Of a stretch of DNA of 33,387 nucleotides, positions 1-33,387 are shown one piece after another. The first letter of the stretch is position 1, and the number at the start of each line of letters is the position of its first letter. Origin of the DNA: Geobacteraceae bacterium GWC2_53_11 (GTDB lineage Bacteria; Desulfobacterota; Desulfuromonadia; Geobacterales; Pseudopelobacteraceae); NCBI GenBank assembly GCA_001802645.1, contig MGZJ01000003.1, forward strand, positions 29,254-62,640, read 5' to 3'. A program made the position numbers and the translations under genes. The notes beneath the pieces were generated by a model that saw only the letters and a program-made list of their open reading frames with translations, was not told the DNA's origin and did not search any database.

Positions 1-596
1 CTCCTTATAAAACGGGCAACCAGCCCGGCATCTTTTTTTCCCGGCGCGCTTTCAACGCCGCTGGAGACATCCACCGCGTACGGCTTCACCGAAGCAATCG
101 CGGCAGCCACATTATCCGGAGTCAAGCCACCAGCCAGGATGATCTGCCGGGCCGAAGCAACCCCGGCGGCAATGTCCCAGTTAAAGGTGGTTCCGGTGCC
201 GCCGCGCGCCGCCGGTGACCAGGCATCCAGCAGGCAGGCGGCAACATGATAATCCGCCATGGCATCGACGCTGGACGCGTCCTTAACCCGGAACGCCTTG
301 ATGATCCTACGCTTGATACCAGAGCAGTATTCCGGTGACTCGTCACCATGCAGCTGCACCAGATCCAGGCCGCACTGGTCGGCAATCGTGTTGACCGTTT
401 CCGGCTCCTCGTTGACAAACAGCCCGACCGTCTGCACGAACGGCGGCAGACGACGGATGATTGCCGCAGCGGCATCGGGAGAGATGTGGCGCGGAGAGCC
501 CTGAAAGAAGACGAAGCCGAGAGCATCAGCTCCGGCTTCGACCGTCATCAGGGCATCTTCCAGATTGGTTATGCCGCAAATTTTAACCCGTACCAT
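1..596 (-). CDS. trpF: Phosphoribosylanthranilate isomerase (3' end outside window)
   Basis: TrpF converts N-(5-phosphoribosyl)anthranilate to CdRP, the third step of tryptophan synthesis, in the cytoplasm. Reading the minus strand from the ATG at 596 gives about 198 codons, open to the window edge, close to the full family length of roughly 200-210. Family signatures are visible: the N-terminal VKICGIT with the catalytic Cys7, GFVFFQGSPR, VQLHGDE, LLDAWSP with the catalytic Asp124, GGTGTTFNW, GGLTPDNV and DVSSGVE near the C-terminus. The start lies only 3 nt beyond the stop of trpB2, so the two are probably co-transcribed and translationally coupled. The missing part is at most a few residues. 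Identification is secure from the motifs. Confidence 0.95.
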   Translation of the reverse strand, partial: MVRVKICGITNLEDALMTVEAGADALGFVFFQGSPRHISPDAAAAIIRRLPPFVQTVGLFVNEEPETVNTIADQCGLDLVQLHGDESPEYCSGIKRRIIKAFRVKDASSVDAMADYHVAACLLDAWSPAARGGTGTTFNWDIAAGVASARQIILAGGLTPDNVAAAIASVKPYAVDVSSGVESAPGKKDAGLVARFIR

Positions 597-599
597 CTG

Positions 600-1955
600 T
601 TACAGGCTTATCTTGGGCAGACGCTCCAGCGCCGCCTTCACCATGGCATCCGGATACTCGTAATCTTCCAGATTGCCGGAGAGGTAGGAATCGTAGGCAC
701 CCATATCGAGCTGACCGTGACCGGACAGGCCGAACAGGATGGTTCTTTCCTTCCCTTCCTCTTTGGCCAGCACCGCTTCATCAATGGCGGCGCGCACGGC
801 ATGAGATGATTCCGGAGCCGGAATAATTCCCTCACTGCGGGCAAACAGGAGCGCACCTTCGAAACAGGAGTTCTGCTTATACGATTTGGCTTCGATCTGA
901 CCGGCTTCATAGAGCTGCGAAACCAGCGGAGACTCGCCATGATAACGCAAACCACCGGCGTGGATGCCGGGGGGCATGAAGTCGTGACCAAGGGTGTACA
1001 TCTTGGAAATCGGCGCCATCTTGGCGGTATCGCCGTAGTCGAAGGCATAAACCCCTTTCGTCAGGGTCGGACAGGAGGCCGGCTCGACCGCCACGCATCG
1101 GACATTTTTACCATTGGCGCGATCAGCGATAAACGGGAACGCCAGACCGGCAAAATTGGAGCCGCCACCGCAACAGGCGATGACCACATCAGGATAATCC
1201 CCGGCAATTTTGAGCTGGGCCTGGGCTTCCTGGCCGATAATAGTCTGATGCAGACAGACGTGGTTCAGCACGCTTCCTAGCGCGTAGTTGGTGTCGGCAT
1301 GGGTAGCCGCATCCTCCACCGCTTCCGAGATGGCGATACCGAGCGAACCGAGACAATCCGGATCATGAGCCAGGATAGTGCGGCCGGCGTTGGTGAATTC
1401 GGAAGGTGACGGATGAACCTGGGCGCCCCACAACTGCATCATGCTCTTGCGGTATGGCTTCTGGGTGCAGGATACCTTGACCATGTAGATCGTGCATTCC
1501 AGACCGAACATGGAACAGGCAAGTGCCAGAGAACTGCCCCACTGACCGGCGCCGGTTTCGGTTGCCAGGCGGCGGATACCGGCCTGTTTGTTGTAGTACG
1601 CCTGGGGAATAGCCGAGTTCGGCTTGTGCGAACCGGCGGGGGAAACCCCCTCATATTTGTAATAGATCTTTGCCGGAGTACCGAGCGCCTTTTCCAGCCG
1701 GTGGGCACGGAACAGCGGCGATGGCCGCCAGAGCTGGTAAATATCACGCACTTCATCAGGAATATCGATCCAGCGCTGCGACGACATTTCCTGCTCGATC
1801 AGGGACATGGGGAAAATTGCCAGCATCTCTTCCGGTGTGACCGGCTGCATGGTACGGGGGCTGATAACGGGAGCCAACGGGCCGGGCATATCGGGAATGA
1901 TGTTGTACCACTGACGGGGGATCTGGTCTTCAGGCAGCAGGATTTTGGTGATCAT
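600..1955 (-). CDS. trpB2: Tryptophan synthase beta chain, TrpB2 type
   Basis: A 451-residue PLP enzyme of the TrpB2 class, which makes tryptophan from indole and serine and, unlike TrpB1, does not depend on the usual TrpA contact. The TrpB2 N-terminal extension is present ([26 protein letters not shown]). The PLP lysine is in GSHKPNSA (about Lys111), the phosphate-binding loop is [10 protein letters not shown], and the C-terminus has [12 protein letters not shown]. The ATG at 1955 has a strong AGGAGG 4 nt upstream. It follows hom in the same direction and precedes trpF by 3 nt. A GC-rich hairpin lies just ahead of its ribosome binding site. The length is normal for TrpB2. No TrpB1 gene is visible in the window. 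Confidence 0.95.
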
Positions 1956-1974
1956 GGTTCCTCCTAAAATAACT

Positions 1975-2006
1975 CCCCTCCTTGATTAAGGAGGGGGTGG
2001 GGGTGG
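1975..2006. repeat. GC-rich palindromic repeat, single copy
   Basis: A perfect inverted repeat, CCCCTCCTT-GATT-AAGGAGGGG (1975-1996), is followed by a GTGGGGGTGG tail. The same architecture (C-rich arm, TTGA-type loop, G-rich arm, then a GGGGTGGGGGTG-like tail) occurs twice inside rnr. The element fills most of the 56-nt gap between the hom stop and the trpB2 start. On the transcript the hairpin sits just upstream of the trpB2 ribosome binding site. It lacks a T-tract in the direction of transcription, so a simple terminator is less likely than a dispersed REP-like element. Confidence 0.7.
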
Positions 2007-2011
2007 TTATT

Positions 2012-3328
2012 TTATTCCAGATTGTCTTCTATGCGGATGAAACTGGTTTTCTCGCAGATGATGTCGAGGTAATCGATCTCGGCCAGCGCAGTCTGAATAG
2101 AACCTTCACGCGCATGGTGGGTCATGATGACGATCGGCACCGGTGCCGTATCGTCGGATTCGTGGGCGGTCTGCACCATCGATTCGATGCTGATGCCGTG
2201 CTTGCCGAGCGCCCCGGCGATGCCGCCGAGAACCCCCGGTTTGTCAAGGGCGCTGAAACGGAGCATGTATTTGCTGACGATATCGGCCATCGGCTTGACC
2301 GGCAGGGTGACGATGGCGTCATCGAGAAAACCGAGCGGCGACATGCGCCGTCCTGCACCAGCCTTCATGCTGCGCGACAGGCCGATCAGGTCGCCAACGA
2401 TAGCGCTGGCGGTCGGGTTCTGCCCGGCGCCTCGACCGGAAAACATGACCGGGCCGACAAAATCGCCGGTCAGTCGGATGGCGTTGAACACACCGTTGAT
2501 ATCGGCCAGAGGACTGTCGAGCGGGATCATGGTCGGATGCACGCGTGCCTCGATCTCGCCGTCAACATGCTTGCCGATTGCCAGCAGCTTGATGCGGTAG
2601 CCGAACTGGGCGGCATACTTGACGTCCAGGCCGCTGATGCCGGAAATTCCCTCGGTGTGAATATTCTTGAAGTCGATTTTGGTGCCGAAGCAGAGCGAGA
2701 TCAGTACCGCCAGTTTGTGGGCGGTATCGACACCCTCGACGTCAAAGGTCGGATCGGGCTCGGCATAGCCAAGTTCCTGGGCAGCCTGCAGCACATCGGC
2801 AAAGTCGGCCCCTTCCTGGGTCATACGGGTCAGGATGTAGTTGCAGGTGCCGTTCATGATGCCGAAGACACTGCTGAAATTGTTGGCAGCCAGATTGCTC
2901 TTGATGGCCGTCAGCACCGGAATGCCGCCGCCGACAGACGCTTCGAACTGCACTTCCACGCCCTTGCGCACCGCAGCTGCATAGATGTCCGAGCCGTGCA
3001 GCGCCAGCAGCGCCTTATTGGCGGTAACGATGTGCTTGCCCTTTTCAATCGCCTTCAGAACGAAAGTCTTGGCCGGTTCATAGCCGCCGATCAGTTCGAT
3101 AACGACCGAGATGTCCGGATCGTTGAAGATATCGTCAACGCTGGTTGTCAGAACGCCGGGATCAACGGTCACGCCGCGATCAGTGGTAATATCCAGGTCG
3201 GCAATTCGTTTCAGGACGATGCCGGTGCCGACCTTGCTGCGAATAACATCGGCGTTCTCGCGCAGCAGCTTGACGACTCCCGCGCCGATATTGCCGAATC
3301 CTATCAGACCAACCTGTATATCTTTCAT
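2012..3328 (-). CDS. hom: Homoserine dehydrogenase
   Basis: A 438-residue enzyme that reduces aspartate-semialdehyde to homoserine with NAD(P)H, at the branch to threonine and methionine. The N-terminus has the Rossmann motif [12 protein letters not shown] (residues 7-18). The middle contains the catalytic-domain signatures [23 protein letters not shown] and DTAHKLAVL. The C-terminal ~80 residues form an ACT domain ([20 protein letters not shown]), the usual site of amino-acid feedback control. The start ATG overlaps the nusB stop by 4 nt (ATGA) and has GAGG upstream. Length and domain order are normal for the long, ACT-containing class. Confidence 0.96.
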
Positions 3329-3759
3329 TGTTCCTCGCTTGACAGCTCAGTTTTTTCGCACGCCTCGATCTCGTCAAGGATGCCGTTGACAAACGCCGGA
3401 GATTCCTTGTCGCCGTAGCGCCGGACGATCTCAATCGCCTCGTTGATGCTGACTTTTTTGGGGATGTCGGAGCGGAACATCAGCTCGTACGCCGCCAGCC
3501 GCATGACGTTCAGATCGACCCTCGGCATACGGGAGAGCGACCAGTTTTTGGAGCGGGCCTTGATTGCCTCATCAATGGTCTCGCGCTGGGACTGCACCCC
3601 CTGCACCAGCCCTTCGGCAAACTCCCGCACTCTTCCCGTTACTTCCACATGTTCTTCGCGAAAGGTCTGCAGGGTTTCCCGGAGTCCGACCGAGCTGTTC
3701 GAATCAAGGGCATATAACATCTGCAGCGCCAGTTCCCGCGCTTCACGCCGTAGTCCCAT
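3325..3759 (-). CDS. nusB: Transcription antitermination protein NusB
   Basis: A 144-residue all-helical RNA-binding protein that pairs with NusE (S10) on boxA RNA to support antitermination in rRNA operons. The N-terminus [18 protein letters not shown] is the classic NusB opening. The C-terminal block ([26 protein letters not shown]) matches the family end. The start overlaps the ribH stop by one base (TAATG), and the end overlaps hom by 4 nt. ribH-nusB is a widely conserved pair, which supports the call. Confidence 0.96.
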
Positions 3760-4226
3760 TATTTAAGCACCTTCAGCAGGTTGACAGCTTCGATAACGGT
3801 CATTGCCGCATCAAAGCCCTTGTTGCCCGCCTTGGTTCCGGCACGCTCAACCGCCTGCTCAATAGTATCGGTCGTGAGGACACCGAACGCGATGGGGATA
3901 CCGCTTTCCAGAGAGACGCCAGCGACCCCTTTGGAAACCTCGGAAGCAACATAATCGAAATGCGGCGTCGAACCGCGAATAACGGCACCGAGGCAGATCA
4001 GGGCATCGTACTTGCCCGATTCGGCCATTTTCTTGGCAAAGAGTGGAATTTCAAACGCACCCGGCACACGGGCGACGTGGATATTCTTGTCATCGGCACC
4101 GTGGCGGATAAGCGCATCGACAGCCCCTTCCAACAGACGTTCGCAGATGAAACTGTTGAAACGGCTGACAACAATACCGATCTTCTGCCCCTTTGCTTCA
4201 AGCTTACCTTCATAAAATTGCGGCAT
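3759..4226 (-). CDS. ribH: 6,7-dimethyl-8-ribityllumazine synthase
   Basis: This enzyme condenses ribityl-aminopyrimidine with dihydroxybutanone phosphate to form lumazine, the penultimate step of riboflavin synthesis, in a cytoplasmic icosahedral or pentameric assembly. Motifs seen: [12 protein letters not shown], the substrate loop [23 protein letters not shown] with the catalytic His, and [13 protein letters not shown] choose the start at 4226 (MPQFYEGKL, 155 aa) over an in-frame ATG at 4238. The sequence between them, GGAGGTCGTC, is a strong ribosome binding site for the downstream ATG. It is the first gene of the ribH-nusB-hom-trpB2-trpF run. The other rib genes that often precede ribH are absent, replaced by an accessory gene on the opposite strand. 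Confidence 0.96.
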
Positions 4227-4450
4227 GACGACCTCCATGGTTTGGAAAAAAGGAAACGGGATATTAGCATATTTTTTGCGGGTGGGGAGAGAAAAAATAG
4301 CCGTGAGAACGAGCAGTGCTGACGTGCATGAAATTATGCCCCGGATGCTTTAATGAGGAGGGTTTGCGGTGGTTATTTCGAAAATGGTGTGATAAATACG
4401 TACAGCACTTCAATCGGGATAAGCTGTTCGAAAACATAGGAGCTGCGACA

Positions 4451-5305
4451 ATGACCCGTGAAACTGCGATAAAATTGTTCGAATCAAAAACGATTCGTTC
4501 CGTGTGGAACGACAAAGACCAAAAATGGTATTTCTCCGTTGCCGACGTAGTTGAGGCACTGACCGACTCCGTCAATGTAAAAGACTATATCAAGAAAATG
4601 CGGAAACGGGATTCTGAGCTCAACTCCAACTGGGGGACATTTTGTCCCCCCCTTGAACTTGTTGCCCCTGATGGCAAGAAGCGTAAGACACAATGTGCCA
4701 ATGCTGAAGGGCTCCTCCGCATCATCCAGTCCATTCCCTCTCCCAAGGCCGAACCGTTCAAACGCTGGCTGGCGCAGGTTGGCTACGAGCGACTGGAAGA
4801 GATAGAGAACCCGGAATTGGCGGCCAAACGGATGCGGGAGTTGTACCGTGCCAAGGGGTACAGCGACGAGTGGATCGAAAAGCGGGTGCGCGGCATTGCC
4901 ATCCGGGACGAACTGACCAACGAATGGAAGAAACGCGGGGTAAAGGAGCAGGTGGAGTATTCAATCCTGACCGCCGAGATTAGCCGGGCTACCTTTGGCA
5001 TGACACCGACCGAGTACAAGGAGTTCAAGGGATTGGAGAAGCAAAAGGACAACCTGCGGGATCACATGACCGATCTGGAGTTGATCTTCACCATGCTGGG
5101 AGAAGCCTCCACCACCGAGATCGCCCGGAATCGCGATGCCCAGGAATTCGAGGAGAATCTGGATGCTGCCGTGGCAGGCGGTACTGTGGCCGGCAATGCG
5201 AGAAAAGATCTGGAGCAGAAGTCAGGAAAGCGGGTATCAACGCGGGAGAATTTCAAGGAGATACCTGAAGCGAAGAAGCGGAAGATTGCTGTGTCCAAGG
5301 GATAA
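4451..5305 (+). CDS. Bro-N domain (phage antirepressor-like) protein
   Basis: A 284-residue protein of unknown cellular role. The N-terminal ~100 residues resemble the Bro-N/antirepressor DNA-binding domain: an initial FESKTIRSVWND strand pair, YFSVADVVEALTDS, VKDYIKKMRKRD, then a basic GKKRKTQCANAEGLLRII. The remainder is charged and helical, with a conserved-looking AGGTVAGNARKDLEQKSGK near the end. Start chosen at 4451 because AGGAG lies 8 nt upstream. The frame is open to 4316, so a longer N-terminus is possible. Related proteins occur on phages and as chromosomal orphans. No other phage genes are visible here. A perfect inverted repeat lies 20 nt downstream. The family assignment is moderate and the function is not known. 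Confidence 0.75.
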   Translation: MTRETAIKLFESKTIRSVWNDKDQKWYFSVADVVEALTDSVNVKDYIKKMRKRDSELNSNWGTFCPPLELVAPDGKKRKTQCANAEGLLRIIQSIPSPKAEPFKRWLAQVGYERLEEIENPELAAKRMRELYRAKGYSDEWIEKRVRGIAIRDELTNEWKKRGVKEQVEYSILTAEISRATFGMTPTEYKEFKGLEKQKDNLRDHMTDLELIFTMLGEASTTEIARNRDAQEFEENLDAAVAGGTVAGNARKDLEQKSGKRVSTRENFKEIPEAKKRKIAVSKG

Positions 5306-5325
5306 ATGTTCTATTTGGGAGGATC

Positions 5326-5355
5326 ACCGGTTCACGCGCACGCGCGTGAACCGGT
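5326..5355. repeat. Perfect 14-bp inverted repeat after the Bro-N gene
   Basis: ACCGGTTCACGCGC, a 2-nt centre (AC), then its exact reverse complement. It starts 20 nt after the Bro-N stop. There is no T-tract on either side, so it is not a textbook intrinsic terminator. The near-perfect dyad could be a protein-binding site, a recombination site, or a stem that blocks exonuclease. The function is not established. Confidence 0.85.
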
Positions 5356-5394
5356 CAATACTGAGTTGGTCTAAAAAAGGATATTGAAACTCTC

Positions 5395-5730
5395 ATGGAA
5401 AATAAAACCTCAACAATAGTCATAGTCAATGTGGTCATATTTCTCTTGTACCTTAAGTTCGGCATAATGGCCTTGTGGGTGCCTGCTGCTGCAGGATTTG
5501 GTCTTATTTGCGTTTATATATTTATGGATTTGATAATGCAGTTATATTTCGTTGAATTTTACAACACCAAATTTACACCTGCTATCAGAAGAATTACTGG
5601 AGATAAGTTAAATTTGACGAGTATGTCTTCCGAGCAAAGAACAATAATAAGAAAAGGATTTTTGCCTACCATCATTCTTTTGGCCGCTATTTTGTTTGGG
5701 ATTAGCAGAGTGATAATGCGCTATCAGTAA
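5395..5730 (+). CDS. Small hypothetical membrane protein, AT-rich
   Basis: A 111-residue protein I do not recognise. It has a hydrophobic segment at about residues 8-23, a second at about 27-50, a polar middle (about 55-88, with a basic ITGDKLN region), and a third hydrophobic segment at about 90-106. Two or three transmembrane helices are likely. The only ribosome-binding-like sequence is AAAAGGA about 13 nt before the ATG, which is weak. The region is visibly richer in A/T than the flanking genes, which fits recent acquisition with the adjacent Bro-N gene. It may be real, but I cannot give it a function. Confidence 0.6.
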   Translation: MENKTSTIVIVNVVIFLLYLKFGIMALWVPAAAGFGLICVYIFMDLIMQLYFVEFYNTKFTPAIRRITGDKLNLTSMSSEQRTIIRKGFLPTIILLAAILFGISRVIMRYQ

Positions 5731-5747
5731 GGCGAAGACCAACCATC

Positions 5748-5774
5748 GGCAACAGCGGTCAAGCCGCTGGTGCC
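5748..5774. terminator. Hairpin between convergent genes
   Basis: GGCA-A-CAGCGG-TCAAG-CCGCTG-G-TGCC forms an 11-position stem with one internal mismatch. It lies between the convergent stops at 5730 and 5788. It lacks a clear T-run, so it may be a weak or factor-assisted terminator, or only a 3'-end-stabilising stem. Confidence 0.45.
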
Positions 5775-5787
5775 TCAGCCCCGTTAT

Positions 5788-6783
5788 TTACCCCAACCTC
5801 AACGCCGAAAAAATCATCTTCCAGACCACAATCACCGTAAACAGCAGATAACAGACCAGCGTCACGGAAGCCAAGCGGCGCTGCGTAACCGGAATTATGC
5901 GAACCAGACTACCAACCTGACGGAACGGCATCAGTACGCCGACGCCTAAGCCCGCCACCGCGCCGCCGGACAGGGTGGCGTACAGCACGTAGCCGACATA
6001 TCCGTACCCCGCTTGCAGCAGACAGAACGGGCAGTGATGGGTGGGAAGTTCGTAGAAATAGAGGCAGATGAACGAGAGCACCGACGCGATGGCAATCAGG
6101 AAGGTTGCGAAGGCGAATGACGAGAAGAAATAGCCGCCACGCCCCTTGAGATAAAACCATACTCCGCTGACAGCGGTGAGCGCCATGCCGGAGAAGAAGG
6201 CGATCTGCATCGGCCGATGCGGCAGGGCCGCGAGATCGCCGCTGAAGCCGCCCCCTTCGTGGCTGAACAGACTGCCGCAGCAGGAGGTGATTATGTCCGG
6301 CTTTATCCCGGCAAAGTAGGCCACGAGCAGAACCGCCTCCAGCAGGAGCAGCGGCGCCACCACGTTGAGCAGCTCGTATTTGACCTTGATCAGCGGATAA
6401 TCGTAGCCGCGGTTATCCACATGGTTGACGATCAGCCAGACTCCGGCCAGCAGGAAGTTGACGATCTTGAGCAGCAGCGCGGGATAGCCGAAAGAGTTGA
6501 CCGCCAGGGTTCCGGCGGCGCACATGGCACCGGTAAAGAGGGTGTGCAGATCGTCGGCGGTGTAGATGAAGAGGAACAGCGACATGAGCTCGAAACCAAG
6601 GACGTAGTTCATGATGGTGGAGATCAGGTAGGTCCTCCGCTCCAGTTCCAGCTGCCCTTCACTGCCGCTGGCCGGATCCCAGCGTTTGAGAATGCGCACC
6701 CCGTAATAACCGGCATAGATCCCCAGACCGGAGACCAGCAGTGCAATCAGCACCAGGGCCAGGGCGGCAGGCTGGAGAATCAC
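5788..6783 (-). CDS. Polytopic membrane protein with CCGS and HHCPFC motifs
   Basis: A 331-residue integral membrane protein with about eight hydrophobic helices (for example near residues 5-25, 55-77, 103-122, 138-159, 192-211, 219-244, 258-285 and 306-328). Two cysteine clusters stand out: TSCCGSLFSH (Cys168/169), probably in a loop, and YELPTHHCPFCLL (His249, His250, Cys251, Cys254) at a helix boundary. They suggest metal binding or thiol redox. The second is loosely reminiscent of the CxxC of VKOR/DsbB-type proteins, but I cannot assign it to that family. The start overlaps the ATPase gene by 4 nt (ATGA), so it is the last gene of the NosL-ABC operon. No function is assigned. A role as metal- or redox-handling partner of the transporter is inference. 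Confidence 0.85.
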   Translation of the reverse strand: MILQPAALALVLIALLVSGLGIYAGYYGVRILKRWDPASGSEGQLELERRTYLISTIMNYVLGFELMSLFLFIYTADDLHTLFTGAMCAAGTLAVNSFGYPALLLKIVNFLLAGVWLIVNHVDNRGYDYPLIKVKYELLNVVAPLLLLEAVLLVAYFAGIKPDIITSCCGSLFSHEGGGFSGDLAALPHRPMQIAFFSGMALTAVSGVWFYLKGRGGYFFSSFAFATFLIAIASVLSFICLYFYELPTHHCPFCLLQAGYGYVGYVLYATLSGGAVAGLGVGVLMPFRQVGSLVRIIPVTQRRLASVTLVCYLLFTVIVVWKMIFSALRLG

Positions 6784-7508
6784 CGGCAGCTCCGGCTGGC
6801 AATCACCGCGCCGTCGCGCATCTCCACCAGCGTATCGATCAGCGGCGAATCATAGACAATCGGGTCGTGGCTGGCGATCAGCACGCTCTTCCCCTCCCCT
6901 TTCAACCGGCCGACAATCTCCATGAACTCCTGCGACAGCTTCGAATCAAGATGCGCCGTCGGCTCGTCGGCAATGATGATGGCAGGGTTGTTGATCAGGG
7001 CGCGGGCAATGGCAACACGCTGCAGCTCTCCCCCCGACAGCAGCTCCACCCTTTGTCCGGCATGGCGGGCGATGTTGAACTGTTCCAGCAGCCCTTCTGC
7101 CCGGCCGCGAAAGTCAGTGCGCCCCTCGCCGGTCGGATAGGCGGGGAGCATGACATTCTCCAGCACGGAAATCCCTTTGATCAGGTTGAACTGCTGGAAG
7201 ACAAAACCGAAGGTGGAACGGCGAATTTCATTAAGGAACCGCTCCGGCAGGCTGGTGATTTCGAGAGAATCGGCCCCCTCCTGCTGGAACGGAACCGCCG
7301 CCGCTATGTCATGCAGGAAAATCCGCCCCGAAGTCGGCCGGGCCATGCAGCCGATCATGGTCAGCAGCGAGGTTTTACCTGAGCCGCTCGGCCCCTTGAA
7401 CACCGTGATCTGCCGGGGGTTGACGGTGAGGGTGACGTCGGCCACGGCGGTGAATTGGTTCGACAGGCCGCTGTTGAATGTTTTGGTGATGCCGGACAGT
7501 TCTATCAC
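6780..7508 (-). CDS. ABC transporter ATPase, LolD/MacB type
   Basis: A 242-residue nucleotide-binding subunit. Walker A is GPSGSGKTSLL, the Q-loop region is FVFQQFNLIKGISVLENV, the signature is LLSGGELQRVAIARAL, and Walker B is IIIADEPTAHLD, followed by an H-loop in LIASHDP. The pattern matches the LolD/MacB/FtsE-type ATPases that work with FtsX-like permeases in extraction or mechanotransmission at the inner membrane. The start is GTG at 7508, with GAGGAAC about 6 nt upstream, 1 nt after the permease stop. Its immediate partner is the upstream FtsX-type permease. The substrate is unknown. The neighbouring NosL proteins point to a metal- or cofactor-related envelope process. Confidence 0.95.
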   Translation of the reverse strand: MIELSGITKTFNSGLSNQFTAVADVTLTVNPRQITVFKGPSGSGKTSLLTMIGCMARPTSGRIFLHDIAAAVPFQQEGADSLEITSLPERFLNEIRRSTFGFVFQQFNLIKGISVLENVMLPAYPTGEGRTDFRGRAEGLLEQFNIARHAGQRVELLSGGELQRVAIARALINNPAIIIADEPTAHLDSKLSQEFMEIVGRLKGEGKSVLIASHDPIVYDSPLIDTLVEMRDGAVIASRSCR

Positions 7509-7509
7509 G

Positions 7510-8646
7510 TCAGTTCCTCATGGCGGCATCGGGATCGGTCGTAGCCGCCCGCCAGCAGGGGATAATCGTCGCGGTCGTGTAGGGCACAACCGTCAGAAAG
7601 AAGAGCACCGTCAACTGGTAGGCATTAACCACCGGCACCAGCTGGAATCGGGGATAGATGACCGACCACCCCTTGAGCGCCTGGGCAAACAGGGGGGCTG
7701 ACAGAAAGAAGACATGCCCGTAGGCCAGCACGACTCCCAGCAGGAACGCCGTGAGCGAAATAACCGTTCCCTCCCAGAATTTGAGCAGCAGCACGTCGGA
7801 CGTTTCCCAGCCGATGGATTTCAAGATGCCGATTTCCTTGCGCTCCTCGGCGGACAGGCCGGTGGCCTTGTCCCAGGCGAAAATAATGAAAGAAAACAGC
7901 GCCGACGCCAGCACCATCAATGTCATGCCGCCGCGCCAATCGAAAATCGACTGGTAGGTGCGCTGGATTTCGCTCTTCAGGATCGGCCGGGAATCGGGGA
8001 ATTGAGCGGCAATCTTGGCCGCCACGGTCGCCAGTTCCTTCGGATTGCGCACGGTCACCGCCAGGTCGGTCGCCTGACCGGCCGGAAAACTGAACAGGCG
8101 ATGAAAGTCAGCCGCCGTGATGATAATCATGTCAGCCGAAATCAGGTCTGATTCGCTCGGGAAAATCGTGCCAATCTCCAGCATGAGCGGCGTTTTGTCA
8201 TAGCTGATGAGCGGCAGCAGATCGCCGACCGCCAGGTTGCGTTTCTTCGCAATCGCTGCGCCGATGGCGGCCTTCTCCGCTCCGGCTGCGGTCTCGTCAC
8301 TGGCCATGATCGTATAATTGGCACCGTTCAGCGCATCGTAATAATAGCCCCACAAGCGGGGATGCACCGCCGTCACCCCCCTAATTTTGGCAATTTCGTC
8401 GGCATAAGAGGCCGGCACCAGATCCTGCCGCCCGGCGGTCAGGCGTTGTACGACCATGTCGGGCGCATCGCTCAGAATGATGGCCGCCTCCCGTTTTAGG
8501 GCGGTGACAAAAAACTGCAGCGAGGCCAGCATGAAGATCACCAGCAGGTACATGGCCAGCAGGGAGAGGTTCTTGGCGCGGCGGCGCAGCAGCGAGGCCA
8601 GCGTGAAGTCCAGGATATTCAGATGACGTTCAAGAGCACGTTTCAT
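7510..8646 (-). CDS. FtsX/MacB-like ABC permease
   Basis: A 378-residue permease. It has one N-terminal membrane helix (about residues 25-50), a large periplasmic MacB_PCD-like domain (about 55-250), then three C-terminal helices (about 258-277, 305-328 and 345-370). The segment LSAEERKEIGILKSIGWETSDVL, between the second and third helices, is the typical FtsX-domain coupling region. This topology fits lipoprotein-release or MacB-type systems rather than classical importers. It overlaps the small secreted-protein gene by 4 nt upstream and is 1 nt from its ATPase downstream. No LolC/LolE-like partner permease is present, so it probably works as a homodimer. Confidence 0.92.
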   Translation of the reverse strand: MKRALERHLNILDFTLASLLRRRAKNLSLLAMYLLVIFMLASLQFFVTALKREAAIILSDAPDMVVQRLTAGRQDLVPASYADEIAKIRGVTAVHPRLWGYYYDALNGANYTIMASDETAAGAEKAAIGAAIAKKRNLAVGDLLPLISYDKTPLMLEIGTIFPSESDLISADMIIITAADFHRLFSFPAGQATDLAVTVRNPKELATVAAKIAAQFPDSRPILKSEIQRTYQSIFDWRGGMTLMVLASALFSFIIFAWDKATGLSAEERKEIGILKSIGWETSDVLLLKFWEGTVISLTAFLLGVVLAYGHVFFLSAPLFAQALKGWSVIYPRFQLVPVVNAYQLTVLFFLTVVPYTTATIIPCWRAATTDPDAAMRN

Positions 8647-8933
8647 GGGGCACCGTGACCGGTACGGGGCGGCAGGATCAACGAACCGGTAGGGAAATGT
8701 TCCAGCGCCAGGGGATGTTCCTGAAACGGCGCATGACGGTCGGCCATGGCCGGATGGCGGGTGTAGCGCGCCTCTGTCGCAAGACAGAGATCAGTCACCT
8801 GCAGGCGGCGCAGCTGGGCATTCTGCAACTTCACCTCACCACTCTGCTGGGCATGGCGGGCATGCAGCGGTAGCGCCAGGAACAGTGTCAGGCTTGCTGC
8901 GGTAAACAGGAGGAATTTCAGGGAACGCCGCAT
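8643..8933 (-). CDS. Small secreted His-rich protein in the NosL-ABC operon
   Basis: A 96-residue protein with a clear signal peptide (MRRSLKFLLF then a hydrophobic core, likely cleaved near Ala25). The mature part has one Cys (Cys50) and a run of histidines in RYTRHPAMADRHAPFQEHP and LEHFPTGSL. I do not recognise a family. Its position, with a 4-nt overlap into the permease and just after the NosL gene, says it belongs to the operon. The histidines make metal binding plausible, but that is inference. The ribosome binding site is weak (AGGAT about 14 nt upstream). Confidence 0.75.
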   Translation of the reverse strand: MRRSLKFLLFTAASLTLFLALPLHARHAQQSGEVKLQNAQLRRLQVTDLCLATEARYTRHPAMADRHAPFQEHPLALEHFPTGSLILPPRTGHGAP

Positions 8934-8948
8934 AGGAGAATACCGATC

Positions 8949-9422
8949 CTAGTTGAGTGATGAGACCGTCTGCCGGGTAATATCCTTGAAACGCAAAATA
9001 CGCCTGCCTTTATGATCGGTTTTAAATGCCGCCGCATCCTTTTCGTTATCAAACGGTATCAGCTCAAACCCCATCGGCCCGTAGACGTCACTGCCGATCA
9101 CAAACCAGGCAGCGCGGGCATCGATCATCTTCAGCGAGTAATACTCTTTCACGGAGAGCGCCGCGATATCGGCCTGACTCCTGCCGGGAGTATAGCGGGC
9201 AGTGTCGAAATAATGGCTGAACATGTCTTTTGGCCCGTCATAATAATAGGTGGTACCGTCCTTGAAACGGGCGGTTGCGGTCCAATCCGGGTATTTGGCA
9301 ACAAACATCCCGCAGACCGGGCATTTGGCTCCGGCAGGGGCGGCAGTTCCCTTGGCGGCGGCCAGGACGACCGCCGCAGTCAGCACAGTGACAAGAACGA
9401 CAGCCGTAATAATGCGTTTCAT
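8949..9422 (-). CDS. NosL-family exported metal-binding protein
   Basis: A 157-residue NosL-like protein. It has a signal peptide (about residues 1-22) followed by KCPVCGMFV (Cys34, Cys37, Met39), the characteristic NosL copper-binding motif, then the NosL fold (WTATARFKDGTTYYYDGPKDMF, SVKEYYSLKMIDARAAWFV, GPMGFELIPF). NosL is known as a copper chaperone for nitrous oxide reductase, but no nos genes are in this window. RBS AGGAG is present upstream of the ATG at 9422. It lies 17 nt after a second NosL-like gene and 15 nt before the His-rich small gene. Copper delivery to, or scavenging for, some other envelope enzyme is a reasonable inference. Confidence 0.9.
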   Translation of the reverse strand: MKRIITAVVLVTVLTAAVVLAAAKGTAAPAGAKCPVCGMFVAKYPDWTATARFKDGTTYYYDGPKDMFSHYFDTARYTPGRSQADIAALSVKEYYSLKMIDARAAWFVIGSDVYGPMGFELIPFDNEKDAAAFKTDHKGRRILRFKDITRQTVSSLN

Positions 9423-9439
9423 GGGAACTCCTGTCCGGA

Positions 9440-9952
9440 CTACTCTTTCTCGGCGATAGCCAACGCTTCTTTGTAGGTCGCTAACTGACCGCCGTTTTTC
9501 TTGATAAATGCGGCAGCGTCATCTTTTTTGGCAAACGCCCACTTTGCCACCCGCGTCATAACCCCGCGCTTGGTCCCGCCGATGGTCCAGGTCGCCTGTT
9601 CGGCATCAAGAAGTTTTTGGGTCTGCACATCGCCAACCTGTACCGTTTTGAGAGCCTTGGCCTTGCTTGCCTTTATTTCAGTTACGGCACAATGAAGGGA
9701 GCAGACGCCAACGACTGATCCGTCAGCATACGAGATCAACATACGGGAATGGGCGAACTTCCCCCGATCCATGCCGCAATGCGGGCAGGCTTTATGCTGT
9801 GCAACGTCGGCATGGCTTGATCCGGCAGAGACCCCGGCTTTCTGTTCATGGCCTGAATGGCCATCATGACCGGACATCGGGGCGGCAGAGACAGCCCCGC
9901 ACCCCAGAAGCAGAATTCCCGCAACATATGCCAGAACGGCTGTAATTTTCAT
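9440..9952 (-). CDS. NosL-like exported protein with His-rich N-terminus
   Basis: A 170-residue exported protein that opens the six-gene operon. An N-terminal signal (GILLLGCGAVSA) could be processed by signal peptidase I, or as a lipoprotein at Cys18. It is followed by a histidine-rich stretch, SGHDGHSGHEQ. The NosL-like core has ACPHCGMDRGKF (Cys56, Cys59), a second cysteine pair VCSLHC (Cys84, Cys88) and TWTIGGTKRGVMT. Start chosen at 9952 because AGGAGGGG lies 5 nt upstream. The frame is open further back but runs across the divergent rnr promoter and start. The extra His and Cys residues suggest a higher metal-binding capacity than its neighbour. Confidence 0.87.
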   Translation of the reverse strand: MKITAVLAYVAGILLLGCGAVSAAPMSGHDGHSGHEQKAGVSAGSSHADVAQHKACPHCGMDRGKFAHSRMLISYADGSVVGVCSLHCAVTEIKASKAKALKTVQVGDVQTQKLLDAEQATWTIGGTKRGVMTRVAKWAFAKKDDAAAFIKKNGGQLATYKEALAIAEKE

Positions 9953-9977
9953 ATTTCCCCTCCTTGTTAATTTTTTC

Positions 9978-10004
9978 ATATGGTACCATATCGCAAATAT
10001 GCGA
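9978..10004. promoter_or_regulatory. Abutting palindromes upstream of the NosL-ABC operon
   Basis: A perfect 14-bp palindrome ATATGGTACCATAT (9978-9991) abuts a second dyad, TCGCA-AATA-TGCGA (9991-10004). They lie 25-50 nt upstream of the first NosL-like gene, in the divergent space shared with rnr. Position and symmetry suggest operator sites for a dimeric regulator. The regulator is not identified. Confidence 0.5.
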
Positions 10005-10034
10005 ACTGCGCAACCATACCTGCCATAATCAGGG

Positions 10035-10063
10035 TTGACTTTGCCGGGCGTTGCCCCTAAACA
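10035..10063 (+). promoter_or_regulatory. Putative sigma-70 promoter for rnr
   Basis: TTGACT and TAAACA are separated by 17 nt, about 45 nt before the rnr start. The -35 is good and the -10 imperfect. It was read by eye only. Confidence 0.45.
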
Positions 10064-10106
10064 GTTTCTGAATGTATGAAGGTTGTGCGAGACAAGGAGC
10101 CGGCTT

Positions 10107-12506
10107 ATGAATCTCACAAAAAAACATATACTGGATTTTTTCAGACAGCGGGAGGGTGCCGTCCATTTGGACGTCCTGCTGCGCGAGTTCGGCGGTCGCC
10201 ACGTCAAACGCGAACTGAAAAACATGCTGGAGGACATGTCCGATGATGGCGAAGTGGTTCGCCTCAAAGGTAACAGCTACAGCCTGCCGGGAAAGATGAA
10301 AACGACCAGGGGCAGGGTTTCCGTCCACCGCGACGGCTACGGCTTTGTGACCCCCGAGGAAGGCGGCGAGGACATTTTTATCCCGTCCAAGCTGCTCAAA
10401 GGCGCACTCCACGGAGATCTGGTGGAAGCCAGTTCCGCGCCGAGCCGCATGGGGGGCAACAAGCTGGACGGGCGGGTTCTGGCGGTTATCGAGCGGGCAA
10501 CGTCCCGCATCGTTGGGCGCTATGAGGAGACCCGGCGCGGCGCGATTGTCATTCCCGAGGACCAACGCCTGAATCTGGTGGTGACGATTCCGGCCAAGGG
10601 ACGCGGCAAGGCGGAGGATGGCCATCAGGTGGTGGCCGAAATCACTTCGTACCCGATCGGCGGTCGCCCCGCCGAAGGAAAGGTTGTGGAGGTTCTTGGC
10701 TGGCCCGACGATCCTGAGGTTGAAGTTCAATCCGTTATTCGTCGCTTCGACCTGCCACATATCTTTGGCCCGGACGTTCTGGCCGAGGCTGAGGGGATCA
10801 GTGAAACAGTCTCCCTCGAAGACCTCAAGGGGCGCGTTGATCTCCGCACCATGCCGACCGTCACCATCGACGGCGAGACCGCGCGCGATTTTGACGATGC
10901 GGTTTCCCTCCGCCGCGAGGGAGACAGGTTCCGGCTCTGGGTCTCCATCGCCGACGTCTCCAACTACGTCAAGAAAGACAGTCCGCTCGATCGGGAAGCC
11001 TATCTGCGCGGCACCTCGGTGTACTTCCCGGACCGCTGCATTCCGATGCTGCCGGAACGGCTCTCGAACGGCATCTGCTCGCTCAACCCGCAGGTAGACC
11101 GCCTGACCATGACCGCCGAAATGCTCTTTGACCGGAGCGGCGACATGGTGGAATCGTCCTTCTACCCCAGCGTCATCAGAAGCGCCGCACGGCTGACCTA
11201 CACAATCGTGAAGCAGATTATCGTTGACGATGACCGCGACCTGGCCGACAAGTTCCGGCCGGTAGCGCCGATGCTGCTGGAGATGAAGGAGGTGGCCCTG
11301 ACCCTGATGGCGATGCGCAAGCAGCGGGGAAGCATCGATTTCGATCTGCCGGAGCCGGAGATCATCATCGGCCTGACCGGCCAGACCGAGGGGATCATCC
11401 GCGCCGAGCGCAACCTGGCGCATCAACTGATTGAGGAGTTCATGCTGGCCGCCAACGAGGCGGTGGCACGCTTCATCACCTCGCGAGACATCCCGTTCCT
11501 CTATCGGGTTCACGAGAACCCCGACCCGGCGAAACTGCACACGTTCCAGGAATTTGTGTTTGGCTTCGGCTATGAATTCAAACTGGTCGATGACAAGGTC
11601 AAGCCGTCCGAACTGCAGCGCCTGCTGGCACAAGCCGACGGCCGCATTGAAGAGCGGATGATCAACTACGCCCTGCTCCGCTGCATGAAGCAGGCGCGCT
11701 ACGCCGCCGAAAACGTCGGCCACTTCGGCCTGGCATCGGACTGCTACTGCCACTTCACCTCTCCCATCCGGCGCTATCCGGATCTGGTGGTGCACCGGAT
11801 TCTGAAGGCTGTTCTGGCTCTGCCTCCCTCCCCCTTGACGGGGGAGGGTCGGGGTGGGGGTGAAGGCGCCATAGCGGACAGCACGGCTAATGCCGGTCTC
11901 ACCCACCCCCTGGCCCCCTCCCGTCAAGGGAGGGGGAAACAGCTCCCCATCGCCCCCGAGCGACTGGGCGAAGTTGCCGAACACACCAGCAAACGCGAAC
12001 GGGTTGCCATGGAAGCCGAACGCGACGTGGTGGAGATGAAAAAACTGCAGTTCATGCAGAAGCATGTGGGAGAGGAGTTTAACGGTTACATCTCCGGAGT
12101 GACCGCCTTCGGCTTCTTCGTGGAACTGGAGGAACTCTTTGTGGAAGGTCTGGTGCATATCTCAACGCTGAGTGACGATCTGTACAGTTTTGCCGAAAAA
12201 CAGCACTCTTTGATCGGGCGGCGCACCGGCACGGTTTTCCGGATTGGCGATGCGGCACGAGTATCGGTGGCATCGGTCTCACCCGCCACGCGGCGGATTG
12301 AATTTATCCTTGCAGCACACACCGCTTCTCCCGCCGTCAAGACAGGCGCAATCCCGGCCGGATCGGAACAGTACCCCCGCATTCCGCTGCGCGGCAAGCG
12401 ACTATCCGGACTCCAGACGCGTGGCGATGGGCGGGAGCAAAACGGCAAAGGCGGCAAGGAGAGCAGACCCGGCAAAGGAAAGGGCGCTCCCCGCAAACGG
12501 CGCTGA
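10107..12506 (+). CDS. rnr: Ribonuclease R with an in-frame palindromic insertion
   Basis: A processive 3'-5' exoribonuclease that degrades structured RNA, here 799 residues. Order: N-terminal winged-helix region (about 1-65), cold-shock domains (about 70-220), RNB catalytic domain (DGETARDFDDAVSL near residue 255-268 supplies the metal-binding aspartates; FTSPIRRYPDL near 550), an S1 domain (about 655-740), and a basic Arg/Lys/Gly-rich tail. Start chosen at 10107 with AAGGAG 7 nt upstream; an upstream in-frame ATG lacks support. Between the end of the RNB core (VVHRILKAVL) and the helix LGEVAEHTSKRERVAMEAE, about 37 residues (roughly 574-610) are encoded by a palindromic repeat doublet. The frame stays open, and the site corresponds to a variable loop in other RNase R proteins. 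Confidence 0.96.
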   Translation: MNLTKKHILDFFRQREGAVHLDVLLREFGGRHVKRELKNMLEDMSDDGEVVRLKGNSYSLPGKMKTTRGRVSVHRDGYGFVTPEEGGEDIFIPSKLLKGALHGDLVEASSAPSRMGGNKLDGRVLAVIERATSRIVGRYEETRRGAIVIPEDQRLNLVVTIPAKGRGKAEDGHQVVAEITSYPIGGRPAEGKVVEVLGWPDDPEVEVQSVIRRFDLPHIFGPDVLAEAEGISETVSLEDLKGRVDLRTMPTVTIDGETARDFDDAVSLRREGDRFRLWVSIADVSNYVKKDSPLDREAYLRGTSVYFPDRCIPMLPERLSNGICSLNPQVDRLTMTAEMLFDRSGDMVESSFYPSVIRSAARLTYTIVKQIIVDDDRDLADKFRPVAPMLLEMKEVALTLMAMRKQRGSIDFDLPEPEIIIGLTGQTEGIIRAERNLAHQLIEEFMLAANEAVARFITSRDIPFLYRVHENPDPAKLHTFQEFVFGFGYEFKLVDDKVKPSELQRLLAQADGRIEERMINYALLRCMKQARYAAENVGHFGLASDCYCHFTSPIRRYPDLVVHRILKAVLALPPSPLTGEGRGGGEGAIADSTANAGLTHPLAPSRQGRGKQLPIAPERLGEVAEHTSKRERVAMEAERDVVEMKKLQFMQKHVGEEFNGYISGVTAFGFFVELEELFVEGLVHISTLSDDLYSFAEKQHSLIGRRTGTVFRIGDAARVSVASVSPATRRIEFILAAHTASPAVKTGAIPAGSEQYPRIPLRGKRLSGLQTRGDGREQNGKGGKESRPGKGKGAPRKRR
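11826..11936. repeat. REPIN-like inverted repeat doublet inside rnr
   Basis: Copy A is CCCTCCCCC-TTGAC-GGGGGAGGG (11826-11848) with a tail TCGGGGTGGGGGTG. Copy B (11914-11936) is CCCCCTCCC-GTCAA-GGGAGGGGG, preceded by CTCACCCACCCCCTGG. Copy B with its flank is the reverse complement in design of copy A with its tail. The two therefore form an inverted pair around a ~35-bp middle. The span is 111 bp, an exact multiple of three. The single copy at 1975-2006 is a relative. Confidence 0.85.
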
Positions 12507-12567
12507 ATACAATATAAATGGTAAATCCGGGTTGCAAGCCGGTATGCCACTGTGATAGGAAGGTTGC

Positions 12568-13425
12568 ATGACCGAGGAAAAAGAAAAAGTACTTCCCGTA
12601 ATTGAACATCTGGTTGAACTGCGCAAACGGCTGGTCGTTATCGTTGTTGCGGTGGTAATTGGTATGGGGGTGGCCTGGAACTTCTCCGGCGACCTTCTCA
12701 AATTCATCGAAAAGCCGTTGACCGGCAAGACGTATCTGACCGGGATAAAGAAGGATATTTATCTCAAAGTCAAAGAGCTTGCTCCCTCGATGTACACCCG
12801 TTACAAACTTGACCAGGAGATCAATGCACCCCAGAAACAGCGCCCCCTTAACTACAGTGCCCCCCTGGAACCGTTCTTCATCCAGTGCAAGGTCTCGATG
12901 CTGGCCGGCTTCGTCATGGTGCTGCCGATCGTGTTCTATCAGGTCTGGCTTTTCATCGCACCCGGCCTGACCCGGCGGGAGCGAAGAATGGTGGTCCCCT
13001 TCGTTGTTGCCGCTACGGTAACTTTTTGCATTGGCGCCATGTTTTTTCTGGTCATAATCTGGCCGGTGATCATCAATTTTTCGCTCTCGTATGAAGCAGA
13101 AGGGCTGCAAAGCTGGTTTAACATCAGTGCCTACGTCAATTTTTGCCTCCGGCTGATTCTGATGTTCGGCCTGATTTTCGAACTGCCGGTTCTGACGCTC
13201 GTGCTGGCCCGCTTCGGTATCGTAAGCTATTCTTTCCTGGCGCCTAAACGGAAGTACGCCCTGCTGGCCAGCTCTATCATAGCTGCTTTTCATGCGGATT
13301 TGATAACCATGTTTGTCATCATGATCCCCCTCTATCTCATGTACGAAATCAGCATCTGGGTAGCGTTGATCTTCGGCAAGAAGAAGATTACCATCGAAGA
13401 CGAGCTGCCTGGCCAGGCAACGTAA
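12568..13425 (+). CDS. tatC: Twin-arginine translocase subunit TatC (divergent)
   Basis: The multi-spanning core receptor of the Tat pathway that exports folded, twin-arginine-signal proteins. 285 residues. The N-terminus has the conserved VIEHLVELRKRL, then helix 1. After an enlarged first periplasmic loop comes SAPLEPFFIQCKVS, followed by FYQVWLFIAPGLTRRERRMV, FELPVLTLVL, and the last helices. Two oddities. The first periplasmic loop has about 35 extra, charged residues. The usual TPPD-like motif before the final helices reads AAFHAD, keeping the Asp but not the Pro-Pro. No tatA or tatB is adjacent. RBS AGGAAGG is close to the ATG. It may be a second, specialised TatC, but that cannot be shown here. 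Confidence 0.93.
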   Translation: MTEEKEKVLPVIEHLVELRKRLVVIVVAVVIGMGVAWNFSGDLLKFIEKPLTGKTYLTGIKKDIYLKVKELAPSMYTRYKLDQEINAPQKQRPLNYSAPLEPFFIQCKVSMLAGFVMVLPIVFYQVWLFIAPGLTRRERRMVVPFVVAATVTFCIGAMFFLVIIWPVIINFSLSYEAEGLQSWFNISAYVNFCLRLILMFGLIFELPVLTLVLARFGIVSYSFLAPKRKYALLASSIIAAFHADLITMFVIMIPLYLMYEISIWVALIFGKKKITIEDELPGQAT

Positions 13426-13446
13426 AACAGCATACCGAAATATCTG

Positions 13447-13475
13447 TTGACAAGTTCCTGTAAAACCCATAAAAA
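13447..13475 (+). promoter_or_regulatory. Putative promoter of the Rrf2 regulator
   Basis: TTGACA and TAAAAA are spaced by 17 nt, just after tatC. AGGGG before the ATG at 13508 serves as ribosome binding site. A-rich and T-rich flanks (AAAAAAGG ... CTTTTTAGG) between promoter and gene could form an autoregulatory dyad. This is a visual call. Confidence 0.5.
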
Positions 13476-13507
13476 AGGATATAAACTGTCTTTTTAGGGG
13501 TTTTCAT

Positions 13508-13915
13508 ATGATGGAACTTACTCGTAAAGGTGAATATGCAATCCGGGGCATCGTGTACCTGGCGGGGAGACCGCTCGACAAGGTCTGCTTGCTGAGTGAC
13601 ATTGCTGCCGCCGTTGATGTCCCTCCCACGTTTTTGGCCAAGATATTTCAGCAGTTCAGTAAAATTGGATTGGTGAAGTCATTCCGGGGCACTGGCGGCG
13701 GATTTATGCTGGGGCGTCCCCCCGAAAAAATTACCCTGCTGGAAGTTGTTGAGGCGGTTGAAGGACCGATTGTTCCGAACCGGTGCGTCGCTAAAATACC
13801 TGACTGCGAACGTTCAAACTCCTGCAATGTTCATCCGGTGTGGAAAAGGGTACAGGACGAAGTTCGCGGCGCACTGGAAGCAGTCACCCTCAAAGAGCTG
13901 GTTTCCGAGGAATAG
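13508..13915 (+). CDS. Rrf2-family transcriptional regulator
   Basis: A 135-residue winged-helix regulator. MELTRKGEYAIRGIVYLA and the recognition-helix region VPPTFLAKIFQQFSKIGLV, then FRGTGGGFMLGRPPEKITLLEVVEAVEG, are typical Rrf2/IscR family features. Three cysteines in NRCVAKIPDCERSNSC (Cys93, Cys100, Cys106) followed by His109 resemble the Fe-S ligand cluster of redox-sensing members such as IscR, NsrR and RsrR. Spacing is C-x6-C-x5-C, as in several family members. No isc or suf genes are adjacent, so it is not assigned as IscR. Alternative starts are the two consecutive ATGs at 13508 and 13511. Targets are unknown. Confidence 0.93.
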   Translation: MMELTRKGEYAIRGIVYLAGRPLDKVCLLSDIAAAVDVPPTFLAKIFQQFSKIGLVKSFRGTGGGFMLGRPPEKITLLEVVEAVEGPIVPNRCVAKIPDCERSNSCNVHPVWKRVQDEVRGALEAVTLKELVSEE

Positions 13916-13959
13916 TCGTCCGCAACATATTGTTTTTTATACGTTTAATTATAAATAAA

Positions 13960-13988
13960 TTGACACAGCACGCCTGACCGTTTATGGT
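13960..13988 (+). promoter_or_regulatory. Strong sigma-70-like promoter upstream of the SLT-like lipoprotein
   Basis: TTGACA and TATGGT are separated by 17 nt, with an AT-rich upstream stretch (TTTAATTATAAATAAA). It predicts a leader of about 155-160 nt before the ATG at 14154. Confidence 0.6.
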
Positions 13989-14012
13989 GGCGTCATTATT
14001 CCAATAGAACTT

Positions 14013-14039
14013 CCAAAGTCCCGTTTATCGGGATTTTGG
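14013..14039 (+). terminator. Hairpin in the long leader, terminator-like
   Basis: CCAAAGTCCCG and CGGGATTTTGG pair over 11 positions, including one G-U, with a 5-nt loop TTTAT. CGTTTTAT follows. It may end the Rrf2 transcript. Because it lies downstream of the promoter at 13960, it could also act as an attenuator in the leader of the next gene. Confidence 0.5.
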
Positions 14040-14076
14040 CGTTTTATGGATAAAATTTATCAGAAAGGAGCATCCC

Positions 14077-14123
14077 GCCGGAGATACGCCCTCGCAGTTC
14101 GTGGGTAACGACGCCGCTCCGGC
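14077..14123 (+). promoter_or_regulatory. Structured leader element of unknown class
   Basis: GCCGGAG (14077-14083) pairs exactly with CTCCGGC (14117-14123). The enclosed 33 nt contains a possible TCGT-GGGTA-ACGA mini-hairpin, and AAAGCCGAC follows the stem. It ends 30 nt before the ATG at 14154, which lacks a clear Shine-Dalgarno sequence. It does not match any riboswitch consensus I can recognise. A dispersed repeat is the main alternative. Confidence 0.4.
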
Positions 14124-14153
14124 AAAGCCGACACAACTTCCTACTCTTTTATT

Positions 14154-14783
14154 ATGCGAAAAAAACTTATCTATCTGATGTGCCTGTTCGTATTGACTGC
14201 ATGTGAAAACGCGCCGTTCAAACTGTCCGAAATCCAATCAACCTCTTCGCTGGCCACCGAACCGTCCATCCTCGACAGCAGAAGCATTTCCCTCATCCAG
14301 CGAAAGAAACAACAGGCAGTTATTGAGTCTGCATTCTCACGCAGAACTTCGCCTGACAGAGCCCACCGGCTTGCGGCAATCTGCTTTGACAAAACAATCG
14401 GCACCGTCTTCATGCCGTTTGATCTGGCAGAAATAGCCCTTGCCGAAACGGGTGGTCACAACCTCTCCGCACGTGCCGTTTCGGTACGAGGCGCACGTGG
14501 AGTCTGGCAATTGATGCCACAACGGGCAAAAAGTCACGGTTTCTCAACCAAAGACATGCAGGACGATGGCAAATGTGCCGAAGCCGCCGTTTGTGAACTG
14601 TACACCAAACTTGACATGGCTCAGGGGAATCTTGAGCGGGCCAAAAAGTATTACTGCGGCCAGGGTCCCCAGGCAAATGCCTACATGAAGAAGATTCGCC
14701 TGATTCGTCAGGAAATGATGACAGAACTCAATGTGCAAAACGACAAACTGGCATTGGTAGACTCAGGTTCGAGGTTCCGGTGA
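14154..14783 (+). CDS. Lipoprotein with lytic-transglycosylase-like (SLT) domain
   Basis: A 209-residue predicted lipoprotein. The short signal peptide ends in LFVLTAC with the lipid-modified Cys17. After a linker, residues about 85-185 resemble an SLT/lysozyme-like fold: AEIALAETGGHNL (candidate catalytic Glu), ARAVSVRGARGVWQLMPQRAKSHGF (matching the GA-GLxQ-MP block), and KKYYCGQGPQANAYMKKI where the YNAG-type motif usually lies. This suggests cleavage or binding of peptidoglycan in the periplasm. The match is partial, so activity is not certain. The gene overlaps the next one by 4 nt (GTGA) and is preceded by a long structured leader with no obvious ribosome binding site. Confidence 0.75.
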   Translation: MRKKLIYLMCLFVLTACENAPFKLSEIQSTSSLATEPSILDSRSISLIQRKKQQAVIESAFSRRTSPDRAHRLAAICFDKTIGTVFMPFDLAEIALAETGGHNLSARAVSVRGARGVWQLMPQRAKSHGFSTKDMQDDGKCAEAAVCELYTKLDMAQGNLERAKKYYCGQGPQANAYMKKIRLIRQEMMTELNVQNDKLALVDSGSRFR

Positions 14784-15289
14784 TAAAACGGCTCCAGCTT
14801 TGCATGATTATAGTCTCCCTCGTGGCCTTTTCCGGGTGTGCTTCGCTCGTAAAAACGCCACAGGTATCCGTTCGCTCCTCAAATATCGTCAGCATTGACA
14901 CCTCCGGATTCGACATAGAACTTCTTGTCGGGGTCGAAAACAGGAACATGTTTGATGTATCGCTGCTCAGCTACACCTATGACCTCCAGGTTATGTCTGT
15001 CCCCTTTTCGAGCGGGGGATTGCAGAAAGGGGTTGTATTCCCGGCAGGACAGACGGTTGACGTCAGACTCCCCTTCAGAGTTCATCATAGCGACCTGCTC
15101 GGCATTTTCAAACGGCGCCCGGACCTGGACCATGTCCCCTACAGCGTTGATGCCCGCCTGAATCTGGACACCCCCGTCGGCGAGCTTATTGTTCCGCTTA
15201 AAAAAAGCGACACTGTTTCGGTCCCGGCGGCATATCGTCCGGGAACCTATTTAAAGCGTCTGCTGCAACCACTCAAAGAGATGCTCTAA
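14780..15289 (+). CDS. LEA14/WHy-domain-like lipoprotein
   Basis: A 169-residue protein starting with GTG at 14780, overlapping the upstream stop by 4 nt, with GAGG about 7 nt upstream. It has a lipoprotein signal (LVAFSGCASL, Cys20). The mature part has the pattern of LEA-type-2/WHy domains: an immunoglobulin-like strand run FDIELLVGVENRNMFDVSLLSYTYDLQV, then PAGQTVDVRLPFRV and LDTPVGELIVPLKKS. These domains are found in desiccation- and stress-related proteins, and in bacteria they often occur as periplasmic lipoproteins of unclear role. It is probably co-expressed with the SLT-like lipoprotein. Confidence 0.75.
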   Translation: MIKRLQLCMIIVSLVAFSGCASLVKTPQVSVRSSNIVSIDTSGFDIELLVGVENRNMFDVSLLSYTYDLQVMSVPFSSGGLQKGVVFPAGQTVDVRLPFRVHHSDLLGIFKRRPDLDHVPYSVDARLNLDTPVGELIVPLKKSDTVSVPAAYRPGTYLKRLLQPLKEML

Positions 15290-15311
15290 CCCGTCAGCCG
15301 GGGCGTTTTTT
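15290..15311 (+). terminator. Short hairpin plus T-tract after the lipoprotein pair
   Basis: CCCG-TCAGC-CGGG is followed by GCGTTTTTT, starting immediately after the stop at 15289. The stem is only 4 bp, but the T-run is good. Confidence 0.55.
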
Positions 15312-15312
15312 C

Positions 15313-15342
15313 TTGATATAAAAGCAGCCGCTCTGCTATAGT
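15313..15342 (+). promoter_or_regulatory. Putative promoter of the chemoreceptor gene
   Basis: TTGATA and TATAGT are 18 nt apart, about 120 nt before the GTG start at 15464. The spacer contains an AGCAG-CCGCT-CTGCT dyad. No other gene lies in the 174-nt gap. Confidence 0.5.
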
Positions 15343-15463
15343 CGGGCGCCTTTTTCATTGATGGCACGCTTGCTGGCATTGCGATTTTTACCGTGCGATT
15401 TCGGCAAGATACGATTCAACTGCACCCTTATCCTGTTAATCAGGGTCCGGAGAGGAGTTATTT

Positions 15464-17623
15464 GTGGAAAGAGCAACGCCTTCCGATAGTTCGACCGGCC
15501 TTACGCTTCGTACAAAAATGGTGCTTCTCTCGGCAGCATCTTTTTTGGGCATCCTGCTGGTTGCTTCGATCAGCTTTTTCATGATGAATGAGGTCCGTGT
15601 TGGCGGACCTTCCTACAAATTCATCCAAAAAGACAAGGATGCCCTCGAAAGTATTGCGCTCCTAAAAGCAGATCTGTTTCAGATAAACAGTGAAATGCAG
15701 AATTTCATGCTTGAAGCAGATCCCGTAACAGCAGAAAAAAACATTACCACCATAAAAAACCTTTCGAATGACATTGAGCTTAACTTCGGCATCGTCCTTG
15801 AGTCGGTTGTATCGCCGGGAAGACTGGCGGCAATAAACAAGTCGAACAACATCTGGAAAGAATACCAGAAAACACTGCTGGAAGAGGTACTACCGGCCGC
15901 TTCCAAAGGTGATGTGCTCAAGGCAAGCTACCTCATGACCGGAATTCAGGCGCAACGGTTCGCCACCTTCAGCAATGCTGTTGCCAAGATGGTTGACCTG
16001 ATCCGGCAGGATGTTGCTTCTACAGAACAAGAGGTTGCCTCAAAAGTCAGAATAAAGATTGTAATTTCTGCAGCAATTACCCTCCTTACCATCGGATTGA
16101 TCGCACTCTTTTCATACCTGATCACGACCTCGGTCACCACTCCGCTCAAAAGCTGTGTTCAATTTGCGAAAGCCCTGGCAGCCGGAAGACTGGATGCCCG
16201 TCTCGAAGTTCGCGGCGGGGGCGAAGCGGCCGAATTGGCGAGCGCAATGAATACCATGGCCGAGAGCCTTCACAGCATGGTTTCGCGCATCGGCTCCGCT
16301 TCCGAAGTACTTACTTCCATCGACAACAATTTGGAAAACGCGGCCCATCAGGTCGTAAACTCAGCGCAAATGCAGGAAGAGTCGGTACATGAAACGTCGC
16401 GGGCGGTTGCCCAGATAAACAGCTCCGTCCATGAAGTATATGGCGGGATCGACCGGCTCTCGGAATCAGCGACAGAAACCTCCGCATCATCGCTTGAAAT
16501 GGCTGCAACAATCGAAGAAATAGCCATGAGCGCCGAAAAACTTGAGGAGGCTGTTGAAGAAGTAAGCTCCTCCATCACTGAGATGGCTTCTTCAATAAAA
16601 GAGATCGGCACAAGCATCGTCAACCTTTTGGACGCTTCAACGACGACCGCATCTTCAATCGCCGAGATGGACGCAACGATCAAACAGGTTGAAAAGAATG
16701 CCATGGATTCCGCAGCGATTTCAGAGACCGTCAGAAGCGATGCCGAGATCGGCAAAAAGGCGGTTCTCGAAGCAATTGCCGGCATGCAAGCCATCAGGGC
16801 ATCTTCTCAAATAACCTCGGAAGTCGTTGAGACGCTTTCTCTGCGGGTAAACGATATTGGTGCCATTCTTTCCGTTATTGATGAAGTTGCCGAACAGACC
16901 AATCTGCTCGCGCTCAACGCCGCCATCATAGCCGCACAGGCGGGCGAGCACGGCAAGGGGTTTGCTGTCGTTGCCGACGAAATCCGGGAACTGGCCGAGC
17001 GGACCAGCAGTTCCACCCGGGAAATCGCCACCGTTATTAAAGGGGTTCAGGAAGAAACGCGTCGTGCCGTGGATGCAATCAGTCAGGCAGAAGAAAGTAT
17101 TGCTGCGGGTGAGAAGTTGTCGCAGCGGTCCGGCACAGCACTTGAAAAGATTGTCACAGGTGTCGAACGAGCAGGAATCCAGGTAAGCGAGATTGCCAAG
17201 GCAACGGTCGAGCAGGCGCGTGGCAGCCAAAGCATTCGCGAAGCGATGGAAAGCGTTGAAGACATGGTTGAAAGTATTGCCAATTCTTCTCGAGAACACT
17301 CCCGTGGTACCGATATGATTTCATCCGCGGTCGAACGGATGAAAGACCTCACCATCCACGTCCGGACTTCAACCCGCGAGCAGAGCAAGGCCAGCAGCCT
17401 GATTGCCCGGTCTACGGAAGATGTCACCTCAATGGTTGACCAGATCCGAGATGCGTGCCGTTCGCAGGTAGACAGCAGCGCCTTGATATCAAAATCAGTG
17501 AACAATATAGAACGGGCAACGCTTGCCAACAGCCATACGACCAAGGTCATGAATGCTGCTGTTGCCGATCTGACGCTTCAGATTGAACTGCTCGAGAAAG
17601 AGATGACCGGCTTCAAGATATGA
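15464..17623 (+). CDS. Methyl-accepting chemotaxis protein
   Basis: A 719-residue inner-membrane chemoreceptor. TM1 is at about 19-42, then a helical periplasmic sensor (about 50-195, four-helix-bundle-like), TM2 at about 196-220, HAMP at about 217-270 (starting at TTPLKSC), and a long cytoplasmic coiled-coil signalling domain. The hairpin tip is near residues 470-500: [16 protein letters not shown] followed by [19 protein letters not shown]. The canonical NAAIEAARAGE reads [11 protein letters not shown] here. The start is GTG at 15464 with AGAGGAG 6 nt upstream. No C-terminal NWETF-like pentapeptide tether is present. The ligand is unknown. It sits between lipoprotein genes and trpA with no other che genes nearby. 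Confidence 0.96.
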
Positions 17624-17642
17624 CCGGCTTTGTGAAACATAC

Positions 17643-18431
17643 ATGAGCAGACTCACTGCACGCTTTACATCCCTTAAATCCCGGCGTTCCAAGGCTTTGG
17701 TCACATTTGTGACCGCAGGAGACCCTGATCTGTCTGCAACCGAGGAGATCATCTATCTGCTTGAAGACGCCGGCTCCGACGTCATCGAGCTTGGTGTTCC
17801 GTTTTCAGATCCGATGGCTGACGGACCGACCATCCAGCTCTCCTCGGAAAGAGCTTTGGCTGCAGGAACGACACTGCATGGCATTCTTGAGCTAGTAAAG
17901 AAAGTTCGTACCCGTTCGCAGATCCCTCTTATCCTGATGGGTTACCTCAACCCTGTCCACGCCTATGGTTACGAAAATTTTTGCCGTGATGCAGCTGAAG
18001 CGGGCGTTGACGGCGTTCTTCTCGTGGATATGCCGCCGGAAGAATCCCGCGAATTGACAGTTCCAGCAAAGAAGTACGGCCTGGATGTGATTTTCCTTCT
18101 CACTCCAACCTCTGACGCGGCTCGCATAGCAACCGTAAACCGGCTCGGCAGCGGTTTCGTGTATTATGTCACCGTGACCGGAGTAACAGGTGCAAGATCC
18201 TCCGTTTCCGGAACACTGGCACAGGAGCTTGCCAAGGTGAAACAAACCGTCTTTCTTCCGGTCATGGCCGGCTTCGGGATTTCAACTCCCGAGCAAGCCT
18301 CGGAGGTAGGACAAATGGCGGACGGAGTTGTCGTCGGCAGTGCAATAGTCAGGTTATTCGAGCAGTTCAGCGGCGAAGAACTGAAACAACGCCTTCATCG
18401 CTATGTCGCTGAATTGAAACAGGCTCTCTGA
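17643..18431 (+). CDS. trpA: Tryptophan synthase alpha chain
   Basis: TrpA cleaves indole-3-glycerol phosphate to indole and glyceraldehyde 3-phosphate. 262 residues with TIM-barrel signatures: [27 protein letters not shown] (catalytic Glu49 and Asp60), [39 protein letters not shown] and GVVVGSAIV. It begins 20 nt after the chemoreceptor stop with no strong Shine-Dalgarno. It is not linked to trpB here; trpB2 and trpF are about 15 kb away on the other strand. Its TrpB1 partner probably lies outside the window. Confidence 0.96.
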
Positions 18432-18456
18432 CCAAGCTTGACAGCGCCTCCTGATT

Positions 18457-18474
18457 CTGCTACCTAGCAGTTTT
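18457..18474 (+). terminator. Short inverted repeat with T-run between trpA and accD
   Basis: CTGCTA-CC-TAGCAG is followed by TTTTATT. It may be a weak terminator or attenuator. A TTGACA box precedes it at 18438, so the dyad may also overlap a promoter for accD (-10-like TACCTA at 18461). Confidence 0.35.
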
Positions 18475-18520
18475 ATTGCTACTTAACTATTTTAGGGTTA
18501 CGAAAGACACGAGGTTACAC

Positions 18521-19375
18521 ATGAGCTGGTTTACCAAAGAACGGGTTGGCATAGAAAAATCGGGCGGCAAAAAGGTCACCTTTCCTGATGGTATGTGGGT
18601 AAAGTGCCCCGGCTGTTCCGAAACGCTTCTCAACAAGGACATTGAAGCCAATCTCCAGGTCTGCCCGAAGTGCGGCCACCATTATCGTATTTCCGCACGC
18701 AAGCGCCTTGAAGCCCTGTTTGACGGCGGCACCTGGCAGGAATTTGATGCCGGAGTGACCTCGGTCGATTTCCTTGAATTCAAGGACGCCAAAAGTTATC
18801 AGGAACGAATTGATGCCGCTCTGGCCAAAGGCGGTTCAAAGGATGCCGTGATCTGTGTCGAGGGGATGATCGAAGAACTTCCGGTGCAGGTATCCTGTTT
18901 TGATTTTTCCTTTATGGGCGGAAGCATGGGGAGCGTTGTCGGGGAAAAGATCACCCGCTCCATTGAGCGCGGCCTGCAGAAGCGTCAACCGGTGATCATC
19001 ATCTCCGCTTCCGGTGGAGCCCGTATGCAGGAAAGCATCCTCTCCCTGATGCAGATGGCCAAAACTTCGGCAGCTCTGGCAAAACTCAAGAAGGCCGGAT
19101 TACCCTTTGTATCGCTGCTTACCGACCCTACGACCGGTGGCGTTACCGCCAGCTTTGCCATGCTCGGGGATGTCAATATTGCCGAACCGAAGGCGCTGAT
19201 CGGCTTTGCCGGCCCCCGTGTCATCGAGCAGACCATCCGTCAAAAGCTTCCCGAAGGATTCCAGAGGGCCGAATATCTGCTTGATCATGGTATGATCGAC
19301 GCCATCATACCCCGCACTGAAATGCGTTCAAAACTGGCTTCCATATTGAAAATGCTGTATCGTCCTGCCGTTTGA
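18521..19375 (+). CDS. accD: Acetyl-CoA carboxylase carboxyltransferase subunit beta
   Basis: The beta subunit of the carboxyltransferase that makes malonyl-CoA for fatty-acid synthesis. 284 residues from the ATG at 18521, chosen for GAGG 6 nt upstream; an in-frame start at 18476 lies in the untranslated gap. The N-terminus MSWFTKE and the four-cysteine zinc ribbon (Cys29, Cys32, Cys48, Cys51) are diagnostic. They are followed by the crotonase-like core: FDFSFMGGSMGSVVGEKI, SASGGARMQE, TDPTTGGVTASFAMLGD and GFAGPRVIEQTI. accD-folC is a common gene pair. Confidence 0.97.
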   Translation: MSWFTKERVGIEKSGGKKVTFPDGMWVKCPGCSETLLNKDIEANLQVCPKCGHHYRISARKRLEALFDGGTWQEFDAGVTSVDFLEFKDAKSYQERIDAALAKGGSKDAVICVEGMIEELPVQVSCFDFSFMGGSMGSVVGEKITRSIERGLQKRQPVIIISASGGARMQESILSLMQMAKTSAALAKLKKAGLPFVSLLTDPTTGGVTASFAMLGDVNIAEPKALIGFAGPRVIEQTIRQKLPEGFQRAEYLLDHGMIDAIIPRTEMRSKLASILKMLYRPAV

Positions 19376-19376
19376 T

Positions 19377-20654
19377 ATGCCTCTGACAGATGTCCTGGAA
19401 AGGCTTTACGCCCGTCGGCGCTTTGGTATACGGCCAGGCGTCGACAGGGTTGGCAAGCTGCTTGGGCGTCTGGGAAATCCCGAAAAACAATTTCGTACTA
19501 TTCACGTTGTCGGTACCAACGGCAAAGGCTCTACGTCAGCCTTTCTCTCCTCTATCCTTATTCAGGCCGGGCATCAGGTTGCCCAGTTCAGCTCTCCCCA
19601 TCTGGTTCGTTTCACCGAGCGCCTCAGAATAAACGGCACGGAATATTCCGAGGCAAAACTGGCGGACAGGCTGGACGCCGTATTGAAATCCGCACCTGAT
19701 GATGCAACATTTTTTGAGATCACCACGGCTCTTGCCGCGTATATTTTCAGTGAGGAGCACGTTGATCTGGCGGTCATGGAAGCCGGTATGGGGGGCCGGT
19801 CTGATGCAACAGCCGCCATTCGCGGCGAAATGACCATCCTGACCCCGATTTCTCTCGACCATACCGGTTATCTCGGTTCGACCATTGAGGACATTGCCCG
19901 GGAAAAAGCCGGGATCATAGAACCGGGCACGCCCGTTATCAGCGCCGCACAACCTGAAAGTGTTCGCCGGATTATTGAAGAGAGCTGCTCCCCGGACAAG
20001 GGGATGCTGAAAATGCTGGGCAGCGAATTTTCTGTAACATGGAACTCCGACAACACCCTCGACTACCATGGCATGAACAGGACGCTGACTCATCTTTCCC
20101 CCGGCCTGGCCGGGCGCTTCCAGGCGGGGAACGCCGCCGTAGCGCTTGCTGCCGCAGAAATTATCGAGCGAGGAGGGACAGCCATCCCTCCTTCAGCGTT
20201 TACGCAAGGAATCAGCACGGCTTCCTGGCCGGGACGAATGGAGCTTGTGCCCGGCACCCCACGGATGCTGCTGGATGGCGCTCACAACCCGGCAGGCGCC
20301 ACGGCCCTTGCTGAGGCGTTGTCCGACTACTCCTATTCCCGGCTGCTGCTCGTAACCGGGGTCTGTGACGACAAGGATATTGAACAGATATATGCGCCTC
20401 TCCTGCCGCTCGTTAACAGCATTTATACTGTTACACCCGCTGTTGACCGGGCCATGAGTGATAAAGCACTCACAAGTTTTTTCCACCGGCAGGGAGTTAA
20501 AGCCCTTCCGTGCGGATCTGTTATTGCCGGCATAGATTCAGCACGGAGCGATGCTTCCGAAACGGATCTGATCCTGGTGTGCGGCTCTCTTTTTATAGTT
20601 GGTGAAGTAAAGGCATGGCTTGCGCGCAAAAACTACTCTGGAATCAGAGGCTGA
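19377..20654 (+). CDS. folC: Folylpolyglutamate / dihydrofolate synthase
   Basis: An ATP-dependent ligase that adds glutamate to dihydropteroate and/or folates in the cytoplasm. 425 residues. The Mur-ligase-like P-loop VVGTNGKGSTSAF is at about 44-56. It is followed by FSSPHLVRFTERLRING, AVMEAGMGGRSDATA, SLDHTGYLG-TIEDIAREKAGII and, in the C-terminal domain, MLLDGAHNPAGA. It begins 1 nt after the accD stop without its own clear ribosome binding site, so coupled translation is likely. The C-terminal region is slightly shorter and less conserved, but no defect is visible. Confidence 0.95.
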   Translation: MPLTDVLERLYARRRFGIRPGVDRVGKLLGRLGNPEKQFRTIHVVGTNGKGSTSAFLSSILIQAGHQVAQFSSPHLVRFTERLRINGTEYSEAKLADRLDAVLKSAPDDATFFEITTALAAYIFSEEHVDLAVMEAGMGGRSDATAAIRGEMTILTPISLDHTGYLGSTIEDIAREKAGIIEPGTPVISAAQPESVRRIIEESCSPDKGMLKMLGSEFSVTWNSDNTLDYHGMNRTLTHLSPGLAGRFQAGNAAVALAAAEIIERGGTAIPPSAFTQGISTASWPGRMELVPGTPRMLLDGAHNPAGATALAEALSDYSYSRLLLVTGVCDDKDIEQIYAPLLPLVNSIYTVTPAVDRAMSDKALTSFFHRQGVKALPCGSVIAGIDSARSDASETDLILVCGSLFIVGEVKAWLARKNYSGIRG

Positions 20655-20662
20655 CGGTACAC

Positions 20663-22771
20663 ATGATGCTCATTCGATTCATCCTATTGCTCTCTTTACT
20701 CTGTTGCGGAGTTCCAGCCGTCCGGGCTTCCGAGGTACCCAAAGCCGCCAACGCCGTTTCCGCGCCCGTATCCGATGAAAACATACATATCAAAGCTGAT
20801 CGCATGAATCAGAGCACGGCGGACGGGGTATATACCGCGGAAGGAAATGTCGTCGTACTGTGGCAGGGGATGAATCTTACCGCTGACAAGGTTCGCTACG
20901 CTGCTGCGACGCATCATCTGAACGCAACCGGCTCGGTTGTCCTCAAAAAGGGATCTTCGGAACTCAAGGGGGATAATCTGGACATGAATATGGAGACCGG
21001 TCTGGCCGAGATGGACACAACGCTCCTCACGGTCCCCGACACCGGCATGACCGTTTCTTCCGGCAAACTTACCCGCATAAACGAGAACGAATTCATTGCA
21101 ACATCCTCCGAGCTGACGACATGCGAACTGCCTGATCCGAGCTGGAAATTCGGCGCCCACACCCTTAAGGTTAACCTCCTCGGCTATGCAACCGGCCGAA
21201 ACGTCATATTTTACATCAAAGACATTCCGGTGCTGTACATTCCCTGGATCGCATTTCCGGTGGTACTGGAGAAACGATCCGGACTTCTATTCCCGCGTCC
21301 CGGCAACTCGACCACGAGAGGGGCGCAGCTCGACATCCCAGCCTACTGGGTGATTTCTCCCAGCCAGGATCTTCAATTCGATCTGGACATCATGTCACGC
21401 CGCGGAATTGGCACCGGCCTTGACTACCGCTATATACGAAAACGCGGGAGTGAAGGGCACCTCAGCGTTTATCAGATCTACGATCAGCTGGAAAACCGGT
21501 GGCGCTGGCAATTGTCCCAGGACCATAAAGAAATTTTTTCCCGCGACGCAAATCTGCGTATGTCGGTCAACACCGCCAGTGACCGGACTTTTCTCAGCAC
21601 ATTCGGCGAAAAGAGCGGTGACTATAACCGTCAATCGAACGACACGACCATCAATACGCTGAACACGTGGCAGAACTATGCTGTAACGTCATACCTGCGC
21701 TATAACGAGAACCTCTATGCCGCTGATAACAAAACAACCCTGCAGACGGTGCCGTCACTTGGGGTGGCCGGTGTTCGCCAGCACATATCTACCCAGCCGC
21801 TCTATTTTGATATTGACGGTTCCGTAGACAATCTTTATCGCGATACACGACCCAGCGGACAGCGGCTGTACCTTTTTCCCCGCATGACCCTGCTCCCGTT
21901 TCAGAGCAGCTACCTTCAAACGACCTTGTTTGCAGGGGCCCACTTCAGAGGCTATACAACCGACCGGCGGGAAAACATCAGCGACGTACATGCCGTAGAC
22001 GGCGACCTGCTACCGGAGGCAGGTGTCCGCATATCTTCTTCTCTGACGCGCATCTACGATACGGATTTTCAACGGCTCAAAAAGGTCAGACATGAGCTTA
22101 TTCCGGAATTCCGGTACAACCTCATACCCGGACGCGATCAGCAGCGACTTCCGCTCTATGATTATACGGATCGCATGATCCACCTGAACATGATCTCTCT
22201 TTCTGCGACCAGTTTGTTGAACGGCAAGTTTGTAGCCGGCGATACGACGGAATATCGGGAATTGTCGCGAATCAAGCTCGAAGCGCGGTATTCTCTTGCC
22301 GGGGAACAGCGCGATCTTTTGATACCTGCAAAGAGTCAGCGCAGTTGGAGTGACACGACACTGGCATCGGAAAGCAGTTGGAGTGACCTGATACTGGAAT
22401 CGGAGACATGGCTGAGTAAACAGCTAAGGGTAACCTTCGACACTCGCTACAACCTCTACGAGAAGCATCTGTCAACGGCAGTGGCAGGGGCCGAATTTGA
22501 TGACCGGCAGGGTAATGTGATCGGTGCCGGGTATCAGATGGCCCGCAATGAAGTTGAATATTTTGAAGGACGAATAGCTACGAAACTGATCAGACCGTTC
22601 CAGCTTTCCTATACAGCACGCTACTCGTTTGATCGCAGTGACTTTCTTGAGTCGGTGTATGGCGTTGAATACCGGCAAAAATGCTGGAGCATTAACCTGG
22701 CAGTTCATCAACGCCCTGGCAACCAGTCATACACCGTTAGTTTCAATCTGGCAGGGATGGGAAGTAAATAA
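20663..22771 (+). CDS. lptD: LPS-assembly protein LptD
   Basis: The outer-membrane beta-barrel that inserts lipopolysaccharide into the outer leaflet. About 702 residues from the ATG at 20663, which opens a clear signal peptide (MMLIRFILLLSLLCC ... VRAS). An in-frame ATG at 20615 would overlap folC and spoil the signal. The N-terminal OstA/LptA-like jelly-roll domain (VYTAEGNVVVLWQGMNLTAD, LNATGSVVLKKGSSELKGD) is followed by the LptD barrel, with GSEGHLSVYQIYDQLENRWR and FRYNLIPGRDQQ blocks and the end TVSFNLAGMG. A 33-bp in-frame duplication lies in the C-terminal third. LptE is not adjacent. Confidence 0.93.
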   Translation: MMLIRFILLLSLLCCGVPAVRASEVPKAANAVSAPVSDENIHIKADRMNQSTADGVYTAEGNVVVLWQGMNLTADKVRYAAATHHLNATGSVVLKKGSSELKGDNLDMNMETGLAEMDTTLLTVPDTGMTVSSGKLTRINENEFIATSSELTTCELPDPSWKFGAHTLKVNLLGYATGRNVIFYIKDIPVLYIPWIAFPVVLEKRSGLLFPRPGNSTTRGAQLDIPAYWVISPSQDLQFDLDIMSRRGIGTGLDYRYIRKRGSEGHLSVYQIYDQLENRWRWQLSQDHKEIFSRDANLRMSVNTASDRTFLSTFGEKSGDYNRQSNDTTINTLNTWQNYAVTSYLRYNENLYAADNKTTLQTVPSLGVAGVRQHISTQPLYFDIDGSVDNLYRDTRPSGQRLYLFPRMTLLPFQSSYLQTTLFAGAHFRGYTTDRRENISDVHAVDGDLLPEAGVRISSSLTRIYDTDFQRLKKVRHELIPEFRYNLIPGRDQQRLPLYDYTDRMIHLNMISLSATSLLNGKFVAGDTTEYRELSRIKLEARYSLAGEQRDLLIPAKSQRSWSDTTLASESSWSDLILESETWLSKQLRVTFDTRYNLYEKHLSTAVAGAEFDDRQGNVIGAGYQMARNEVEYFEGRIATKLIRPFQLSYTARYSFDRSDFLESVYGVEYRQKCWSINLAVHQRPGNQSYTVSFNLAGMGSK
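22341..22406 (+). repeat. 33-bp in-frame tandem duplication within lptD
   Basis: GCAGTTGGAGTGAC recurs exactly 33 nt downstream (22341 and 22374). The following bases are similar (CGACACTGGCATCGGA versus CTGATACTGGAATCGGA). It encodes two consecutive 11-residue units of the form xSWSDxxLxSE. It probably lies in a surface loop or strand pair of the barrel. Confidence 0.8.
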
Positions 22772-22795
22772 TCGGAGAATAGGTAGACGAGACCA

Positions 22796-23089
22796 TCATT
22801 TTTTGTGACACTGTTTGCACTCGACAGGTCCTTTTTCATTCAAATCATGGCACGGAATACAGAGGCCATGAGCGGCTTCTTTTCCCCACCCTTCGATTTT
22901 CCCTCCTTCGGCCCCTTTGTGACAATGGAAACATTCGCTGCCGTTAGTAAGCTGGTGTTTCCAGTGCGCAAACGGCAAAGGTTCCACCCCCGTTTTAAGC
23001 TTGATTACTTCAGGTCCTGCCCCCGCTAAAACGGGTGAATAGGCGGCAATACTTAAGATGAGGGCAATTGGCAACACTATATTTTTCAT
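22796..23089 (-). CDS. Triheme cytochrome c7, PpcA family
   Basis: A 97-residue periplasmic electron carrier. Signal peptide at about residues 1-22. The mature ~75 residues carry three heme-binding CxxCH motifs (CFHCH 53-57, CIPCH 77-81, CKQCH 91-95). Further histidines in PFAHWKHQ and EAAHGL would be the distal ligands. GKIEGWGKEAAHG and NEKGPVECKQCHKK closely follow PpcA-type c7 cytochromes, which shuttle electrons across the periplasm during metal reduction in Geobacter. One residue fewer than in PpcA (from memory) lies between the distal His and the middle heme motif. RBS GGAG lies 7 nt upstream. It converges on lptD with a 24-nt gap. Confidence 0.95.
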   Translation of the reverse strand: MKNIVLPIALILSIAAYSPVLAGAGPEVIKLKTGVEPLPFAHWKHQLTNGSECFHCHKGAEGGKIEGWGKEAAHGLCIPCHDLNEKGPVECKQCHKK

Positions 23090-23129
23090 TACGAGACTCC
23101 TTTTTGGCGTTTTAGATAAAAAACACCTT

Positions 23130-24215
23130 TCATGTCTGGTAATCTACCAGAAAGAGACAGCGTTTGTAAACAGCTACACGTATTGCATCATCAGGCGACA
23201 GGTCACGGCTGTTCACCGGCGTGGCAAACCGCCGGAGAAAACTCCGGTCTCGGTACGTCAGGCCCGGATTTTCAATTCCTATTCGTGCAGGTATGGTAAG
23301 CGTTCCCAAGGTAAACCGGCTGACAGCAGATTCCAAACAGGGGTTGAGCATGATCATGCTATCCCCATGTTCGGGTGCAGGTGCCGGAACTCTTTTGCCA
23401 AGATATGCAACAAAATTGCCGGGTGACCGGCGTTCCAGCTCCATCCCCCTCAGACGCTCAACTTCCTCCACGGGGTTTTCACAAGCACCATGATGGGCAA
23501 ACATCCGCAGCTCAAGACCTGCTTGAGCAACCATCTCCAGCAACTCATCAATCCGATAGGACCGGACGCTGGGGTGAAGAAGTGCATCGGCAAGCCCTGA
23601 ACGTGTCGTCGCCTCATCGGAAGCATCCCGGTAGCTTGCCAGACGCGATTCTGGAGCAGCCCGGCGCAGCATCTTGAGGGCGAGGCCGGGTGAATCTATG
23701 TTGAGAAGCCTGAACGCACGGCGGATAGACTCCTCTTCCCTGCGGGCATAGCGGCTGTAGACCATTATCCTCAGAATACCGCCCGGCACGAGGCGACAGG
23801 CCAGTGCCTGCAAACCTTCCAGAGGATCAGGCAGGTGATGCAGGACACCGTAAGCATCAATCAGCCCGAATGCACCATCGACGGCCGCCTGATCCGACAA
23901 ATCGCCACAGCGATAGACGATATTTCGCCGCCCGTGAAGAAGGCAGTGCATGCGAGCCCTTCTCAGGCTGCGCCCGGACAGGTCCAGCGCGGTTATCGGC
24001 ACCTCGGGATTGGCAACTGACCAGGGATAGGGAGCAAACGTACCGCAACCGGCGATAAGAATATTTTTCGCTTCCGCTGGCGGCAACGCGTGATTAAAGC
24101 GCCCCCAGAGGGCATGCAGATTGAGTGCGTAGGTATCACAGCGACGTACCGAGGCGAAAAGCGGGTAGTGCGGATAAGGGTAATTCTGATAGTGTGCTTG
24201 AACCGGATTGACCAT
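23130..24215 (-). CDS. Class I SAM-dependent methyltransferase
   Basis: A 361-residue protein. The SAM-binding motif I is ILIAGCGTFAPYPWSVANP (about residues 52-70). It is followed by ITALDLSGRSLRRAR (motif II acidic residue), CGDLSDQ, and AYGVLHHLPDPLEGLQAL (motif IV/post-IV). The N-terminus, HYQNYPYPHYPLF, matches a group of bacterial methyltransferases of unknown substrate. The C-terminal ~150 residues do not suggest a specific substrate to me. The ribosome binding site is weak. It lies 40 nt beyond the cytochrome start and 46 nt after a strong terminator, so it probably has its own promoter or depends on read-through. Confidence 0.88.
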   Translation of the reverse strand: MVNPVQAHYQNYPYPHYPLFASVRRCDTYALNLHALWGRFNHALPPAEAKNILIAGCGTFAPYPWSVANPEVPITALDLSGRSLRRARMHCLLHGRRNIVYRCGDLSDQAAVDGAFGLIDAYGVLHHLPDPLEGLQALACRLVPGGILRIMVYSRYARREEESIRRAFRLLNIDSPGLALKMLRRAAPESRLASYRDASDEATTRSGLADALLHPSVRSYRIDELLEMVAQAGLELRMFAHHGACENPVEEVERLRGMELERRSPGNFVAYLGKRVPAPAPEHGDSMIMLNPCLESAVSRFTLGTLTIPARIGIENPGLTYRDRSFLRRFATPVNSRDLSPDDAIRVAVYKRCLFLVDYQT

Positions 24216-24255
24216 GACGTACTGTAGCAGGATGCCGTCCTGCTTTCAACCGCAA

Positions 24256-24292
24256 GAAAAAGAGCCCTTCGCTGAGTGTAGGCGAAGGGCTC
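24256..24292 (-). terminator. Strong intrinsic terminator
   Basis: On the minus strand, GAGCCCTTCGC and GCGAAGGGCTC pair perfectly over 11 bp with a 9-nt loop, followed by TTTTTCTTGC. It ends the OB-fold protein transcript (stop at 24317), upstream of the methyltransferase gene. Confidence 0.92.
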
Positions 24293-24316
24293 CCGTTGAT
24301 GACGTATGAAGGGCAC

Positions 24317-25072
24317 TTACTTTTTGATCGTGGCCTCTTCAACAATAGCGCTGTATTTGTAGCCGCCGCCAAAATCCTTGTCTTTTGCCAGGATTCCGCT
24401 CACCGTTACAATATCGTCCACATCAGCCGTTGCCTTGGAGGTACAGACCAGGTTATGAGTTTTTTTGGTCTGTGAACCGGTTCCGTCCTGAATATGAATC
24501 CAGTTTTTGCCCATGATTCCGGTTGATACCTTGACCACCTTGCCTCTGACAACGACTTTCTTTTTGTTCAGCTTGGCACTGTTGGCAAAAACATCCTGGA
24601 CCGTGTAAGCATTTGCTCCGGTTGCCTTGGCAACGGAAATTTTCCCATCCTTGACTGAAGCAGCAGCCTTGCTCCCTCCGGAGACCCCTTTTTCTTTCTC
24701 TTTTTGAGGGTCTTTGGCAGGCGCGTCGGAAATGACCGCGTCGGCAAAGAGAATCTTGTCGAATTTGCGTTTGAGGCTCTTGCTCTCAAAGTTTACCATC
24801 TCCATGCCGCCCTGGAATACTATCTGGGAGCCGACCGTCACGGCAGTCGCCGGAGCAGCAACCCACACTTTTTCTCCATCCTTCTTCTGGAGATACACAT
24901 AGGTATACCCGCCGCTATCCATACTCTGCAAAATCTTGCCGGAAAGGCGGTCGCCCCCGGCCTGAGAGCTGCTGGCAGCAGGCGCCACGGCTTTGTCAGG
25001 CATGGCAAGTACGGTTGTTACGGATAAAAGTGCAACTACGCAGGAAAGTGAGACTATAAGGTTCTTTTTCAT
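24317..25072 (-). CDS. Exported protein with two OB-fold-like domains
   Basis: A 251-residue periplasmic protein. It has a signal peptide (MKKNLIVSLSCVVALLS ... LAM) and an Ala/Ser-rich linker. Domain 1 (about 42-110) has GKILQSMDSGGYTYVYLQKKDGEKVWVAAP. A Lys/Glu/Ser-rich linker (about 115-150) follows. Domain 2 (about 155-250) has VRGKVVKVSTGIMGKNWIHIQDGTG and VSGILAKDKDFGGGYKYSAIVEEA, an OB-fold pattern seen in exported proteins of anaerobes such as NrfJ-like proteins. Start at 25072 with AGGGG 5 nt upstream; an upstream in-frame ATG at 25138 is not supported. It is divergent from hemW. The role is unknown. Confidence 0.85.
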   Translation of the reverse strand: MKKNLIVSLSCVVALLSVTTVLAMPDKAVAPAASSSQAGGDRLSGKILQSMDSGGYTYVYLQKKDGEKVWVAAPATAVTVGSQIVFQGGMEMVNFESKSLKRKFDKILFADAVISDAPAKDPQKEKEKGVSGGSKAAASVKDGKISVAKATGANAYTVQDVFANSAKLNKKKVVVRGKVVKVSTGIMGKNWIHIQDGTGSQTKKTHNLVCTSKATADVDDIVTVSGILAKDKDFGGGYKYSAIVEEATIKK

Positions 25073-25158
25073 GAATGCCCCTTTTTTATATTTACCAACC
25101 ATGCGTGCGATACTATCATATTTCAGCGTACTCGGCACTCAAAAAAACAGGAGACTCC

Positions 25159-26295
25159 ATGGTTAAACGCCTCTACATTCACGTGCCGTTTTGCGTTGAA
25201 AAATGCCACTATTGCGCTTTCATCTCCTCCCCGCCACAGAATGGGGAACTGGGTGAATACCCTGATTTACTGATACGCGAACTAAGAGGCCATCCCTCCG
25301 GCGGCGAAGCATTGGCTTCAATCTACTTTGGAGGCGGCACCCCCTCGCTTTTGCAGCCACCGCAACTTGCCAGACTGCTTGAGGAAATAAACAAACATTC
25401 CGGGATTTCCCCCGATGCGGAAATAACCCTGGAAGTAAACCCCGGCACCGTCGATCAAAGTTCCCTGAAAGGATTCCGCGCTGCCGGCATCAACCGGCTT
25501 TCCTTAGGGATTCAATCGTTTGATGAAAATCACCTGAAATGCCTGGGGCGAATCCATACAGCTGAGCAGTCCCACAGGGCTTTCCAGGACATCCGTGCCG
25601 CCGGCTTTACCAATGTCAGCATTGACTTGATTCATTCGCTTCCTAACCAGACGCTGGGCCAGTGGCAAACCGAACTGAACCATGCCCTTAACCTTGACCC
25701 TGAGCATATTTCCATCTATGGGCTCACCATAGAGGAGGGCACCCCGTTCGCACATAGCTATCCCGACAACAGCCCGGCACTGGCCGATGAAGACCTCTCT
25801 GCGGACATGTTTGACCTGGCAGACACGCTTCTCACCGGATCCGGTTTTGAGCACTACGAGATCGCCAATTACGCCCGCAGTGGATACCAGTCTCAACATA
25901 ACAACGGCTACTGGAGACGGGATGGCTATCTGGGACTGGGTGTTGCAGCTCATTCATTTCTACGTGAGGGGTACGGCATACGGTTCAGCAATCCGGACAC
26001 TCTGGAGGAATACCTGCGTGGTGTATTGTCCGGTAAGTTGCCCCGGATTGGCGAGCAGCAACTTACGCGCCATGATGCCATAGCCGAGTATATGTTTTTA
26101 GGTCTGCGCCTGGCGAAAGGCATAGACCTGAACCATTTTGAACAAGAGTTCGGAGTCTCCTTGCAGTCTGTTTACGGCTCCGTGATCCCCGAACTTGCCG
26201 GTCTCGGACTGCTCATCCAGAGCGAAAGCACGATCACCCTTACAAAGCGGGGAATGCTGCTTTCAAACCAGGTATTTTCCCGGCTGTTACCCTGA
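25159..26295 (+). CDS. hemW: Radical SAM heme chaperone HemW
   Basis: A 378-residue radical SAM protein of the HemN/HemW group. The Fe-S motif is CVEKCHYCAF (Cys12, Cys16, Cys19), preceded by LYIHVPFC. SIYFGGGTPSLL, ITLEVNPGTVD, NRLSLGIQSFDENHLK and SIDLIHSLPNQT are family hallmarks. HemW transfers heme rather than oxidising coproporphyrinogen. The short N-terminus, lacking the HemN extension, fits HemW. Start at 25159 with AGGAG 5 nt upstream; a longer frame reaching 25075 crosses the intergenic region. Heme handling suits an organism with many cytochromes. Confidence 0.92.
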   Translation: MVKRLYIHVPFCVEKCHYCAFISSPPQNGELGEYPDLLIRELRGHPSGGEALASIYFGGGTPSLLQPPQLARLLEEINKHSGISPDAEITLEVNPGTVDQSSLKGFRAAGINRLSLGIQSFDENHLKCLGRIHTAEQSHRAFQDIRAAGFTNVSIDLIHSLPNQTLGQWQTELNHALNLDPEHISIYGLTIEEGTPFAHSYPDNSPALADEDLSADMFDLADTLLTGSGFEHYEIANYARSGYQSQHNNGYWRRDGYLGLGVAAHSFLREGYGIRFSNPDTLEEYLRGVLSGKLPRIGEQQLTRHDAIAEYMFLGLRLAKGIDLNHFEQEFGVSLQSVYGSVIPELAGLGLLIQSESTITLTKRGMLLSNQVFSRLLP

Positions 26296-26322
26296 AGACA
26301 TGACAATGAGAAGTAATGAACC

Positions 26323-26350
26323 TTGACAATCGTCACCGGCATGGCATACT
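26323..26350 (+). promoter_or_regulatory. Putative promoter of the DUF3015 gene
   Basis: TTGACA and CATACT are separated by 16 nt. A leader of ~110 nt follows, with a hairpin CCCCCA-TCTTTG-TGGGGG (26427-26444) shortly before the AGGAGG ribosome binding site. Confidence 0.55.
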
Positions 26351-26467
26351 GTCACAACCTAAGTATGCTCTTAGATTTGCGCTGCAACGCATGGTAACAC
26401 ACCGGCATCTCCCAATGTTTTTCACCCCCCCATCTTTGTGGGGGAACTTACTCCATAGGAGGCATGT

Positions 26468-26935
26468 ATGAAAAAAGTTCTGTTGGGATTGGCATTAAGT
26501 GTAGTGGTAACTGGATCGGCGTTTGCCGGGCAAGCTCAGAACAACGTCGGCTGCGGCCTGGGAACGATGCTGTGGGAAGGCAAGGCTGATAATTCGATTG
26601 TATTTCAGGTATTACAGGCAACAACAAACGGCACCTCGGCCAACCAGACCTTCGGCATCACGTCAGGAACCTCCAACTGCCAGAAGCCATCCAGGATTGC
26701 CCAGAACGAGAAGCTGATTAATTTCGTTCAGGCCAACATGGACAACCTGGCTCAGGACATTGCCATGGGCAAAGGCGAGAGCCTCGATACGTTTGCTGAA
26801 ATGCTCGGTGTTGCCCCTGGACAGAATGCCGCTTTCAATGCAAAGCTTCAGTCAAATTTCGGCAAGATTTTCACTTCTGAAAATGTTGTTCTCGCAGAAG
26901 TAATCGACAATGCGGTAACCGTTGCCAACAACTAG
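26468..26935 (+). CDS. DUF3015-family exported protein
   Basis: A 155-residue secreted or periplasmic protein of unknown function. It has a signal peptide (MKKVLLGLALSVVVTGSAFA, cleavage after Ala20) followed by VGCGLGTMLWEGKADNS, VLQATTNGTSANQTFGITSGTSNC and IAQNEKLINFVQANMDNLAQDIAMGKGE, which are the family hallmarks. Two cysteines (in VGCG and SNCQ) could form a disulfide. A strong AGGAGG lies 5 nt upstream. A strong terminator follows, so it is probably a separate, highly expressed transcript. Members are often found next to DUF4105-type genes, as here. Confidence 0.9.
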   Translation: MKKVLLGLALSVVVTGSAFAGQAQNNVGCGLGTMLWEGKADNSIVFQVLQATTNGTSANQTFGITSGTSNCQKPSRIAQNEKLINFVQANMDNLAQDIAMGKGESLDTFAEMLGVAPGQNAAFNAKLQSNFGKIFTSENVVLAEVIDNAVTVANN

Positions 26936-26955
26936 GCTTCGCTTTCCGTCGTTTA

Positions 26956-26992
26956 AAAACAGGTACACAAAGTCTCTTTGTGTGCCTGTTTT
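26956..26992 (+). terminator. Long intrinsic terminator after DUF3015
   Basis: AAAACAGG-T-ACACAAAG, loop TCT, CTTTGTGT-G-CCTGTTTT: 17 paired positions with one T-G wobble. The A-rich and T-rich ends make it usable in both directions. Confidence 0.92.
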
Positions 26993-27016
26993 ACGTTTTC
27001 AGCCAGGATTTTGCTC

Positions 27017-28942
27017 GTGAGATTATTACCTATTACAAAAGCAGTTCCACCGTCTGCACTCTGGTACGGTGTGCTTCTTTTTGCCCTCATATTCATTCCG
27101 GCCCCTGCCTTGAGTCAGGAACCGGGCTACGTTGAGAAGCTGGTTCATGAAGCAAAAAAACGCAAACTCCATGAGGAGCGTGGCTGGAAAGCCCTTCTTC
27201 ATTACGGAAAGAACTTCTCCGGAACCGAAAAAAGCAAAATCGACGATGTAAAGTTTTTCACCTCACCGGATGGCAGAATCAACCCCGAAGCAGAACTTGA
27301 GTCAACTTTGAAAAGCTTTTTTGCTGCCGAAACAAGGGACAACTTGAGCAGCGCCTGCCGTTTTCCGGCCCGCTATGCCTGGCTTGTCGAACAGCTGCAG
27401 ATTGATGTCAGCCAGTTGCCCACCCCTGTATGTAGCGAACGGGACCGGGTATATGAAGCGATTGACCCTAAATCCGCCGTACTTGTATTTCCCGTGGGAC
27501 ACATCAACAGCCCGGCCTCCATGTTCGGCCACACCCTGATTCGTATCGACGGCAGCAGCAAAAGCAGCCTTATCTCGTATGCCGTCAACTATTCCGCTGA
27601 AAACACCGACTCAAACGGGATTGCCTACGCCTGGAAAGGGCTGACCGGGATGTACAAGGGTTTCTACTCACTGATGCCCTATTATGACAAGGTGAGGGAG
27701 TACAACAACCTTGAGCACCGGGACATGTGGGAATACCGGCTGAAGCTTACCGCCCCCGAAGCGAGACGGATGCTTGATCACATCTGGGAGCTCCAGCACA
27801 TCGAATCGTCATACTATTTTCTGGATGAGAACTGTTCCTACAACCTGATGTTCCTCATTGAAGCCGCCCGGCCGGAACTGCATCTGACCGATAAAACCGG
27901 CATGTTCGTTCTGCCATCGGACACGGTCAGGCTGGTCATGGATAACGGCATTGTTGAAGAGGTTACCTACCGCCCTTCACAAGGAACCAAAATCCGGAAG
28001 ATCCTAGGCCTGCTCGATCAGAACGGACAGAATATCGCACATGATATTTCCTTTGAAACATACGACCCGGCCCTGGTGAAACAGCTTCCCGCCACAACCG
28101 TTGAGAAGATCAAGATACTTGATCTGGCCACGGGATTCGTACAATTCAGATACGGCCGCAAAGAACTTGAAAAAGACGCCTATTCCAGGCTGTACCTCAA
28201 AATACTGAGAGAGAGAAGCACCTTGGGAGCTGCCCCTGAAGAGCTGTACCGCGTAGCAGAACCGGCCAGACCGGACACGGGGCATGGAAGCACGAAAATC
28301 GCTGTTGCATCTGGAGTGCGCCACGGGGAGCTGTTTGGCGAGCTGAATATTCGCCCCGAATTTCACGCTCTTCTGGACCCGGACCAGGGATATCTACCGG
28401 GTGCACAGATAAAGTTCCTTGACACAGCTCTACGCTATGGCGGCGGGACCGAATCTGTGTATATAAACTCGCTGCATGTCATCAACATCGTTTCAATTTC
28501 TCCGCGAGATACTTTTTTCAAACCTCTGTCGTGGAAAGTGAACACCGGTTTTGACCGTGAAACGCTCAGTGACGCCCGTGAGCATCTCATCTATCGCCTG
28601 AACACCGGCGGCGGCTTTGCGTATACATCTCCACTCGGGGGCATCTGGTATGCGCTGGGCGAACTCGACATCAATGCAGGGCCTGAATTCCGGGCTGGCA
28701 TAACCGCCGGGCCGGGGATAAGCATCGGCGCGGCGGAACAGCTTTCGAAGCACACCAAATGTCTCCTGAATATTTCCGGTTACTGGTATGGCCTGGGCGA
28801 TGACCGCACTGCCATAAAAGCCTATCTCGGCTTGAACCGTCAGATCTCGCAACATAACAGTCTCTCCCTTGAAGCGTCTCATGAAGCCGTCAGCAGCAGG
28901 CAGATATCCGAAATCGCCCTGCGCTGGAACCATTACTATTAA
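27017..28942 (+). CDS. DUF4105 / Lnb-N-like protein with C-terminal beta-barrel-like domain
   Basis: About 641 residues from a GTG start at 27017, chosen for AGGA 8 nt upstream. An in-frame ATG at 26978 lies inside the terminator. It has a signal peptide or anchor (LLFALIFIPAPALS). The periplasmic core (about 60-360) is the DUF4105 domain, since renamed Lnb N-terminal domain: GHINSPASMFGHTLIRI (candidate catalytic His172) and DENCSYNLMFLIEAA (candidate Cys273), a permuted papain-like (NlpC/P60/LRAT) arrangement. The last ~230 residues alternate polar and hydrophobic strands and end in RWNHYY, an aromatic terminus typical of outer-membrane barrels. In Bacteroides, related Lnb proteins N-acylate lipoproteins. 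Whether this one does is open. Confidence 0.85.
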   Translation: MRLLPITKAVPPSALWYGVLLFALIFIPAPALSQEPGYVEKLVHEAKKRKLHEERGWKALLHYGKNFSGTEKSKIDDVKFFTSPDGRINPEAELESTLKSFFAAETRDNLSSACRFPARYAWLVEQLQIDVSQLPTPVCSERDRVYEAIDPKSAVLVFPVGHINSPASMFGHTLIRIDGSSKSSLISYAVNYSAENTDSNGIAYAWKGLTGMYKGFYSLMPYYDKVREYNNLEHRDMWEYRLKLTAPEARRMLDHIWELQHIESSYYFLDENCSYNLMFLIEAARPELHLTDKTGMFVLPSDTVRLVMDNGIVEEVTYRPSQGTKIRKILGLLDQNGQNIAHDISFETYDPALVKQLPATTVEKIKILDLATGFVQFRYGRKELEKDAYSRLYLKILRERSTLGAAPEELYRVAEPARPDTGHGSTKIAVASGVRHGELFGELNIRPEFHALLDPDQGYLPGAQIKFLDTALRYGGGTESVYINSLHVINIVSISPRDTFFKPLSWKVNTGFDRETLSDAREHLIYRLNTGGGFAYTSPLGGIWYALGELDINAGPEFRAGITAGPGISIGAAEQLSKHTKCLLNISGYWYGLGDDRTAIKAYLGLNRQISQHNSLSLEASHEAVSSRQISEIALRWNHYY

Positions 28943-29065
28943 TCCCCCAAGCAAACAGCCACTTGTCTGTACCGCTCTGAAGTGGTATGGTGCGAAGCCC
29001 TTACCGGCCTCCGAAAAGAGACCTGTAATGAAGCGCACCCCTGACAAAGGAACTCATATTTCCTG

Positions 29066-29860
29066 ATGATTCTTGTACTTCGCCCCATCATTCTCCTGCT
29101 GGCTCTGGCAAGCACCTCATTTGCCCTCACGGAAATCCGTTCGATTCCGACCCGTCCGGGGATCACCATGAATGTCCTTATGATGACGCCCGAAAAAGCC
29201 GGCCGCCAGGAGGCATTGATTCTTTTTCCCGGAGGAAATGGAGCCGGACCGTTTAAAATAACCGAAAGCGGAACCGTCAGCGGCTGGAGCTTTCTGGTGC
29301 GCAGCGCAGATACCTTTATTGAGAGCGGCTTCTCGGTTTTCACCGTAGCTCCTCCTTCAGATCACTCCACCGGTATGAGCACCGGCTTTCGCGAGTCCCC
29401 TGAACATGCCGATGACATTGTCTCCCTGATTAATTTCCTTATTCAACAAGGGTACGAACGTATTTTTCTGGTTGGCAACAGCCGGGGTACTCTCTCTGCA
29501 GCCTCCCTCGGCACGCGGCTCAAGGACAATCACCTGAAGGGGATCATCCTCACGTCGTCGCTCGAGTACGAGAACTTCCTTCGCTGGCTGCCGCTGAATC
29601 AGATTCATCTTCCCGTGCTGATGATTCATCATCGTGATGACGCCTGCCGGGTCAGCTCAATTGAAGAAGCCAGGATAACCAGAGCCAACCTGAGTGCCGC
29701 TACCGCAGTTGATTTCGTCGAAGTAACCGGCGGCGCCTATCCCCGTTCAGCACCCTGCGACAACCTGAGCGCCCATGGCTTCTTCGGGGCAGAAGAAAGA
29801 GTCGTCCGGGTAATTGCCGATTGGATAGACGGCAGAAACGTTCCGGACAAAATCGAGTAG
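29066..29860 (+). CDS. Exported alpha/beta hydrolase
   Basis: A 264-residue protein with a signal peptide (LRPIILLLALASTSFA). Alpha/beta-hydrolase features: an oxyanion-type LFPGGNGAG, nucleophile elbow GNSRGTLSA (Ser139), a candidate acid in HHRDD (Asp191/192), and a terminal His in SAHGFFG (His237). Cysteines in DDACRV and SAPCDN may form a disulfide across the active site. The start ATG overlaps a short upstream stop (TGATG); the ribosome binding site is distant (AGGA, about 15 nt). The substrate is unknown. It is between the Lnb-like gene and a transglutaminase-like gene, all exported. Confidence 0.85.
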   Translation: MILVLRPIILLLALASTSFALTEIRSIPTRPGITMNVLMMTPEKAGRQEALILFPGGNGAGPFKITESGTVSGWSFLVRSADTFIESGFSVFTVAPPSDHSTGMSTGFRESPEHADDIVSLINFLIQQGYERIFLVGNSRGTLSAASLGTRLKDNHLKGIILTSSLEYENFLRWLPLNQIHLPVLMIHHRDDACRVSSIEEARITRANLSAATAVDFVEVTGGAYPRSAPCDNLSAHGFFGAEERVVRVIADWIDGRNVPDKIE

Positions 29861-29895
29861 CATGCTTCGACCAGCCTCCTACAGAATGGAATCAC

Positions 29896-30537
29896 ATGAT
29901 TAAAATACCGGTTCTCACACGGCGGCTGAATCTGCGCTGGCTGACAGGTGCAGCGATAGCAGTGGCGATTGCATTCGGCGGCGGGTATGTCACCGGCAGG
30001 GGAGGCTGGCACGTCAATGTTACGTTCCATGACATGCTGATCAACAATCCCCGTGACCTGTGCAACCTCGTCACTCCCTACGACAAACGCGTTCGAGCCC
30101 TGGCGGATTCGTTCAAGAGCCATGACGAGGCCTATCTCTACGTTCGCGACCGCATCGACAACGATCCATCCCTCGCGGCTCTGCCAGCAGGCGACGTTAT
30201 CGATGCAGGACGGGCCAGCTGCTTCGGCAAGGCCATTGTGCTCTGCAGCCTCTACCGGGCCCTCGGCAAGCCGGCCTCGGATGTACGGGTCGTGATCGGC
30301 GAAGCTGACCTGCCCACCGGCGGCTTCGACCATGCCTGGATTGAACTGGAACACGAAGGACAGTGCCTGCAGCAGGACACAACCAACATTCTGGGCCATT
30401 TTGCCTTCGGTCAGTTCCGGAGCGAAAAATACGTCGAGACTTTTATCAGGGACGAAGAGTTTGTTCTCAACGATAAAAGGTTTGCCATTGTCTCGCAGCT
30501 GAACAGGCTGAAAAGCACAGGACACCCGCGTTTCTGA
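29896..30537 (+). CDS. Membrane-anchored transglutaminase-like protein
   Basis: A 213-residue protein with an N-terminal membrane anchor (about 16-34, GAAIAVAIAFGGGYVTG) and a periplasmic transglutaminase-like cysteine-protease-type domain. The triad reads Cys109 (RASCFGKAIVLCSLYRALG), His146 (GGFDHAWIELE) and Asp161 (QQDTT). Members act as proteases or amidases as often as cross-linkers. Start chosen at 29896 (GGA upstream); the frame is open to 29821 but overlaps the hydrolase gene. It begins 35 nt after the hydrolase stop, so co-transcription is likely. Confidence 0.85.
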   Translation: MIKIPVLTRRLNLRWLTGAAIAVAIAFGGGYVTGRGGWHVNVTFHDMLINNPRDLCNLVTPYDKRVRALADSFKSHDEAYLYVRDRIDNDPSLAALPAGDVIDAGRASCFGKAIVLCSLYRALGKPASDVRVVIGEADLPTGGFDHAWIELEHEGQCLQQDTTNILGHFAFGQFRSEKYVETFIRDEEFVLNDKRFAIVSQLNRLKSTGHPRF

Positions 30538-30580
30538 CAACTAGCCCGTTTCATCAACCACACGACCATGGAGCTTTGAC

Positions 30581-30964
30581 ATGAAAACAGCAATTTTACT
30601 AATGGCCCACGGCAGCCGCATTGCCGAGGCAAATGACGCCGCCCGCCAGGTGGCGGAAATGGTACAGGAACTGACGGGATTCGAGATTATTGAGGTTTCC
30701 TTCCGTGAGCTGCATGAACCAAACATCCAGAGCGGCATTGACGCCTGTGTCGCCAGGGGCGCGGACCGTATACTGCTGATGCCCTACTTCCTGTTCATGG
30801 GTGCCCATGTCCAGCATGACCTTCCGGAAGAGATCACAGAGGCCAAAAAGCGGTACCCCGACCTGATCATGGAGATGGGGGGGCACCTGGGAGCACATCG
30901 CAAACTGGCGGAAATCGAGGCAGAACGGATCGGCGAAGCGCTTGAAAGACTGGGGTGGCACTGA
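30581..30964 (+). CDS. cbiX: Sirohydrochlorin cobaltochelatase, small CbiX
   Basis: A 127-residue chelatase of the short CbiX type. It inserts cobalt into sirohydrochlorin, an early step of anaerobic cobalamin synthesis, probably as a homodimer. The metal-binding histidines are in LMAHGSR (His10) and FMGAHVQHDLP (His76, His79), with the ILLMPYFLFMG core strand. RBS GGAG lies 7 nt upstream of the ATG. The stop overlaps the cbiC start by one base (TGATG). A siroheme or nickel role is possible for this family, but the following cbiC and cbiD support cobalt. Confidence 0.93.
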   Translation: MKTAILLMAHGSRIAEANDAARQVAEMVQELTGFEIIEVSFRELHEPNIQSGIDACVARGADRILLMPYFLFMGAHVQHDLPEEITEAKKRYPDLIMEMGGHLGAHRKLAEIEAERIGEALERLGWH

Positions 30965-31602
30965 TGGACTCACTGCAGATGAAGCCGGAGCAGATTGAGA
31001 CCGAATCCTTCCGCATTATCGATTCCGAGATCGGAGACCATGACTGGTCTGAAGCGGAGTGGCAGATTGTCCGCCGTGCGATCCATACCAGTGCCGACTT
31101 CGAATACGCCCGGACAATGATCTTTTCCGAGGATGCGGTTGCAAGAGCGGTCACCGCGCTTGCAAGCGGAGCAGGCATCGTTACCGACACCAACATGGCT
31201 CTTTCCGGCATAAGCAAGCCTCGTCTCGCCACTTTCGGCTGTTCGCTCTCATGTCATGTTGCCGATCACGACGTTGCCGAACAGGCACGCCAAGAAGGAG
31301 TCACCCGCTCTATTATCGCCCTGCGCAAGGGTGTTGACAACCCGGACAACCGCATTTTTGTCATCGGCAACGCTCCTACAGCATTGTTTGAACTGCTCCG
31401 TCTTATCGAAACCGGCGCGGCCAAACCGGCGCTTATCATCGGCCTTCCGGTCGGTTTTGTAGGCGCGGAAGAGAGTAAAAATGCCCTGGCTTCCGCTCGA
31501 CATGACATCCCCTTCATCACCAATATCGGGCGTAAAGGCGGCTCCAATGTGGCTGCCGCAGTCGTAAATGCCCTGGCAATCCTGGCAACCGCACGGTCAT
31601 GA
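30964..31602 (+). CDS. cbiC: Cobalt-precorrin-8 methylmutase
   Basis: A 212-residue enzyme that moves the C11 methyl group to C12, giving cobyrinate. Hallmarks: EIGDHDWSEAEWQIVRRAIHTSADFEYA with the catalytic His41, ALASGAGIVTDTNMALSGI, FVIGNAPTALFELL, and GLPVGFVGAEESKNAL. The start at 30964 gives a one-base overlap with cbiX; an in-frame GTG at 30955 is unlikely. Its stop overlaps cbiD by 4 nt (ATGA). Confidence 0.95.
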   Translation: MDSLQMKPEQIETESFRIIDSEIGDHDWSEAEWQIVRRAIHTSADFEYARTMIFSEDAVARAVTALASGAGIVTDTNMALSGISKPRLATFGCSLSCHVADHDVAEQARQEGVTRSIIALRKGVDNPDNRIFVIGNAPTALFELLRLIETGAAKPALIIGLPVGFVGAEESKNALASARHDIPFITNIGRKGGSNVAAAVVNALAILATARS

Positions 31603-32690
31603 CAAAAGAGCTGCGCGCTGCCCCTTCGACGCCACTCAGGTCCGGCTACACAACCGGCGCCTGCGCCGCTGCCGCCGCCAAGGGGGCAGTTCGGATGCTG
31701 GCGGCCCAAACCACCCAGTCCGAAGTCAGTATAGATCTACCCGGTGGGACTACGGCCACGTTTGCGCTGCATGGCCAGACGTTTTCAACCGATGAAGCAC
31801 GCTGTTTCGTCGTAAAAGATGCGGGAGATGATCCTGATATCACCAACGGAGCTGAAGTGCACGCCACGGCATCATTCCTCCCCCGCAAAGAGGGGGAGAC
31901 GATAACCATCACCGGTGGTATCGGCATCGGCAAAGTCACCAAACCGGGCTTGGCGGTCCCGCCGGGCGAATGGGCCATCAACCCGGTGCCGCGCCGGATG
32001 ATCGAACAGTCGGTTCGCTCTGTTTTCTCATCCCTCATCCCTCATCCCTCAACCCTTCACATTGCCATCTCAATTCCCGACGGTGAGGAGCGGGCGAAAA
32101 AGACTCTCAATGCCCGTCTCGGAATAATTGGAGGGCTCTCGATCCTCGGCACGACCGGAATCGTCCGTCCCATATCGGTGAAAGCCTGGACGGACACCAT
32201 TGATGCCGCTCTGGATGTAGCCAAGGCGTGCGGCTGCGAAACGGTCATCCTTTCTACCGGCCGCAGCAGTGAGGTGGCAGCACAACACCATTTCCCCCAC
32301 TTCCCTGAAGAAGCCTGCATCATGATGGGTGATCATGTGGCGTATGCACTGCAAGCATGCTCCCGGCGCGGCTTTATGAGACCGGTTGTCGCCTGCCAGT
32401 TTGCCAAACTGCTCAAAATCGCCTGCGGTTACGAAAACACTCATGCCGCTGCGTCCGAACTTGATCTGGGCATACTGCGAGGGTGGGCAGAGGCCGCGGG
32501 CTTCCCCGCTGCCTATCTGGCACTTATCTCGAACGCCAATACCGCTCGGGAAATCGCCGTTGCAACCGGCTTTGACAGGGCATTCATGAAGCTTGTTGCC
32601 GACCGGGCCCGTTCAGCCGCCGCCGTGCATGCACCGGGAATCCAGGCTCAACCTCTTCTGTGCGGATACGATGGTCTGATCATCGAATGA
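31599..32690 (+). CDS. cbiD: Cobalt-precorrin-5B (C1)-methyltransferase
   Basis: A 363-residue enzyme of the anaerobic cobalamin pathway. Signatures: SGYTTGACAAAAAKGA near the N-terminus, VVKDAGDDPDITNGAEV, GGIGIGKVTKPGLAVPPGEWAINPVPRRMI, LNARLGIIGGLSILGTTGIVRP and PVVACQFAKLLKIA. Two local oddities. The N-terminal LRAAPSTPLRSGYTTG is longer than the usual start. A short Ser/Pro/His stretch (SSLIPHPSTLH), encoded by a 7-bp tandem repeat, interrupts the link before the conserved ISIPDGEE. It is the last gene of the cbiXCD run; a terminator follows. Confidence 0.95.
   Translation: MTKELRAAPSTPLRSGYTTGACAAAAAKGAVRMLAAQTTQSEVSIDLPGGTTATFALHGQTFSTDEARCFVVKDAGDDPDITNGAEVHATASFLPRKEGETITITGGIGIGKVTKPGLAVPPGEWAINPVPRRMIEQSVRSVFSSLIPHPSTLHIAISIPDGEERAKKTLNARLGIIGGLSILGTTGIVRPISVKAWTDTIDAALDVAKACGCETVILSTGRSSEVAAQHHFPHFPEEACIMMGDHVAYALQACSRRGFMRPVVACQFAKLLKIACGYENTHAAASELDLGILRGWAEAAGFPAAYLALISNANTAREIAVATGFDRAFMKLVADRARSAAAVHAPGIQAQPLLCGYDGLIIE
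32027..32054 (+). repeat. 7-bp tandem repeat within cbiD
   Basis: CTCATCC occurs three times in perfect tandem, followed by CTCAACC. The 28-bp run encodes part of SSLIPHPSTL. Because 7 is not a multiple of 3, a change of one unit would shift the reading frame. Confidence 0.85.
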
Positions 32691-32755
32691 ATACCGCAAA
32701 AACTCCAGCCACTGGAAGCGGAGAACAGGCACACCCTCTGAAATATGAGCAACAA

Positions 32756-32787
32756 AAAAGGCCTCCCGATTATTCGAGAGGCCTTTT
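32756..32787. terminator. Bidirectional intrinsic terminator
   Basis: AAAAGGCCTC and GAGGCCTTTT pair perfectly over 10 bp with a 12-nt loop. They are flanked by further A on the left and T on the right. It serves cbiD from the left and the PilZ gene from the right. Confidence 0.92.
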
Positions 32788-32809
32788 CATCTGGACAGAG
32801 CAGACAGGA

Positions 32810-33387
32810 TCAATCCGTTGAATCCTTCAAACCCCGGATGATTTCCACCTGGCGCTGAAAACTGAAACGGGAGATCAGCTGTTCATGATGCTTCTCCGGC
32901 GCTATTCTGAACTTATAGCGGTACGGGGAAGCGTTTTCCGCAATGCCGACAAGCGTTGCCGGCACCTTGACCAGCGTATGCTTTTGCAGAACCGGATCAG
33001 GCAGCATAAATTTCACCGTCATTTCCGTTCCCGAAGCAAGATCGACATACTCATCGACCAACATTGCCAGACCAAGGGTCGAGATATCTACCAGGTCACC
33101 AATAACATTCATGTCCTCAAACTGGATCGTGGCGCGAATCGGAGGCTCCAGATTCAGCCGCACTGCGGTGCGTTGTTCGGCCAGAACTTCGACATAACAG
33201 AGCTTATTAAGTGATGCTGCATGCTTCTTGACGTTGATATACTGGACATGGGCCACAACGGGAAAGGGGAAAACATCGCTGCGGATCAGGGTATAATGGT
33301 CGGTGGCAATGGCAACTGCCTGTTGGGGGCTGACGTCCAGATCGAGATTGCCGCGCTCCACGCCAAGAATCGTTGCGGGATACGTTA
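32810..33387 (-). CDS. PilZ-domain protein (5' end uncertain or outside window)
   Basis: A c-di-GMP-binding type protein. The C-terminal domain has the PilZ signatures RTAVR (RxxxR) and DISTLG (DxSxxG), about 30 residues apart, followed by a beta-barrel pattern (MTVKFMLPDP, YRYKFRIAPE). The ~75 residues before it (LDLDVSPQQAVAIATDHYTLI ... YVEVLAEQ) look like a YcgR-N-like segment. A GTG at 33361 could start a 183-residue protein. The frame stays open to the window edge (reading TYPATILGVERGN), so the true start may lie beyond it. It converges on cbiD. Confidence 0.85.
   Translation of the reverse strand, partial: TYPATILGVERGNLDLDVSPQQAVAIATDHYTLIRSDVFPFPVVAHVQYINVKKHAASLNKLCYVEVLAEQRTAVRLNLEPPIRATIQFEDMNVIGDLVDISTLGLAMLVDEYVDLASGTEMTVKFMLPDPVLQKHTLVKVPATLVGIAENASPYRYKFRIAPEKHHEQLISRFSFQRQVEIIRGLKDSTD

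Follow-up and report, generated by a model that had tools for sequence, protein, structure and literature searches.

A compact NosL- and FtsX-type ABC operon in a Geobacteraceae bacterium, with copper-gene neighbours among its relatives and a candidate role in periplasmic Cu(I) transfer

The window analyzed here, a 33,387-nucleotide stretch of Geobacteraceae bacterium GWC2_53_11 (contig MGZJ01000003.1), carries an operon of six genes between positions 5788 and 9952, all on the minus strand (Table 1). From NosL-A through NosL-B, Hisp, the FtsX-type permease, and the ATPase to memb, the successive spacings are 17 nt, 15 nt, a 4-nt overlap, 1 nt, and a 4-nt overlap, which bears out the packing with 4-nt overlaps or gaps under 20 nt given in a preliminary description of the locus. 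The two NosL-like proteins and the single FtsX-type permease with its ATPase that were described there are all above the Pfam cut-offs (24 bits for NosL, 25 for ABC_tran, and 25.5 for FtsX). A palindrome in the window, considered as a promoter or operator of the operon, was not found in 17 related upstream stretches, and no palindrome is common to them.

Table 1. Genes of the operon, with positions in the window.
Gene	Position	Strand	Description
NosL-A	9440..9952	-	170 aa; secreted NosL-family protein; Pfam NosL 47.9 bits
NosL-B	8949..9422	-	157 aa; NosL-family protein; Pfam NosL 105.9 bits
Hisp	8643..8933	-	96 aa; small, hydrophobic N-terminus and short conserved tail; no named family
FtsX/LolC/MacB-type (type VII) ABC permease	7510..8646	-	378 aa; Pfam FtsX 28.3 bits
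ABC ATPase, FtsE/LolD/MacB type	6780..7508	-	242 aa; Pfam ABC_tran 95.6 bits
memb	5788..6783	-	331 aa; eight predicted helices; no Pfam or NCBIfam family

NosL is known as a Cu(I) chaperone with a C-x-M copper motif (PMC6530538). NosL-B has CPVCGM at residues 34-39 and thus carries both this motif (C37-G38-M39) and a second conserved methionine (M117), with C34, C37, G38, M39, and M117 invariant among 21 sequences; its profile also matches solved NosL chains (7og7_A, E = 3.5e-16). NosL-A, the second match of the NosL model in the host genome, carries CPHCGM early in its domain and CSLHC as a second motif, and is absent from some related loci (e.g. L007, L011, L014, L022, and L033).

Helices 1 and 2 of the permease flank a large extracytoplasmic domain, as is typical of type VII (MacB/LolCDE) transporters. 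Specifically, its structural model (pLDDT 80.1, pTM 0.59) comprises helix 23-59, a domain at 64-223, and helices 224-261, 282-325, and 342-369. Profile matches include YtrF, LolF, and LolC, and Foldseek searches with the model recover LolE (E = 6.5e-14), MacB (TMq 0.66), and HrtB (TMq up to 0.53), so that the predicted fold is LolCDE/MacB/HrtB-like. Neither permease nor ATPase reaches the curated equivalog cut-offs for LolCDE, MacB, or FtsEX proper: the permease scores 51.7 against a LolCE cut-off of 362.45, and the best NCBIfam models of the ATPase, FtsE and LolD, stand at 150.9 vs 264.85 and 146.9 vs 307.75, with every listed model far under its cut-off. The permease matches Pfam FtsX alone and not the ABC-2 type of NosY. 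FtsX-type systems include several with other substrates, i.e. lipoproteins, haem, and peptides.

The two remaining proteins belong to no named family. Hisp, whose only Pfam match is DUF3016 at chance level (E = 0.11) and which has no named family in NCBIfam either, combines its hydrophobic N-terminus with a short conserved tail (TDLCLATEARYTRHP ... EHFPTGS). It has 14 invariant positions among 21 sequences; its earlier designation as His-rich was overstated, as only H79 is invariant in these sequences, with H24 and H60 nearly so. The membrane protein memb matches no family in Pfam or NCBIfam at E ≤ 1, DsbB/VKOR/CcdA-type redox families included. Its model (pLDDT 87.2, pTM 0.86) has eight helices and no Foldseek match in the PDB at E ≤ 0.001. 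A second look at the fold brought up CcmF, receptors, cytochrome oxidase subunit III, and four-helix bundles, with every match spanning one half of the model; these matches were left unused, as the best Z (11.8) is below a telling level for helix bundles.

Conserved positions in memb cluster in three motifs: MC (87-88), CCG/CCGS (168-170/168-171), and HHCPFC (249-254). Across 90 rows, from which fragments of ≤200 aa and matches weaker than 1e-10 were excluded, M87, C88, C169, and C251 never vary where they align (M87 89/89, C88 89/89, C169 90/90, C251 89/89), and C168 (89/90) and H249 (87/89) are nearly so. The characterization of memb as a Cys/His-motif protein stands for the presence of CCGS and HHCPFC but not for the constancy of the last HHCPFC cysteine, which is Asp in 13/89 aligned relatives. 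Loops bearing the conserved residues have mean K+R contents of 0.29, 1.31, and 0.71 vs 1.8, 3.02, 2.59, and 3.68 in the opposite loops, and the conserved Met and Cys residues are predicted to face the periplasm; this topology is not beyond doubt because acidic residues outnumber basic ones in the first cytoplasmic loop. We consider memb a candidate Cu(I)-binding partner.

The gene set is conserved. A species-wide scan recovers 31 related loci in 29 genomes, and memb is present in 57 of the 395 genomes of a phylum sample, some by matches as weak as E = 3.3e-7. The 60 loci of this sample leave out the host's own match and G212:C88, and one of them (L075) has three matches. The six families occur together in 18/31 scan loci and 23/60 phylum-sample loci, i.e. 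also outside the source strain, while FtsX and ATPase genes accompany memb in 27/31 and 53/60, and Hisp is found in 26/31 and 45/60. No NosL label at all is present in 8/31 and 17/60, which contig ends explain in part; the locus counts include several loci cut in this way. In 40 of the 41 complete loci the genes run NosL-A, NosL-B, Hisp, FtsX, ATPase, memb; in the exception (L027) the two NosL genes are swapped. Because the co-occurrence recurs across both locus sets, the grouping is more than chance. A tblastn search with memb against 72,556 plasmid records gave no match, and titles and abstract openings, in a literature search whose scope left out bioRxiv preprints and the bulk of subscription papers, hold no description of the gene set. 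NosL and FtsX are named together in two papers, one of which (PMC13068155) deals with something else.

The copper link of the module is well supported. In 15 of the 57 genomes, memb has a CusA/CzcA-family pump gene no more than 8 kb away on the same contig, compared with 0.48 expected for independent genomes and uniform positions. The pump model (TIGR00914) covers both CusA and CzcA; all three CusA Cu(I) methionines are kept in 16 of 17 near-full-length linked pumps, a count that leaves out partial pumps (L100 and L102) and short duplicates (L044 and L046), and all three are missing in the pump of L112. Two tested pumps score 1065.5 and 994.5 bits against CusA vs 614 and 490.2 bits, respectively, against ZneA. 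In L071, L090, L093, L094, L096, L099, L107, and L110, CusB-CusA genes precede the module and share its strand. The label "CusA or CusB" applies to at most 23/60 phylum-sample loci and 3/31 scan loci, upper bounds that include L112 as well as L068 and L088, which rest on the CusB query alone; 37/60 phylum-sample loci have neither label. Four loci (L015, L018, L020, and L082) have a TonB copper-type receptor upstream, and the best match of the two receptors tested is the TonB-dependent copper receptor model, under its cut-off. In L027, a Sco gene adjoins the module.

At the window's own locus no copper gene lies beside the module, and the host's two pump genes sit on other contigs (C58 and C85). 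In a tree of 86 rows built with a quick method, where L068 occupies one very long branch, the smallest starred set around the window's locus holds 18 rows, 16 with no linked label and 2 that are receptor-linked. The Cus label requires 14 changes on this tree, at least 8 of them forced by starred branches.

No nosZ had been seen beside the operon, and the host genome indeed has no NosZ above cut-off: the sole match to the NosZ model, at model positions 519-572, reaches 27.4 bits against 625. The operon has no NosD, and in the host genome the NosD model matches at three places (30-34 bits), all within a single 832-aa frame of a different contig. Among relatives, NosZ was sought in the 395 phylum-sample genomes, the 29 scan genomes, and 6 further memb genomes. 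It is above cut-off in 2/57 memb genomes of the phylum sample and 1/29 genomes of the scan, so the module does not always accompany nosZ; conversely, G264 and G379 have NosZ above cut-off without memb. Six genomes have both memb and NosZ. In five of these, the two genes are on one contig and strand, 2.5-11.4 kb apart, with nosD nearby; the sixth is a fragmented assembly with the genes on two contigs. The module lies within nos clusters in L027, L057, L058, L118, and L120. The overlap in the 395 genomes (2 vs 0.58 expected from totals) is not telling alone, and the link between NosZ and memb therefore rests on their closeness on one contig. Since the NosZ-linked genomes retain nosD, they have no need of the module as a substitute for NosDFY, a role ruled out for the genome of L027 by the NosD present there.

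The preliminary description of the locus as an envelope metal system is supported, as are its compact coding and the lack of nosZ in the genome. The view that it is self-contained, with no known role, is not supported, since copper genes recur next to its relatives: pumps of the CusA type, Sco, a TonB receptor of the copper type, and, in some lineages, nosZ itself within a full nos cluster.

By analogy with NosDFYL, we see about an even chance that the operon encodes an ATP-driven machine for periplasmic Cu(I) hand-over. The FtsX-type permease and ATPase would together make up an ABC complex of the mechanotransmission kind (type VII), in which ATP use in the cytoplasm would move periplasmic parts and no ion would be pumped across the membrane. 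The memb protein would join this complex, with its soft-metal site (Met-Cys, Cys-Cys, and His-His-Cys) turned toward the periplasm, Hisp would be a small anchored subunit, and the NosL proteins would act as Cu(I) carriers. The site may open and close with each ATP cycle, so that Cu(I) would move between carrier, memb, and acceptor. We infer the direction of transfer and its acceptor as well, the latter being presumably lineage-dependent, i.e. the CusBA efflux pump or, in nos clusters, NosZ; in the window's genome, the acceptor gene would be located elsewhere. Several points weigh against this reading: the lack of copper genes beside the window's locus and most of its nearest relatives, the loci with no Cus or NosL label, the nosD retained in NosZ-linked genomes, the two NosZ genomes that lack memb, the quite different substrates of several FtsX-type systems, and the doubt about the topology of memb.

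The module might instead serve copper detoxification only, gathering periplasmic Cu(I) and delivering it, in place of CusF, to CusBA or another pump of that kind, with the nosZ cases as secondary recruitment. Cus linkage is the commonest and is found on several branches of the tree, but changes on the tree cannot separate gain from loss, and both the receptor linkage and the position of the module on the nos strand in five genomes fit copper supply as well; we regard this explanation as unlikely. Copper supply only, with the module as a NosDFYL-like assembly factor for a periplasmic cuproenzyme fed by an outer-membrane copper receptor, appears quite unlikely. It draws on the function of NosL as an assembly chaperone in nos systems (PMC6530538), on the receptors upstream in four loci, and on L027, where the module lies inside a nos cluster with Sco beside it; yet efflux genes of the CusBA type adjoin the module more often, and nos clusters retain nosD. 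A Parageobacillus NosL-NosDFY locus lacking NosZ, on record in PMC13068155, also points to supply and resembles the module in pairing NosL with an ABC system, but is of the true NosDFY type, in contrast to the FtsX type here.

A thiol-redox function, with memb as a DsbB/VKOR-like quinone-linked protein that keeps NosL cysteines reduced or reduces Cu(II), is consistent with the vicinal CC and CPxC motifs of memb and with a ResA/TlpA-like gene in 10/60 phylum-sample loci and 1/31 scan loci. We consider it highly improbable: memb matches no redox family of Pfam or NCBIfam at E ≤ 1, the Asp at the end of CPFC in some relatives means that memb has no strict CXXC, and the ABC pair would be left unexplained. 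Handling of haem or iron, as by HrtBA or, in Campylobacter, by iron clusters of the P19/FetM type with P19 and FTR1-like genes, is suggested by HrtB among the fold matches and by the Cys-Pro pair in memb, but is scarcely tenable given the NosL pair and neighbours that are copper-type throughout the linked loci.

Like NosDFYL, the module would combine a NosL Cu(I) carrier with an ABC transporter acting on the periplasmic side, and it is found inside nos clusters in some genomes; unlike NosDFYL, it has an FtsX-type permease rather than an ABC-2 type NosY, lacks NosD, adds memb and Hisp, and occurs mostly in genomes without nosZ. It shares permease fold and ATPase type with LolCDE, MacAB, FtsEX, HrtBA, and BceAB (type VII ABC) but differs in its single permease gene accompanied by NosL, Hisp, and memb, and in scoring below the named NCBIfam cut-offs. 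The CusCFBA copper efflux system, a frequent neighbour with CusA methionines, is similar in that NosL could act as CusF does; the module itself contains no RND pump.

More broadly, and tentatively, these genes could represent a so far unnamed copper machine, a type VII ABC transporter specialized for Cu(I) that includes memb as a new Cu(I)-binding eight-helix family and Hisp as a new small subunit. It would load copper from NosL-type carriers onto various acceptors (CusBA, NosZ, and others) across lineages that include Desulfobacterota and Nitrospirae. If so, the operon would be a copper-handling machine hardly described so far, and mechanical, ATP-driven copper transfer would also exist outside NosDFY. 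The role of NosL would be wider than help to N2O reductase, i.e. that of a carrier in a broader periplasmic copper circuit, and the annotation "nitrous oxide reductase accessory protein" would be no proof of N2O reduction. In some N2O reducers the module may be an extra NosZ assembly factor, and in anaerobic metal-reducing bacteria it would offer testable genes for periplasmic Cu(I) management.

The six open frames of the operon all lie on the minus strand and are as tightly packed as the preliminary description held: from NosL-A onward, gaps of 17 and 15 nt are followed by a 4-nt overlap, a 1-nt gap, and a second 4-nt overlap. Four match Pfam families (NosL twice, FtsX, and ABC_tran), and the 331-aa membrane protein (memb) and 96-aa anchored peptide (Hisp) match no family in Pfam or NCBIfam. 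Of the four NosL-model matches in the host genome, two are in the operon and two on contig C37, where a second, different NosL/ABC locus encodes a thioredoxin-like protein, NosL, a weak YtkA-like match, two unnamed proteins, a MacB-type permease, an ATPase, and NosL; memb was not found at this locus. The lack of nosZ and nosD noted for the window extends to the host genome: its best NosZ score, 27.4 bits, is far below the cut-off (625), and there is no real NosD. Two CusA/CzcA-family genes are located away from the operon, on C58 and C85. The palindrome ahead of NosL-A is absent from 17 related upstream stretches. Bro-N domain proteins are often phage-borne, and other genes occupy the Bro-N position in most Geobacteraceae loci compared.

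Coordinates of the operon and of features in the host and in related loci
Sequence	Position (strand)	Feature
Window	4316-5305 (+)	Bro-N domain protein, 54.5 bits, just downstream of operon
Window	5395-5730	111-aa membrane-like frame adjoining Bro-N protein
Window	5788-9952 (-)	Six-gene operon
Window	9978-9991	Perfect 14-bp palindrome ATATGGTACCATAT, ~26 bp ahead of NosL-A start
Host contig C85	27788-30892	CusA/CzcA-family gene with one in-frame TAA
Host locus L005 (C37:13000-25278)	4030-10812	Second NosL/ABC locus
Locus L018	3221-3622	Small Cys-rich protein directly ahead of NosL-A
Locus L019	3341-3766	Small Cys-rich protein directly ahead of NosL-A
Locus L057	10159-10911	NosL domain fused to cytochrome c domain, nos cluster
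Locus L057	11500-12855	NosL domain fused to Phenol_MetA_deg-type barrel domain, nos cluster
Locus L118	6304-7260	Protein with two NosL stretches

A species-wide scan, which picks up close relatives only, places memb at 31 loci in 29 genomes, titled as Geobacteraceae and other Desulfuromonadia, Desulfosarcina, Syntrophobacterales, Nitrospirae, and Candidatus Magnetomicrobium, with one "Alphaproteobacteria" MAG among them. Within the phylum, a profile search finds memb in 57 of 395 genomes, from which 60 loci were compared. The gene is adjoined by FtsX and the ATPase at 27/31 species-wide and 53/60 phylum loci, by Hisp at 26/31 and 45/60, and by some NosL at 23/31 and 43/60. All six families, presented beforehand as one self-contained system, indeed co-occur outside the host (18/31 and 23/60 loci), NosL-A being most frequently absent. 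No memb match exists among 72,556 plasmid records. Two loci (L069 and L070) carry a distant variant, in which FtsX-ATPase-memb is followed by a short NosL-A-labeled protein without Pfam match, by frames resembling uroporphyrinogen decarboxylase, and further on by genes for a ResA-like protein, an outer-membrane efflux component, and a CusB-like protein. The Cys-rich protein of L018 and L019 has a repeated CGC-x3-CDCG and no Pfam family; it is possibly a metal-binding protein.

Homologous clusters always sitting beside nosZ would have undone the initial reading, but they do not: NosZ exceeds the cut-off in only 2 of the 57 memb genomes of the phylum sample and 1 of the 29 species-wide. Across the 395 genomes it does so in four, two where memb shares its contig and strand (G050 and G230; gaps of 11.4 and 9.5 kb) and two without memb (G264 and G379). 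In the species-wide case (L027), NosZ lies 2.5 kb past memb on the same strand, separated by two Sco-like frames. The class of G230 has memb in 7 of 42 genomes, and NosZ in three of six memb genomes tested, on the same contig and strand in G432 and G437 (11.2 and 9.7 kb apart) and on two contigs in the fragmented assembly of G433. NosD is also present in G050, G230, and the L027 genome, and adjoins the module in G432 and G437. The G050 cluster lies wholly on one strand: nosZ comes first, then two small genes, nosD, ATPase, nosL, ABC-2 permease, a thioredoxin-like gene, NosL-cytochrome c, NosL-B, a NosL carrying an outer-membrane-type domain, Hisp, FtsX, ATPase, and memb. The two-stretch NosL protein of L118 belongs to a cluster with nosD and the module, adjoined by CusA/CusB-like genes. 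Because NosD is retained in these five nosZ-bearing module genomes, and NosZ occurs without memb, the module is neither a fixed nos part nor a substitute for NosDFY; it is an add-on in some nos clusters.

In 15 of 57 memb genomes, memb and a CusA/CzcA-family pump are no more than 8 kb apart on one contig, against 0.48 expected from 88 such pumps and genome sizes. The three CusA methionines are intact in 16 of 17 near-full-length linked pumps, the exception (L112) having none, and two linked pumps prefer CusA over ZneA by ~450-500 bits among solved structures. At eight loci (L071, L090, L093, L094, L096, L099, L107, and L110), CusB-CusA shares the strand of NosL-A or NosL-B and lies upstream of it; at four others (L084, L086, L087, and L097), the pair is oriented differently. 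Other neighbors include OprC-labeled TonB receptors (3/31 species-wide and 2/60 phylum loci), the two tested scoring highest with the TonB-copper model (TIGR01778), at 264 and 250.5 bits but under its cut-off of 472.45, as well as Sco (1/31 and 3/60), ResA-like proteins (1/31 and 10/60), and a kinase with an NtrC-type regulator (4/31).

The memb model has eight long helices (pLDDT 87.2, pTM 0.86), and structure comparison returned no match to its fold. In a 90-row alignment, M87 and C88 (89/89 each), C168 (89/90), C169 (90/90), H249 (87/89), and C251 (89/89) are conserved, with H250 kept in 80 rows and C254 in 76, Asp replacing the latter in 13. Met, Cys, and His can serve as ligands for soft metals, and these positions fall in the loops following helices 2, 4, and 6, whose mean K+R is 0.29, 1.31, and 0.71, versus 1.8, 3.02, 2.59, and 3.68 for the intervening loops. 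Loop charge indicates membrane-protein orientation through the positive-inside rule, which predicts a periplasmic location for the ligands, although the first inner loop is acidic as well. NosL-B recovers NosL chains among solved structures (7og7_A, E = 3.5e-16), and C-x-M and a second Met are retained in 21 sequences. The permease is LolC/LolF/YtrF-like by sequence and LolCDE/MacB/HrtB-like by fold (pLDDT 80.1, pTM 0.59). Hisp, which in 21 sequences conserves TDL, A-x-Y-x-R, D, P, EHFP, G, and P, looks by this pattern like a small subunit rather than a many-metal carrier. Transporters of the permease's type are held to do mechanical work at the opposite face of the membrane, according to a MacB review (PMC5985334).

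The operon's metal is very probably copper. We give about even chances to a Cu(I) hand-over station, in which NosL would carry Cu(I), memb would offer a soft-metal site on the periplasmic side, and ATP-driven movement of the type VII ABC pair would release copper to an acceptor, e.g. CusBA, NosZ, or others; in the host, the acceptor would not be adjacent to the operon. This is favored as the simplest reading for both efflux-linked and enzyme-linked loci. A module for copper efflux only would suit the pump-linked loci, and one for copper supply only those with NosZ. A thiol redox system, which the ResA-like neighbors would suit, is a less likely rival. A role in haem or iron sits poorly with the copper-type neighbors.

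That NosL chaperones Cu(I) to the CuZ site is known (PMC6530538, PMC7558416), and a NosL-NosDFY set lacking NosZ has already been noted in Parageobacillus (PMC13068155). In betaproteobacteria, NosL is found clustered with N2O reductase (PMC6769254), a setting different from that of the host operon. In the part of the literature covered, we found no published description of NosL with an FtsX-type ABC transporter and memb. We file the module with the known systems in which copper handling depends on NosL and is assisted by an ABC transporter; it differs from them in the class of that transporter and in having memb and Hisp, two protein families without a name.
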